Shown here: positions 1 through 49,861 of the stretch, one piece after another | Layout of the letters: every line of letters begins with the position of its first letter | Position numbering within the stretch: the stretch's first letter is position 1 | Origin: a bacterium | Lineage (GTDB): Bacteria > Elusimicrobiota > Elusimicrobia > UBA1565 > UBA9628 | NCBI GenBank assembly: GCA_021822495.1 | Contig: JAKAQO010000011.1 | Span: 1-49,861, forward strand | Reading direction: 5' to 3' | Length of the DNA stretch: 49,861 nucleotides | Made by a program: the position numbers and the translations under genes | Notes under the pieces: generated by a model | What the model saw: the letters and a program-made list of their open reading frames with translations, nothing else | What the model was told of the DNA's origin: nothing | Databases searched by the model: none

Positions 1-184
1 ACGAAAAATTCGTTTCGGGGACGAGCGCGTTATTAAAGGAATCAACGGGAACAACGTCTACGCTCGCGCGCGGAACGTTCACCGTCTCACTCAAGGTCGC
101 CCAGCAGTTAAGTCCCGGACTCATCAACACAATCGCTAAAGACAAACTCAAGGACATCGTTTTCATCACCGCTTCTTTTTTCAT
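1..184 (-). CDS. Exported protein, paralogue A (5' end only)
   Basis: Only the first 61 codons lie in the window; the gene runs off the left edge. The ATG at 184 (reverse strand) follows a strong GGAGGAG sequence. The product begins with a lysine-rich n-region and a hydrophobic core (SLSLSLAIVLMS) and has a plausible signal peptidase I site after the CWA residues, so export is predicted. DNA and protein are nearly identical to the 5' ends of the genes at 5618-7201 and 1125-3467, which shows recent duplication or gene conversion. Its 5' region differs from that of the two paralogues but carries the same CTAGGCCTTTTGGCCC element (263-278). No known domain can be recognised in what is visible, and the function is unknown. 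Confidence 0.8.
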   Translation of the reverse strand, partial: MKKEAVMKTMSLSLSLAIVLMSPGLNCWATLSETVNVPRASVDVVPVDSFNNALVPETNFS

Positions 185-262
185 CTTGTTTTTCTCCTCC
201 GCTTGAAAGCGAAACGTCTTTAAACTACGCCTATTTAATCACGAATCGCCTTAAGCCCGCAT

Positions 263-278
263 GGGCCAAAAGGCCTAG
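263..278 (-). promoter_or_regulatory. CTAGGCCTTTTGGCCC element, copy E
   Basis: On the reverse strand this reads CTAGGCCTTTTGGCCC, 79 bases upstream of the exported paralogue starting at 184. The GGCC-TTTT-GGCC part can form a 4-bp hairpin. It is followed by ATGCGGGCTTA, a block that also occurs next to copy C. Four related copies are described at 3541-3580, 5489-5527, 7276-7314 and 44826-44852. The role is inferred from position only. Confidence 0.5.
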
Positions 279-291
279 AGGGTTTCCGGCT

Positions 292-1071
292 TCACCGCAT
301 CTTCCGGTAATAGCAACGCGCGTGGTCTTCATTCACGAAATGTTTAACAACCGCGCCGCCGTTGAAATCAGTGAAACGAACCCATTCATCCGTCCAATGA
401 TACCCATCGGAAACGATGTATGATCCCGCTTTAAGCAGCCTGACGCTGTTGCGGACGCTCTTTTTTATCACGTCGCCCGGCATGGGAATGTCTCCGAACT
501 GAAACGTCGCGGAAACTGTTCCGGGAATATTGGTTTCGCTCTTGATAAGGGCCGAATCGCCTGAAAATTCAACCGCGGCGGCGTTGATTCCAAAAGCATT
601 GTCCGCAGCGTACAAAACGCCCGGCTCGCCGTCCTGGCCGGTCAAACGACCCTCGAAGCGGCTCGCGGGATAATGGCCGGACGAATCCAAGCCGGGAAAA
701 GGGTTGTCATCCGGAAGCTCGCATATCCCAGCGAATTTCCCCGTCAAATCATCGGCCGTCGGCTCGACTCCCTGTTGAATGAATTCGCCGATTATATCGT
801 AGAAACTCTCGCGCGGCCATTCCTTCTCGACATTGATAGGAATCGGCAGCTCGGAGCCGTCCAGGCGCGGAACCGCCAAGGGGTCCGTGGCGATTCCGCC
901 GGTCCCCTTTTGCGCGACCCGAACCGCCTTGACGGCCTTGGCTTTCGCGATCGAGATCAGCGATGAGAGATTTTGCGCGCCGGTGCCCTGATCAAAATTA
1001 ATTTCCGCGGCCCATAAAACGCTCGTTTGGCACGTCAAAACGACCGTCAATGACATTAACACCTTTTTCAT
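292..1071 (-). CDS. Exported hypothetical protein (259 aa)
   Basis: Residues 1-21 form a classical signal peptide (MKK, then a hydrophobic stretch, then WAA before the mature start at AEINFD). The mature protein is soluble-looking and rich in Asp, Gly and Pro, with a short cysteine-containing stretch near residue 115 (AGICELPDDN) and another Cys near the C terminus. No known family is recognised. The gene lies 53 bases downstream of the gene at 1125-3467 on the same strand and could be its distal partner in a transcript, while copy E of the CTAGGCCTTTTGGCCC element follows its stop codon. Neighbouring exported genes suggest a cell-envelope or extracellular role, which is inference. Confidence 0.75.
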   Translation of the reverse strand: MKKVLMSLTVVLTCQTSVLWAAEINFDQGTGAQNLSSLISIAKAKAVKAVRVAQKGTGGIATDPLAVPRLDGSELPIPINVEKEWPRESFYDIIGEFIQQGVEPTADDLTGKFAGICELPDDNPFPGLDSSGHYPASRFEGRLTGQDGEPGVLYAADNAFGINAAAVEFSGDSALIKSETNIPGTVSATFQFGDIPMPGDVIKKSVRNSVRLLKAGSYIVSDGYHWTDEWVRFTDFNGGAVVKHFVNEDHARCYYRKMR

Positions 1072-1124
1072 TTCACGACCTCCGTTTTAATACAGCGTTT
1101 AACTTCTTGTTTGTCTTTGAATCA

Positions 1125-3467
1125 TTAATGAATGCGCGACGCAAGCCAGAGCATCAGAAGGACGATTGGTCCAATAGCCGCGTTGGCGGGTCCAAACACG
1201 AGAGCCCAGATCAAACCAGCGACGCCCAGAAGCATTGCATAGCGAAGACCCATGGTCAAGATTCCCTTAATGCCTCCGCTTTCTTTCAAAGCGTCGGCTT
1301 GGGACATGCCGGCTCCAATTCTTGCGCGTATCTTCTCCAATACCTGCGCGATGCCGATAAGACCTCCCACCCCAGCCGCTAGCGCCGCTCTGGAGGCGGT
1401 CGCATGGGCCGCCAGGGCGGGAGCGGCGTGCGCGGCCGTCAAAGTCGCCGCGTAAACGGCCTTGGGAGCGAGAAAAGCCGCCGTTTGAGACATGAAGTGG
1501 GCGATTAAAAGGGGCAACCCAATAAATCCCACAACACCCCCGACAACGGCGCCGATCAGGCCGAAAACAGGAGCGAAAAGCATGATTGCCATTCCCGAGT
1601 CGCCGTCGCCGGTTTTCTTCACAAGCTGATTCGTGTAGAGAAAGGCAACCATGACGCCGACAGCGCCGCCGACAATAGCCCCGATAATTCCTCCGGTCAC
1701 GCCGCTGGCCAAAGTTCCGCCGACGCCCAGGGCCGCGTGAACCGTCGCCGCGAAGGCGGATGCGGGCGCGAACGCCGCCAGGACGGTTCCAATCGCCAGA
1801 CCCGCGATGATTTTTCCTTTATTAGAGGAACCGGAGTTTGGCGTCGCCGCCTTGGGAGCCGAAGCCTCGTTCGCGCCGGCTCCCTGTCTTACCAGCCAGA
1901 TATCGTTGGGTTTGTCTTGCTTGTAAGCGGCTTGGAAAATGCCTTGAGCGATCTGTCCGAGAAGGTCCTCGGTGACGGCGACGGTCTGGAAACCGCCGTT
2001 TTGAAAGACGCGAATTTCGGCCAGCTTGAGTTCCTGAATTTTAGCCACGGCCATCTGCGGCCACATTGTCACGATCATCGAACCTGTCGTTTCGATGGAA
2101 TTGTTCGGCGTCGTTGCCTTGGGAGCCGAAGCCTCGTTTACGCTGGCTCCCTGTTTTACCAGCCAGATATCGTTGGGTTTGTCTTGCTTGTAAGCGGCTT
2201 GGAAAATGCCTTGAGCGATCTGTCCGAGAAGGTCCTCGGTGACGGCGACGGTCTGGAAACCGCCGTTTTGAAAGACGCGAATTTCGGCCAGCTTGAGTTC
2301 CTGAATTTTAGCCACAGCCACCTGCGGCCACATTGTCACGATCATCGAACCTGTCGTTTCGATGGAATTGTTCGGCGTCGTTGCCTTGGGAGCCGAAGCC
2401 TCGCCCGCAATGGATCCTGGAATTTGGTACGCCATCCAGAAAGCGATGTTGTCCTTGATGATTTGTTGCGCCTGCTGACTGTCCAATAAAGGCGTCTCCG
2501 TTTTCTCAAACGTCATATGAGTCAAGCCATACTCGGTATAGAAGGAGCCAGACTCGTTGATAGGGAGATGATACATTTCAAAATTCTTATCCGGCTGGAT
2601 TTCGTTGGAAGAAACCATGGCAAATCCAGATCCGCCTGTTCCCAACTCGCCCTTGTAGAAAAACTTATACGCGCCCGGCTGTCCCGCCAGAATGACATTG
2701 TGATTGGGCGTGGTAGTATTGGTGGTATTCGCCGGAGATGAGGCAAAATCGGCCAGTTGTTTGAACTTGGCCAACTGCTCGGCGGTCAACTTCGTTATGA
2801 CTTGGGAAGGGGACTCCTGCCCAGGCGCGGGAACCGAAGACTCGGCTTTCGAGCCGTTGTCGGCGCCGTTTGCGCTCGATTCCTTTAAATAAAGGTTTTT
2901 CGCCTCGCGAGAGACACGGAGAAATGGCGGAAATTTCGGGATGGAGTTCATTCCATATCCGGCCAGGGCGGGTTGAAGCCTTGATCCATCAAACAAATTC
3001 GACCAGTTCGCGATATGGTTCAACACCGCTTGGTGAAATTTTTGGATCGCCTGGATGCCCCGCGCCGCGTGATGGGCCAAGGTCGCCTTAAGGCCGGAGA
3101 TTTTGTTATTCGTCACGCCGACGCCTGCGGCCTGCTCTGCCTTCGTCACGGCGACAATTTGGACGCCCAAGTCCAGAATCTTGGATTTGCTGGATTCCGG
3201 CTTACGCCGGAATGACGGCCCCTCAGTTTTTTCCAAGGCATCGTTCGCGGAAACACTGAGGAGGTCCTTACTCAAGAAATTCTGCGCGGAGCCTTCGCCG
3301 ATACTTTGCATTTGCGCGTTTAGGCCAGCGGGAACAACGTCTACGCTCGCGCGCGGAACGTTCACCGTCTCACTCAAGGTCGCCCAGCAGTTAAGCCCGG
3401 GACTCATCAACACGATCGCTAAGGACAGACTCAAGGACATCGTTTTCATCACCGCTTCTTTTTTCAT
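1125..3467 (-). CDS. Exported modular membrane-associated protein, paralogue B (780 aa)
   Basis: The start ATG at 3467 follows GGGAG. The order is: signal peptide (1-30), a variable linker, a helical block ending in the residues NLFDGSR (about 130-165) that is shared with the protein at 5618-7201, a central soluble region, an 89-residue unit present twice in tandem (267-bp DNA repeat, 1851-2384), and a C-terminal third of Gly/Ala-rich hydrophobic segments that look like several membrane helices with glycine-zipper spacing. A short palindromic DNA element is inserted in frame at 3191-3218 and encodes FRRKPESS. No enzyme motif was found. A surface or envelope protein is the most that can be inferred. 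Confidence 0.75.
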   Translation of the reverse strand: MKKEAVMKTMSLSLSLAIVLMSPGLNCWATLSETVNVPRASVDVVPAGLNAQMQSIGEGSAQNFLSKDLLSVSANDALEKTEGPSFRRKPESSKSKILDLGVQIVAVTKAEQAAGVGVTNNKISGLKATLAHHAARGIQAIQKFHQAVLNHIANWSNLFDGSRLQPALAGYGMNSIPKFPPFLRVSREAKNLYLKESSANGADNGSKAESSVPAPGQESPSQVITKLTAEQLAKFKQLADFASSPANTTNTTTPNHNVILAGQPGAYKFFYKGELGTGGSGFAMVSSNEIQPDKNFEMYHLPINESGSFYTEYGLTHMTFEKTETPLLDSQQAQQIIKDNIAFWMAYQIPGSIAGEASAPKATTPNNSIETTGSMIVTMWPQVAVAKIQELKLAEIRVFQNGGFQTVAVTEDLLGQIAQGIFQAAYKQDKPNDIWLVKQGASVNEASAPKATTPNNSIETTGSMIVTMWPQMAVAKIQELKLAEIRVFQNGGFQTVAVTEDLLGQIAQGIFQAAYKQDKPNDIWLVRQGAGANEASAPKAATPNSGSSNKGKIIAGLAIGTVLAAFAPASAFAATVHAALGVGGTLASGVTGGIIGAIVGGAVGVMVAFLYTNQLVKKTGDGDSGMAIMLFAPVFGLIGAVVGGVVGFIGLPLLIAHFMSQTAAFLAPKAVYAATLTAAHAAPALAAHATASRAALAAGVGGLIGIAQVLEKIRARIGAGMSQADALKESGGIKGILTMGLRYAMLLGVAGLIWALVFGPANAAIGPIVLLMLWLASRIH
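1851..2403. repeat. 267-bp tandem repeat, two units plus the start of a third
   Basis: The block starting CTTGGGAGCCGAAGCCTCG begins at 1851, 2118 and 2385, exactly 267 bases apart. The first two units are nearly identical over their length; the third continues for about 19 bases and then diverges. Because 267 is 89 codons, the duplication keeps the reading frame of the gene at 1125-3467 and duplicates an 89-residue segment. High identity means the event is recent. Confidence 0.9.
3191..3218. repeat. Dispersed palindromic element inserted in frame
   Basis: The sequence contains ATTCCGGC (3194-3201), a 4-base loop, and GCCGGAAT (3206-3213), followed by GACGG. This pattern matches the short palindromic elements (GTCATTCC...GGAATCCAG type) scattered in many bacterial genomes. 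Here it is translated inside an exported protein as FRRKPESS and is absent from the otherwise similar paralogue at 5618-7201. A related half element lies at 36776-36797. Confidence 0.6.
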
Positions 3468-3540
3468 TTCGTTTTATCTCCCGTCCTGGATTAAAAAATC
3501 TTGGACAAACAGATTCTACCGCCAAGCGTCGGCGCGTGAA

Positions 3541-3580
3541 AAGGGTCTAAAGGCCTAGACGCCGTCTAGGCCTTTTGGCC
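3541..3580 (+). promoter_or_regulatory. CTAGGCCTTTTGGCCC element, copy B
   Basis: AGGCCTAGAC (3551-3560) pairs perfectly with GTCTAGGCCT (3564-3573) around a GCC loop, followed by TTTGGCCC. GGGTCTAA precedes the stem. The element lies between the stop of the metzincin gene (3606) and the start of paralogue B (3467), so it could act in the 5' leader of the latter or as a bidirectional terminator. Compared with copy A, one stem pair has changed from T-A to C-G, preserving pairing. Confidence 0.5.
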
Positions 3581-3605
3581 CCCCGGGAATATCGCAGAAT
3601 TTCGG

Positions 3606-5453
3606 CTATTTGCCCGCGCGGCGGCGCTGAAGTTGGTAGACGGTTTTAAAGTGGCGAGGCAACGCTTCTCCCGTTTGACTGGAGTTCATCAGGCTATTCA
3701 TCGTTACAAGAGCTTCGAGTGAATGTCGGGAAAAATCATAAGTTTCGACGTATTCATCATTCAACCCCAAAATGTGGCCAAATTCATGAGCCGGAACTCC
3801 ATACTCAAAGTTGCGTTCAAGGTAAAAAACCGGGCCGTTGACATGAGAATTAGCGTTGCCGCCATCAAGGAGTTGCAAGACGTTTTCGGCGATCATTTTT
3901 CCAGAGTCAATTGGTTCAAACGAAATATCGGTCTCAATCCGGTAATTTTTGCCGCGATAGGAGAATTCTCCCCGCCAATAATCCTCGATGGAGGCTTTGA
4001 CCGCGCGAAGAACTTCCTCATCCAGGATGTCGGTTAAGAAATGGGCGCGGATGACAAGTTGCCCAGCCCGCTCGACCATGTCGAGCCCCTCATGAAGAGC
4101 CCTAGAACATATCTTTCTCTTCTTTCCTTTGAAAAATCCCTTAAAAATCGTAAAGTCACGAATTCGTGTTACGAACGAATCGTCATACAAGAACGATGAG
4201 CGCACGTAGGAGAATACGTCTTTCAGCTCGCCTTGAATGCGTTCCTTGAATTTCTCGGAAAATGGATGTTGGCCGAGGATTCCGGTTCGAGCGAGAGCTT
4301 TCTGGGCCACGAACGCGGAAACGGCAATCTCTTTAATAGCGTCGGGCATCGCGTAGGACCTTGTTTCCTGTTCTCCCCTTTCCTCCCTTATTTTTTCGCG
4401 TTCCGCCTGAGTCGTCGGAGGAGGAATTTCCCAGGAAGGAATCATCAAGCCGTCTTCACCCGACTCGGCGTGATCCGCGTCTTTCGGAATCAAGGCGTTA
4501 AGAGAAATCAGTTGATTATGGGACTGGCGCTCAAGAAGAAGGGCCTGGACCAAGGAGCCGTCCGCGAGAAGTTTTTCGCTTTCCGCCGCCTGACTTCTAA
4601 AAAAAGCCGGAAGGGATTTATCTTGGGCGGCTTGGGCGAAAAAGCGGGCGTATCTCTTGGCGGCATGGGAGGCGACGGCGGCTCTTTCCCGCGAGGATTT
4701 TTCGGAAAAAACAATTTGTTCCAGATTGTTGTAAATGTACCAGAAAATCCTTCGCGAACTTCCAGGATTTTTTATCAAGGTTTTGGCTAATATCTCCCAG
4801 TCTTTTTTTTTGGACTTATCTTTAAAGACGATTCTCGGTAAAGCCCTCGCCAAATCCGAAGATTTAAGCCCGAACTTAATCCAATCGGCGAGGAAATGAG
4901 ACGTGGCTCGGTTTAAATCCGCCCGAGTAAGGCCTTCCGGGAAACTAGTCGGCGACAAATCGACTTCCGCGTTCTGAGCCCCGCCGTCTTCGGACAAGAC
5001 CTGATCGAAAAATTGTCCTTGAACCATTCTCTCTTCCAAGCTCCCGGATGCGGAATTTTTTATCAAGCGTCCAAGAAATTGCTTGACCTGGGCGATATTT
5101 TTCGCCATCCACCGTTTACGAGCGGAATCAGCCGTTTGGCTCACGGGATTTTCGGGAGACGGGCTAGCGCGAATCAAGGCGGGCGTTTTTTTATCGGGGG
5201 ATAATTGAGGCGCGAGGTTCGCGTCTTGGAGCGGGGCGAGCGGCTCAACACTGGGATTGTCGACTGGAACTTGAAGCTCGTTTAACGAGATTTGATCCGC
5301 GGGGGAGAAATAATCGCTCGCCGGCCTTTCGCCGCCTGGAGTTTCAAGATGGAGCTCAAGGGAAGCGGCCGCCATCGGCGCGGCGGCAAGAATGAACATA
5401 AGGAGAGGCGCAAACGTTTGCCGCCCAAAACCTCGCGACTTTTCCTTGGTCAT
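3606..5453 (-). CDS. Exported zinc metalloprotease, metzincin-like (615 aa)
   Basis: An N-terminal hydrophobic stretch (about residues 15-30, LLMFILAAAPMAAAS) is a probable signal peptide. Residues 31-500 show no recognisable domain and may be a pro-region. Near the C terminus the zinc-binding sequence HEFGHILGLND starts at about residue 556, that is HExxHxxGxxD, followed about 30 residues later by SLMNSS, a plausible Met-turn. HExxHxxGxx(H/D) is the metzincin signature, and Asp as third ligand is known from snapalysin-type (M7) enzymes. The catalytic Glu is present. Upstream lies copy C of the CTAGGCCTTTTGGCCC element. A secreted or periplasmic peptidase is likely; its substrate is unknown. 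The ATG follows AGGGGT closely. Confidence 0.75.
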   Translation of the reverse strand: MTKEKSRGFGRQTFAPLLMFILAAAPMAAASLELHLETPGGERPASDYFSPADQISLNELQVPVDNPSVEPLAPLQDANLAPQLSPDKKTPALIRASPSPENPVSQTADSARKRWMAKNIAQVKQFLGRLIKNSASGSLEERMVQGQFFDQVLSEDGGAQNAEVDLSPTSFPEGLTRADLNRATSHFLADWIKFGLKSSDLARALPRIVFKDKSKKKDWEILAKTLIKNPGSSRRIFWYIYNNLEQIVFSEKSSRERAAVASHAAKRYARFFAQAAQDKSLPAFFRSQAAESEKLLADGSLVQALLLERQSHNQLISLNALIPKDADHAESGEDGLMIPSWEIPPPTTQAEREKIREERGEQETRSYAMPDAIKEIAVSAFVAQKALARTGILGQHPFSEKFKERIQGELKDVFSYVRSSFLYDDSFVTRIRDFTIFKGFFKGKKRKICSRALHEGLDMVERAGQLVIRAHFLTDILDEEVLRAVKASIEDYWRGEFSYRGKNYRIETDISFEPIDSGKMIAENVLQLLDGGNANSHVNGPVFYLERNFEYGVPAHEFGHILGLNDEYVETYDFSRHSLEALVTMNSLMNSSQTGEALPRHFKTVYQLQRRRAGK

Positions 5454-5488
5454 ACCCCTAGTATGCGGGCTTAGGCCTCAAAAAGAAA

Positions 5489-5527
5489 GGGTCTTTGGGC
5501 CCAGGCAGTTTTTAGGCCTTTTGGCCC
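5489..5527 (+). promoter_or_regulatory. CTAGGCCTTTTGGCCC element, copy C
   Basis: GGGTCTTTGGGCCC is followed by TTAGGCCTTTTGGCCC (5512-5527). The block ATGCGGGCTTA precedes it at 5463. It lies upstream of the metzincin gene (start 5453, reverse strand). The long stem of copies A and B is not conserved here, but the GGGTC block and the GGCC-TTTT-GGCCC tail are. Confidence 0.45.
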
Positions 5528-5617
5528 GAGGTGGAGGCCCTCCCGGTTCGAGAGATGGCTGAAAAGGCGCTCAGCTCAAAAATTTTCAGAAATATATATT
5601 TCCGAAAAAATTAAAAT

Positions 5618-7201
5618 CTAAAGAAAAGCGGCGAGAATTGTCGCTCCGAGAATCGCGCCGATAACGCCGCCGATTCCCGCGCCCACGATGGCGCCAAGCG
5701 CGACAGCCAACCCTGCTCCAGCTTCGCTCCCGCTATCGCCTGAGCGAAGGCCTAGAAAAATTCCAATTCCTCCTCCGGCAATTGCTCCAATAAACGCGCC
5801 GATAACCCCGCCTCCAAATGCCTTAAGCGCGGCATGAGCGGAACCCGCGACAACGTGCGCTGCCGCGAGAGTCGCCGCATGAGCTGCGGCCGGCGCGAAC
5901 ATGGCGCCAATGAAAAGCCCGAGAATAGACCCCATCAGCATATTGATGGAGCCGTCTTCCCCTTTGGGAGTCATGGCCGCGCCAATGGCGGCGCCCATGA
6001 TAACTCCAAAGACGGCGAGAGAAGCCATGTGAGAAGCCGCGACCAATAAGACCAGCCAGCCGATGCCGAAGATAAGGCGGTTCGTATCGGAAGACGAAGA
6101 GGACGGAGGGGTCTTCGTTTGAGCCGACGATTGAGGACCTAATTTTTGAAGGGCGATGTTCAAGGCCAAGGCCTGTTTCTGATAATCGTTTGAGAGATTT
6201 TTCCAAGCCGCGATGTCTCCCGCCGAGGATTTATTCGCAACCAAGGCGCTGGCGACTTCTCCGGTCGCCAACGACATATCCTTTAAATCTTGAATCGCCG
6301 TTTGAAGCGCCCCTCTCAGTTTTGAAATCTCCGCTTGAATATCCGGCTCGCGCAAATCTTGCGTTGCGATTTGGTTTATCGCCGGGATAAGGGAAAGGGT
6401 ATCCGCCAGAGCGCTTTGAGCGGTCATTAAAAGTCCGTTTAAAGCTTCCGCGTCCACGCTTGAGGGATTTTTCTTGAGATCGGAAACGACGTTTTGAACG
6501 CTCGCGTAAACGCCCATTTTCTTAATCATGAAACTGATGGTTTGCGCGGAACTTACCGCCGCGTCAATTTGGGTTTTGAGATTTGACGGCGCATTCGGCG
6601 CGGGAACGGCGGCCTCGACCGTTGAGCCATTGTCGACTCCGTTGGCGCTCGCTTCCTCTAGGTAAAGGTTTTTCGCTTCGCGGAGAGAAGATGCGGCTTG
6701 CGGCACATAGCCCGCGTCTCCAGCGAGGGCTAGGGCCGGATGAAAGCGCGAACCGTCGAAGAGATTCGACCAACCCGCAATATGATTCAACACCGCTTGG
6801 TGAAATTTTTGGATCGCCTGGATGCCCCGCGCCGCGTGATGGGCCAAGGTCTCCTTGAAGCCGCGAGCCTGATTTTGAGTGATTCCGCTTGTCGCCACGG
6901 GATTTACGTTTTTGAAAGAACGCTCCGCCGTTTTTTCCGCCTCTATGCCGTCCGTAGCTTTCAATTGGACGGCGTCTTGCGTGACGGTTTCCGCTACGGA
7001 AACGTCCGCGTCCTTGAACGAAAAATTCGTTTCGGGGACGAGCGCGTTATTAAAGGAATCAACGGGAACAACGTCTACGCTCGCGCGCGGAACGTTCACC
7101 GTCTCACTCAAGGTCGCCCAGCAGTTAAGTCCCGGACTCATCAATACAATCGCTAAAGACAAACTCAAGGACATCGTTTTCATCGCCGCTTCTTTTTTCA
7201 T
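5618..7201 (-). CDS. Exported membrane-associated protein, paralogue C (527 aa)
   Basis: The ATG at 7201 is chosen because GGGAG lies 8 bases upstream and because it matches the start of the two paralogues; an upstream in-frame start at 7258 has no such support. The signal peptide (1-30) is almost identical to those of paralogues A and B. The shared helical block ending NLFDGSR lies at about residues 130-165. The middle (about 215-370) is helical and Gln/Leu-rich, and the last 150 residues form four or more Gly/Ala-rich hydrophobic segments that are probably membrane helices. It lacks the 89-residue repeat and the FRRKPESS insertion of paralogue B. Function unknown. Confidence 0.75.
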   Translation of the reverse strand: MKKEAAMKTMSLSLSLAIVLMSPGLNCWATLSETVNVPRASVDVVPVDSFNNALVPETNFSFKDADVSVAETVTQDAVQLKATDGIEAEKTAERSFKNVNPVATSGITQNQARGFKETLAHHAARGIQAIQKFHQAVLNHIAGWSNLFDGSRFHPALALAGDAGYVPQAASSLREAKNLYLEEASANGVDNGSTVEAAVPAPNAPSNLKTQIDAAVSSAQTISFMIKKMGVYASVQNVVSDLKKNPSSVDAEALNGLLMTAQSALADTLSLIPAINQIATQDLREPDIQAEISKLRGALQTAIQDLKDMSLATGEVASALVANKSSAGDIAAWKNLSNDYQKQALALNIALQKLGPQSSAQTKTPPSSSSSDTNRLIFGIGWLVLLVAASHMASLAVFGVIMGAAIGAAMTPKGEDGSINMLMGSILGLFIGAMFAPAAAHAATLAAAHVVAGSAHAALKAFGGGVIGAFIGAIAGGGIGIFLGLRSGDSGSEAGAGLAVALGAIVGAGIGGVIGAILGATILAAFL

Positions 7202-7275
7202 TTCGTTTATCTCCCGTCCTGGCTTGAAAAATCTCGGACAAGCAGATTCTACCGCCAAGTTCCGGCAGGGGAAAA

Positions 7276-7314
7276 GGGTCTAAGGGCCTAGATGCCATCT
7301 AGGCCTTTTGGCCC
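7276..7314 (+). promoter_or_regulatory. CTAGGCCTTTTGGCCC element, copy A
   Basis: GGCCTAGAT (7285-7293) pairs perfectly with ATCTAGGCC (7297-7305) around a GCC loop, followed by TTTTGGCCC; GGGTCTAAG precedes. It lies between the divergent genes starting at 7201 (reverse) and 7390 (forward), so it could serve either. The GGCC-TTTT-GGCC hairpin and the longer stem compete for the same GGCC, which is the architecture of a switch or terminator; this is inference. Confidence 0.5.
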
Positions 7315-7389
7315 TGGTGGGCAAGCTCAATCGAAGGCAAACTGGAAATAGCGTCTTTATTTTTGCTTAATAGTCTGGAGGGCACGCTC

Positions 7390-8409
7390 TTGAACAAGAA
7401 AAATAGCCGTCTGTCTTTACTCTGCGCCGCGACGCTGGCTCTAGCGCCTAGAATTTCATCCGCGCAACAAAGCGCGTTTTTATTTGACCGCGCGAGCGTC
7501 CCCCTCCAAGCCCGTTTAAAACGCTTTAAATTGAGATGGCCCCTTAAAGCGCTTCTTCTTTGGAATGGAAAAGACCGCCGCTTTATCTGCGTCAACCCTC
7601 TCACTCAAAAGGAATTTCATAATCCCGTCAAACTTGACAAGCTAACGCGCACGAAAAAAGGGAACTGCGCTAATTTGTCTTTTGCGCAACTTATGGGAAT
7701 TCCGCTTTATCACGCGCGCCTCGTCGCAGCGAGTCTTGAAAGCTCGGATTTGACCAACGCCAATTTCGCGATGTCTGATTTGAGAAGCGCAAACTTAATT
7801 AAAGCTACATCCCTAGGTGGAACCCTTTTTAACGGAGCCAATCTCAGCGGCGCAAAGTTAGGTTCTGTTTCCTTTCAAAGCCCCAAAATGATTAAAGCCA
7901 TCCTTGAAGGCTCCGACATGACAAACGCTATTCTGCCTGGAGCGGACTTTTCCCAAGCTCTTTTGACCAAAGCTAAATTAGACTCCTCCAACATCGAGGG
8001 CGCGCGCTTTAACGGGGCTGCCATGGAAAATGCGGATCTCACCGGAGTCGACGCCAAGAAAAATTCCAAAACCGAAAAAGCGACGGACTTTTCGGGAGCT
8101 CGAATGGAAAATGTAAAATTTGACGGAGCCAATTTATCCGGGGCTAATTTCTCCGCCGCCAATCTCACCCACGCGTCTTTTCAGGACGCGGATTTAGGCG
8201 AAGCTAATTTCTCCGACGCCAATCTTAAAGGCGCCAATCTCGGCGCTCAAATTCTTTCTTGGGCTCATTTCGACCGCGCCGATTTAAGAGGAGCCAAAAT
8301 CACCGTTCCTTTAACCCAAGCGACGCTGACGGGCGCCATCTATGACTCGACGACCGTCCTTCCTTTTTCCGACGCCGAAGCCCAGAAGCTGGGTATGATT
8401 AAAAAGTAA
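7390..8409 (+). CDS. Exported pentapeptide-repeat protein (339 aa)
   Basis: The start is taken as TTG at 7390 because GGAGG lies 7 bases upstream and this start gives a clean signal peptide (NKKNSRLSLLCAATLALAP, then SSA). From about residue 115 to 320 the protein is built of pentapeptide repeats of A(D/N)LXX type, for example ANLSG, ANFSA, ADLGE, ANLKG, ADLRG, which fold as a right-handed square beta-helix. Most such proteins are cytoplasmic; a signal peptide suggests this one is periplasmic or surface-located. It is divergent from paralogue C, with the CTAGGCCTTTTGGCCC element between them. Partner or ligand unknown. Confidence 0.8.
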   Translation: MNKKNSRLSLLCAATLALAPRISSAQQSAFLFDRASVPLQARLKRFKLRWPLKALLLWNGKDRRFICVNPLTQKEFHNPVKLDKLTRTKKGNCANLSFAQLMGIPLYHARLVAASLESSDLTNANFAMSDLRSANLIKATSLGGTLFNGANLSGAKLGSVSFQSPKMIKAILEGSDMTNAILPGADFSQALLTKAKLDSSNIEGARFNGAAMENADLTGVDAKKNSKTEKATDFSGARMENVKFDGANLSGANFSAANLTHASFQDADLGEANFSDANLKGANLGAQILSWAHFDRADLRGAKITVPLTQATLTGAIYDSTTVLPFSDAEAQKLGMIKK

Positions 8410-8417
8410 CGAGAACC

Positions 8418-9419
8418 TTACAGATTCCGTTTCCAGGCGTGAGGGCGAAGTTCCTCAATCAAAGATTTTTCCAGCGGCTTTGAAGCGGTCAATGCGATGT
8501 TCGATTCAACGTGTTTAACCGTCCGCATTCCCGGAATCACGACCGACACCTCCGGAAAGCTCAAGCAAAACTTAAGCGCGGCCTCCGGCAAGCTTTGGGC
8601 CGCCTTTTTTTCCTTGACCAAAATATTTTCGAGAATTTTCGCGCGGCGAACCGTTTCCTTAAGGAGGCCACCGGCGAAATAATTCGATCGAAAATCCTCC
8701 TCGTCGAATTTTGAGTTTTCGCTTAAAGTTCCGCTCAGCCCCCCCTCGTCCAGCGGCACGCGAACAATGACGCCGACATTTTTCTCCCGGCACAAAGGAA
8801 AAAGTTCCTCCAAGGGCTCTTGCTCGAAAAGATTAAAAACAACCTGAACGGTGTCTACCATTCCCGAGCGAACGATTTCAAGCGCGCTTTTCGGCTCGCG
8901 GGAATTAATCGAAACGCCGAAGAGTTTTATTTTCCCGTGTTTTTTAAGGACCTCGACCGCGCGTAAAGTCTTATTCCACTCGGGTTCCTTGAGCCAGGAA
9001 TCCTGCCAAACGTGTAACTGTTGGATGTCCACGCAATCGGTTTTGAGATTTCGCAAACTTCTTTCGGTGCAGGCAATCAACCAATCAGCCGGAAAGGCTT
9101 CCTTTAAAAGCCCGCGGCTGGGCCAGGAAAAATTCTTGGGCGGGGCCTTGGTCGCGACATAGGCGCGCTTTCCAAATTTCTCAAAGGCCTGGGCGATCAG
9201 GCGCTCGGAATGTCCGTCGCCGTAGACATAGGCCGTGTCGAAAAAATTGCAGCCAAGCTCCAAAGCGCGCAGGAGAGACTTAAGCGACTCTTCATCATCG
9301 GTTTTTCCCCACATGCTTTTTCCAACGCCCCAAGCCCCGTAGCCGATGGGACAAACCTCTAAGTTCGTGCGTCCGAGTTTACGGTAAGACGCGGCTTGAA
9401 CGGCCATTTCTGATTTCAT
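8418..9419 (-). CDS. Aldo/keto reductase (333 aa)
   Basis: This is a TIM-barrel NADPH-dependent aldo/keto reductase. The catalytic tetrad is visible: Asp61 and Tyr66 in FFDTAYVYG, Lys91 in VATKAPP, and His136 in QQLHVW. The C-terminal cofactor region VVIPGMRT also fits. Length is normal for the family. The start overlaps the stop of the PEBP gene (9416-9979) by 4 bases (ATGA), so the two are translationally coupled. The substrate cannot be read from sequence; the family reduces aldehydes and ketones or oxidises sugars. The convergent pentapeptide gene ends 8 bases away. Confidence 0.9.
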   Translation of the reverse strand: MKSEMAVQAASYRKLGRTNLEVCPIGYGAWGVGKSMWGKTDDEESLKSLLRALELGCNFFDTAYVYGDGHSERLIAQAFEKFGKRAYVATKAPPKNFSWPSRGLLKEAFPADWLIACTERSLRNLKTDCVDIQQLHVWQDSWLKEPEWNKTLRAVEVLKKHGKIKLFGVSINSREPKSALEIVRSGMVDTVQVVFNLFEQEPLEELFPLCREKNVGVIVRVPLDEGGLSGTLSENSKFDEEDFRSNYFAGGLLKETVRRAKILENILVKEKKAAQSLPEAALKFCLSFPEVSVVIPGMRTVKHVESNIALTASKPLEKSLIEELRPHAWKRNL

Positions 9420-9979
9420 CTTTGATAAGTTCCCACAAGTTCCGCCGAAGCGAGGACATGCCCTTTCATCGCTTTTAAAAGCTCAGCCTTCGTCCCTTGA
9501 GCGGGCTTAATATCTAGCATTTGGTCCAAGGCAAAGAGTTTAAAAAAGTAATGATGAATTTTTCCCGGCGGCGGAAGGGGACCATAATAACCGACGCGCT
9601 CAAAAGAATCCACCCCCCAACACGGTCCTTGCTTGGTTCCGTCTTTGAGGGCCTCTTTTCTGGGAAAATTTTCCGGCAAGCGCCGGGTGTCTTTCGGCAA
9701 ATTATAAATCACCCAATGGACCCAGGTTCCCGGCGGCGCGTCGGGATCATCCACAATCAAGGCTAAACTTTTAGTTTTTTCCGGAACGTTTAGAAATTCC
9801 AACTCTGGAGAAACGTCTTCCCCCTCTCCCGTATATTTCTTGGGAATGGGTTGATTCATCGAAAACGCCGAGCTTTTAATTTCCATTTTTAGGACCCTCC
9901 GATGTCGCGCGCGAGGACTCACGGCAAAGAGGCTCAGCGGTATCAGCAAAACCGCCGCAATCCAAGCGCATACTCTCAC
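9416..9979 (-). CDS. YbhB/YbcL-type phosphatidylethanolamine-binding-like protein, exported (187 aa)
   Basis: The PEBP fold is recognised from DDPDAPPGTWVHWVIYNLP and GYYGPLPPPGKIHHYFFKL, the ligand-pocket motifs of the Raf-kinase-inhibitor-like YbhB/YbcL family. The start is GTG at 9979: a TACAAT -10 box ends 6 bases upstream, matching the leaderless pattern seen throughout the window, and this start adds a 20-residue hydrophobic signal-like segment. An alternative ATG at 9886 has GGAGG upstream and would give a cytoplasmic 156-aa protein; both could be used. It forms an operon with the aldo/keto reductase. The function of bacterial members is poorly known. Confidence 0.8.
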   Translation of the reverse strand: MRVCAWIAAVLLIPLSLFAVSPRARHRRVLKMEIKSSAFSMNQPIPKKYTGEGEDVSPELEFLNVPEKTKSLALIVDDPDAPPGTWVHWVIYNLPKDTRRLPENFPRKEALKDGTKQGPCWGVDSFERVGYYGPLPPPGKIHHYFFKLFALDQMLDIKPAQGTKAELLKAMKGHVLASAELVGTYQR

Positions 9980-9985
9980 GCTCTT

Positions 9986-9995
9986 ATTGTAGAAT
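9986..9995. promoter_or_regulatory. Overlapping divergent -10 boxes
   Basis: TACAAT on the reverse strand (9991-9986) lies 6 bases before the GTG at 9979, and TAGAAT on the forward strand (9990-9995) lies 7 bases before the ATG at 10003. The two boxes share two bases, so only one polymerase could occupy the site at a time. Both transcripts would be leaderless. Confidence 0.55.
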
Positions 9996-10002
9996 AATTT
10001 AT

Positions 10003-10212
10003 ATGGCGATGCCGGAAGACCCCGAGAAAAAAAAGGATTATCTCTCGCGCTTGATCGAAGGGCTTGAGCAGACGATTGAAAACCAAAAATTTGAGCTTCC
10101 TTATTATCAGGAAGGCGACGTCATGCTGACCTACGCCAAAAAGTTCATCGCCTCTTGCGAGAGTAATCTCGCCAAGGCCAAGAAAGATTTAGCCGAACTC
10201 GAAAAAAGATAG
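10003..10212 (+). CDS. Small coiled-coil protein (69 aa)
   Basis: A 69-residue highly charged protein predicted to be two helices with heptad character (LSRLIEGLEQTIE and SNLAKAKKDLAELEKR). There is no signal peptide, membrane segment or recognisable motif. The ATG at 10003 lies 7 bases after a TAGAAT box and has no Shine-Dalgarno sequence. It is transcribed divergently from the PEBP gene from overlapping promoters. An imperfect GGGACTGTC palindrome overlaps its stop codon. Function unknown; it is judged real from codon use and the promoter. Confidence 0.6.
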   Translation: MAMPEDPEKKKDYLSRLIEGLEQTIENQKFELPYYQEGDVMLTYAKKFIASCESNLAKAKKDLAELEKR

Positions 10213-10225
10213 GGACTGTCTCTAT
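10209..10225. repeat. GGGACTGTC imperfect palindrome
   Basis: ATAGGGAC-T-GTCTCTAT is a 17-bp inverted repeat with one mismatch that overlaps the stop codon of the small gene. It belongs to a set of similar GGGGACAGTCCCC-type palindromes at 36640-36654, 47923-47935 and 47995-48003 in this window. It could act as a weak terminator. Confidence 0.4.
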
Positions 10226-10253
10226 CTCTCCCGCCATTGAGAATAGCGCCAGC

Positions 10254-11294
<1,041 letters not shown>

Positions 11295-11390
11295 TTATGT
11301 TTATGAGTTGAGCGAAAACCTTGGCCTAAACCGTTCTTTCCGATCACCACAAAGACGCTTATTAACGCGGCTATTGAGAACTCAAGAATT

Positions 11391-11462
11391 TGGGCCGTGA
11401 GGGATTTGAACCCCCGACATTTCGCGTGTAAGGCGAACGCTCTACCACTGAGCTAACGGCCC
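11391..11462 (-). tRNA. tRNA-Val (anticodon TAC)
   Basis: The reverse strand folds as a complete cloverleaf of 72 bases: acceptor GGGCCGT/ACGGCCC, a D arm GCTCAGTGGTAGAGC, an anticodon stem TTCGC/GCGAA with loop CTTACAC (anticodon TAC, reading GTA valine codons), and a T arm GGGGG-TTCAAAT-CCCTC with one G-T pair. The CCA end is not encoded. The accessory island begins on its 5' side. Confidence 0.95.
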
Positions 11463-11546
11463 GATTTTGATTTATTTTATCATACCAGAGCGCGGCTCTC
11501 CTCGGCATGCCAAGTTTTTCGACAAAGTAAACGCGGCACATCCCGT

Positions 11547-11588
11547 TAGTCCAAAAGCCCTTGACAAAGTCTATATTTGGACTATACT
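11547..11588 (+). promoter_or_regulatory. Promoter and operator of the Xre/RES module
   Basis: TTGACA (11561-11566) and TATACT (11583-11588) are separated by 16 bases. A perfect 9-bp inverted repeat, TAGTCCAAA (11547-11555) and TTTGGACTA (11576-11584), encloses the -35 box and overlaps the -10. This is a likely site for autorepression by the antitoxin encoded at 11611. The distance to the AGGAG sequence and ATG gives a short leader. Confidence 0.6.
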
Positions 11589-11610
11589 ATAAGTAGCAAA
11601 GGAGACCGCC

Positions 11611-12015
11611 ATGGGAAGCGCGCAGGCCTTGTCCAGGAAGTTAGACCCAAAAACCGCGTCCGGACCGGCGCTGAAGGCTTTCTTTCGCCTTGCGGATCGC
11701 TGGGACCTGGACGCGGAGGAACAGATGAAACTCCTGGGCGTTTCCGCTCGCTCGACTTTCTTTAACTGGAAAAAAGAAGAAGACGGAAATCTTTCTCTTG
11801 ATACGCTGGAGCGGATTTCATATCTCTTGGGAATCTTTAAGGCCCTTCATATTCTCTTGCCGAACGAGGACGCGGCCGACGCCTGGGTCAAGAAACCCAA
11901 TACCGCGCCCATCTTCGGCGGAAAATCCGCGCTGGACCGCATGCTCTCGGGGCGCGTCAGCGACCTTTATGTGGTCAGGCAATATCTGGACGCGCAACGC
12001 GGCGGCTGGGCGTGA
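11611..12015 (+). CDS. Xre/MbcA/ParS-type antitoxin (134 aa)
   Basis: The protein has an N-terminal Xre-like helix-turn-helix region (about 35-75, with ARSTFFNWKKEE and LSLDTLERISYLLGI) and a C-terminal DUF2384 toxin-binding segment (about 90-134, with PIFGGKSALDRMLSG). This is the standard antitoxin of RES-type toxins: it neutralises the toxin and represses the operon. The ATG is preceded by AGGAG. The stop overlaps the toxin start by 4 bases (GTGA). A promoter with a palindromic operator lies just upstream. The module begins the accessory island next to tRNA-Val. Confidence 0.85.
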   Translation: MGSAQALSRKLDPKTASGPALKAFFRLADRWDLDAEEQMKLLGVSARSTFFNWKKEEDGNLSLDTLERISYLLGIFKALHILLPNEDAADAWVKKPNTAPIFGGKSALDRMLSGRVSDLYVVRQYLDAQRGGWA

Positions 12016-12695
12016 ACATTCCCATCCACCGAATTGAGTGGGAGCCGTGCTGGCGCATTATTCCAACCCGCTATCCCGAGGAGCGCATACTGGAAAAGTT
12101 GGCGGACCCGGGCGAGGCCGACGTCCTCTCGGATATTGAAAAGATGACCAACGAACGCTTGCGGCAAGAGCGCGGCGAACTCGCCCTCATCCTGCCCGCG
12201 GACTGGGTCTCTGGATATGGAAGCGAATACCTCATGGCCCCCTTTACCTACAGAAATCCGGAAGGAAGCCGTTTTAGCGGCGGCCAACACGGGGTTTATT
12301 ACGCGGCGCGGGCCCTGCCCACGGCGGTTGAAGAAACCAGATATCACCGCCAGATTTTCATGAGTCGCACCCAGGAGCCCCCGATGCGCCTTGAAATGCG
12401 GGTTCTCACCGCCAATCTCGACGGCCGCCTTCATGACATACGGGGCCTGGAGAAAAAATTGCCTCAAATTTACAGCCGGCATAGTTATTCGGCCTCGCGA
12501 GAGTTAGCCGACAGATTGGTCAAGGAATCTTCCTACGGAATCGTTTATGACAGCGTCCGGCACAAGGGCGGTCAATGCTCTGCCGTTCTAAGACCCCCGG
12601 TTTTAAGCCATTGCAAGCCGGAACGGCATCTCATCTTTGAATGGGACGGCAAAAAAATCGAAAAGATTTATGAGCTTCATGAATACTCGGAATAA
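12012..12695 (+). CDS. RES-domain toxin (227 aa)
   Basis: This is a RES-family toxin; characterised members degrade NAD+ by phosphorolysis or hydrolysis and halt growth. The conserved elements are visible: an Arg in CWRIIPTRYPE, YYAARALPTAVEET with the Glu, and SYGIVYDSVRHKGGQC with the Ser that gives the family its name. It starts with GTG overlapping the antitoxin stop. At 227 residues it is within the family range, and no key residue appears lost, so the toxin is probably active and held in check by the product of 11611-12015. Confidence 0.88.
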   Translation: MNIPIHRIEWEPCWRIIPTRYPEERILEKLADPGEADVLSDIEKMTNERLRQERGELALILPADWVSGYGSEYLMAPFTYRNPEGSRFSGGQHGVYYAARALPTAVEETRYHRQIFMSRTQEPPMRLEMRVLTANLDGRLHDIRGLEKKLPQIYSRHSYSASRELADRLVKESSYGIVYDSVRHKGGQCSAVLRPPVLSHCKPERHLIFEWDGKKIEKIYELHEYSE

Positions 12696-12822
12696 GAGTT
12701 CGCGCTCGCCAAATAAGCGAAGTTTCCAATAGCCTTACGTCCCCCCAACCGCGAGCCACCGAAGAGCGATTTATAATCCGAACTTTTCCCCCGCCGGAGT
12801 GGTAAAATAGAAAGGTATTGTC

Positions 12823-13641
12823 ATGAACCCCACATCACCGCAGATGCCTTTTCAGATCACGCAGATAATGGATGTGGGAAGTGAAAATCCGATTGTGGCT
12901 CGGCTATGTATCGGGTTAGATGAGATCATTCAGATGGCGCAGATTCCTGACGCTAAGAAAAGCGCTATCCGTGATTACTGTTTTGATCTAGGCAGATATT
13001 TGCTTCAGGCAGAAAAATCAGCAGTTCCTCTCATGAACGAATTGATTGAGATAGAGAATCGTCTCCGCTTAGAAGGAGTGCGCACACAGGCGGAGGGAAA
13101 GGCAGTGGAAATACCTGGAGTATTACATCTGGATGACTCACGCGTCTTTCTCAAGTATGCTAAACAAGCGCTCCAAACGCTTGCCAAAACACTCGGGGTC
13201 ATTTAGGAAAAAGACTTCCGGGGTCCTGATTTCCGTTTGGTGCGTGATCACGCTATCACTAAACTTGGAAATAATCATATCGTATCTAAGCTCTTGGTTG
13301 AAGATCATGACTGGATCAAGGAGATTATCGATCTGAGAAACGAAGATGAACACCCGCATACCGATAAGCCCTTTGTAAGAGGCTTTGCTTTAAGGGTATT
13401 AGCAGATGGAGATTGGAGCATAGACCCCCCGCGTTTTTTTAATGAAGCTCCTGTGCTTAATCGGCTCAAGGTCTACAGCGATAATCTGTTAACATTTTCA
13501 GAGAAAACAATTGCCCATTCCTTGGAAAATTTTTTTCCGCCAATCGTTGAAGTAGTGGATATACCCGAGTCTAAGCGGAACCCAAAGAATCCAGTCCGCT
13601 ACACCTTGGGTCTAAAATCTCAACACCATAATTTCAAGTAG
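12823..13641 (+). pseudogene. HEPN-like gene interrupted by an in-frame TAG
   Basis: Two open segments (12823-13203 and 13207-13641) lie in the same frame, separated only by the amber codon at 13204-13206. No base insertion or deletion is needed to join them, so a single substitution in an original sense codon (for example CAG or AAG) explains the break. The joined product would be 272 residues. The second half contains LRNEDEHPH, an RNxxxH arrangement like the catalytic motif of HEPN ribonucleases. G+C content and codon use are lower than in neighbours, suggesting transfer. The ATG follows AAAGG. Either a decayed gene, or two proteins if translation restarts at the GTG at 13240 or thereabouts. 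Confidence 0.6.
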
Positions 13642-13989
13642 ATCGAAGACCGGATCAACAGGGGAATTATCCCTTTGGCAAAACCACGACAAAGGCTCAT
13701 AATTTGTCAAGTCATTTTTATGACGTGTCAGGAATTTTTCAAAAGTGCATAGTTTATGAAAGATTTACGATTCAAAAGTGCATACCCTATTTTGTAGCTA
13801 ATCCGATAAAAACTCGTCATCTGCGTGTGGATCGAGTGGGCAACCTGAAAGGTTGTCCAAGCGGCTGTGGGCAGGGTGGGCAGCTTGGCTGTCCACGCTG
13901 TCCATAGCCGCGGCGCGATCCACGCGCTTTATCAGGTCTGTTCTTCCTTTGGGCCGTGATACGATGGGATAAAAACGGAGGTCCCATCC
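13642..13989. other. Intergenic stretch with insertion-sequence left end
   Basis: No gene is seen. Bases 13711-13725 are the left target duplication, and 13726 onward is the left end of the insertion sequence, with two copies of TTCAAAAGTGCATA near 13737 and 13771. Between 13820 and 13930 are GC-rich inverted repeats that may block read-through into the transposase. A Shine-Dalgarno sequence (GGAGG, about 13977) precedes the transposase ATG. Confidence 0.6.
13711..13725. repeat. Left target-site duplication of the insertion sequence
   Basis: GTCATTTTTATGACG is repeated exactly at 15279-15293 on the far side of the element. The first 14 bases are themselves an inverted repeat (GTCAT-TTTT-ATGAC). 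Confidence 0.8.
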
Positions 13990-15278
13990 ATGGCCCAGCT
14001 GCATAAGAAGTTCACCGACGCGCAAGTCAAAGAACTGTTTGATCGTTACAGCAAAGGCGAGATTCCAAGAAGGTATATCCAGGAAGTCTTGGGAATCAAG
14101 GTTCGTAGATTCTTCGCGCTGCTCGGGCAGTACCGGGAAAACCCGGACAGGTTCTCAATCCAATATCGACGCCGACAACCGCCCAGGATTGCGAAACAAA
14201 CCGAGAAAGCCCTCCTAAAGGAATTGGCTATCGAGAAGAATATCATTGAAGACAAGGACAATCCCGTACGCCGCTACAACTACAGCTACATCCGGGATAT
14301 CTTGGCCGACAAGCACAAGCAGCCGGTGTCCCTATCGACGATTATCGACCGCGCAAAAAAACATGGTTTCTACCTCAAGAGGAGCAAACAAGCGGCGCAC
14401 GACCGCGAGGTGTTGACCCATTACGCAGGCGAACTGATTCAACACGATGCCTCGCTTCACCTCTGGGCTCCGGCGGCCGGGGAAAAATGGTCCCTCATTA
14501 CTTCCCTCGACGACCATTCCCGCTTTATTCTCTACGCGGAACTCGTCCGACGCGAAAGCTCCTGGGCGCACATCCAGGCGCTGCAATCGGTCTTTCTCAA
14601 ATATGGATTCCCTTTTTCCTACTATGTCGATTCCCATTCCATCTTCCGTTTCGTCCGGGGCCGCGATGAAATGCGCTATCGGCATCATCTTCAAACCGAT
14701 GAGGTTGACCCCCAATGGAAACAAGTCTTGGACGATTGCGGCGTCAAGGTCATCTACGCCCTATCCCCTCAAGCCAAGGGGAAAATCGAACGCCCCTACC
14801 AATGGATACAAGATCGATTAGTCAGGACCTGCGTGCGCGACAATACGACCGACATCCGAAGGGCTCGAATTTTCCTTCGCCAGGAGCTCGAACGTTACAA
14901 TTTCCGCCAAGTTCACTCCGCGACGCTGGAAGTCCCTTATTTCCGGCTGCAAAAAGCCCTTCAGGAAAAGCGTTCCCTCTTCCGACAATTTCAAATCAAG
15001 CCGCCCCTGCAATCGCTCAAGGATATGTTCTGCCTCAGAACCGAGCGAATCGTGGATGCCTACCGCCGCGTGTCCATCAACGCCAAGCAATTCCAGGTCA
15101 ATAAGGCCAATCCGGGCGACCACATCACTATCCGATTTTATCCGATGACCGGCGGCCTAACTGAGCTTAGGTTTTGGAGAAACGATCAACTATTAGACCT
15201 CCAGCGGCTCAAAACCCGCGATCTAGCGGGTATGCACTTTTGAACCATAAACTATGCACTTTTGAAAAATTCCTAACA
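13726..15278. mobile_element. Complete insertion sequence, ISNCY-like (1553 bp)
   Basis: The ends are inverted repeats: TGTCAGGAATTTTTC at the left and, on the opposite strand, TGTTAGGAATTTTTC at the right, continuing for about 33 bp. Inside each end is a second copy of TTCAAAAGTGCATA, so each terminus has two probable transposase-binding sites; the left end has about 12 extra bases between them. The element is flanked by identical 15-bp repeats. It carries one intact transposase gene whose stop codon lies within the right terminal repeat. It looks intact and recently inserted. Confidence 0.85.
13990..15243 (+). CDS. DDE transposase, ISNCY-like (417 aa)
   Basis: The N-terminal 60 residues form a helix-turn-helix region (FTDAQVKELFDRYSKGEI). 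The integrase-like core has the probable catalytic triad Asp in LIQHDASLHLW, Asp in YYVDSHSIF and Glu in GKIERPYQW. The C-terminal part is basic. Length and layout fit the ISNCY group of retroviral-integrase-fold transposases; IS481 and IS3 are related but shorter. The ATG follows GGAGG by about 8 bases. The reading frame is uninterrupted, so the element may be active. Confidence 0.85.
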   Translation: MAQLHKKFTDAQVKELFDRYSKGEIPRRYIQEVLGIKVRRFFALLGQYRENPDRFSIQYRRRQPPRIAKQTEKALLKELAIEKNIIEDKDNPVRRYNYSYIRDILADKHKQPVSLSTIIDRAKKHGFYLKRSKQAAHDREVLTHYAGELIQHDASLHLWAPAAGEKWSLITSLDDHSRFILYAELVRRESSWAHIQALQSVFLKYGFPFSYYVDSHSIFRFVRGRDEMRYRHHLQTDEVDPQWKQVLDDCGVKVIYALSPQAKGKIERPYQWIQDRLVRTCVRDNTTDIRRARIFLRQELERYNFRQVHSATLEVPYFRLQKALQEKRSLFRQFQIKPPLQSLKDMFCLRTERIVDAYRRVSINAKQFQVNKANPGDHITIRFYPMTGGLTELRFWRNDQLLDLQRLKTRDLAGMHF

Positions 15279-15293
15279 GTCATTTTTATGACG
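15279..15293. repeat. Right target-site duplication of the insertion sequence
   Basis: Exact copy of the 15-bp sequence at 13711-13725, directly adjoining the right end of the element (CCTAACA). Confidence 0.8.
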
Positions 15294-15362
15294 TTCCCCC
15301 CAAAAACTAGGCCAGGAGGGATTGGTTATCCAAGGTGGTAAGATAGACCAAGGAGGCCAAGA

Positions 15363-15518
15363 ATGGGAATAAGAAGATATACGGAAGAGCAGATCGTAAC
15401 GATACTGAAGGAATCAGCAGCTGGAGCCAAGACAGAAGAACTCTGCCGGAAATACGGGGATTATGCGGAACAAACCCAGGAACGCTATAAAGCGCCCGCC
15501 AACATTATGTCGCGGTAA
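15363..15518 (+). pseudogene. Truncated IS3-family transposase orfA
   Basis: The first 32 codons (GIRRYTEEQIVTILKESAAG onward, up to CRKYG) match the helix-turn-helix start of IS3-family OrfA proteins. The sequence then jumps to unrelated residues and stops after 51 codons, where a full OrfA would continue for about 50 more and be followed by OrfB. A GGAGG sequence precedes the ATG. It is the remnant of an element that suffered an internal deletion, lying 70 bp beyond the intact insertion sequence. Confidence 0.7.
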
Positions 15519-15618
15519 AGCGTTAAACCCTAAACGGCCAACAAGAAAGTGATGCCAGGTTCTGCCAACCCAAGCTCTCGCTGATAGGCGCTAAGGCCCT
15601 TGACAGGCCCCATTTTTT

Positions 15619-15664
15619 GGATAAACTTACATATAGATATTAATAAGTATCTGTATTTTTATCC
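15619..15664. promoter_or_regulatory. 46-bp dyad-symmetric operator before abiEi
   Basis: The outer arms are GGATAAA (15619-15625) and TTTATCC (15658-15664), and 16 of 21 positions per half-site are symmetric. It ends directly at the ATG at 15665. A TTGACA box lies upstream (15599-15604). AbiEi proteins are known to repress their own operon by binding inverted repeats, so this is a likely autoregulatory site. Confidence 0.55.
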
Positions 15665-16273
15665 ATGACCGCGATAGCCCCATTTCGAAGAGAAGTTGAG
15701 CTGTTCAAAGGCCACGGAGGTTTTCTGAGAACTTCCCAGGCCCTCAAGCTCGGCGTTCATCCCCGCGCTCTTTATCGAATGCGCAAGGAAAAAATCATCG
15801 AACCCATCAGTCGCGGTCTATTTCGTCTTTCCCAAATACCGCCCCCGGCTAAACCGGATATCGCGGCGGTGGCGCTTAAAATTCCGCAAGGCATACTTTG
15901 TCTCATATCGGCTTTGGCCTTCCACGAGATTACGACCCAGATTCCCCATGAAATTTTCGTGGCCCTGCGCAAGGGTTCCGAAAAGCCCCGCTTGAATTAC
16001 CCGCCAGTACGTTTTGTTTGGCTGTCCAAGGCGACGTTTGAAGCTGGAATTGAGACATACAAAGCGAAGGGATTTAATATCCGCGTCTACTGCCCTGAAA
16101 AAACAGTCGCCGATTGCTTTAAGTTTCGCAATCGCATCGGTCTCGATGTCGCGCTGGAAGCCCTTAAGCTTTACCGCGCTCGGAAAAGGCCCAAGCCGGA
16201 AATTCTGCTTAAATACACCAGACTCTGCCGAGTTGAGCGCGTGATGAAGCCCTATATGGAAGCCCTCCTGTGA
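15665..16273 (+). CDS. abiEi: AbiEi-family antitoxin, type IV toxin-antitoxin system (202 aa)
   Basis: The N-terminal winged helix (about 15-60, GGFLRTSQALKLGVHPRALY) is followed by the AbiEi C-terminal domain (CPEKTVADCFKFRNRIGLDVALEALK). The family protects against the nucleotidyltransferase toxin AbiEii, not by direct binding, and represses the operon. The start is fixed by the ATG at 15665 directly after the dyad operator. The stop overlaps the downstream start by 4 bases. The downstream toxin is internally deleted, so this antitoxin appears to be an orphan. Length is close to that of compact family members. Confidence 0.85.
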   Translation: MTAIAPFRREVELFKGHGGFLRTSQALKLGVHPRALYRMRKEKIIEPISRGLFRLSQIPPPAKPDIAAVALKIPQGILCLISALAFHEITTQIPHEIFVALRKGSEKPRLNYPPVRFVWLSKATFEAGIETYKAKGFNIRVYCPEKTVADCFKFRNRIGLDVALEALKLYRARKRPKPEILLKYTRLCRVERVMKPYMEALL

Positions 16274-16533
16274 AAAAGGAAGCCAGAAACATTGCGGCTT
16301 CCGTGCGCCAGCGTCTTCTCAACCGGGCCAAGGAAACCCATCGTCCTTTCGAAAACATCGACAAGCGGACTCAGTGGAAGGCTTTTATCCGCAGGTCGCA
16401 ACTTGAGAATGCGCCCCAAGAACTCAAAGAATTCGTATTAATGTTGCGCGAATTCCTCATCCCTGTTTGCAAGTCCGTAATGGACGGCAAAGCTTTAGGT
16501 CTGTGGGCTGCGCCCGGTCCTTGGAGAGATTAA
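16270..16533 (+). pseudogene. AbiEii toxin with in-frame loss of the catalytic core
   Basis: Residues 1-27 (NIAASVRQRLLNRAKET) are the typical AbiEii N terminus, and residues 30-87 (RTQWKAFIRRSQLENAPQEL, ending in PGPWRD) are the typical AbiEii C terminus. The roughly 200 residues that normally lie between, including the nucleotidyltransferase GS...DxD active site, are absent. Full-length relatives are about 290 residues. The reading frame is kept across the junction, so a short protein could still be made, but it cannot be an active toxin. It overlaps abiEi by 4 bases. Confidence 0.75.
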
Positions 16534-16597
16534 TCTAAAAGGTCTAAGCGAAAAAAATGAGCAAAAGCCAACAAAACGAAATTGCGCGTCCATTAAA

Positions 16598-16623
16598 ATT
16601 CTCAATTCTGTATAATTGAGAAT
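16598..16623. promoter_or_regulatory. Perfect 10-bp inverted repeat over a -10 box
   Basis: ATTCTCAATT (16598-16607) and AATTGAGAAT (16614-16623) are perfect complements separated by 6 bases. TATAAT (16611-16616) lies inside and the ATG of the glycosyltransferase follows at 16626. It is a candidate repressor site; the regulator is unknown. Alternatively it could act as a terminator for the abiE transcript. Confidence 0.55.
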
Positions 16624-16625
16624 CA

Positions 16626-17780
16626 ATGCTTCACGCGCTTAACTCTCTCTTCGCGGTTTGGGCGACGCTCTTACTGATAGGCCTCTGGGCTTCTGCCCTT
16701 GCGACTTTCCGGCACTTTGGCCGGAGCGAACTTTCCTCCAGTTCGACTTTCGCCGAGAAAATGACCCTCATTCGCCCCATCAGAGGTCTCAATGATGGAA
16801 TTAGGGAAGCCTTGGAGTCTCTCGCGGAATCCGACACCCAACGCCGATTGGAAATTCTCATTGCCATGGAATCTTCCGACGATCCGGCTTATCCCATTGC
16901 CGTTGGATTTTCCCAATATAAAAAGGAAAGAAACGTCTCCATCATTCTCACCGGACCCAGCCAAGGCCGGATGGGCAAAATCCACAACATGATCGAGGCC
17001 TTTCCCAAAGCCAAAAGCCCCTTCGTGGTTTTTTCCGACGCCGACGCTTGGGCCAGCCCGGCCCTCATCCGAGAAACCGCCCGCGCTTTTGGCTCCGGCT
17101 ATGACGCGGTCTTTGCTCTTCCTTATTTTGCGGAACCTAAAAATGCGGCGGAAATGAGCTTTGCCGTAGCCCTCAATCATGGATTTTCAACCCCCGCCGC
17201 GCTGAGTTATTATTTATTTAAATTTCCGTTTTGCGCCGGAGCCTGGATGGGATTTTCAAAAGAAGTGATTGAGAAAATAGGCGGTCTTCAGTCTTTTGAG
17301 AAGCGCATCGCGGATGATTATTCCTTGGGGATGGCGGTTTCAAAATCTGGCGGCAAACACGCTTTTCTTAATCGTCCCGTCTTTTTCAGAGAGACCACGG
17401 AAAGCGTCAAGGACACTTTTCAGCATTTATCCAAGTGGGCTTCGATCATCCATTCGTGCCTTCCCAATCTTTATTTTATCGCCCCGCTTTTTTCTCCCAC
17501 TCACGCGGCGCTCTTATTTCTTATCTTCGCCTGGCTGACCCACGGGCATATTTTTGCCGCCTGGATACTCTTTCTTGCGACGGTTTCTTCTCGTATCGTA
17601 GTGGGAGTTATCCAAGACTTAAGGGTCGCGCGCAAGATAATGCCAATCTACTCTTATCTTGGAATTCCCATCTTTGATCTCGCGGCCACCGCCATTTGGC
17701 TTTCCGGCTTTCGCCGGACCATTCAATGGAGAAGCAAGAGTTACCGCTTATCCCCCGGTTGCCAAGCGGAAGTGATTTAA
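16626..17780 (+). CDS. Family 2/21 glycosyltransferase, ceramide glucosyltransferase/HpnI-like (384 aa)
   Basis: An N-terminal membrane helix (about 5-27), a GT-A catalytic domain (about 45-260) with the metal-binding FSDADAW, and two or three C-terminal membrane helices (about 285-370) ending in IQWRSKSYRL. This is the layout of the ceramide-glucosyltransferase family, which includes the hopanoid enzyme HpnI. The HAD-like or squalene genes expected for hopanoid synthesis are not in the window, so the acceptor lipid is unknown. A perfect palindrome covers its -10 box. It converges with tolB, with only 2 bases between the stop codons. Confidence 0.8.
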   Translation: MLHALNSLFAVWATLLLIGLWASALATFRHFGRSELSSSSTFAEKMTLIRPIRGLNDGIREALESLAESDTQRRLEILIAMESSDDPAYPIAVGFSQYKKERNVSIILTGPSQGRMGKIHNMIEAFPKAKSPFVVFSDADAWASPALIRETARAFGSGYDAVFALPYFAEPKNAAEMSFAVALNHGFSTPAALSYYLFKFPFCAGAWMGFSKEVIEKIGGLQSFEKRIADDYSLGMAVSKSGGKHAFLNRPVFFRETTESVKDTFQHLSKWASIIHSCLPNLYFIAPLFSPTHAALLFLIFAWLTHGHIFAAWILFLATVSSRIVVGVIQDLRVARKIMPIYSYLGIPIFDLAATAIWLSGFRRTIQWRSKSYRLSPGCQAEVI

Positions 17781-17782
17781 AA

Positions 17783-19084
17783 TTATCGAGACCAGGTAGG
17801 AGTCGCGCTGTTGCCGCGAATTTTTGAGAGGGCATGAGGGGCTGAGCCGTCGGCATCCATCACATACAGCCGAGCAATCCCGTTTTTTCCAGTTCGGCTA
17901 AAAACAATAAAACGACCGTCCGGAGACCAGGAAGGGTTCTCGCTGGAACCGTTTCCATGGGTAATGTCCCGCTCGTCAGTCCCTGTGATATCAGTCAGTA
18001 AAATATCCAATTTATCGGTTGGGGACACTCTTCCCGCGAAAGTAATCCATTGCCCGGTGGGAGACCAAGAGGGAGAATCACACCAGTTGAGCATCGTGAG
18101 TCTCTTGGCGCGTCCGGTCAATAAATCCATCGTATAAACTTCTGGGTTGCCCGCCCGGCCGGAGACAAAAGCGATTTGGCCGGCATCCGGAGAAAAAGTC
18201 GGGGAACTGTCAGCCCCCCGGTCATTAGTCAGCTGGGTTAAATGGCCATTGACGATATTTTTAACATAGATATTCGGGTTTTTTCCGCGCGATAAAGTCA
18301 TCAAAAGCTTGTCTCCGTTGGGAGAAAATCCGCCGGCGATGTTAAGCCCCTGATAGGTCGAGAAAGGCCGCGGACGGCTGCCCGGCTTTAAATCTAGGAT
18401 AAAAAGATCAGGGTTTCCATTTTTATAACTGGTATAAACAATTTGTTTCCCATCCGGTGTGAAACGGGGCAAAATATCAATGGAATGATCCCAGGTCAGC
18501 CTTCTCAAATTCTCTCCGTCATAATCGATAATGTAAATTTCCTTGTGGGTTGTCTGATCGTTAGAGAAGGCAATTCTCGTATGCGCAATCCCCGGTTTTC
18601 CAGTTAGGGCACGGACAATCTCATCAGAAATTTGGTGGGCCATGGCCCGCCAAGAATCAGCCGGACCTTTATAAAAATGCCCTAAAATAAGCGAGCCAGA
18701 ATTGAGATCTAAAAGGTGAATAGTAATCTGAAGTTGATCCAGGGCCTGTGAGACTTCCGCGGTCATTAAAAAAGACGCGCCTTTCTTTCGCCAATGAGAG
18801 GCGATTTCTCTCGCGTTTGAGCCGTTGAAAAGAGGCCCGTTTTCCAATACATTGAAATACCGAGACATAAGTAAATCCGCCCGCACGACAGTCCAGAGTT
18901 TATGCGCCATCAGAGCCGTATTTTTTTGTCCCATGGGACGAGCGATAAAAGGCGGAAAGGCGAGATTCAGAAGCGGCTGGGATTGGCTTTGACCCGAGAG
19001 TTGGAGATAAAGTTCGTTGGTGTCGGCCCAAAGAGGGGTTTGAAATAAAAAAAGAACCGAAAACAACCAGACAATTTTTTTCAC
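17783..19084 (-). CDS. tolB: Tol-Pal system beta-propeller protein TolB (433 aa)
   Basis: A signal peptide (1-20, ending WADT) is followed by the TolB N-terminal domain (to about 170) and a six-bladed propeller with repeats such as SPTFSPDAGQIAF, DSPSWSPTGQWITF and NPSWSPDGRFIVF. TolB is periplasmic and binds Pal, taking part in outer-membrane constriction during division. The start is GTG at 19084, overlapping the stop of the upstream gene by 4 bases. It is the last gene of a pal-cpoB-tolB operon; tolQRA are not in the window. Confidence 0.93.
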   Translation of the reverse strand: MKKIVWLFSVLFLFQTPLWADTNELYLQLSGQSQSQPLLNLAFPPFIARPMGQKNTALMAHKLWTVVRADLLMSRYFNVLENGPLFNGSNAREIASHWRKKGASFLMTAEVSQALDQLQITIHLLDLNSGSLILGHFYKGPADSWRAMAHQISDEIVRALTGKPGIAHTRIAFSNDQTTHKEIYIIDYDGENLRRLTWDHSIDILPRFTPDGKQIVYTSYKNGNPDLFILDLKPGSRPRPFSTYQGLNIAGGFSPNGDKLLMTLSRGKNPNIYVKNIVNGHLTQLTNDRGADSSPTFSPDAGQIAFVSGRAGNPEVYTMDLLTGRAKRLTMLNWCDSPSWSPTGQWITFAGRVSPTDKLDILLTDITGTDERDITHGNGSSENPSWSPDGRFIVFSRTGKNGIARLYVMDADGSAPHALSKIRGNSATPTWSR

Positions 19085-19917
19085 TGCGCCGAGGCTTGCC
19101 CTTTATTTTTTTTCTTTGTCTTGGTTTTATGGGAAATTTTATGAAGCAATCTTTTTAATTCCAAGGCCGCCGCGTGGGCTTCTGGAGTTCGCGGGAAATC
19201 GTTCTCAACGGATTCCAGATACTGTTCCGCTTCCTGCTTTTTCCCGCCGAGATGAATCAAGGAACGCGCGTACATCAGTCTCGTTGAGGGAATCAAATTA
19301 TTTTTCGGGTAGCGAGTCATGAAAAGAGCGAACTTTTCTCCGGCTTTCTTCCACTCTTTGAGACCGTAATAACAACGCCCCAGTTTATAAAGAGCGGCAT
19401 CGGCAAAAGCCCCAGTAGGATATTTTTGCAGGTATTCGTTAAAGCCTTGGGCGGCCAAGTCATAATTTTTAAGGCCCAATCGGATGTCGGCGGAGTTGAA
19501 AACTTCAGTCGGAGAATGGGCGCGGGATTTTTCGTCTTTTTCCAAAGCCGCCTTTTGGGCTTCTATACTCTTAATCTGCTGAGCCGTCAAAGCCTTGCCG
19601 ATAGAAAGAACTTGATTGGCGATCTGGACGCGCATGTCATCTATTTTTGAAGACAAGTCGCCCATCTGGCTTTCGTTTTCCTTGATTGTTTCGGTATAAA
19701 CCCCCAAATCGTCATGGAGATTTTTCACTTGTTCGGACAAATCGGCCTGATTATCCTGAAGGGAACTGAGGGTCTTTTGAAGGCCGACGAGTTGTTGTTT
19801 GAGAGCGTCAGTCTGCGCTTCCAGATCAATGACGTCCTGTTGGGTCGCGACGCAAGCGCTCAAAAAAGAAACGCCGAAGGCAAGAGCCGCAAACAGAACT
19901 GTTTTTCTTACGCGCAC
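19081..19917 (-). CDS. Tol-Pal associated coordinator CpoB/YbgF-like lipoprotein (278 aa)
   Basis: The N terminus is a lipoprotein signal (lipobox LSAC, Cys at residue 22), unlike the soluble E. coli protein. A coiled coil follows (about 30-130), then tetratricopeptide repeats (about 140-265, AADALYKLGRCYYGLKEWKKA-type). CpoB couples peptidoglycan synthesis with Tol-driven constriction. The start is GTG at 19917 with GAAGG upstream. It lies between pal and tolB; in E. coli ybgF follows pal, so gene order differs. Confidence 0.85.
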   Translation of the reverse strand: MRVRKTVLFAALAFGVSFLSACVATQQDVIDLEAQTDALKQQLVGLQKTLSSLQDNQADLSEQVKNLHDDLGVYTETIKENESQMGDLSSKIDDMRVQIANQVLSIGKALTAQQIKSIEAQKAALEKDEKSRAHSPTEVFNSADIRLGLKNYDLAAQGFNEYLQKYPTGAFADAALYKLGRCYYGLKEWKKAGEKFALFMTRYPKNNLIPSTRLMYARSLIHLGGKKQEAEQYLESVENDFPRTPEAHAAALELKRLLHKISHKTKTKKKNKGQASAQ

Positions 19918-19954
19918 TCAAAACCTTCGGCGATTTCTTTCCAATGAATAAAGT

Positions 19955-20575
19955 TTATTGTCCGGCCGCCGGCGATGGAGCGGGAACTGGCGCCGTGGTC
20001 GAAGAAGAGGCCGGAGTCAAAGACGCGGCGCTCTTGGCCGCAATTTTCTCCCGCACCAAGGTATCGGCATGGCGGTTTTTAGACCAGCACGATTCTGTCA
20101 TCTCCGTACACACCAGTTTTTCTTTTCCATAAGAAATCGTGGCTATCCGATGCCCGGAAATTCCAAGAAGCATATAATAACTGCGAACTGATTTCGCGCG
20201 GCGCTGTCCCAAAGCCAGGTTATACTCGACCGTTCCTCTTTGGTCACAGTTTCCCGTCACCGACACATCCATATCAGGATGATTCTTCAGATAATGGGCG
20301 TTTTTCTTTAAAATAGCGCGAGTAGCCGAATTCAATTTCGAGCTGTCATAGTTAAAATAAACGGAAACCAATTGCGGAACTTCCTCGAACTCGCCTCCGC
20401 GTAAACTCGCCTCGGTCATGGTTGAAGATGCGACCGTCGGTGTAGAAACGGCCACCGCCGCCGGCGGGGTCTGAACGCCGCTGACCTTTATATGCTTCGG
20501 AGAACATGAGATAAAAGCAAGCACGCCCACGGTAACAATGCCGACAGAGACGAATTGCACGAAAGTCTTTTTCAT
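19955..20575 (-). CDS. pal: Peptidoglycan-associated lipoprotein Pal (206 aa)
   Basis: A lipoprotein signal peptide with lipobox ISC (Cys24), a Pro/Thr/Ala-rich linker, and an OmpA-family peptidoglycan-binding domain (about 75-185) with the signature VTGNCDQRGTVEYNLALGQR. The C-terminal 25 residues are Ala/Ser/Pro-rich. It anchors the outer membrane to peptidoglycan and binds TolB. The ATG is preceded by GGAG at a comfortable distance, and a TATAAT box on the reverse strand (20635-20630) gives a leader of about 45 bases, so this operon is leadered, unlike many neighbours. Confidence 0.92.
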   Translation of the reverse strand: MKKTFVQFVSVGIVTVGVLAFISCSPKHIKVSGVQTPPAAVAVSTPTVASSTMTEASLRGGEFEEVPQLVSVYFNYDSSKLNSATRAILKKNAHYLKNHPDMDVSVTGNCDQRGTVEYNLALGQRRAKSVRSYYMLLGISGHRIATISYGKEKLVCTEMTESCWSKNRHADTLVREKIAAKSAASLTPASSSTTAPVPAPSPAAGQ

Positions 20576-20629
20576 AATTTTTTAGTTTCTCCTTAGAAGT
20601 CCCATCATGGCCCGAACCAACTCCCATTC

Positions 20630-20655
20630 ATTATAACAAAAAAATATGTTAGAAT
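20630..20655. promoter_or_regulatory. Divergent promoters of pal and the gene at 20680
   Basis: TATAAT on the reverse strand (20635-20630) serves pal, and TAGAAT on the forward strand (20650-20655) serves the gene starting at 20680. Both genes have Shine-Dalgarno sequences (GGAG and AAGGAG). No clear -35 consensus was found for either. Confidence 0.5.
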
Positions 20656-20679
20656 AGCAAAAGATAAAGGAGACATATC

Positions 20680-21579
20680 ATGGCATTTAAAAGGAAAGAA
20701 ACCGTCATTGAAGCGATTGACTTAAATACCATCACTCCCGAGGACGCGGAAAGCCGCATTATCGCCGGCGTCAAGAAATATGCCACCAACGAACCCAATT
20801 GGTCCAAAGCGGACGCCAATACCCCCTATCTCGGACACATTATAGGAATGGGAATCGAATCCGCCAATCTTGCCGACATCACCATGTCTATTGAAAGACA
20901 ATTTTTAACCAAAAAAACCCGCCGCGTCCCTATTGAAGGAACCAATGACTTCCGACTGGAAGACGGCGAATTGGGAAAACTCCGGATTTTAGACGGCCAG
21001 GACGCGACCGCCGCGACCCCCGGCCTATCCATCAAAATGTTGATGGATATCGGACATATGCCGAAAAACGAGACTTACTTATCCAAGGTGGTCGGGTTTG
21101 CCTATATTTCCAGCATTGGAGAAGGCTATCGCCTGAACGAATCTATCAAGAAACTAATCTCCCGAATCGAAAGATTGACCGGCAACGAAAAAACGGAAGC
21201 CGTCCAAAATCTAAAGGCAATGCTCGCTCAAGCGAAAACTTACCTCACGGATATTTCCGATTCCAAGCGCTTCGCCGAATCCAAGCAGAAGACCTTCCTA
21301 TCTGACAAGGCCGCTCACGATAATTTGGCTCAAGAGTTAGTTCTTCTCCAAGACAAAATTAAAGGGTTGTCCACCTCCAATGACCACGAAAGAGTGTCCG
21401 CCCTTAACGCTGAACAGGCCGAACTTAAAACGCGCCTGAAGATAAGTTCCGACAAATTGCGGGTGTCTTCCGAAATCGCCTCCTGCGCGGCCCGAAGGTC
21501 CCCTATTGAAGAAGCCAAGGTTCTTGAGATTACCTCTATCATCTCGTCAACCATGGCCCAAGCGGAAAAAATTTCCTAG
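20680..21579 (+). CDS. Hypothetical cytoplasmic protein (299 aa)
   Basis: No signal peptide or membrane segment. The first 170 residues are mixed; residues about 155-270 are helical and probably coiled coil (ESIKKLISRIERLTG, AAHDNLAQELVLLQDKIKG). No family is recognised. The ATG follows AAGGAG by 7 bases and a TAGAAT box lies 25 bases upstream, so it is well expressed in principle. It precedes the acyltransferase gene, which begins 13 bases after its stop if GTG 21593 is used, suggesting an operon with lipid metabolism genes. Confidence 0.75.
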   Translation: MAFKRKETVIEAIDLNTITPEDAESRIIAGVKKYATNEPNWSKADANTPYLGHIIGMGIESANLADITMSIERQFLTKKTRRVPIEGTNDFRLEDGELGKLRILDGQDATAATPGLSIKMLMDIGHMPKNETYLSKVVGFAYISSIGEGYRLNESIKKLISRIERLTGNEKTEAVQNLKAMLAQAKTYLTDISDSKRFAESKQKTFLSDKAAHDNLAQELVLLQDKIKGLSTSNDHERVSALNAEQAELKTRLKISSDKLRVSSEIASCAARRSPIEEAKVLEITSIISSTMAQAEKIS

Positions 21580-21592
21580 GAATCTTCCGTAC

Positions 21593-22993
21593 GTGCTTTC
21601 GGAGGAGGGCGTTAAAGACATTCGTCGTCAGCGTTTCTTAAGCCTTTTTGTCGATTGGTTCGTCTATCTTTTTACCCTCCTCCTCATTCGCTACGTCTTT
21701 AAATACAAGATTAAAAATTTAAAAGAATTTCGCCGAGAAGCCCAAGCCGCGCTCAAAAACCATCAAGGCGCTCTTATATGGGCTGCGAATCATCTGACCA
21801 TGGTTGATTCCTTTCTCATCTTCTGGGCCACGACTCCCTGGACGTCGGCGTTCAAGGATTCCCGGATTCCCTGGTCCACGCCGGAAATTGAAAACTACTA
21901 CTACATAGGCAGTTGGATTAAAAAACATTTTATTCGGTCTCTCATGTATCTTTGCCGTTGCATCCCCATCTCGCGCAACAAACTAGGGAAAGAGGGTCAA
22001 ACTGAGAGACAAGAAGTTTTTGATAAATGCGCTTGGGTCTTAAAAGAAGGAGGTTCGGTCTTCGTTTTTCCGGAAGCCACTCGCGCGAGAAACGGCTGGT
22101 TTGACCGGCATCATCCCAAGGATTTTCTCGGGCGCCTGGCCCTGGAAGCCCCCAAGGTTCAATTTTTCTGCGTCTATTTGAGAGGAGAAAGTCAATTTTA
22201 TTCCACCACCCGTCCGTGCACGGGAGAAACTTTCCGCGCGTATTTTAAAATACTCCCGGGGCGACTCGATGGAGAAACGACGCCCAGGCAAATATCCACG
22301 CGCCTCTTCAATGTTTTGGGCGATTTACAAGACCGCTGGTTTCAAGAAGCGGCAGCTCTTAAAAACTGCTCTGGAAACGATCTCATTGACCTCAAAGCGT
22401 CCCATACCCTCGAACATTTTGAGGAAGAAAATGAAGAGAACACGGAATGGATACTGCGTCATCTGACAGATAAAGAAGCCGCCTACTGGAGAACCCAGCC
22501 CCTGGAAAAACGCTTTTTAATTTTCTGGAAATTTTTCGCCGCCAAAGAAGCGGCCTCAAAGGCCCTTGAAAGATCCGGCATCTCAATTCCCATTGGAGCT
22601 TTTCACTCTTTTGAAACCGATCTCTTCATAAATAAAATTACGCATCGCCCCACCGGCGCCAAATTGAGCATCGCCTTCACCGATGAAGACCAAGACAAGC
22701 TTCACTGCGTCGCAGTTTTTCGAGGCGGCGCCATTGAAGATGACGGGATTCCCGGAGACATTCTTTGGTCCATTGATTCCTTGCCTCCAGGCGAAAACCC
22801 TGGCGAATACGCGAGAGAGAGAGCGCTTTATTTTATCGCCGAATCTTCCGATGATATTCCGTCTCCCGCAAGCCTGGCCATCTCGGTTCAAAACGGCCTT
22901 CCGGTAATCTACCGGAGCGGACAAGCGCTCGACATCAGCCTGTCCTTGTCCCACTCCGGCCGCTACGTCGCCTATAGCTTCATGATCTCATAA
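21593..22993 (+). CDS. Fusion of PlsC-type acyltransferase and AcpS-like phosphopantetheinyl transferase (466 aa)
   Basis: The N-terminal half has a membrane segment (about 18-40) and the lysophospholipid acyltransferase motifs NHLTMVD (HX4D) and VFPEATR (close to FPEGTR). The C-terminal half (about 270-466) has LIDLKAS, then WKFFAAKEAASKAL, the WxxKEAxxK magnesium/CoA motif of phosphopantetheinyl transferases, and finally ISLSLSHSGRYVAYSF, in the order found in AcpS-like enzymes. The GTG at 21593 is preferred because AGGAA lies 10 bases upstream; an ATG at 21506 would overlap the upstream gene by 74 bases. A malonyltransferase-like gene follows 19 bases on. The fusion suggests coupling of carrier-protein activation to acyl transfer. 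Confidence 0.7.
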   Translation: MLSEEGVKDIRRQRFLSLFVDWFVYLFTLLLIRYVFKYKIKNLKEFRREAQAALKNHQGALIWAANHLTMVDSFLIFWATTPWTSAFKDSRIPWSTPEIENYYYIGSWIKKHFIRSLMYLCRCIPISRNKLGKEGQTERQEVFDKCAWVLKEGGSVFVFPEATRARNGWFDRHHPKDFLGRLALEAPKVQFFCVYLRGESQFYSTTRPCTGETFRAYFKILPGRLDGETTPRQISTRLFNVLGDLQDRWFQEAAALKNCSGNDLIDLKASHTLEHFEEENEENTEWILRHLTDKEAAYWRTQPLEKRFLIFWKFFAAKEAASKALERSGISIPIGAFHSFETDLFINKITHRPTGAKLSIAFTDEDQDKLHCVAVFRGGAIEDDGIPGDILWSIDSLPPGENPGEYARERALYFIAESSDDIPSPASLAISVQNGLPVIYRSGQALDISLSLSHSGRYVAYSFMIS

Positions 22994-23012
22994 AACATAA
23001 AGGGAATAAGCA

Positions 23013-23954
23013 ATGAGCCAAAAACAATGTCTTCTGTTTGCGGGACAATCGGTGCAAGAAGCCGGAATGGGAAAGGAACTTTTAAAAATCCCCCAATCAC
23101 GGGAAATCATTTTGCGCCTCAAGCCTTTTTTGGGACAAGACCTCGAATATCTATTGACGGAAATGCCCGATTCCGAACTCGCCTTGACCTTTAACGCCCA
23201 AAGAGCCATTTTCGCGCATCATCTCGCCAACTATTTCGCTTATCAAGCGGCGCATCCGGACTGGGTTTTAAGCGGCGCCCTGGGACATTCCATGGGGATT
23301 GTCGCGGCTTTGGTCGCGGCGGGATCTTTAAGCGTCGAGAATGCGGGAAAATTCATCGCGGTTCGCGCCAAGGCCTTTTCGGATATATGCAAGACCTTCA
23401 CGGTCCCGATGGGGCTTGCCGCTGTAAGTTCCGATGATTTTAAAGACGTCGTGGACGAAGCCGCTCATTTTGCCGCGATTTCAGTTGCCCTTTACAACAC
23501 TAAAAGTCGGGGAGTTCTGGGCGGAACGCTGGATGAACTTGAAAACTTCGCCCAAAAAGCGCGGGAGGAAGATTGGCCGGTCCGCGTCAAGGTCCTTCGC
23601 GTCGAAGGCCCTTATCACACCAAGGCCTTTACGCCTTGCCGTGCGGAACTTGATCGGGCCTTGGCTACTATTGAGATTAAGCCGCCTCAAGTTCCGGTTT
23701 TCATGGGAACCTCGGGGCAAGCCGAAACAGATCCTGAAAAAATTCGCCTCCTGCTTTCGGCTCAAGCCGATTCTTGCGAACTTTATTTTCAGGCCGTTCA
23801 AGCCGCTTACGCCGATGGACAACGCCATTTTATTGAAATTGCCCACAAGCCCCAGCCGATTACCTGGATTCCCGAGCAATTAATTTCAGATGATGGTGCC
23901 TTCCTTGAAGGCGTCACGATGACCGCCGTCAAAACAGAAGAGATCGGGCTTTAG
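23013..23954 (+). CDS. Malonyl-CoA:ACP transacylase (FabD)-like protein (313 aa)
   Basis: The acyltransferase fold is indicated by LLFAGQSVQEAGMG (the GQGxQ-like oxyanion segment), GHSMGIVAALVAAG with the nucleophilic Ser, and EGPYHTKAFTP with the catalytic His. The family transfers malonyl or other acyl groups from CoA to an acyl carrier protein. The divergence from housekeeping FabD (GHSLGE, VPFH) and the gene's place after a PlsC-AcpS-like fusion suggest a dedicated lipid pathway rather than general fatty-acid synthesis. The ATG lies 19 bases after the previous stop. Confidence 0.8.
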   Translation: MSQKQCLLFAGQSVQEAGMGKELLKIPQSREIILRLKPFLGQDLEYLLTEMPDSELALTFNAQRAIFAHHLANYFAYQAAHPDWVLSGALGHSMGIVAALVAAGSLSVENAGKFIAVRAKAFSDICKTFTVPMGLAAVSSDDFKDVVDEAAHFAAISVALYNTKSRGVLGGTLDELENFAQKAREEDWPVRVKVLRVEGPYHTKAFTPCRAELDRALATIEIKPPQVPVFMGTSGQAETDPEKIRLLLSAQADSCELYFQAVQAAYADGQRHFIEIAHKPQPITWIPEQLISDDGAFLEGVTMTAVKTEEIGL

Positions 23955-23978
23955 AGAATCTGGTTTGTTTCACTCCGC

Positions 23979-25235
23979 TCATCCCGAGCGGCGAAAAACG
24001 ATTTCGCCTTTTTTCATGGTCCAAAGAACCGGAGACTGGGCGAAATAATAAGGAAGCTCGCGGTAATCTTGGGCCTCATGGCAAACTAAATCGGCGACTT
24101 TGCCCGCCTGGAGAGTTCCGTGCGTTTTTCCCAAACTAGCGGCCCAAGCGCCGTTGACAATAGAAGCCGACAAGGCTTCTTCGATTTTCATTTTCATCTG
24201 CGTGCAGGCGATGGATAAAATCATCCGCATGTCCCAGCAGGGACAGGTTCCGGGGTTAAAATCGGTGGCCAAAGCCACCGCCGCACCCGCATCAATGAGT
24301 TTTCGCGCCGAAGGATAGGGTTTTGAAAGAAAATAGTTGGAGCCGGGAACCAGACAAGCGACCACGTTTGTTCTCGCCAAAGCCCGGATATCCGAATCAT
24401 CCGCGAAATCCAAGTGATCGGCGCTTGCGGCCTCAATATCCGCGGCCAAAGCCGCCCCGCCATTTCGAGACAACTGTTCCGCGTGAATTTTAAGCCCAAG
24501 GCCGGCTTTTTTGGAGGCTTCTAAAATCTGGCGGGATTCTTCTTTTGAAAAATATCCCCCCTCGCAAAAAACATCCACAAAACGCGCAAGGTTTTCCCCA
24601 GCGACTTGCGGGATCATCTCTTCAATCACGCGCCGGAGATAAACTTCTCTTCTCTCCCGCAACTCGGGAGGAACGGCGTGGGCGCCCAGAAAAGTCGGAA
24701 CGATTTCAAGCGGCCCTTCTTTTCCAACTTGGGTCAAAACCCGCAAGATTTTGCGCTCGTTTTCCCAATCAAGGCCGTAACCTGATTTCGCCTCCAAAGT
24801 CGTCGTTCCGCTCTCCAAAAATTTTTGCGTCCAAAATTTAAACGCCGCCATCAAGCTCTCCGCGCTTGATTTTCGCACCAAATCAACCGTGGACAGAATT
24901 CCCCCGCCTCCGGTTGCGATTTCGGCATAGGTCTTCCCTTGTGCTCTTTGTTCAAAATCAAAAAGCCTCGGAGCGGCGAAAACAGGATGAGTATGAGCGT
25001 CCACAAAACCCGGCAAAACGACGCGCCCTTGAGCGTCCACGATTCGGCACTTTTCAGGACTGGTTCTTTTCAAAATAACGTCTCTCGGCCCGGCGGAAAC
25101 GATAAGGCCTTCTTCGATGAGAACCGCCGCGTCCCGAATGAGACCCACGGAACTTAAATCCCGCCCGCGCCTGGGCGCGTCAAGCCCCGGGAAAGTCAAG
25201 AGCTGGGCGATATTGAGGATGAGCGTTTGTTCCAC
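23979..25235 (-). CDS. hutI: Imidazolonepropionase (418 aa)
   Basis: A zinc/iron amidohydrolase that opens 4-imidazolone-5-propanoate to N-formimino-L-glutamate in histidine degradation. Motifs: HTHPVFA (metal-binding HxH), KSGYGLDWENERKILR, KIHAEQLSRNGG, and ATDFNPGTCPCWDM with the metal-binding Asp. Length is typical. The start is GTG at 25235, six bases after a TATAAT box. No other hut gene is in the window, so the pathway must be completed elsewhere, or the enzyme acts alone. Confidence 0.92.
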   Translation of the reverse strand: MEQTLILNIAQLLTFPGLDAPRRGRDLSSVGLIRDAAVLIEEGLIVSAGPRDVILKRTSPEKCRIVDAQGRVVLPGFVDAHTHPVFAAPRLFDFEQRAQGKTYAEIATGGGGILSTVDLVRKSSAESLMAAFKFWTQKFLESGTTTLEAKSGYGLDWENERKILRVLTQVGKEGPLEIVPTFLGAHAVPPELRERREVYLRRVIEEMIPQVAGENLARFVDVFCEGGYFSKEESRQILEASKKAGLGLKIHAEQLSRNGGAALAADIEAASADHLDFADDSDIRALARTNVVACLVPGSNYFLSKPYPSARKLIDAGAAVALATDFNPGTCPCWDMRMILSIACTQMKMKIEEALSASIVNGAWAASLGKTHGTLQAGKVADLVCHEAQDYRELPYYFAQSPVLWTMKKGEIVFRRSG

Positions 25236-25241
25236 GCTATG

Positions 25242-25247
25242 ATTATA
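25242..25247 (-). promoter_or_regulatory. -10 box (TATAAT) of hutI, leaderless start
   Basis: TATAAT on the reverse strand is followed by CATAGC and then the GTG start at 25235. The absence of a Shine-Dalgarno sequence and the 6-base spacing indicate a leaderless transcript. Confidence 0.55.
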
Positions 25248-25306
25248 CCCAAAAAATCCGCTAAGTGTTGCACTTGCATCTTGAACTTGCAGTTTGTAAA
25301 AAACGC

Positions 25307-25334
25307 TTGATAAGCGCGAAATTTCTGCTATAAT
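25307..25334 (+). promoter_or_regulatory. Promoter of the structured RNA and NYN gene
   Basis: TTGATA (25307-25312) and TATAAT (25329-25334) are 16 bases apart, so transcription should start near 25341. Repeated (A/T)CTTGCA words lie just upstream (about 25267-25293) and might bind a regulator. Confidence 0.6.
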
Positions 25335-25340
25335 TTATGT

Positions 25341-25406
25341 ATAGACTCCTGGCAGTAAGCTCTTCCATAAACGGATAGCGGGAGAGCCGAGCCCAGGAGT
25401 TTTTTG
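25341..25406 (+). ncRNA. Structured leader RNA ending in a terminator
   Basis: The outer stem ACTCCTGG (25345-25352) pairs with CCAGGAGT (25393-25400), and an inner stem GCTCTTCC (25359-25366) pairs with GGGAGAGC (25380-25387) with one G-T pair, enclosing a 13-base loop. Six T residues follow the outer stem. The RNA would be about 65 bases long, starts at a good promoter and stops before the Shine-Dalgarno sequence of the NYN gene. It could be an attenuator or a small RNA; it matches no family I can name. Confidence 0.6.
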
Positions 25407-25433
25407 TTTCGGGTTATATGGGAGGTTTGTGCC

Positions 25434-26099
25434 ATGTCTACAGCTGTTCTCGTTGATGGCGGTTTCTTTCAAAAGCGTTACCGCGCGCTTTATGACGGCG
25501 CCATCGACCACGATCCAAAAACCGTCGCAAAAAGTCTCTTCACGCTGGCCCTTAAGCATATTGACCAAGAGTCGGGTGAAAAGCTCTATCGTATTTTTTA
25601 TTACGATTGTCCGCCTCTCGCCAAAAAAATTCACCATCCTTTGACGGGGAAGTCCATTGATTTCTCCAAAACCCCACAGGCAGATTTCCAGTTGCAGTTT
25701 TTCGAGGAACTCAAAAAACTGCGGAAAGTCGCTCTCAGGCGGGGCGAAATAAGGGACAGGGGCGGTTGGAAGGTCGAAAAATCCAAGCTGGCAAACCTTC
25801 TTAGCCAACGCATCAAGGTCAGCGACCTGACAGAAGCGGATGTCAGACCCGACATCGTTCAAAAGGGCGTCGATATGCGCATTGGCCTTGACATCGCGGC
25901 TTTAGCGTTCAAACGCCTCGCCGACAAGATCGTCCTTATATCCGGAGACAGCGATTTTGTCCCGGCCGCAAAACTCGCGCGACGCGAGGGAATCGATTTC
26001 ATCCTCGACCCCATGTGGAACCCGATTAACCCCGACCTCCACGAGCACATCGATGGCCTCAAGTCTTACAGTCCGCGGCCAAAAGAACAGAAGAAGTAA
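25434..26099 (+). CDS. NYN-domain (LabA/DUF88) putative nuclease (221 aa)
   Basis: A PIN-like NYN fold is indicated by the acidic residues in AVLVDGGFF (near the N terminus), VDMRIGLDIA and LISGDSDFVPAAK, which form the metal-binding site of NYN ribonucleases. The C terminus is Lys-rich. The ATG at 25434 is chosen for the GGGAGG sequence upstream and the conserved STAVLVDGG start; an in-frame ATG 30 bases earlier lies closer to the terminator and lacks this. It follows a structured RNA with a terminator, so expression probably depends on read-through. The RNA target is unknown. Confidence 0.85.
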   Translation: MSTAVLVDGGFFQKRYRALYDGAIDHDPKTVAKSLFTLALKHIDQESGEKLYRIFYYDCPPLAKKIHHPLTGKSIDFSKTPQADFQLQFFEELKKLRKVALRRGEIRDRGGWKVEKSKLANLLSQRIKVSDLTEADVRPDIVQKGVDMRIGLDIAALAFKRLADKIVLISGDSDFVPAAKLARREGIDFILDPMWNPINPDLHEHIDGLKSYSPRPKEQKK

Positions 26100-26187
26100 T
26101 TCCGTCAAACTTCGTTCGAAAGCGTTGACAATGGGGCAGATCGGGCAACTTAATCATTGCGATCCATAGGACTTTTTCTATTTATGC

Positions 26188-26193
26188 TAAAGT
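26188..26193 (+). promoter_or_regulatory. -10 box (TAAAGT), leaderless start
   Basis: TAAAGT is followed by six bases and the ATG at 26200. No Shine-Dalgarno sequence is present. Confidence 0.4.
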
Positions 26194-26199
26194 AAATTG

Positions 26200-28335
26200 A
26201 TGACTAAATCCGCGACCCCCAACCGTTTGATTCATGAAAAAAGCCCGTATCTTCTCCAGCACGCCTTTAACCCGGTCGACTGGCGGCCGTGGGGCAAGGA
26301 AGCGCATGAAAAAGCCCGCGCGGGAAATAAGCCCATTTTTCTTTCCATCGGATATTCCACCTGCCATTGGTGTCACGTCATGGAAAAAGAAAGCTTCTCA
26401 AATCCCGAGATCGCGGAAATTCTCAACCAAAATTTCATTCCCATTAAACTTGACCGCGAGGAACGCCCTGACATCGACAAAATTTACATGACCGCCGTTC
26501 AGGCGATGTCTGGAAAAGGCGGCTGGCCGCTCAACGTTTTTTTGACGCCTGATCTCAAGCCCTTTTACGGAGGAACTTATTTCCCGCCGGAACCGAGATG
26601 GGGTATGCAGGGTTTTCCCCAACTCCTCAATCGCATCACGGATTTATGGTCCAAGGAAAAAAATGGAATTGAGGCCGACGCCGAGCGGATTTCGGACGCC
26701 CTCAAAGAGATGCTTGACGGACCGCCGATAGGCCCTGAATTGGAAGAACGCCTGCTGGACCGCGCCTTCAGCGCTTTTGAAGGCTCTTTTGACCCGGAGC
26801 ATTTCGGCTTTGGCGGCGCGCCCAAATTTCCCGTTCCGGGAAACCAGGCGTTTCTTTTTCGCGTTTTTCAACGCACGCAAAACCTAAAAGCCAAGGACAT
26901 GGCCCTTCAAACCTTGAGAGCCATGGCCTCCGGCGGAATTTACGATCATCTCGGCGGCGGGTTTCACCGCTATTCTACCGACGCTTTTTGGCGTCTGCCG
27001 CATTTTGAGAAAATGCTTTACGACAACGCGCAGCTGGTCATCAACTATCTGGAGGCCTATCAAATCGAAAAAGACCCCGCGTTTCTTCAAATCGCGCAAG
27101 AGACGCTGGATTATATCCTCAGAGACATGACAGACCCCCAAGGCGCTTTTTATTCGGCGGAAGACGCCGACAGCCTGCCGACGGCAAAAGACTCTCACAA
27201 GAACTTAAAGCCGGCGGGAGAAAAGTCCGAAGGGCTCTTTTATCTTTGGGATGAAGCGGAAATCAGAAATATTTTGGGGTCCGAGGCCGATATTTTTTGC
27301 CATCACTACGGAATTACTCCAGAGGGCAATCTCTCCAACAGCGCGGACGGGGAATTTGAGGGCAAAAATATTCTCTATATCGCGGAATCTTTGGAGCAAA
27401 CGGCTCGGCATTTTGACCGACCTGCTTCCGAAGTCAAAGCCAAAATCGAAGCGGCGAAAAAGAAACTTTTGGAAATAAGAAGCAAAAGAACCCGTCCCAT
27501 GCGGGATGAAAAAATTATTTCTTCCTGGAATGGGCTCATGCTTTCGGCCTTGGCCAAAGCCCATGAAACCACCGGAGACCCGAGGTACTTAAGCGCGGCG
27601 CAAAAAGCGGCCGCTTTCATTCGCGAAAACCTTTATCTGCCGGAATCAAACACCCTCGTTCATTCTTCCAGCCTCAACCCGTCTTTAAACGAAGGCTTTT
27701 CAGATGACTACGCGTTTATGGCGCAGGGACTTTTGGATATTTACGAAGCCTCGGGAGATGAGACCCCTCTCTCCTGGGCCGCGGAACTTTCCGAGAAACT
27801 CATCAAGGACTTTGCCGCGCCCTACGGCGGCTTTTATCTTTCCAGCGAAAAAGCCAAGAGCGCATCTCTTCCCCGCGTCATGGACTCCGCTGATTCGGTC
27901 GAACCTTGTTCAAGCTCGGTCGCCGCGTCAGTTTTATTGCGCTTATCCCTTATTTTAGACCGCGCGGATTTAAGAAGCGCCGCTATGAAGACTCTGAGGA
28001 GATTTTCCGGGCTCATGAACGAACGCCCCACGTCTCTTTCCCACATGCTTTCGGCTTTTCAGTTGTCTTTGTCAAAGCCCGTCCTCATCGTCATCGCCGG
28101 GAAAACCGACTCAAAAGAAGGAAAAGCTCTTTTATCTGAAATCCGCCGCCATTTCATTCCCAACAGAGCGATTGTTTTTGTTCCGGAAAACGCCTCAAAG
28201 AGTTTGCTCCCAAGCCTGTTTAAAGAAATGAAAAACTCATCCGGAAAAACAACCGTTTATGTCTGCCGCGATTTGTCCTGCCAAAACCCGGTCTCAACCG
28301 TGGATGAATTGTCCAAGCTTCTCTCCCAGAATTGA
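26200..28335 (+). CDS. DUF255/YyaL-like thioredoxin-domain protein (711 aa)
   Basis: The N-terminal thioredoxin-like domain (about 5-165) contains [15 protein letters not shown], with a CxxC pair, and is the DUF255 signature shared with YyaL and SPATA20. The rest (about 180-680) is an alpha/alpha-barrel like those of N-acylglucosamine 2-epimerases and glycosidases ([26 protein letters not shown]). The molecular function of the family is not established. Full family length is present. The ATG at 26200 is preferred over the TTG immediately before it because of its 6-base spacing from a -10-like box. Confidence 0.9.
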
Positions 28336-28398
28336 TTTCAAAAAAAAAATGATAGGATGAGCCAAGGCAATAAATTTCGTCATTGGAGAAAACAAATC

Positions 28399-29049
28399 AT
28401 GAAATATTTTTTAAGTCTGGCGCTGATATTTAGTGGAAGTCACGCCTTCGCGAATGAAGGAATTCCCCACAACTGGATTAAGGCCGGAAGTTTTCCCTCC
28501 GGATATGCCGTTTCGATCAAATCGTCGGGAATGTATCAGAACCAGCGCGGCGTCGTGTTGCGCTCGACTGAGACCCTTCCATCATTCGTAGGGACTGAAT
28601 CATCAAGAAAATATAAAAACCGCCTTGACATAGCCAGAAAATCAAAGAAAATAGGTTCACAGCCGTTTGTCACTCTCATGCAAACCATTCTCGCCGATAA
28701 ATACCGCGGGCATCGCGTTCTTTTCTCCGGGTATTTGCGCGTGCGCAACACGGCAGGAAAAGCGAGTTTATGGATGCGGGTGGACGGCCCAGACGGCCGC
28801 GTGATGGGCTTTGACAATCTCATGAAGAAACAAGCCTTGAGCGGAAATTCTTCCTGGCAAAAAAAGACTGTCGTCATGGATATTCCATCCGAGGCCGCGA
28901 CAATTAATTTAGGAATCCTTTTATCCGGCGCGGGAACAGTCGAGACCAGCGATCTCAAATTCAAAATCGTGGAAAAAAACGTCCCCGTCACCGCTAAAAC
29001 TGAAAATGACTATTACCCCCGCTCTCCGATGAATCTTAATTTCAAATAG
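28399..29049 (+). CDS. Exported beta-sandwich protein (216 aa)
   Basis: The ATG at 28399 follows GGAG; an ATG 42 bases upstream is less likely. Residues 1-18 form a signal peptide (SLALIFSGSHAFA). The middle has RVLFSGYLRVRNTAGKASLW, MRVDGPDGRVMGFDN and a W-K-K-T-V-V-M-D strand followed by LGILLSGAGTVETSD, the pattern of a jelly-roll domain found attached to some bacterial regulators and exported proteins. Its ligand is unknown. A 26-bp direct repeat that brackets the next two genes begins 15 bases after its stop. Confidence 0.75.
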   Translation: MKYFLSLALIFSGSHAFANEGIPHNWIKAGSFPSGYAVSIKSSGMYQNQRGVVLRSTETLPSFVGTESSRKYKNRLDIARKSKKIGSQPFVTLMQTILADKYRGHRVLFSGYLRVRNTAGKASLWMRVDGPDGRVMGFDNLMKKQALSGNSSWQKKTVVMDIPSEAATINLGILLSGAGTVETSDLKFKIVEKNVPVTAKTENDYYPRSPMNLNFK

Positions 29050-29064
29050 GGCACCGGCGCACCA

Positions 29065-29090
29065 CTGGACTAAATCTCCATAAAATTCTA
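29065..29090. repeat. Direct repeat flanking the AbrB/VapC module, left copy
   Basis: CTGGACTAAATC followed by CATAAAATTCTA-type sequence; 24 of 26 bases match the copy at 29812-29837. The two copies enclose the toxin-antitoxin genes and their promoter. Confidence 0.75.
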
Positions 29091-29119
29091 GCCCCTCCTT
29101 ATGTTCCTTAGGAAAGACA

Positions 29120-29168
29120 TTGACAACTCCAATCGATCCTGTTATAGTATTACAAGAAGGCAATCGAT
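29120..29168 (+). promoter_or_regulatory. Promoter and repeated operator of the AbrB/VapC module
   Basis: TTGACA (29120-29125) and TATAGT (29143-29148) are separated by the ideal 17 bases. CAATCGAT occurs twice in direct orientation (29130-29137 inside the spacer and 29161-29168 just before the Shine-Dalgarno sequence), a likely site for autorepression by the AbrB-like antitoxin. Confidence 0.65.
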
Positions 29169-29181
29169 AGGAGAAATGGTC

Positions 29182-29391
29182 ATGCAACATACGGTCACGA
29201 TCTCGCCGAAATACCAGGTGGTCATCCCATCGGAAGTGCGGCAATCCCTGGGAATCCGCCCCGGCGAAAAGGTCCAGGTCTTGAGCTGGGACAATCGCAT
29301 CGAGTTTATCCTCGTTCGCCCCGCCAAGGCCCTGCGCGGCTTTCTCAAGGGCATCAACACCGCTGTCTTGCGCGACAAAGACCGGCTCTAG
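29182..29391 (+). CDS. AbrB/MazE-type antitoxin (69 aa)
   Basis: A swapped-hairpin AbrB domain: VTISPKYQVVIPSEVRQSLG followed by IRPGEKVQV. The ATG at 29182 has AGGAG 8 bases upstream; the ATG two codons earlier is too close to it. It would bind DNA as a dimer, repress the promoter at 29120-29148 and neutralise the downstream PIN toxin through its C terminus (RGFLKGINTAVLRD). The toxin gene starts 11 bases after the stop. Confidence 0.85.
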   Translation: MQHTVTISPKYQVVIPSEVRQSLGIRPGEKVQVLSWDNRIEFILVRPAKALRGFLKGINTAVLRDKDRL

Positions 29392-29402
29392 GACCCTTAA
29401 AA

Positions 29403-29801
29403 GTGAGCAACGCCGCCTTTAATGTTGTGGACTCTTCCGGCTGGCTGGAATATCTGGCCGATGGCCGCAACGCGGATTTTTTCGCTCCCGCCATTGAGGA
29501 GACCAAGCGTCTCGTGGTTCCCTCTATCTCCATCTATGAAGTCTTCAAGCGCGTGCTCATCCAACGCGGAGAAGACGCCGCACTCCAGGCCGCAGCTCTC
29601 ATGCGGCAAGGAGATGTTATTGATTTAAGCGTCCAGGTTGCGTTAAACGCCGCGAAACTTTCGGTCCAGCATGTTCTGCCGTTGGCTGACTCCGTTATAC
29701 TGGCTGTTGCTCGCATGAGAAACGCCGTTTTATGGACCCAGGACGCCGATTTCAAGGACTTAGACGGCGTCCGCTATGTTCCTAAACGCGCCCATTCTTA
29801 A
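29403..29801 (+). CDS. vapC: VapC-type PIN-domain toxin (132 aa)
   Basis: A PIN ribonuclease with the acidic residues in NVVDSSGWLEYL, SISIYEVFKR, LADSVILAVAR and TQDADFKDL, which would coordinate Mg2+. VapC toxins cleave tRNA or rRNA when released from the antitoxin. The start is GTG at 29403. Length and all four acidic positions are normal, so the toxin should be active. The pair lies between two 26-bp direct repeats. Confidence 0.88.
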   Translation: MSNAAFNVVDSSGWLEYLADGRNADFFAPAIEETKRLVVPSISIYEVFKRVLIQRGEDAALQAAALMRQGDVIDLSVQVALNAAKLSVQHVLPLADSVILAVARMRNAVLWTQDADFKDLDGVRYVPKRAHS

Positions 29802-29811
29802 TAAAACGCCG

Positions 29812-29837
29812 CTGGACTAAATCCTCATAAAATTCTA
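29812..29837. repeat. Direct repeat flanking the AbrB/VapC module, right copy
   Basis: Matches 29065-29090 at 24 of 26 positions, the differences being one adjacent TC/CT swap. It lies 45 bases before nuoG. Confidence 0.75.
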
Positions 29838-29881
29838 AAGTTATAAGAGATTCGGATTTTAAGGATTTAAGGACAAAGACC

Positions 29882-31405
29882 ATGGCTCAATTTACTCTGG
29901 ACGGAAAAAAAGTCGAGGCAAAGGAAGGGTCTCTCGTCATCGACGCGGCAAGAGAAGCCGGAACCGAGATTCCGCATTACTGTTATCACCCGACTCTGGG
30001 AAACCCCGGCAACTGCCGCCTCTGCGTGGTTGAAGTCGAAGGCGCGCCCAAACCCATGGTCTCTTGCCGCCTTCCGGTCAAAGAGGGAATGGTCGTTCAT
30101 TCCAACAGCCCGCAAGCGCTTAGAGCCCGCTCATCCGCTTTGGAACTTCATCTGGTCAATCACCCACTCGATTGCCCGGTCTGCGATCAGGCGGGGGAAT
30201 GCGGGCTTCAAGATTATTACATGAAGCACGGCCAATACGAAAGCCAGGTCCGCGAAAACAAACTCCACAAAAAAAAGCGCGTTCCCATCGGCCCTCACGT
30301 GATGCTCGACCAAGAAAGATGCGTTCTCTGCACAAGATGCACGCGCTTTACCTCTGAGGTAACTAAAACCCATGAACTGGGAATTTTCGGACGAGGACAC
30401 AAGGAAGCTATTGATTTAGCCCCTGGAAAAACCCTGGACAATCCTTATTCTGGAAACGTGGTAGATATTTGCCCGGTTGGAGCCTTGACCGATCGCGATT
30501 TTCGCTATAAAGTCCGCGTTTGGTATCTGGATAAGACCAATTCCATCTGCCCCGGATGCAGCCGCGGGTGCAACATTTCTCTTCACACCAACACCAAACG
30601 GCCCTGGCACAACGAAGGCCGGCGCGCGGCGAGAATTAAGCCTCGACACAATGCGGAAATCAACGGCTACTGGATCTGCGATGAAGGGCGATACAGCTGT
30701 TCGAAATTAGACGAAGATCGATTGGGAAAGGTCATGCAACTAAAACCCGCCCCGGCGGAAATTTCCTGGGACGCCGCTCTTTCGGAAATCTCCCAATCCC
30801 TGGCCAAAAACATCGAGGAAAAAGGAAAAGAAGGCTTGGCGGTCATCGCCTCGGGACTTTTATCGAATGAGGACTGGGCAGGATTTAAAAAGATTTTCGT
30901 TGAGGCGCTCAAAGTTTCCCATTTTCTTTTCACGCCTGAGCCCGATCAAATGGGAGAAGAAGACGAGCTTTTGCGCAAAAAGGAAAAAGTCCCCAATCTC
31001 AAAGGCGGAGAAGCCTTGGGGTTTGGAACTCAAATTAAATCCGAGTCCTGGGAAAGCCTCGCCCAAAAAATTGAGTCCGGCAAAATCTGGGGCCTCTATA
31101 TTTTAGAACGCGATCCGTCAAAAGTCTGGAAAGAGAAAACGAAAAACCTTCTGGATAAGCTCGAACTCATCGTTTTTCAGAGCCCGTATAAAACGGCGAT
31201 TGGGAATTGGGCGCATTACCGTCTGCCCGCGACTTCCTATGCCGAGGAAGAAGGGCATTTCACCAATTTCGAGGGCAAGATTCAAAAGTACGAGCAAGCC
31301 CTTCTTCCGCTCGGAGAAGCCTTGCCCGACTGGGATATCTTGCAAAAGCTTGAGCGCCACTACAAAGAAGTTCAATCTCATGCGCTTACGGGAGCATCCA
31401 AATGA
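29882..31405 (+). CDS. nuoG: NADH-quinone oxidoreductase subunit G, short form (507 aa)
   Basis: The peripheral-arm iron-sulfur subunit of complex I. Cluster ligands: [2Fe-2S] Cys34, 45, 48 and 62; the N5-type His94, Cys98, 101 and 107; [4Fe-4S] Cys147, 150, 153 and 197; and an N7-type set Cys223, 226, 230 and 266. After that, only about 240 residues of the molybdopterin-oxidoreductase-like domain remain, so the protein is shorter than the 680-900 residues usual in proteobacteria. AAGGA precedes the ATG. The stop overlaps nuoH by 4 bases. Confidence 0.92.
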   Translation: MAQFTLDGKKVEAKEGSLVIDAAREAGTEIPHYCYHPTLGNPGNCRLCVVEVEGAPKPMVSCRLPVKEGMVVHSNSPQALRARSSALELHLVNHPLDCPVCDQAGECGLQDYYMKHGQYESQVRENKLHKKKRVPIGPHVMLDQERCVLCTRCTRFTSEVTKTHELGIFGRGHKEAIDLAPGKTLDNPYSGNVVDICPVGALTDRDFRYKVRVWYLDKTNSICPGCSRGCNISLHTNTKRPWHNEGRRAARIKPRHNAEINGYWICDEGRYSCSKLDEDRLGKVMQLKPAPAEISWDAALSEISQSLAKNIEEKGKEGLAVIASGLLSNEDWAGFKKIFVEALKVSHFLFTPEPDQMGEEDELLRKKEKVPNLKGGEALGFGTQIKSESWESLAQKIESGKIWGLYILERDPSKVWKEKTKNLLDKLELIVFQSPYKTAIGNWAHYRLPATSYAEEEGHFTNFEGKIQKYEQALLPLGEALPDWDILQKLERHYKEVQSHALTGASK

Positions 31406-32448
31406 CTGGGGTAGCCTGGACCGCCGTTAAAGTAATTTTCGCCGTCGTCACGGGACTCAACATCGCCGGTTTTTTAGGCTGGCTTGAGAGAAAACAAAGC
31501 GCGGTTTTACAAGACCGCATCGGAGCCAATAGAGCCGATATTTTTGGCCTGCGCGTGCTTGGTTTTTTCCATCCCATCGCCGATGCTCTTAAAATGCTGA
31601 CCAAGGAAGATTATATTCCGCCGTTTGCCCATCAGCCTTTTTACGCGCTGGCCCCGGGAATCTCGCTGGGGTTTGGGCTTTTGGGCCTGGCCGCCCTTCC
31701 CTTTGGCGGTCACATCACGGCCTTTGGACACTCGGTCAGCCTTCAGCCCATTCAAAGCCCTTACGGACTTCTCTTGGTCCTTGGACTTTTATCCCTGGGG
31801 GTTCACGGAGTGGTCATGGCGGGATATTCTTCCGCCTCCAACTACGGGCTCATCGGGGGGCTCAGAGGCGCCTCTCAGATGATCGCCTACGAAGTGTGTT
31901 TGGCAACAACTTTAGCCAGCGTCGCGTTTGTTTACGGGACCCTTGATTTACAACAGGCGGTTATTTGGCAGGGACGGCATCTCTTTGGCTTTTTGCCTGC
32001 CTGGGGGATTTTTGTTCAACCCCTCGGCTTTATTCTCTTTTTGACGGCCGCCGCCGCCGAAACCAAAAGGACTCCCTTTGATCTTCCGGAAGGCGAAAGC
32101 GAAATCATCGGTTATCACGTCGAATATTCCGGAATGAAATTCGGGATGTTTTTAATGACCGACTTTGTCGAGTCCATCGTCGTCTCGGGACTGGCGACCG
32201 CGCTTTATCTGGGCGGCTGGCAATCGCCGGGGCTTCATCTTGCCGGCGTCTTGGGCGGAGTCGTCATGGTCGCGACCTTCCTGATTAAGGTCATGCTAGT
32301 TCTCTTTTTGCTCATGCAAATACGCTGGACCCTTCCGCGTTTTCGCTTTGACCAGCTTTTGGATCTCGGGTGGAAAAACATTCTTCCCTTGTCCTTGCTC
32401 AATTTTCTTTTGACCGTCTGGGGGGGTTATTTATGGCGATTAAGATAA
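31402..32448 (+). CDS. nuoH: NADH-quinone oxidoreductase subunit H (348 aa)
   Basis: An integral membrane subunit with about eight helices that forms part of the quinone-binding chamber at the join of the two complex I arms. Typical motifs: LERKQSAVLQDRIGANRA, DALKMLTKEDYIP, FLTAAAAETKRTPFDLPEGE and EYSGMKFGMFLMTDFV. The start overlaps nuoG and the end overlaps nuoI by 16 bases, so the three are translationally coupled. The other subunits are not in the window. Confidence 0.95.
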   Translation: MTGVAWTAVKVIFAVVTGLNIAGFLGWLERKQSAVLQDRIGANRADIFGLRVLGFFHPIADALKMLTKEDYIPPFAHQPFYALAPGISLGFGLLGLAALPFGGHITAFGHSVSLQPIQSPYGLLLVLGLLSLGVHGVVMAGYSSASNYGLIGGLRGASQMIAYEVCLATTLASVAFVYGTLDLQQAVIWQGRHLFGFLPAWGIFVQPLGFILFLTAAAAETKRTPFDLPEGESEIIGYHVEYSGMKFGMFLMTDFVESIVVSGLATALYLGGWQSPGLHLAGVLGGVVMVATFLIKVMLVLFLLMQIRWTLPRFRFDQLLDLGWKNILPLSLLNFLLTVWGGYLWRLR

Positions 32449-32966
32449 AAGAAGTCACGCGCCCGCCTAAAAATTTTCAAGGACAAATTTATCTCTGGGA
32501 AGTTTGGCTGGGGCTTTTGGTCACGTTTCGGCATCTCTTCGTCAATCTGGGCCGCCATACGCTCAAAGCCCTTGGAATTAAAACCGAGCCCGGGGCGGTC
32601 ACCATCCAATATCCGGAAGACCCTGCGGTCTTGGGAAAACGCGCGAGAACCCGCCATCGCCTTCTCAAACGGGATGACGGAACTCCCCGCTGCACGGCCT
32701 GCCTTTTATGCGAGACCATTTGTCCAGCCAAATGTATCCGCATCGTCGCCGAGGAAAGCCCGGATGTCATCGTGGAAAAGCGCGCAAAATCTTTCAGCAT
32801 CGATCTCGGGCTTTGCGTTTTCTGCGGCTACTGCGCCGAGGCTTGCCCGGTGGACGCCATCCACATGGATTCTACAGACGTCGCCATCACGGCCTATGAC
32901 CGAAAAGACATGATCTGGAACATGGCAGAACTTTTGGAAGGAAAGAAAAATCCGGCTTCCGCCTGA
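32433..32966 (+). CDS. nuoI: NADH-quinone oxidoreductase subunit I (177 aa)
   Basis: The ferredoxin-like subunit that carries clusters N6a and N6b. Cysteines 87, 90, 93 and 97 (CTACLLCETICP) and 128, 131, 134 and 138 (CVFCGYCAEACP) are the two CxxCxxCxxxCP sets. The ATG at 32433 is selected by the family's N terminus and a G-rich sequence upstream; it lies inside the end of nuoH. The stop codon overlaps the start of the cyclase gene (32966) by one base. Confidence 0.95.
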   Translation: MAIKIKEVTRPPKNFQGQIYLWEVWLGLLVTFRHLFVNLGRHTLKALGIKTEPGAVTIQYPEDPAVLGKRARTRHRLLKRDDGTPRCTACLLCETICPAKCIRIVAEESPDVIVEKRAKSFSIDLGLCVFCGYCAEACPVDAIHMDSTDVAITAYDRKDMIWNMAELLEGKKNPASA

Positions 32967-33835
32967 TGATTTTATCTCCTTTCCCGTTCATCTCGGCCCT
33001 CCTGGACATCATTTTCGTCGCCTGCCTCATCTACGGCCTTTTGATTTGGTTTAAGCGCACCCAAACCGCCTTCGTCGCCCTGGGCCTTTTTCTTTTCATC
33101 TTCGTTTACATCGCGGCGCGGCTCCTCAACATGATTATGACGGTCTGGATTTTCCGCGGCTTTTTTACCGTTTTTATCATCGCGATTATCGTCATCTTCC
33201 AGGAAGAAATCCGTCAAGTCTTTGAACGCATCGCGGTCTGGAGTTTTCGTTCCCCCGTCCCGCAACCTCAATCGCCGCAATATTTGGAAAAAATAGCCCG
33301 CGCGGTTTCCGACTGTGCGAAAGATAAAATCGGGGCACTGATCGTTTTAGAGGGCCGAGATCCTCTTGGGCGGCACGTTCACGGCGGTTGGGATTTGGAC
33401 GGCGAAATTTCGGAAGCTCTTTTAGAAAGCATCTTTGACGCCCACTCTCTAGGGCATGACGGCGCCGTCATCATTGAAAACGGGCGCGTCAGCCGCTTTG
33501 GTTGTCGGTTGCCTCTCTCCAAAAGGTCCTTAGACGGCAATTTAGGAACCCGGCATTTGGCGGCGATAGGCCTTTCGGAACTGACCGATGCTCTTTCCAT
33601 CATCGTAAGCGAGGAAAAAGGCACCATTTCACTGGCGTTAGGCGGAGAAATTATTCCCGTAACCGATCTTGGAAATCTTCAGCAACGTCTGGAACTTTTC
33701 GCCGCTGAAAAATCGCTTCTAAAAACAAAATCTGCGGAAAACCAGGGATTTTGGAAATACAACCTCAAGGAAAAACTCATCGCCGTCGCGGTCTCGACAT
33801 TTTTATGGCTGTCTTTCGTCTTTGTCAGCCGCTAA
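32966..33835 (+). CDS. cdaA: Diadenylate cyclase, CdaA type (289 aa)
   Basis: Three N-terminal membrane helices (about 8-28, 37-55 and 63-80) and a DAC domain (about 105-235) that makes c-di-AMP from two ATP. The DGA motif is intact (LGHDGAVII, residues 165-167). The usual GTRHRAA motif reads GTRHLAA (194-200), so the third residue of the RHR triad is Leu. The last 25 residues (LIAVAVSTFLWLSFVFV) form an extra membrane helix resembling the N-terminal anchor of the regulator CdaR/YbbR, whose gene is absent. It shares one base with nuoI and precedes a DHH phosphoesterase. Confidence 0.9.
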   Translation: MILSPFPFISALLDIIFVACLIYGLLIWFKRTQTAFVALGLFLFIFVYIAARLLNMIMTVWIFRGFFTVFIIAIIVIFQEEIRQVFERIAVWSFRSPVPQPQSPQYLEKIARAVSDCAKDKIGALIVLEGRDPLGRHVHGGWDLDGEISEALLESIFDAHSLGHDGAVIIENGRVSRFGCRLPLSKRSLDGNLGTRHLAAIGLSELTDALSIIVSEEKGTISLALGGEIIPVTDLGNLQQRLELFAAEKSLLKTKSAENQGFWKYNLKEKLIAVAVSTFLWLSFVFVSR

Positions 33836-33850
33836 GAAAATTTCCATCAG

Positions 33851-34897
33851 ATGCCTAAAAAAAATTCTTTTTATCACGCGCGAAAGCTCATTGAATTTCT
33901 CAAGGAAAATTCCTCGCGCCTTAAGCCCTTGACGATTTTAACCCATGATCATCCAGACCCGGACGCCCTGGCCTCCGCCTGGGCCTTGTCTCATCTGGCC
34001 CACGAAGTGGCCCACATTCGCGCCAAAATTGTTTACGGCGGAATGATCGGCCGCGCCGAAAACCGCATCATGGCCGAACGCCTTCAAATTCCCGCGTCTC
34101 CTCTCAAACCCGGCGAAATCAAGACGAGCGCGCATTTAGCCATCATCGATACCCAACCGCCGTTTAAAAACAATCGTTGCCCCCCCCGAAGAAAACCCGC
34201 TTTAATTATTGATCATCATCCCCGTCATCCGGATACCCAGGCCGACTGCGTTTTAATTGACGAATCCTCCGGGGCGACGACCACTATTTTAGCCGAAGCC
34301 TTGAGCCTCGCCAAAGTATCCGTCCCCAAGAAACTTGCCACCGCGATTGTCTATGGAATCGGATCTGAAACCCAAAATCTCGGACGGGAAGCCGGCGCGA
34401 GAGACATCAAGGCCTATCAGGAATTTTGGCCCAAAGCCCACATGCAGACTCTCTGGAAAATCTCTTACCCTAAACACTCAACCGATTTTTTTACCTCTCT
34501 TCTTTCGGCTCTTCAAAACGCCTTTATTTGCCGAAATGTCATCGGCACCCATTTGGGAGTTCTTAATGTCCCGGACCGCGCCGCTCAAATCGCGGATTTT
34601 CTCCTCACGCATGAAAAAATGGATTGGTCCATTGTCACGGGAAGGTATCAGGGAAAACTCTTTGTTTCGCTTAGAAGCTCAAGTCCCGCCGCCAAGGCGG
34701 GAAAGCTTTTGAGAAGGCTTTTAGGCGGCGGAAACCGGGGCGGCGGACACGCGATGATCGCGGGCGGCTCCATCGAAGTTGGAGAAGCCGCCTCTCAAAC
34801 AGCCTGGCGGCAAGCGGAAGATAAAATCGTCTCTGATTTTTTAGAAAGCCAAGGCCTTAAAGACGTTTCTCCCAAACTCTCCGCGTTTTATCGGTGA
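33851..34897 (+). CDS. DHH/DHHA1 phosphoesterase (348 aa)
   Basis: The metal-binding motifs are THDHPDPDALAS (residues 31-42), Asp100 in AIIDTQ, DHH at 121-123, and GIGSETQNLG (about 169-178), where the Asp usual in motif IV is Glu173. The DHHA1 domain has GGGNRGGGHAMIAGG. Relatives (NrnA, GdpP, DhhP) hydrolyse c-di-AMP or short RNAs. The gene starts 15 bases after the cyclase stop, so a synthase/hydrolase pair for c-di-AMP is a reasonable inference. No membrane or PAS domain is present. The stop overlaps the next start. Confidence 0.85.
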   Translation: MPKKNSFYHARKLIEFLKENSSRLKPLTILTHDHPDPDALASAWALSHLAHEVAHIRAKIVYGGMIGRAENRIMAERLQIPASPLKPGEIKTSAHLAIIDTQPPFKNNRCPPRRKPALIIDHHPRHPDTQADCVLIDESSGATTTILAEALSLAKVSVPKKLATAIVYGIGSETQNLGREAGARDIKAYQEFWPKAHMQTLWKISYPKHSTDFFTSLLSALQNAFICRNVIGTHLGVLNVPDRAAQIADFLLTHEKMDWSIVTGRYQGKLFVSLRSSSPAAKAGKLLRRLLGGGNRGGGHAMIAGGSIEVGEAASQTAWRQAEDKIVSDFLESQGLKDVSPKLSAFYR

Positions 34898-35556
34898 TGG
34901 ATTTTTTTCTCGCGCGTCTTCCGCTTTTTAAGCGTCTGCCGGAAAAAACTCTGGAGGAATTGCCCCGGAAAGTCTTTCTGCGCCGCTTTGGCAAGGGGCA
35001 AGCGGTCTTTATGGACGGAGAAACCCCGCGCTCAGTTTATCTTTTAAAATCAGGGCTCATTAAGGCCGTCAAATATTCTCTCCGGGAAGAGCCCGTCATC
35101 ATGGAAATTATTTCCCCCGGAGGTCTTTTTGGGATGATCGCGGTTTTAGATCACAAGCCTTATCCCGTCACCGCCCTTTGCATCCGCGACTGCGAGGCCT
35201 ACGAAATTCCAGGAAAGGTCTTTGAGGGACTCCTCAAAACTCATCCTGATTTTTCTCAAGCGGTCTATTCTGAAATCGGAGAACATTTGCGTCAATCCCA
35301 AGCCCTGCGCTCAATCTCAAGAGAACCCGCCTCCCAAAGAATCGCCTTCATCCTGGGCCTTCTCTCCAAAAGCGTGGGCAAAAACCTCTCCATCCGCCGG
35401 GAAGACCTCGCGGAAATGTCGGGCACGACGCAAGAAACCGCCATTCGCATCCTGTCGGATTTCCGGAAAAAGAAATGGATTGCCTCGGGCTGGAAGAAAA
35501 TTACCATCCTTAATCCCGAAAAATTGGAAAAATATTCTTTCTCCGGCAAAATTTAA
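34897..35556 (+). CDS. Crp/Fnr-family transcriptional regulator (219 aa)
   Basis: A cyclic-nucleotide-binding-type beta-barrel (about 10-125, SVYLLKSGLIKAVKYS and GGLFGMIAVLD), a dimerisation helix, and a Crp-type winged helix (about 145-215, SIRREDLAEMSGTTQETAIR). The N-terminal cysteine cluster of FNR is absent, so it is not an oxygen-labile Fe-S sensor of that kind. The start overlaps the DHH stop (TGATG); a GTG one codon earlier is also possible. It stands immediately before two hemerythrin genes, which points to control of an oxygen, nitric-oxide or redox response. Confidence 0.87.
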   Translation: MDFFLARLPLFKRLPEKTLEELPRKVFLRRFGKGQAVFMDGETPRSVYLLKSGLIKAVKYSLREEPVIMEIISPGGLFGMIAVLDHKPYPVTALCIRDCEAYEIPGKVFEGLLKTHPDFSQAVYSEIGEHLRQSQALRSISREPASQRIAFILGLLSKSVGKNLSIRREDLAEMSGTTQETAIRILSDFRKKKWIASGWKKITILNPEKLEKYSFSGKI

Positions 35557-35609
35557 AAAATCGAAAAAACCTGATCTGGCGCACCTTTTCTTTTCTGTGG
35601 ATGCGCTAT

Positions 35610-35622
35610 CCTATCGGATAGG
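35610..35622. promoter_or_regulatory. CCTATCGGATAGG palindrome
   Basis: A perfect inverted repeat of 6-bp arms around a central G, 32 bases before the first hemerythrin gene and just after the regulator gene. It is a candidate operator, possibly for the upstream Crp/Fnr-family protein, though it does not match the Crp or FNR consensus. Confidence 0.4.
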
Positions 35623-35653
35623 AAGCCGCCAAAAATGAAGAAAGGAGAAAAAA

Positions 35654-36154
35654 ATGAAAAGCGTATCAGATTATTTCGCGCACGATCACGACCAAATTGA
35701 CGGGTTTTTCGCGGAATTTAGGAAATTAAAGCGCGGGGATCCTGCCTTGGCAAAACAAAAATTCAAGGAGTTTCTCAAGAGACTCACCCGTCACATCGTC
35801 TGGGAAGAAGAGGTTCTTTTTCCGGCCTTTGAAAAAAGCGCTCCGGAAATGGTTCCGGGGCCCACCATGGTCATGCGCAGGGAACACCGAGAAATCAAAA
35901 AATATCTCGACTTAATTCATGATAAAATTCGCGTGAAAAATCCTGAAAGCGATGAGGCAGAAGAAGCTCTTTTGTCCTTACTTGAGTCCCACAACATGAA
36001 AGAGGAAAAAATTCTTTATCCCGCCATTGACGCGGCTTTAGGCGAAGAAGGCATCGCAAGGATAGAGGAAAGTATGCGGGCCATTCCAGAAGAAAAATAC
36101 GCCTGCTGCTGCCAGTCTCATCCCGCAAAAGAGGCGGCGAGAGCGCATGATTAA
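35654..36154 (+). CDS. Hemerythrin HHE-domain protein with Cys-rich tail (166 aa)
   Basis: A four-helix hemerythrin-like fold with ligands in YFAHDHDQID, LTRHIVWEEEVLFPAF (HxxxE), MRREHREIKKY and LLESHNMKEEKILYPAI (HxxxE), a set suited to a non-haem di-iron site. The tail YACCCQSHP has three adjacent cysteines. Related proteins bind O2 or NO or repair Fe-S clusters. AAAGGAG precedes the ATG. It overlaps the next hemerythrin-like gene by 8 bases. Confidence 0.85.
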   Translation: MKSVSDYFAHDHDQIDGFFAEFRKLKRGDPALAKQKFKEFLKRLTRHIVWEEEVLFPAFEKSAPEMVPGPTMVMRREHREIKKYLDLIHDKIRVKNPESDEAEEALLSLLESHNMKEEKILYPAIDAALGEEGIARIEESMRAIPEEKYACCCQSHPAKEAARAHD

Positions 36155-36701
36155 AAAACCGGGGCCCATTGCGCTAGTGATGGCCCAAGACCATGCAAGG
36201 CTGGATAGGCTTATGGAAGAGGCCTTGGACGCCCGTGAAAGCATTCGCGCGGAACCCTTTTGGGATTTTCGGCAAGGGCTTCTGAGACACATCGGAATTG
36301 AAGAAACTATTCTTCTCCCCGCGCTTAAAAACCCGTCTCCTGAGCTTAAAGCCTTAGCCGCGCAACTCCGTCTTGAGCACGGGGCTTTGACCAACCTTTT
36401 AGTTCCAGAGCCTACCCAAGAAATCGCCGCGGCCCTGCGAAGGATTCTTGAGCCGCATAATCTCAAAGAAGAATCGGCGGACGGATTTTACAGCTTTTTA
36501 GACGCGCGTCCTAAAGAAGAGATCGAGAATTTACTTCTCAAGATATCGCAAGCCCCGGAACTTCCCTTGCGCCCCTATTCCCAACGCCCGGAAGCGTTCA
36601 AGGCCGCCCTCCGCGCCATGCAAAGGGCGGGATATGAGATGGGGACAGTCCCTATCTCCCCAAATACGCAAGCTCCCGGTAGTAATCCTGAAGAGGCTTG
36701 A
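36147..36701 (+). CDS. Second hemerythrin-like protein, tail of foreign origin (184 aa)
   Basis: A diverged hemerythrin fold with HARLDRLMEEAL, LLRHIGIEETILLPAL (HxxxE), LEHGALTNLL and LEPHNLKEESADGFY. Residues about 165-184 (MGTVPISPNTQ onward) are encoded by a GGGGACAGTCCCT palindrome followed by 45 bp copied from the 3' end of carB, so the original C terminus was replaced when the hicBA segment arrived. It overlaps the upstream gene by 8 bases, which implies coupled translation and a heteromeric or sequential role. Confidence 0.75.
   Translation: MIKKPGPIALVMAQDHARLDRLMEEALDARESIRAEPFWDFRQGLLRHIGIEETILLPALKNPSPELKALAAQLRLEHGALTNLLVPEPTQEIAAALRRILEPHNLKEESADGFYSFLDARPKEEIENLLLKISQAPELPLRPYSQRPEAFKAALRAMQRAGYEMGTVPISPNTQAPGSNPEEA
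36655..36699. repeat. Duplicated carB 3' segment (45 bp), distal copy
   Basis: Identical at all 45 positions to 37351-37395, which lies inside carB. Together the copies bracket hicBA as direct repeats 696 bp apart. This copy is out of context, forming the end of a hemerythrin-like gene. Confidence 0.9.
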
Positions 36702-36775
36702 CCGAGGGATATCCCGAGGAAATGCCGTTTCCAGAATCTGCGGAAAAACGGCGCATTTCTAATTTCGTTGAAAAA

Positions 36776-36797
36776 CGACCGAAAGTCGGAATCCAGG
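36776..36797. repeat. Palindromic element remnant
   Basis: CGAC-CGAAA-GTCG followed by GAATCCAGG resembles one half of the dispersed palindrome at 3191-3218 (reverse orientation). A further inverted repeat (AATGCCGTTT near 36721 with AAACGG...CATT near 36746) lies beside it and may terminate the hicBA transcript. Confidence 0.4.
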
Positions 36798-36818
36798 AAA
36801 ATATTAAGCTCCTAACTC

Positions 36819-37052
36819 TTACAGAAGTTCGAGGAATCGCTCGCGAGACAACCCCGCCTGATCCAAGATAGCCAACAAAGTTCCTTTTGGAATATCCTTG
36901 CCTTGAGGAACAATAACCAATCGTGTTTGCCCGGCTTCCTCTTTTTTATAAAAAGCGCGATGGCTTCCCTTCCCCCGATTAGGGGCTTCGGAAAAGCCGC
37001 AACGTTTAAGTGCGCGAATGATGGCCTTCGAGGATACGGAAGGTAAACGCAT
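36819..37052 (-). CDS. hicA: HicA toxin (77 aa)
   Basis: A small double-stranded-RNA-binding-fold mRNA interferase. KAIIRALKRCGF and GKGSHRAFYKK, with the catalytic His, followed by LVIVPQGKDIPKGTLLAIL are diagnostic. It blocks translation by cleaving mRNA until bound by HicB. The ATG overlaps the hicB stop by one base (TAATG). In this module the antitoxin gene comes first, the reverse of the common hicAB order. Confidence 0.88.
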   Translation of the reverse strand: MRLPSVSSKAIIRALKRCGFSEAPNRGKGSHRAFYKKEEAGQTRLVIVPQGKDIPKGTLLAILDQAGLSRERFLELL

Positions 37053-37291
37053 TAGGCGACGGCGATGTTAATGGGCGCGGTATAGCGATTTTCCGAAGAC
37101 AAGGCGGGCTTAAGGTCCTCCAGGAGGCCCATTTTCTCGGCGTTAGAAAGATAGAGTTCGACGGCTTCTTCCAACGCGGCTTGGGCCTTTTCCGGCGTGG
37201 TTCCAAAAGAGGCAACTCCCAACTCGGGGCATTTGGAAACGTATCTTTTTCCTTCTTTCCAGATAGCGGCCGTCAGATGATAGCGTGTCAT
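37052..37291 (-). CDS. hicB: HicB antitoxin (79 aa)
   Basis: A partial RNase-H-like fold of the HicB type: YHLTAAIWKEGKRYVSKCPE and GVASFGTTPEKAQAALEEAVELYL. No C-terminal DNA-binding domain is visible, which is common in short HicB proteins. The ATG at 37291 is chosen because it opens the conserved domain and lies 6 bases after TATAAT; an in-frame ATG 24 bases upstream would overlap that promoter. The gene starts 32 bases after carB ends, with its own leaderless promoter. Confidence 0.87.
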   Translation of the reverse strand: MTRYHLTAAIWKEGKRYVSKCPELGVASFGTTPEKAQAALEEAVELYLSNAEKMGLLEDLKPALSSENRYTAPINIAVA

Positions 37292-37297
37292 GACCTT

Positions 37298-37303
37298 ATT
37301 ATA
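37298..37303 (-). promoter_or_regulatory. -10 box (TATAAT) of hicB, leaderless start
   Basis: TATAAT on the reverse strand, then AAGGTC, then the ATG at 37291. The six-base spacing is the same as for hutI and the gene at 48022. Confidence 0.55.
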
Positions 37304-37323
37304 GCAGGCAATCAAGCTCCGTG

Positions 37324-40300
37324 CTAGGGGCTAAGCGATCTAATTTTGTCTCTCCCCAAATACGCAAGCTCCCGGTAGTAATCCTGAAGAGGCTTAACCA
37401 TAGGCGCGGAATTGCGTGAGGCGGCCAACGCGCTGACTAGGGCTTGGCAACTTCGGATATTGGTCACGCAGGGAATATTAAATTCAAGAGCGGTTCTCCG
37501 AATGGCGTAGCCGTCCGAGCGAGAACGCTGGCTTGAGGGAGTATTGATGGCCAGGGTCACGTTTCTTTGCTTTAGAAGATCCACCACATCCGGCTTTCCG
37601 TCCCCAATTTTGGCGATGCGCGCGCTTTCAAGGCCGTGCCGCAAAAGAAAGGAATGCGTGCCGGGAGTGGCAATCAGGGAAAACCCCATCGCCTTGAGGG
37701 CTTGCGCGATGGCCAGTATCTGAAATTTATCCTCATCCCGAACGCTAATAAAGACCGCGCCCCCTTTAGGGATCAAAATCCCGCTCGCTTCTTGGGATTT
37801 GACAAAAGAACGCGGAAAATCAGAATTAAGTCCCATTACTTCCCCGGTAGACTTCATTTCGGGTCCCAGACGCGGGTCAATGCCGGGAAACTTAATAAAA
37901 GGAAGGACGACTTCTTTCGTCGCCGCAAACGGAAGTTCGGGCGGCGAGTTTTTAAGAAGAGACGCGGGCAATAAACGCTTAAGACTCTTTCCTAAAGCGG
38001 CTTTAGTCGCAATCTGAGCGAGCGAAAGTCCCGTCGCCTTGCTTAAAAAGGGAATCGTCCGGGACGCGCGGGGATTGGCTTCGATGACATAAACCGCTCC
38101 GTCTTTGACGGCAAATTGAATGTTGATGAGACCCTTGACCTTTAAAGCGCGCGCAATTTTCCGGGTATAAGAAGAAATCGTCGAAATTAAGGCCGGACTT
38201 AGGGAACGCGGCGGCAGGGTGCAGGCAGAATCCCCGGAATGAATGCCCGCCTCTTCAATATGCTCCATGATGCCAGCGATATAAACCAAGGTTCCATCTG
38301 AAACCGCGTCCACGTCCACCTCGGTTGCGTCCGAAAGAAAGCGGTCAAGGAACAGTTCCGCGCCCGCAGCCAAGGGGTTCTCGTCCAGATAGCGGCGGAG
38401 GGTTTTTGCGTCGTCAATAATCGCCATGGACAACCCGCCCAAGACAAAACTCGGACGCACCATGACGGGAAAACCGATTTTAAGCGCGGCGGAAACGGCC
38501 TCTTTCGCGTTTTTCGCGGTCCCGTGCGCGGGCGCGGGAATTTGAAGGCGCTTTAAAATTTGAGCGAAGAGTTTTCGGTCTTCCGACTTATTGATCGAGG
38601 CGACCGAGGTTCCTAAAATTCTCGCTCCGGCCGCTTGAAGCCCCTGAGCCAAATTAAGCGGGGTTTGGCCGCCAAATTGAACCAACACTCCTTGCGGACG
38701 CTCAAAATCAATAATCTCAAGCACGTTTTCCAAGGCCAAGGGCTCGAAATAAAGGCGATCGGCGTGATCGTAATCAGTTGAGACCGTTTCGGGATTGGAG
38801 TTGACCATCAAGGCCTCAAAGCCCTCTTGACGCAAGGCGCTCAAAGCCTGAACGCAGCAATAATCAAACTCAATTCCCTGACCGATTCGATTGGGGCCGG
38901 AGCCGATGACCAAAACCTTCTTTTTTTTCGCGGACGGCTTTAAATCTCCGCTGGGCTCATAGGTCGAATAGGCGTAGGGGGTGGTTGAGGGAAATTCTCC
39001 GGCGCAGGAATCCACGATTTTATACGCGGGACTCATTTTCCATTTCTTCCTCAAATTTCTAATCGAACTCTCCGCCGTATTTTTAACTCGCGCGATGTCC
39101 GCGTCGGAAAAACCAAGGCGCTTGGCCTCAAGCAAAAGTTCAGGGGTCAATTTTTCGTTTCTTAAATCTTCCTCGAAATCCGTCAATTCCTTAATTTGAT
39201 GGATAAACCACGGGTCAATGGACGTCCAGACAGAAATATCCTCGACGGAAATTCCGCATTTAAGGGCGGCGCGAAGCCAAAAAATCCGGGCGGAAGACGG
39301 CAAGGACAAAAGCTTCGTCCATTCCTGCGGATTTTCCGGCGAGTTAAAAGGCGGCAGGCTGCGGGAAGAGAGTTCCAGCCCGCGCAGAGCTTTTTGAAAG
39401 GATTCTTTAAACGTGCGCCCCAAGGCCATCGTCTCTCCCACCGACTTCATCGCGGTGTCGAGCGGAAAATCGCCGAATTTTTCGGAGGCAAAGCGCGGAA
39501 TCTTGGTCACGACATAATCAATGGACGGCTCAAAAGAAGCGGGAGTGGCCTTCGTAATCGCGTTTGGAATTTCATCCAAGGTATACCCCACGGCCAAAAG
39601 GGCCGCGATTTTCGCGATGGGAAAACCGGTGGCCTTTGAGGCCAAGGCGGAACTGCGAGAGACGCGGGGATTAATCTCTATCGCCGCGATGCGCCCGCTT
39701 TGAGGGTGAACGGCAAATTGAATATTGCATCCTCCCGTTTCTACTCCAATGGCCGAAACGATTTTTCTCGCCAAGTCGCGCATTTCCTGGTACTGGCGAT
39801 CGCTCAAGGTCTGAGACGGCGCGACCGTAATGGAATCTCCGGTGTGAATTCCCATCGGATCCAGATTTTCAATTGAGCAGACAACGACAAAATTATCTTT
39901 TTTGTCCCGCATCACTTCCAGCTCGAATTCCTTCCAGCCCAAAACCGATTCCTCAAGAAGCACTTTTTTGATGGGGCTGGCCTCGAGAGCGGAGTGAACT
40001 TTTTGGCGCAAATCCTCCAAATTATAGGCGATCCCGCCGCCGGTTCCGCCCAGGGTGAAAGAGGGACGGACAATTAAAGGAAATCCAATATCGCGGGCAA
40101 TGGCGCGAATTTCGGAAGACTCGCTGACGACCACTCCCCGGGGAACGGAAACCCCGATGGACTCCATCGTCTTTTTAAATAACTCGCGGTCTTCGGCCTT
40201 CCGAATCGTTTCAAGGTTCGCGCCCAAAAGCTCGACGGAAAATTTTTCAAGAACCCCGCGCTCGCTTAAAGCCACCGCGAGATTCAAAGCGGTTTGCCCG

Positions 40301-40572
40301 CCCAAGGTCGGCAAAAGAGCCTCCGGCCTTTCTTTTTCGATGATGCGCGATAAATACTCCGGGGTCAAGGGCTCGATATAGGTTCTGTCGGAAAGCTCGG
40401 CATCCGTCATAATCGTCGCGGGATTGGAGTTGGCCAAAACAATCCGGTAGCCCTCGCGTCTTAAAGCCTTGATGCCCTGGGTTCCGGAGTAATCAAATTC
40501 ACAGGCTTGACCAATGACAATGGGGCCGGAGCCTATCACCAAGATTGTCTTGAGATCGTTTCTCTTCGGCAT
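37324..40572 (-). CDS. carB: Carbamoyl-phosphate synthase large subunit (1082 aa)
   Basis: Two homologous ATP-grasp halves (about 1-400 and 560-930) plus the C-terminal MGS-like allosteric domain. Diagnostic motifs are [20 protein letters not shown] in the first half and [20 protein letters not shown] in the second, with [12 protein letters not shown] and [11 protein letters not shown] in the two ATP-binding regions. It makes carbamoyl phosphate for pyrimidines and arginine. Length is normal. It starts 5 bases after carA. Its final codons include a 45-bp segment duplicated at 36655-36699 beyond hicBA. Confidence 0.96.
37351..37395. repeat. 45-bp segment of carB duplicated beyond hicBA, parental copy
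   Basis: Lies within the carB coding sequence, ending about 27 bases before its stop, so this copy is the functional original. The second copy is at 36655-36699. Confidence 0.9.
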
Positions 40573-40577
40573 AATAT

Positions 40578-41678
40578 TTAAGCTCTGCTCGCTTTTTTCT
40601 CGATCATTTCTTTAAAGCGCCGGAAATATTTGAGCGCGTCATGGGGGCCTGCGGAAGCCTCGGGATGATATTGAAGCGAAAAAATCGGCGCCTCTTTGTG
40701 CGAAAAGCCCTCGCAGGATTTGTCATTGAGACTGATATGCGTTGCCTTGACGCAATCAGGCAAGGACGCCGCATCAACCGCAAAGCCGTGGTTTTGGGAA
40801 GTGATCTCGACTTGCCGGGATTCAATGTCCATCACCGGATGATTCGATCCGTGATGCCCGAATTTAAGTTTGTAAGTTTTTCCACCCAAAGCCAAGGCAA
40901 GTATTTGGTGTCCTAAACAAATTCCCAAAATTGGTTTTCCGGAATCAATCAAGGCCTTGGTCACCTCGATGATGTCTTTAAGAGGTTCCGGGTCCCCGGG
41001 ACCGTTGGACAAGACAATCCCATCCGGATTTAAGGCCAGAGCGTCTGAAGAAGAGGTTTGGGCTGGAACCACGGTGACGCGAAAGCCCTCCGCCGCCAAA
41101 GCTCTTAAAATGCCTCTTTTAGCGCCAAAATCATAGACAAGGGCATGGAATTTTCCAGAAGAACTCCAGGAATATTTCTCTCGGCAAGAGACTTGCGGCG
41201 CGAGCGCCGCTCCCACCATCGAAGGAATCATTCTCACTTTTTTCTTAAGGCGCCCGAGTTCCGAAACTTGATTTGAAATCAAACCGCGCAAGGCCCCCTT
41301 GTTTCTCAAATGCAAAATCAAGGCGCGGGTATCCACCCCTTCGATTGCGGGCACCCCATGACGCTTAAGGAAAGACTCAAGAGTTTCCGTCATTTCCCAA
41401 TTAGACGGATTTTTACACATTTCCCCCATAACAAAACCTGAGAGAAAAGGCCGTTCCGACTCGTAGTCCTTGGCGATGATCCCGTAATTTCCAATTAAGG
41501 GATAACTCATGACCACGATTTGGTTTTTATAGGAGGGGTCGGTCAAAATTTCCTGGTAGCCCGTCATCGCGGTGTTAAAGACAAATTCGCCTTCCGCGTC
41601 ATTGAAGGCGCCGCAGGAAAATCCGGGCCAGACGCTGAAATCCTCAAGGACGATGACGGCGGGCGTTTTTTTATTCAT
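40578..41678 (-). CDS. carA: Carbamoyl-phosphate synthase small subunit (366 aa)
   Basis: The glutaminase partner of CarB. The N-terminal domain has [20 protein letters not shown]. The class I amidotransferase domain has [17 protein letters not shown] with the catalytic Cys, [10 protein letters not shown], and [13 protein letters not shown] with the catalytic His and Glu. The ATG overlaps the stop region of hepT by 8 bases, so carA is translationally coupled to a toxin gene. carB follows at 5 bases. Confidence 0.96.
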
Positions 41679-42141
41679 CGCGCTCCATAATTTTTTGCGC
41701 GTAGGACTCGGCGGATTTAAACGCGGCGAACAAATCGGGGCAGTATTTAAACGCGTCGTTTCTCAACGATTCGATTTCATCCTCCAAATAGTCATGCGAG
41801 ATTTGATTGCGCAAATCGCGAATATCTCGCCAAAGAGAAGCCGAGGAAATGACTCCGCGCTTTTCCATACGGTTTAAGCGATCGAGCAAAGTCCCTTCAT
41901 TTTCGAGCTCGACGGCGTCTATGGCGCGAAAAACTTTCTGCGTCAAGATATCGGTCAAACGCGCGAAGCGCGAGGTCAGGGATTCCAACTTCTCGTCTAG
42001 TTCGTTGGACAAGGAATGCGGGAAAGGATATTTTGCCTGAAGAGATTCATGGGACAAGGTCAAAGCCTTGACGGCCCGGCGCGCTGCCTCCAACTGCTCC
42101 GCAAGATACTTCTTTTTCAGCTCGGTCTTGGATGGCTCCAA
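41671..42141 (-). CDS. hepT: HepT-like HEPN toxin (156 aa)
   Basis: A helical HEPN-domain ribonuclease with the catalytic RNxxxHxY motif in IRDLRNQISHDYLED (about 107-121). HepT toxins cleave RNA and are silenced when the partner MntA adds AMP to the Tyr of this motif, which is present here. The start is TTG at 42141 with GGGAG 7 bases before it; it overlaps mntA by 25 bases. Its end overlaps carA by 8 bases. The N terminus is Lys/Glu-rich and forms a longer helix than in minimal HepT proteins. Confidence 0.85.
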   Translation of the reverse strand: MEPSKTELKKKYLAEQLEAARRAVKALTLSHESLQAKYPFPHSLSNELDEKLESLTSRFARLTDILTQKVFRAIDAVELENEGTLLDRLNRMEKRGVISSASLWRDIRDLRNQISHDYLEDEIESLRNDAFKYCPDLFAAFKSAESYAQKIMERDE

Positions 42142-42446
42142 ATAATTTCTCCCTCGCTTTTGGCCAAATCGTAAAAACTGCTGGGTTTAGCGCCCGGATG
42201 TTTAAGGACAATATCTATTTTTTGCTCTCCCATTTTTTCTTTAAAGAGGCGCGCCCATTTTCTCTTTAAACCCGCCGCGTCCCGGACTGGGACATTGATC
42301 TCGATGAGAAAATCGATGTCGCCGCCGCGCGCATTTTCCTTGGCCCTGGACCCGAACAGCCAAACGCGCGATCCCGGAAAATCAGCGAGAATTGAATTTA
42401 AAACGCTCCGCACGAACCCCATCTCTTTTCCGTCTAATCGCGCCAT
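42117..42446 (-). CDS. mntA: MntA-like nucleotidyltransferase antitoxin (109 aa)
   Basis: A minimal nucleotidyltransferase with VWLFGSRAKENARGGDIDF, the GS...DxD active site, and a third acidic residue in KIDIVLKH. MntA-type antitoxins AMPylate the HEPN toxin (type VII system). The ATG at 42446 lies 6 bases after a GATACT box and has no Shine-Dalgarno sequence. It is the first gene of a mntA-hepT-carA-carB unit, so its promoter may also drive carAB. Confidence 0.87.
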   Translation of the reverse strand: MARLDGKEMGFVRSVLNSILADFPGSRVWLFGSRAKENARGGDIDFLIEINVPVRDAAGLKRKWARLFKEKMGEQKIDIVLKHPGAKPSSFYDLAKSEGEIIWSHPRPS

Positions 42447-42452
42447 ATACCC

Positions 42453-42458
42453 AGTATC
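42453..42458 (-). promoter_or_regulatory. -10-like box (GATACT) of mntA, leaderless start
   Basis: GATACT, then GGGTAT, then the ATG at 42446 on the reverse strand. It matches TATAAT at four of six positions, including the key second A and final T. As no other promoter is evident before carA, it may drive the whole mntA-hepT-carAB unit. Confidence 0.4.
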
Positions 42459-42473
42459 GCATTTTTAGCCCCG

Positions 42474-42507
42474 TTCCTCAATAATCTTAAGGTCGGGACA
42501 ATGCCGG
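42474..42507. repeat. Dispersed repeat with CTTAAGGTCGGGACA
   Basis: Shares CTTAAGGTCGGGACA and flanking CCTCA/GCCG with 47938-47970, inside the MITE-like element at 47918-48009. Only this internal part is present here, so it is probably a remnant. Confidence 0.6.
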
Positions 42508-42542
42508 CTTTAAGAGTATAGGGCAAGGCATTGGAAGCGAAA

Positions 42543-43736
42543 TTATCTATGAGAAAGAAAAATCGCCGTCTCAACGTGTTCGGTCTGCGGGAAAAAATCA
42601 AAGGCCTCAAAAGAAAGAGGCTTATACCGCGTCAGGAGAACGCTTAAATCCCGCAAAAGAGTTTTCGGATTACAAGACACATACAGAATCGCGGGGATAT
42701 TGGCTTTTTCAATCACAGACAGAGCTTTCGGATGAATGCCAGACCGGGGAGGGTCCACAATCAAAAGTTCCGGGCTCATCGCAAGCAAAGCGGGCAGAAG
42801 AGTTTCCGCCAAACCGCTGTAAAAAGAAGCGTTTTTGATTCCGTTTTCATCGGCGTTTAAGCGGGCGTCCACAACTGACGATTCCACCGATTCAAGCCCG
42901 ATCACTTTATCGCATAAATCAGCCGCGGACAAAGTGATCGCTCCCAAACCGCAGTAAAGATCAAGAATCAGTTTCGGCGAAACCAATTTAACTTTTTCGC
43001 GGATAAACGCGTGAAGGGCTTGTGAAGCGCGGGTATTGGACTGAAAAAAAGATTGAGGAGAAACCCGGTAGCGCAATTTCCGGTCACCGCTTTCAAGAGT
43101 TTCAACGATGAATTCTTTTCCCCAGAGAAGCTTAAGCTCTTCCACCAGGGCCGTATCCGACAGTTGATCGTTTTTCCCCCACAAAACGCCGGTCGCCGGA
43201 TAAGAATTCAAAACCGCGCGAACAAAAGATTCCCTGGGAAAGTCTTCCGCCGAACTCACCAATAGAACCATCCGTTCTTTTTTATCCCCCGATTCCCGAA
43301 CGACCAGATGCCTTAAAAGCCCCTGATGAGACCTTGGATCATGAACGGAAAGTTTTTCCTCTAAAGCCCAATTCCGAACTGATTCTAAAAGAGCCGGCGC
43401 TTCCGGAGACAAAAGGTAGCACTCTTTCAAATTGAGGACTCTTGACCACTGGCCCTTGGCTTTAAGACCCAAGGCAAGGCCCACGCCGTCAGAGCCAAAA
43501 CTAAATTCCATTTTATTGCGGTAGAACCATTCGGAAGGCGAAGGAGAAATGGCGGCAGGAACAACACCGAGAGGCTCAAAAGCTTTCTTAAGATTTTCCA
43601 GTTTTCCTTCAATCTGGCGGGAATAGGACTGATTTTGGAGAGAGCATCCGCCGCAGAGCCCGAAATTCGCGCAACGAACCGAACTCAAATCAGTTTGAGA
43701 ACTTAAAGAAGCAGACATCGCCGTCTTTGACGACAT
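42543..43736 (-). CDS. RlmD/TrmA-family rRNA (uracil-5-)-methyltransferase (397 aa)
   Basis: An SAM-dependent RNA m5U methyltransferase. The Fe-S cluster motif is CANFGLCGGCSLQ, motif I is LILDLYCGLGAITLS, and the catalytic cysteine lies in ILYVSCNPKTLLRD. The TRAM domain common in RlmD is not evident, so RlmC or another member is possible. The ATG at 43736 has GAGGG upstream and overlaps ychF by 47 bases; longer in-frame starts lie deep inside ychF and add no conserved sequence. The terminal residues HVETAIFLSHR are typical. Confidence 0.87.
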   Translation of the reverse strand: MSSKTAMSASLSSQTDLSSVRCANFGLCGGCSLQNQSYSRQIEGKLENLKKAFEPLGVVPAAISPSPSEWFYRNKMEFSFGSDGVGLALGLKAKGQWSRVLNLKECYLLSPEAPALLESVRNWALEEKLSVHDPRSHQGLLRHLVVRESGDKKERMVLLVSSAEDFPRESFVRAVLNSYPATGVLWGKNDQLSDTALVEELKLLWGKEFIVETLESGDRKLRYRVSPQSFFQSNTRASQALHAFIREKVKLVSPKLILDLYCGLGAITLSAADLCDKVIGLESVESSVVDARLNADENGIKNASFYSGLAETLLPALLAMSPELLIVDPPRSGIHPKALSVIEKANIPAILYVSCNPKTLLRDLSVLLTRYKPLSFEAFDFFPQTEHVETAIFLSHR

Positions 43737-44760
43737 AATCTTTTCCCTCGGAACGAATGAGGCCTTTTTCGCGCAAGACCGATTCCTTAAGATGCGCGGC
43801 AATGTCTTTAAAGGAATAAACCTCGGCGCGAATAAAACCTTTTTCGAAATCAGAATGAATGACGCCCGCCGCTTGCGGGGCCCTGGCGCCGACCGGAATT
43901 GTCCAGGCCCGGACCTCGTCTTCCCCTGCCGTAAAATAACTGCATAACCCCAAAATTTCATAGGCCGCGACAATCACCCGCTCTAAGCCCGTCGTCTTAA
44001 TCCCCATCTCGCTCAAGAAGGTTTCTCTTTCTTCAGGATTAAGCTGCGAAATCTCGGATTCGATTTTGGAACATAAGGTTAAAGCCCGGGCCCCGCGTTT
44101 TTTCGCGAGCTCGTCTAATTTCGCGACCAAGACGGGATCGGGAACTTCATCGGTGTTTCCGACAAACAAAACGGGTTTGGAAGTAAGGAGCGAAAAGCTG
44201 GCCAAGACCTTGGGATTTATCTCGCAACTCCGCGCGGGACGACCCGAATCCAAAACCGCTTTAACCGCTTCCAGGGATTCCAAAGCCTCCCGGCTTTCCT
44301 TGTCCCCGGATTTTGCTTTGCCGAAAAGTTTTTCCTTTTGCTTTTCAAGGCTGGCCAAATCGGCCAAAATGAGTTCGGTTTCGATGACGGAAATATCCCG
44401 TTCTGGATCAACCCCGCCCATCACATGGGTAACGTTTGAATCTTTAAAGAGGCGCACGACCATTAAAATCGCGTCCACTTCCCGAATATGAGACAAAAAT
44501 TTATTTCCCAGTCCTTCGCCGGAAGACGCGCCCTTGACCAGGCCCGCGATGTCAACAAAACGAACGGAAGCCGGCGTCGTTTTTTTCGGCTTAAAGATTT
44601 CGGTTAAACGCTGAAGCCGTAAATCGGGAACCGGAACGATGCCGACATTGGGCTCAATGGTCGTAAAGGGATAATTCGAAGCCTGGGCGTTGGCCGAGGT
44701 GAGCGCATTAAAGAGAGTGGATTTCCCAACATTAGGCAAACCGACGATTCCGATTTCCAT
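43690..44760 (-). CDS. ychF: Redox-regulated ATPase YchF (356 aa)
   Basis: An Obg-like P-loop protein that prefers ATP. G1 is GIVGLPNVGKSTLFNAL, G3 is VDIAGLVKGASSGEGLGN, and the G4 position reads VGNTDE (the NxxE-type change that gives ATP specificity). The C-terminal TGS domain ends in VVKDGDVCFFKFSN. The ATG at 44760 begins the conserved MEIGIVGLPNVG and lies 7 bases after TAAAAT; an in-frame upstream ATG would precede that promoter. The family influences translation and oxidative-stress responses. Confidence 0.95.
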   Translation of the reverse strand: MEIGIVGLPNVGKSTLFNALTSANAQASNYPFTTIEPNVGIVPVPDLRLQRLTEIFKPKKTTPASVRFVDIAGLVKGASSGEGLGNKFLSHIREVDAILMVVRLFKDSNVTHVMGGVDPERDISVIETELILADLASLEKQKEKLFGKAKSGDKESREALESLEAVKAVLDSGRPARSCEINPKVLASFSLLTSKPVLFVGNTDEVPDPVLVAKLDELAKKRGARALTLCSKIESEISQLNPEERETFLSEMGIKTTGLERVIVAAYEILGLCSYFTAGEDEVRAWTIPVGARAPQAAGVIHSDFEKGFIRAEVYSFKDIAAHLKESVLREKGLIRSEGKDYVVKDGDVCFFKFSN

Positions 44761-44767
44761 ACTCTTT

Positions 44768-44773
44768 ATTTTA
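44768..44773 (-). promoter_or_regulatory. -10 box (TAAAAT) of ychF, leaderless start
   Basis: TAAAAT on the reverse strand is followed by AAAGAGT and the ATG at 44760, giving a 7-base spacing. Confidence 0.5.
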
Positions 44774-44825
44774 CCAAACAAGAGTCCCCTCTTTATTTTT
44801 TCCGACGAATAAGCCGAAAAATATA

Positions 44826-44852
44826 GGTCCTTTGACCCCAAAGCCTCTAGGC
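44826..44852 (+). promoter_or_regulatory. CTAGGCCTTTTGGCCC element, copy D
   Basis: GGTCCTTTGACCCCAAAG is followed by CTAGGCCTTTTGGCCC (44837-44852), 46 bases before the ATG of the FtsH-like gene. CTTTG-ACCC-CAAAG can form a small hairpin in front of the GGCC-TTTT-GGCC hairpin. Confidence 0.5.
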
Positions 44853-44898
44853 CTTTTGGCCCTGTTCGATTTTGAAAAATTATCTTACACTGAAAAAG

Positions 44899-47800
44899 AT
44901 GAAAAAATTAATCGCCCTGTTGATTGCCTCGACTCTCTGCGCGCCCGGCCCTCTTTTTGCCGCCGATTTAGAAACTTCTTTTCATGCCGAGACCTCTCCT
45001 CAGGTTCTCAGCCTTTCTCAATCTCCTCTTATAGAAGCCGCGACTCCGCTATCAAATGAGGAACTTAACCAGATTCATCTTAAAGATGAAAAAACGCTTC
45101 AAACGCAAACCCCGTTAATTCAACAGATAACGCCGAGATTAAATTCGCCCGTGGCGCTCGCGGAGGCAAAGACAAAGACTAAGGCACTTCAAAAAACAAA
45201 AGAACATTTGTCTCAAGTCATCCAATACGCCCAAAAAATGATTTCCGTTCACCGGCAAAAGCTCGCGGGAAATCTCGCGCAATTTTTTGACCATTCCCGG
45301 GGTTTTTCAAACTCCGAAGGATTAACAGGGGCCGCCTCAAGCGCGCCAAACGCAAAAATATCTCTTTCGTTAAAACCTTGGAAAAAAATCGGCCTTGCCG
45401 CGGGCGCCGGCATTTCTTTAACGGGCGTTTCCCGCGCCCTCGCGGCCCCGCTTCAAACTCCGCAAAATGCGCCGGTCCACCATTCCCTGCTGGCTTCTCT
45501 TTTTAGCGCAAGCGGCCTCACCCATCTTGTTCTTACCGCCGCCGCCGTCGCCTTTACCTATTGGGTCTGGAAAAAATTTGGCGGCAATGTTGGGCAAAGG
45601 ATTTCTAGCTGGAAGCTCGCCCGAAGCGCGACCTGGAAAGCCAGCGCCAAAAAGCAAAAAGAAGAAGATGCCCCCGCATCGAGCCTCACCTTCGCTGATG
45701 TCGCGGGGCAAGATAAAGCCGTAGCCGAGGTTCGGAAAATTGTCTCGGCCTTTGAGGCTCCTTCCAAATACAAAAAACTAAACGCCAAGTTTAAGCCGCG
45801 AAACGCTTTCCTTCTAATAGGCCCTCCTGGAACTGGAAAGACTTTGCTCGCCGAAGCCGTCGCGGGAGAGCTTAAACTCGACAAGGACTCTTTTTTCAAG
45901 ACCGACGGGGCTTCTTTCATGAATAAATTTGTCGGAGTCGGCCCCGATGCCGTACACAAATTTTTTGAAAAAGCGCGTGAACAAAGCAAGAAGTCGGGAA
46001 AGCCTTCCGTCATTTTTATTGATGAAATTGACGGATTCGGCAGCCGCGGCGGGAAAAGCGACAGCGGCGCGGATCATGAAAAACAAATGACCATTGACGC
46101 CCTTTTAACCGAAATGAATAAGTTGTCGGGACTGGATTACAACATTATGGTCATCGGGGCCACCAATGAGTTCGGGAAACTCGACAAGGCCCTTAAACGC
46201 TCTGGGCGTTTTGGAACCCATATCGCGCTTGAAAATCCGGATATTCAAGGACGCGAGAGCATTTTGCGGCTTCACTTAAAGGAAGCCCGTCTCTCGCCTG
46301 AGATTGATTTCCCAAAAATCGCGGAGAAAACCACGGGCTTTTCGGGAGCCGATCTCGAGGCTGTCGCGCAAAAAGCGACTGAAATTGCCGTAGATGATGG
46401 CCAAAACGATTTCATTTCTCAAGCCGATCTTGAAAAAGCGGTTGAAAGCATAAAAGAAAACATCAACCAAAAATCCAGAGCCGTTGACAGCTCAAACGAT
46501 TCCTCCGCTATTTCCGTTCAATTCGAGGATCCGGAAACGATCACGACAGGCTTTGCCCAAGTGGCCGGTCAGGATGAAGCCAAGGCTGAAGTGACGGAAC
46601 TGGTCGATCAAATCAAAAACCGTTCGCGCTACCTTGAGATAAACCCGCAATTTCGCCCGCTCCGGGGAGCGCTTTTATTCGGGCCCCCGGGAACGGGAAA
46701 AACCTTGATGGCCCGGGCCATCGCCAAAGAATCCGGAGCCCTTTTCTTCAAAGTGGACGGCACGGACTTCCTTAAAAAGTTCGTGGGGGAAGGCCCGCAA
46801 GCGGTGCGGGACCTTTTTGACACCGCTTCCTACGAATCAAAAAGAGAGAAAAAACCGGCCATCATCTTTATCGATGAAATCGACGCTATCGCCCGCGCCC
46901 GGGGCTCGGACTTAAACGGAAGCGGAGACGCCTTGGTCAACCAGCTTCTGACCGCCATTGACGGATTTAAAACCGAAAACAACGTAACCGTCATCGGCGC
47001 GACTAACAAACCGGAATCCCTGGACCCTGCTTTAACGCGCGGCGGACGGCTTGAACTTCAAATTCCCGTCGGGCTTCCTGATGTTTTAGGGCGGGAAGAA
47101 ATTCTCAAAGTCCACGCCCAAGGGATTGCGATGGACTCCACCGTCAATCTCAGGGAAATCGCCCGGCAGACGGCGGGGTTTTCCGGAGCGGACATGGAAA
47201 GCCTGGTCATGAAGGCAACTTCCGCGTCCATCAAACGCGGAGCCTCCACTCTTTCCCAAACGGATTTTATTTCTTCTATTGACCGCGTCCAGTTGGGAAT
47301 GGAAAGAAAACTCGTCATGCCGGAAGACGAAAAAGAAGTCGTCGCCTATCATGAGGCCGGGCACGCGCTGGTTTCTCATCTTTTGCCGGACGCCGATCCC
47401 ATTCGCAAGGTGACGATTGTCCCCCATGGTCTCAACGCCCTGGGTCTCATGCAGGCCGTCCCTGACGTCGAGAGAAATATTCAAAGCCGCTCGTACTTAG
47501 TCGCCCGAATGGCCGTCGCCTTGGGCGGACGCGCGGGAGAAGAACTTTTAAACGAGAGAATTCACGGCAAGAAAGAAAATTTCTCCGGCGCCGCCAATGA
47601 CCTTGAAAAAGCGACTGAAATTGCCCGCTACATGGTCATGAAATTCGGGATGTCCGAAAAAATCGGCCTGGTCAGCTACGGCTTTGAAAACGACCGGCAA
47701 AATCAGAAACCGCTTAGCGAAGAAACCACCAAAGCTATCGAAGCCGAGGTCAAGACTCTCATCCAAGAAGCCTATCAGACGGCGAGAACCACCCTTCAAA

Positions 47801-47919
47801 ACAACTGGGAAGTTTTCAAAGCCGCGGCGGAAGAGTTGCGGACGAAAGAAACCCTCCGAGGAGAGGATTTCGACCGTCTAATTCCGAAAGCCCAGAACCC
47901 TAAGAGCTCGCAACAATAA
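44899..47919 (+). CDS. Exported or membrane-anchored FtsH-like protease with two AAA+ domains (1006 aa)
   Basis: Order: a signal-peptide-like segment (1-21, ending FAAD), a helical linker with a sequence ending FFDHSR (about 100-135), a hydrophobic segment (about 155-180), a membrane helix (about 205-225), AAA+ domain 1 (Walker A GPPGTGKT 308-315, Walker B VIFIDE 371-376), AAA+ domain 2 (Walker A 595-602, Walker B 655-660) and an M41 peptidase domain with HEAGH at 818-822 and the third ligand Asp901 in SGAANDLEKAT. FtsH normally has one AAA+ domain and about 650 residues. Both domains keep FVG pore loops and arginine fingers. Start ATG 44899; a TTG at 44872 is possible. Confidence 0.85.
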   Translation: MKKLIALLIASTLCAPGPLFAADLETSFHAETSPQVLSLSQSPLIEAATPLSNEELNQIHLKDEKTLQTQTPLIQQITPRLNSPVALAEAKTKTKALQKTKEHLSQVIQYAQKMISVHRQKLAGNLAQFFDHSRGFSNSEGLTGAASSAPNAKISLSLKPWKKIGLAAGAGISLTGVSRALAAPLQTPQNAPVHHSLLASLFSASGLTHLVLTAAAVAFTYWVWKKFGGNVGQRISSWKLARSATWKASAKKQKEEDAPASSLTFADVAGQDKAVAEVRKIVSAFEAPSKYKKLNAKFKPRNAFLLIGPPGTGKTLLAEAVAGELKLDKDSFFKTDGASFMNKFVGVGPDAVHKFFEKAREQSKKSGKPSVIFIDEIDGFGSRGGKSDSGADHEKQMTIDALLTEMNKLSGLDYNIMVIGATNEFGKLDKALKRSGRFGTHIALENPDIQGRESILRLHLKEARLSPEIDFPKIAEKTTGFSGADLEAVAQKATEIAVDDGQNDFISQADLEKAVESIKENINQKSRAVDSSNDSSAISVQFEDPETITTGFAQVAGQDEAKAEVTELVDQIKNRSRYLEINPQFRPLRGALLFGPPGTGKTLMARAIAKESGALFFKVDGTDFLKKFVGEGPQAVRDLFDTASYESKREKKPAIIFIDEIDAIARARGSDLNGSGDALVNQLLTAIDGFKTENNVTVIGATNKPESLDPALTRGGRLELQIPVGLPDVLGREEILKVHAQGIAMDSTVNLREIARQTAGFSGADMESLVMKATSASIKRGASTLSQTDFISSIDRVQLGMERKLVMPEDEKEVVAYHEAGHALVSHLLPDADPIRKVTIVPHGLNALGLMQAVPDVERNIQSRSYLVARMAVALGGRAGEELLNERIHGKKENFSGAANDLEKATEIARYMVMKFGMSEKIGLVSYGFENDRQNQKPLSEETTKAIEAEVKTLIQEAYQTARTTLQNNWEVFKAAAEELRTKETLRGEDFDRLIPKAQNPKSSQQ

Positions 47920-48009
47920 AAAAGGGGACAGTCCCCTTTCCTCATAGTCTTAAGGTCGGGACAGCGCCGTCCACAAAAATTGCGAAGAAGAGGCACAGTC
48001 CCCTTTTTG
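47918..48009. mobile_element. MITE-like element (about 92 bp)
   Basis: It begins with AAAAAGGGGACAGTCCCC just after the FtsH-like stop codon and ends with ACAGTCCCCTTTTTG, so the termini are inverted copies of AAAAAGGGGACWGT. The left end contains the perfect palindrome GGGGAC-A-GTCCCC (47923-47935). The interior holds CTTAAGGTCGGGACA, also present at 42486-42500. It has no coding capacity. The right end abuts the TATAAT of the next gene. Confidence 0.5.
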
Positions 48010-48015
48010 TATAAT
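48010..48015 (+). promoter_or_regulatory. -10 box (TATAAT), leaderless start
   Basis: TATAAT, then AGAGGC, then the GTG at 48022. The first T comes from the end of the MITE-like element, so the element may supply the upstream promoter context. Confidence 0.55.
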
Positions 48016-48021
48016 AGAGGC

Positions 48022-48696
48022 GTGGAACAGTCTCTCATCTTCAATTATTTAAAGCGTACGCGCATTCTCGAAGCGCCAAAGAAAACCTTGTCAACTTTTG
48101 GGGCGACCCATATTGAGTATCATCTCATCTCCCCGATTGATGATCTCAAGGATAAAACCCGCTTAAGGCAAGGAGAAGTCATCAGCCATAAGCCTCAAAT
48201 CATCACGGCTCAAGGCTTGGCCGAACGCTTCCAAGGATTTGGCTCCGAAGCGGATGAGTTCGCCAATTGGCTTAAATCCAGCTACGGAGAATTTCTAAGA
48301 GCCCTTGAATACCAGTTTCAAAATAAGGATTTCTCAGTTCAGGTCATTTCCGAGTCTCCCAAGGAAGTCGCCTCCCGAATTCAAGCCGACATCAAATCGC
48401 GGGAATTATCCAATCAAGCCGTCATCAGTTGCCCGGACGCGGCCTGGTCCCTGGCCTTAATGAAATTCACCCTTGATGAATCGGCCCGATCTTTCCCTAT
48501 TCATCTGCGCGATATGGAACGCCGAGGGATGTTCAACCCGGAAAAAAACCAGGAAGACCGCCGCCGCGGAGAAATTGAGTCTTTGTTTGAAAAGGCGGTT
48601 TCTGGAGACAAGGACATCTTGCCAGTCATAGGTAAGAAATTAAAAGATTATGGGCTTTTTCCGGAATACGAAGACCGCTACCTCAGTTTCTTTTAG
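48022..48696 (+). CDS. Hypothetical cytoplasmic protein (224 aa)
   Basis: The GTG at 48022 is chosen because it lies 6 bases after TATAAT; an upstream ATG at 47980 is inside the MITE-like element. The protein is acidic-basic mixed, without signal peptide or membrane helix. It contains EYHLISPIDDLKDKTRLRQG, SVQVISESPKEVASRIQADI and a Phe/Pro-rich C terminus (LFPEYEDRYLSFF). No family is recognised. The following exported gene starts inside it with a 47-base overlap, so the two are probably expressed together. Confidence 0.7.
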   Translation: MEQSLIFNYLKRTRILEAPKKTLSTFGATHIEYHLISPIDDLKDKTRLRQGEVISHKPQIITAQGLAERFQGFGSEADEFANWLKSSYGEFLRALEYQFQNKDFSVQVISESPKEVASRIQADIKSRELSNQAVISCPDAAWSLALMKFTLDESARSFPIHLRDMERRGMFNPEKNQEDRRRGEIESLFEKAVSGDKDILPVIGKKLKDYGLFPEYEDRYLSFF

Positions 48697-49861
48697 AACC
48701 TCTTTCGCGGCGCTGGCCAGTTTGGAATTATTTCTATTCATTCCCTGCGCTAAGGCTCAAACAAGCGCGCAATTAAATCAACAAGTTCAGGAAGAAGAAC
48801 GCCTCATTGAGTCAAACCCCAAGCTCGCCAAAGCCATAGCCGAAGAAATCGCTCACTCCTCTATCGGAAACAGAATTTCTCTCTCTAAAAGCAGTCTTGA
48901 AAAAACAAAGGAAATAGAAGCCTGGCTTTTGAAAAACCCTCAAGCGGGAGCGATCATCGGACTCGGCCTTCAGGCCGACGCCGCTAGCGGAAACCATGAT
49001 TTTGAAAACAGAATGAACCAGGAGTTGAGTCAATTTGAGCCCAATCCCGGCGCCGTCCACAACGCCTATTACCAGCTAAAACGGGCGTCTCGAAAAGAAC
49101 GCTCGATGCTTTCCGATAAAACCATGACCAACGAAGAGAGAGTGGAAATTCTCAACAATCTCTTTGAAGGACGGGGTAGCGGATCCAAGGCCATCATCCG
49201 CCGAATGCAGAAAGGTTCGTCCTCGCAATCTCCCGCCACGACCCTGATCCAAAATTTTTACAATCGTCTCAGCGCGTCTAATTTATCCGGATACTCGCCC
49301 GATATCGCCGCTCTTCAAAGCCAAATGGCAAGGGAAAATATTCCCGGCGCCCCCCCCCTCGTCGTAACGGGATATCTGGACTATAAAACCCTTTCGTATC
49401 CGGCTTATGAAATGAAATACGATCTTTCCAATCTTAAGCTGCGCCTCAACGTCGAAGAAACCCTGGCATTAGCCAAGGAATTGGGAATTAAAATTTCCAG
49501 TCAGGAAGCCAAAGATCCCGCGACCCTTTCTTCTCTCTTAGACAAAGCCCAAAAAAAAGGAATTCCCATCCCTCGGGATTTCCAGATTCAAACAGAAACC
49601 CTCTTGCGCGCCAAAAAGGCCCTCCAGGATTTTGAAGCCTTCGCTCAAAAAGGGCAAGCCAAAAAAAAAATCACGCTCTCCTTTATCCGCCGCCTCGGAA
49701 ATCTCCAAAACGAAGCTTCCCGCTGGATTAACGCGGCATTTTTAGAAGGAGAAATCAGCCGCATTCTTAAAGAAGAAAAAAGCCTTTCGCCGCGGCTAAA
49801 AGAAGCCATCGCCTCTTGCCCCGTTTCCGTTCAAGAGCGCGGGGAATATCTTGCGCGAGAT
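48650..49861 (+). CDS. Exported helical protein, 3' end missing (404 codons visible)
   Basis: An open frame from ATG 48650 to the right edge. The N terminus has Arg and Lys residues, a hydrophobic core (SFAALASLELFLFIP) and the cleavage-like CAKAQ, a good signal peptide. The mature part is helical and rich in Gln, Glu, Ser and Lys (for example QVQEEERLIESNPKLAKA and LLRAKKALQDFEAFAQK) with no known motif. The 47-base overlap with the upstream gene is unusually long, yet the signal peptide and continued codon bias support this start. Function unknown; it may join the exported family seen at the left end. Confidence 0.7.
   Translation, partial: MGFFRNTKTATSVSFRTSFAALASLELFLFIPCAKAQTSAQLNQQVQEEERLIESNPKLAKAIAEEIAHSSIGNRISLSKSSLEKTKEIEAWLLKNPQAGAIIGLGLQADAASGNHDFENRMNQELSQFEPNPGAVHNAYYQLKRASRKERSMLSDKTMTNEERVEILNNLFEGRGSGSKAIIRRMQKGSSSQSPATTLIQNFYNRLSASNLSGYSPDIAALQSQMARENIPGAPPLVVTGYLDYKTLSYPAYEMKYDLSNLKLRLNVEETLALAKELGIKISSQEAKDPATLSSLLDKAQKKGIPIPRDFQIQTETLLRAKKALQDFEAFAQKGQAKKKITLSFIRRLGNLQNEASRWINAAFLEGEISRILKEEKSLSPRLKEAIASCPVSVQERGEYLARD

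What the first reader, a model, noticed from the sequence alone, without database searches (positions are those of the whole stretch)
7276..7314. A five-copy CTAGGCCTTTTGGCCC element marks exported-protein genes
Copies at 263-278 (reverse), 3541-3580, 5489-5527, 7276-7314 and 44826-44852 share CTAGGCCTTTTGGCCC, usually with GGGTC(T/C) ahead of it. Each lies immediately 5' of a gene whose product has a signal peptide. By eye I found none beside the other genes between 8.4 and 44.8 kb. Copies A and B form 9-10 bp stems with a GCC loop, and one stem pair differs compensatorily (T-A versus C-G), which suggests selection on RNA or DNA structure, although A and B could share duplication history. The long stem and the GGCC-TTTT-GGCC hairpin compete, as in a switch. 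It could be a regulon marker, a terminator or a new cis-RNA.
Basis: partly seen in the sequence, partly recalled or inferred. Interest (0 to 1): 0.72.

Follow-up and report, generated by a model that had tools for sequence, protein, structure and literature searches.

The report
Class-wide promoter switch for exported proteins
The repeated DNA motif is a docking site just upstream of the promoters of genes for exported proteins, found across one class of little-studied bacteria (Elusimicrobia) and probably read by a single conserved two-component response regulator; it is not an RNA element or a terminator.

Summary
The motif is one box of a tandem DNA operator: a TAGGNC-N4-GNCCYA inverted repeat ending 23-24 bp upstream of a -10 hexamer, usually with a second box about 23-25 bp further upstream. 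The window's genome carries about 50 sites; 40 lie in an unbiased 710 kb sample, far above controls. Most lead into signal-peptide genes. At 18 of 45 sites an ATG lies 11-14 nt after the -10 (leaderless), so the element is upstream of the transcript; this and the lack of covariation argue against a cis-RNA, and its position against a terminator. The element occurs in at least 153 of 295 phylum genomes searched, including gut Elusimicrobiaceae, and in 0 of 15 from other phyla. Outside this genome 59 of 70 downstream genes have signal peptides, against 61 of 203 neighbours. The likely reader is a conserved NarL/FixJ response regulator with the DNA-contact residues of M. tuberculosis DosR, whose published site resembles the box. 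It is present in all 26 element-bearing genomes tested and missing or diverged in 7 of 10 without detected elements. CRP/FNR is excluded as the class-wide binder. Binding and activation are inferred, not shown.

The parts
263..277 (-). Operator box (TAGGCCTTTTGGCCC) of the truncated signal-peptide gene at the window edge; no clear second box
   Evidence: Exact match; score 32.7, -10 at 24 bp
233..238 (-). -10 hexamer TTAAAT
   Evidence: 24 bp after the box
1..184 (-). Start of an exported-protein gene (MKKEAVMKTMSLSLSLAIVLMSPGLN...), cut by the window edge; paralogue of 1125-3467 and 5618-7258
   Evidence: Read from the sequence
3543..3581 (-). Dyad operator: proximal box 3543-3557 (minus), upstream box 3567-3581 (plus)
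3513..3518 (-). -10 hexamer TAGAAT
   Evidence: 24 bp after the box
1125..3467 (-). Target gene, 780 aa, signal peptide
5489..5527 (-). Dyad operator: proximal box 5489-5503 (minus), upstream box 5513-5527 (plus)
5460..5465 (-). -10 hexamer CATACT; ATG 12 nt downstream (leaderless)
3606..5453 (-). Target gene, 615 aa from the ATG at 5453, signal peptide, weak metalloprotease similarity
7276..7314 (.). Dyad operator between divergent genes: box 7276-7290 (minus) and box 7300-7314 (plus)
7246..7251 (-). -10 hexamer TAGAAT
   Evidence: 24 bp after the minus box
7338..7343 (+). Weak -10 candidate CAAACT
   Evidence: 23 bp after the plus box, low score
5618..7258 (-). Target gene (527 aa if started at 7201), signal peptide
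7363..8409 (+). Target gene, pentapeptide-repeat protein; signal peptide from an internal start near 7390
44824..44862 (+). Head-to-tail operator: box1 from 44824, box2 44848-44862
   Evidence: Score 49.3; same layout in G002 (L052)
44886..44891 (+). -10 hexamer TACACT; ATG 13 nt downstream (leaderless)
44899..47919 (+). Target gene, 1006 aa, signal peptide, AAA domains and M41 (FtsH-type) peptidase

Best explanation
The element is a DNA operator, not an RNA. Two inverted-repeat boxes (TAGGNCY-TT-NGNCCYA, presumably one protein dimer each) lie about 23-25 bp apart. The promoter-proximal box is centred about 30-31 bp upstream of the -10, that is near -42, where it overlaps or replaces the -35. 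A conserved NarL/FixJ-type response regulator, often encoded directly after a REC-HisKA-HATPase kinase, probably binds both boxes when phosphorylated and recruits sigma-70 RNA polymerase from the proximal box, as DosR/DevR does. The effect would be coordinated switching of a large set of exported-protein genes across the class Elusimicrobia. Shown by sequence: operator architecture and fixed spacing, leaderless starts, the genome-wide and class-wide link to signal-peptide genes, and co-occurrence with the regulator. Inferred: that this regulator binds, that it activates rather than represses, that phosphorylation is needed, and what the signal is.
For: 40 sites score above 26 in an unbiased 710 kb sample, next 14.9, controls at most 16.0; -10 at 23 bp (23 sites) or 24 bp (8) of 49 box-defined sites against about 1 per other position. 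ATG 11-14 nt after the -10 in 18 of 45 sites. Signal peptides downstream: 26/33 against 162/604, elsewhere 59/70 against 61/203. Element in at least 153 of 295 phylum genomes, 0 of 15 other-phylum genomes. Orthologous NarL-type regulator with helix KT[VI]KNHLN in 26 of 26 element-bearing genomes, absent or changed in 7 of 10 element-less ones, p=1.4e-5 ignoring phylogeny. K179, K182, N183 of DosR, its core DNA-binding residues (PMC5999986), are all conserved. The DosR EMSA oligo in that paper scores in the top 2.5e-5 of random 16-mers with the box matrix. DosR promoters also use paired boxes with the proximal one over the -35, also at a divergent promoter pair (PMC3029386, PMC5360333).
Against: No binding or expression data. 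G116, G252 and G144 have the regulator but no detected element. The KTVKN helix motif is not unique: DegU has it and binds another sequence (from memory). The DosR oligo scores below the weakest own site (8.1 against 12.6). No box was found beside the regulator genes. Co-occurrence is not corrected for phylogeny, and three element-bearing genomes (G099, G200, G254) rest on weak hits (E 0.002-0.006). Activation rather than repression is inferred from position only.
Confidence: 0.7

Rival explanations
1. The operator is real and positioned like an activator site, but a different class-wide transcription factor, not tested here, reads it.
For: Operator evidence as above; only two regulator families were tested for co-occurrence; three genomes have the NarL-type regulator without elements.
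Against: Co-occurrence with the NarL-type regulator, conserved contact residues and a DosR-like site point to it.
Confidence: 0.22
2. A CRP/FNR-family protein binds the 5-N4-5 palindrome at a class II position.
For: Half-site geometry and position fit; three such genes are conserved in the genus, one of them in this window at 34897-35556.
Against: No HTH_Crp_2 match in G105 (31 elements at E<=0.01), G128 or G147, and only sub-threshold matches in G124, G156, G232 and G315.
Confidence: 0.03
3. Structured leader RNA or riboswitch-like switch with competing hairpins.
For: Perfect stems in dyad copies at 3543-3581 and 7276-7314.
Against: Upstream of a fixed -10, many leaderless genes, no covariation and a broken pair, no Rfam match. 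Where a real leader RNA exists (2dG-II aptamer in L209 and L308) it lies downstream of the element.
Confidence: 0.02
4. Intrinsic terminator, or a scattered REP-like or DNA-uptake repeat without a regulatory role.
For: Palindromic, multicopy, intergenic.
Against: No T run; none of the 12 terminator-like sites in 1-9000 is at the element. Sites are 5' of genes, phased to a -10 and strongly biased to one gene class. Only about 50 copies per genome.
Confidence: 0.02

Closest known systems
DosR/DevR boxes and DosR-activated promoters of Mycobacterium tuberculosis
   Same: GG-N-C...G-N-CC inverted repeat close to the EMSA oligo TTAGGGACTTTAGTCCCCAA (PMC5999986); proximal box over the -35, two or more boxes, shared divergent operator (PMC3029386, PMC5360333); NarL-type regulator with K179/K182/N183 conserved.
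   Different: Half-site is TAGGNC rather than (T)GGGAC; regulon is exported proteins, not hypoxia or dormancy genes; the kinase found next to it has an N-terminal receiver domain; different phylum; no binding shown.
VraR/LiaR-type NarL/FixJ response regulators
   Same: Closest solved structures by sequence (VraR 5hev E=2e-39, 4gvp E=2e-36; DevR 3c3w E=1e-32).
   Different: Known role in cell-envelope stress of Firmicutes (from memory); their operator was not compared here.
DegS-DegU of Bacillus subtilis
   Same: NarL/FixJ system that controls exported enzymes; shares the KTVKNH helix motif (from memory).
   Different: DegU binds a different sequence (from memory).
CRP/FNR class II promoters
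   Same: Palindrome near -42 replacing the -35.
   Different: The protein family is missing from element-rich genomes.

Membership tests
NarL/FixJ-activated class II promoter (DosR-like architecture) | Inverted-repeat box of 16-20 bp | tested here: met
   TAGGNCYTTNGNCCYA, invariant GG, C, G, CC
NarL/FixJ-activated class II promoter (DosR-like architecture) | Proximal box overlapping or abutting the -35 at a fixed distance from the -10 | tested here: met
   23-24 bp from GGCCC to the -10 in 31 of 49 sites
NarL/FixJ-activated class II promoter (DosR-like architecture) | Two or more boxes per promoter | tested here: met
   Most sites; the 263-277 copy is an exception
NarL/FixJ-activated class II promoter (DosR-like architecture) | NarL-type regulator with the DosR contact residues in the same genomes | tested here: met
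   26 of 26 element-bearing genomes; receiver and GerE domains
NarL/FixJ-activated class II promoter (DosR-like architecture) | Element only where the regulator is; regulator always with element | tested here: inconclusive
   No element without the regulator, but G116, G252, G144 have the regulator and no detected element
NarL/FixJ-activated class II promoter (DosR-like architecture) | Phosphorylation-dependent binding and activation | not testable with these tools
   Needs protein and transcription assays
DosR regulon proper | Hypoxia and dormancy gene set | tested here: not met
   Targets are exported peptidases, hydrolases and unknown proteins
CRP/FNR regulon | CRP-type HTH protein in element-bearing genomes | tested here: not met
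   None in G105, G128, G147
Cis-regulatory RNA | Element inside the transcript | tested here: not met
   Upstream of the -10; leaderless starts; inferred from sequence, no RNA-seq
Cis-regulatory RNA | Conserved pairing with covariation | tested here: not met
   0 pairs with change on both sides; one pair broken in 11 of 26
Intrinsic terminator | Stem followed by a T run at gene ends | tested here: not met
   No hit at the element; located 5' of genes

The most novel reading that the evidence does not exclude
The regulon is a dedicated programme for proteins acting outside the cell, possibly inside another cell, switched by one two-component system throughout the class. The set includes ATP-dependent machines (FtsH-like AAA-M41 and ClpB-like AAA proteins), a kinase-like protein, a LOG-family enzyme, and ankyrin and pentapeptide proteins, all with apparent signal peptides. 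ATP-dependent enzymes are hard to explain in an ATP-free periplasm, which would suggest delivery into a partner or prey cell.
Probability: 0.15. Interest if true: 0.85.

Novelty: new member of a known kind. Interest (0 to 1): 0.64.

Why it matters
No earlier description of this element turned up in the literature searched. One operator would define an exported-protein programme for a whole class of mostly uncultured bacteria, and it predicts which unknown proteins belong together. It also suggests that a DosR-like recognition code is used far outside the actinobacteria for a different set of genes. The presence of the element in a 1.64 Mb single-contig gut genome that may be the cultured Elusimicrobium minutum makes it testable.

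Tried and rejected
Rfam on the window: only a tRNA. RNA hairpin and covariation on 26 aligned sites: no support. CRP/FNR as binder: proposed from geometry and three such genes, one in the window, rejected by its absence from element-rich gut genomes. ArsR-family gene at C4:218666 next to a divergent site: its own direction has a degraded box and a weak -10. Receiver-only response regulator as binder: no DNA-binding domain, so only a regulon member. Autoregulation of the NarL-type gene: no strict box nearby. Literature on an Elusimicrobia promoter motif: nothing found.

Full report
Observation. The window is contig C10 of a 2.2 Mb genome. Its YchF protein is 92-93% identical to those of three unnamed MAGs (JA2.bin36, LSA5.bin12, YF2.bin97) and at most 75% identical to those of named Elusimicrobia MAGs.

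Anatomy. Lining up hits showed a pattern that needs many copies to see. In most sites box1, about TAGGTCYTTTGCCGGA, starts about 23 bp upstream of box2, TAGGNCYTTTNGRCCC. Box2 ends 23 or 24 bp before a TAnnnT -10 hexamer. A matrix for box1, box2 and -10 separates cleanly: in an unbiased 710 kb sample 40 sites score above 26, the next is 14.9, the reversed control reaches 10.8 and five Markov controls reach 16.0. When sites are chosen by the two boxes alone, a -10 (at least 4 of 6 of TATAAT) sits at 23 bp in 23 sites and at 24 bp in 8 of 49, against about one per other position. The matrices were trained together, so this is not fully independent, but the pattern was first seen in hits chosen without any -10. 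A minority of copies, including those at 3543-3581 and 7276-7314, have the upstream box inverted. At 7276-7314 there is a signal-peptide gene on each side, although the -10 on the + side is weak.

DNA, not RNA. With the -10 downstream, the element lies upstream of the transcript. In 18 of 45 sites an ATG opening a frame of at least 80 codons lies 11-14 nt after the first -10 base, 14 of them at exactly 12 nt, meaning the message is probably leaderless. In two relatives (L209, L308) a 2dG-II riboswitch aptamer starts downstream of the element. The GGCC-TTTT-GGCC hairpin shows no compensatory change and one pair is broken in 11 of 26 copies. No terminator-like hit overlaps the element. Transcript ends themselves were not measured.

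Exported proteins. In the unbiased sample 26 of 33 element-driven genes pass a signal-peptide rule against 162 of 604 others (odds ratio 10, p=2e-9). Several of the seven misses also look like signal peptides by eye. The reverse is not true: most signal-peptide genes have no element. Pfam hits among targets are M1, M3, M41, M48, C1-like and trypsin peptidases, GH15, a transglycosylase, LOG, ankyrin and pentapeptide proteins, and AAA+ proteins; many have no family. In loci from other genomes 59 of 70 downstream genes pass against 61 of 203 other genes in the same loci (p=2e-15); 27 further matches had no gene in range. The signal-peptide rule is home-made and is applied to targets and controls alike, except that target starts were restricted to those after the -10.

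Distribution. A sequence-only model (R1) finds 39-52 sites in each of the five genus members, 43 in G020, 21 in G006 and fewer in the others (E<=0.01; G020 has 22 at E<=0.001). Among 49 genomes reached through named contigs it hits 20 of 34 Elusimicrobia and 0 of 15 from other phyla. A second model (R2), built from diverse sites, hits 153 of 295 phylum genomes, a lower bound because only 17 candidates per genome were scored; every listed hit is in the same class or closer. It includes small gut genomes of family f7, where sites again lead mostly into signal-peptide genes. One of these, G120, is a single contig of 1,643,562 bases with 15 sites; from memory this is the size of the cultured Elusimicrobium minutum Pei191, which was not verified.

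Regulator. CRP/FNR was my first candidate but is missing from element-rich gut genomes. The 16-bp box can be read as two heptamers facing each other across 2 bp, as in NarL-family sites, and it resembles the DosR site. A GerE (NarL/FixJ) search found candidates in all element-bearing genomes tested and none in G037 and G181, which have no elements. Extraction showed one orthologous response regulator with helix KT[VI]KNHLN in 26 of 26 element-bearing genomes. Of ten class members without detected elements, G037 and G181 lack the family, G118, G202 and G245 have only unlike members, G205 and G153 have the K179 position changed (to N and R), and G116, G252 and G144 keep the full helix. Ignoring phylogeny, p=1.4e-5. 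In eight of the genomes examined (G020, G035, G105, G120, G128, G252, G276, G333) a histidine-kinase gene lies just before it; the two scanned with Pfam are REC-HisKA-HATPase kinases. K179, K182 and N183 are DosR's core DNA-binding residues (PMC5999986) and are conserved. The DosR EMSA oligo from the same paper scores in the top 2.5e-5 of random 16-mers with the box matrix, though below the lowest own site (8.1 against 12.6). DosR promoters have paired boxes with the proximal one over the -35, and a divergent pair sharing two sites (PMC3029386, PMC5360333). DegU shares the helix motif but has another site (from memory), so the helix is supporting, not decisive.

Verdict. What is shown is a class-wide operator with fixed promoter geometry and a strong exported-protein link. 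That a DosR-like NarL/FixJ regulator reads it and activates is the best-supported inference, at about 0.7.

Noticed in passing
window 44899-47919; L108:9870-12488: FtsH-like (two AAA domains plus M41) and ClpB-like AAA+ proteins that start with apparent cleavable signal peptides and a long N-terminal extension; unusual for ATP-dependent machines.
   Followed up: partly
L102:10106-10627 (G000 C6), L202/L355 (G035), L452 (G276): A receiver-only response regulator without signal peptide sits under the element in three families; possibly feedback on the controlling phosphorelay.
   Followed up: partly
L209:1562-1632, L308:1581-1651: 2dG-II riboswitch aptamers (RF03165) begin downstream of the element's promoter in two genera.
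   Followed up: partly
window 1-184, 1125-3467, 5618-7258: Three paralogous exported proteins (MKKEA.MKTMSLSLSLAIVLMSPGLN...); 1125-3467 contains an internal tandem duplication near 1850-2400.
   Followed up: no
L321 (UBA1174), site at 1501: In this gut genome the element's promoter seems to drive a short transcript ending in a strong terminator-like hairpin, possibly a small RNA; no Rfam match.
   Followed up: no
window 34897-35556: A CRP/FNR-family regulator gene, conserved in the genus, followed by two hemerythrin-like proteins judged by eye.
   Followed up: partly
L480 (G120 ruvA), L485 (rdgB-like), L488 (rpmE-like), L361 (pyrB-like): A few element copies in gut genomes precede cytoplasmic housekeeping genes (named by eye), so the exported-protein rule has exceptions.
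   Followed up: no

Follow-up and report, generated by a model that had tools for sequence, protein, structure and literature searches.

The window, the whole 49,861-nucleotide stretch of DNA analyzed here, encodes an M41 AAA protease that carries two complete AAA+ modules, AAA1 and AAA2, ahead of a single zinc peptidase domain. Among the 341 Elusimicrobiota genomes searched, this double-AAA M41 arrangement is confined to one uncultured genus, in which purifying selection acts strongly on both AAA+ modules and on the M41 domain. For the additional module, duplication within the lineage, either internally or of a tandem gene, appears to be the likeliest and simplest origin. The usual approach to the use of one versus two motor rings in AAA+ machines is to compare unrelated proteins. 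In this case, a ring has apparently been duplicated inside one protease family that has living single-ring relatives, so that the benefit of a second ring becomes directly testable by comparing or deleting modules.

Architecture and family assignment

The double-AAA gene is one uninterrupted frame from ATG to stop; an alternative in-frame TTG start at 44872 would add nine residues to the 1006-residue product. From its signal-peptide-like start, the protein continues through a spacer and a membrane helix into AAA1, AAA2 and M41. The features of the gene and of its downstream neighbors are:

44899..47919, + strand: whole gene, double-AAA M41 protease, 1006 aa (single open frame; orthologues L025, L026, L027)
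44899..44961, + strand: signal-peptide-like N-terminus, residues 1-21, MKKLIALLIASTLCAPGPLFA (hydropathy; kept in orthologues)
44962..45492, + strand: spacer, residues 22-198 (~175 aa), poorly conserved, predicted periplasmic, without Pfam match
45493..45579, + strand: predicted membrane helix, residues about 199-227 (hydropathy; K/R count)
45580..45669, + strand: basic stalk between membrane helix and AAA1, residues 228-257 (sequence, charge count)
45670..46482, + strand: AAA1 module, residues 258-528, Walker A at 45820-45843 (Pfam, AF2 model, dN/dS)
46483..46530, + strand: inter-module linker, residues 529-544 (orthologue identity, constant Walker A spacing)
46531..47283, + strand: AAA2 module, residues 545-795, Walker A at 46681-46704 (Pfam, dN/dS, tree)
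47284..47898, + strand: M41 zinc peptidase, residues 796-1000, HEAGH at 47350-47364 (PF01434; model match to FtsH 2ce7)
47980..48696, + strand: downstream gene, 238 aa (start uncertain), without Pfam match, possible partner (same order in L026)
48650..49861, + strand: second downstream gene, truncated at the window end, signal-peptide-like start, without Pfam match, possible partner

A Pfam search of the protein returns AAA twice, AAA_lid_3 twice and Peptidase_M41 once, all far above cut-offs (e.g., 187 bits against 29.9 for PF01434 at residues 806-994); with the single frame, this bears out the sequence-only reading of one chain with a single M41 domain behind two complete AAA+ modules. The Walker A motifs lie exactly where that reading had placed them, at residues 308-315 and 595-602, and the pore loops and arginine fingers that it attributed to both modules are readily located: FVG at residues 344-346 (AAA1) and 628-630 (AAA2), RxGR at 434/437 and 714/717, respectively. 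Each module also has a Walker B DE pair (375-376 and 659-660) and a sensor-1 Asn (423 and 703), and the M41 zinc site consists of HEAGH (818-822) and a third ligand, D901.

The double-AAA protein is an M41 AAA protease, with HEXXH, an Asp as the third ligand and an AAA+ module directly before M41 in the chain, and it is not an FtsH equivalog. The whole protein scores 716 with the FtsH equivalog model TIGR01241 (NCBIfam, cut-off 600) because its AAA is counted twice; AAA2-M41 alone scores 480, as compared with 527 for the single-AAA relative L009 and 831 for L001, the conventional FtsH of the same genome. Of the two marks of an FtsH equivalog, a single-AAA full-length score above 600 and an FtsH_ext domain, neither is found. 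Automatic annotation hides the variant, which passes the FtsH cut-off through its doubly counted ATPase.

Like FtsH, m-AAA and i-AAA proteases (MEROPS M41, TIGR01241), the double-AAA protein combines AAA+ and M41 in one chain, has the same zinc site and has a predicted membrane anchor ahead of the ATPase; in the full-length model, its AAA2-M41 unit is predicted to fold like FtsH 2ce7 (Z 33.8, 3.2 Å, 404 residues aligned). Unlike these proteases, it has an additional complete AAA+ module ahead of the usual one, a putative signal peptide in place of TM1 and no FtsH_ext match. Two classic-clade AAA+ modules are also present in Cdc48/p97 (type II AAA) and in the phylum's CDC48-like proteins L075 and L076, and the Walker A spacing of the latter is similar to that found here (275 and 287, respectively), but these chains contain no protease. 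ClpA and ClpB likewise have two AAA+ modules per chain; their protease, where present, is a separate protein. The protein scores 364 bits with the CDC48/p97 model TIGR01243 (cut-off 802.65), 40 bits with the ClpA model TIGR02639 (cut-off 993) and 39 bits with the ClpB model (cut-off 1232). Both modules derive from FtsH-type domains, not from the p97 or ClpA side.

At the N-terminus, a hydropathy peak at residues 4-22 agrees with the signal peptide claimed by the sequence-only reading, and one further hydrophobic helix spans about residues 197-227. The suggestion that the topology may differ from that of FtsH fares less well. The signal-peptide-like start, the single helix and the basic stalk (1 K/R in the 24 residues before the helix, 9 in the 33 residues after it) argue for a protein that is probably N-out/C-in, with the motor cytoplasmic as in FtsH and the signal peptide replacing TM1; single-AAA relatives have the same N-terminal design. 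The real N-terminal difference from FtsH lies in the periplasmic domain: FtsH_ext, present in L001, has no Pfam match in residues 1-257 of the double-AAA protein. The spacer, itself devoid of Pfam matches, contains a helical stretch at ~85-137 by DSSP of the predicted model.

Possible roles of the two AAA+ modules

The same domain order, sought in relatives, recurs in three more assemblies from the genus (L025, L026 and L027), whose proteins are 77-78% identical to that of the window; two of the three are complete and L027 runs off the contig end within AAA2. The genus sample comprises five genomes, the window's included, and the orthologue records are metagenome assemblies. The distance from Walker A to Walker A is 287 aa in all four proteins, and the inter-module linker of the window protein is 81-88% identical to those of its orthologues. 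The dN/dS ratios against the window are low in AAA1 (0.06-0.08), AAA2 (0.04-0.05) and M41 (0.05-0.09), indicating that selection maintains both motors and the protease; AAA1 evolves slightly faster than AAA2. The N-terminal spacer has 41-48% identity between orthologues and a dN/dS of 0.33-0.37.

Modeled alone by AF2, AAA1 is predicted to form a complete AAA+ fold (pLDDT 85, pTM 0.82), whose closest matches, tied within 1, are PAN 3h4m (Z 26.9, 2.0 Å, 253 residues) and i-AAA 5ubv (Z 26.3, 2.5 Å, 244 residues). In the full-length alignment every single-AAA sequence aligns to AAA2 and none deepens AAA1. A comparison of the full-length model to p97 across both modules gives an rmsd of ~26 Å and no p97-like stacking, with the AAA1 orientation unreliable.

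The protein is rather likely to be a membrane-anchored M41 hexamer in which AAA+ has been duplicated in the lineage and the AAA1 ring feeds the AAA2-M41 core. Six chains would build three tiers below the inner membrane, the AAA1 tier lying closest to it, the AAA2 tier in the middle and the M41 chamber farthest away. Membrane or misfolded substrates would first be gripped and pulled by AAA1 and then passed to AAA2, which would thread them into M41. We infer the hexamer, its stacking, an active AAA1, the division of labor and the substrates from the known families; the full-length AF2 model (pLDDT 60, pTM 0.35) is too weak to place AAA1 or to show ring stacking. The broader description of the protein as a single-chain type II AAA protease, membrane-anchored, with two active stacked AAA+ rings and its own protease ring, made by duplication of the FtsH motor and uniting unfoldase, second motor and peptidase in an unbroken three-tier machine, is tentative, if quite possible.

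AAA1 could instead be mainly structural or regulatory, binding ATP and holding the hexamer together or recruiting substrate at the membrane, with AAA2-M41 acting as an ordinary FtsH core; the D1 ring of p97 is often described in such a role. The DGF inter-subunit signaling motif, kept in AAA2, is replaced by NKL or NNL in AAA1 of all orthologues, so AAA1 may hydrolyze ATP differently or mainly serve assembly, and the slightly weaker constraint on AAA1 points the same way. However, AAA1 retains the glutamate of Walker B, both residues of the arginine finger, sensor 1 and an aromatic pore loop, all invariant in the four orthologues, and DGF is also missing from the single-AAA relatives L010, L011 and L100, so that a motor without it may still be active. 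This motif varies among AAA proteins (PMC7018516). A mainly structural or regulatory AAA1 appears unlikely, and the feeding of AAA2 by AAA1 is the preferred reading.

Origin of the second AAA+ module

The AAA tree pairs AAA1 with AAA2 as sisters (92/83) and places the pair inside a clade of single-AAA M41 proteins, L009, L010, L011, L100 and L105 (100/97). When AAA2 is left out, AAA1 stays in this clade (98/99), as does AAA2 when AAA1 is left out (99/97); the M41 domain groups with that of L009 (94/88). These proteins, which belong to the same order, are the nearest relatives by tree: they share the low-complexity spacer, one membrane helix, AAA and M41, as well as the signal-peptide-like start (read in L009-L011), but have one AAA+ module. 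Duplication is held likeliest because the trees put both modules in this one signal-peptide clade.

A fusion joining two distinct M41 paralogues that had long been separate, instead of a duplication of one, would fit the low identity of AAA1 and AAA2 (only 41%) and the fact that their sister grouping is not starred; an alternative tree, with AAA1 outside the AAA2 + L009 group, also survives (p-AU 0.07). Yet each module taken alone falls in the same clade, and a longer insert preceding Walker B is common to both. L074, a distant single-AAA paralogue with an AAA that matched AAA1 more closely than it matched AAA2, was considered as the source of AAA1 and is rejected by the AU test (p-AU 0.02). 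Fusion of paralogues is accordingly improbable, and duplication within the lineage remains the preferred origin. An artificial joining of two adjacent ftsH genes by misassembly or frameshift, the outcome that would have undone the sequence-only reading, has nothing in its favor except the unusual architecture and is virtually ruled out by the orthologues: there is no stop or frameshift, four separate assemblies share the architecture and the 287-residue spacing, and both modules and M41 are under purifying selection.

Distribution and genomic neighborhood

The genome has four M41 loci: L001, the double-AAA protein, L003 (a longer single-AAA M41 protein) and L004 (a divergent single-AAA M41 protein). 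L001 (606 aa, with FtsH_ext) is the second, conventional ftsH whose presence the sequence-only reading had left to be checked; since it is present, the housekeeping FtsH role probably lies with another gene than the double-AAA one.

Across 44 genomes of the family, a profile of AAA1 scores ~600 bits only in four genus members; the next best matches, near 200 bits, are the genus members' own AAA2 and single-AAA relatives. A profile of the AAA-AAA junction, run against the 341 Elusimicrobiota genomes, finds at E 1e-40 or better the four genus proteins as well as five CDC48-like frames that are 719-743 aa long; M41 is absent from L075 and L076, the two of these five that were read. Each of the other M41 frames that were read, the longest of 1286 aa, has one AAA. 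No close relative was found on viral contigs, and spread by plasmids or phages is rejected: none of the 1333 plasmid or 123 phage records that match covers 80% of the protein, and the plasmid and phage places listed are single-AAA FtsH matched twice. Nor was a double-AAA FtsH found in the open-access journal papers searched, which bears on whether the family had already been described.

Other M41 variants occur in the phylum. L073 (1118 aa), considered as a second double-AAA candidate, is rejected as an intein carrier: at 1831-5184 (G052:C6) it is a conventional FtsH with a ~430-aa intein-like insertion within the AAA domain (Intein_splicing in Pfam at 30 bits, slightly below cut-off). Weak N-terminal matches to HEAT repeats are present in seven single-AAA M41 proteins of 970-1286 aa from the same order (L061, L065, L067, L068, L069, L071 and L103), and L068 has several hydrophobic stretches at 318-488.

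Elsewhere in the window, at 41671-42446 on the reverse strand, a nucleotidyltransferase-domain gene is followed by a HepT-like gene (match below the Pfam cut-off), as in MNT/HepT toxin-antitoxin pairs. The two genes downstream of the double-AAA gene follow it in the same direction both in the window and in L026, where the second is complete (524 aa). In G003, the fifth genome of the genus, they adjoin an M41 remnant consisting of the last 108 residues and preceded by an IS3-OrfA-like sequence, recognized by eye. With only this remnant present and no match to the AAA1 profile in G003, the double-AAA gene has evidently been lost there.

The N-terminal module (signal peptide and spacer) is otherwise single-copy and genus-confined among the family genomes searched. 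In G003 (contig C68, L077 1246-1950 and 2603-3160) it is 53% identical and heads two other proteins, adjoining the same YchF-like GTPase gene. One of these proteins has ankyrin repeats; the other, of 1872 aa, combines an M50 peptidase, a ClpB-like AAA and an FGE-sulfatase domain.
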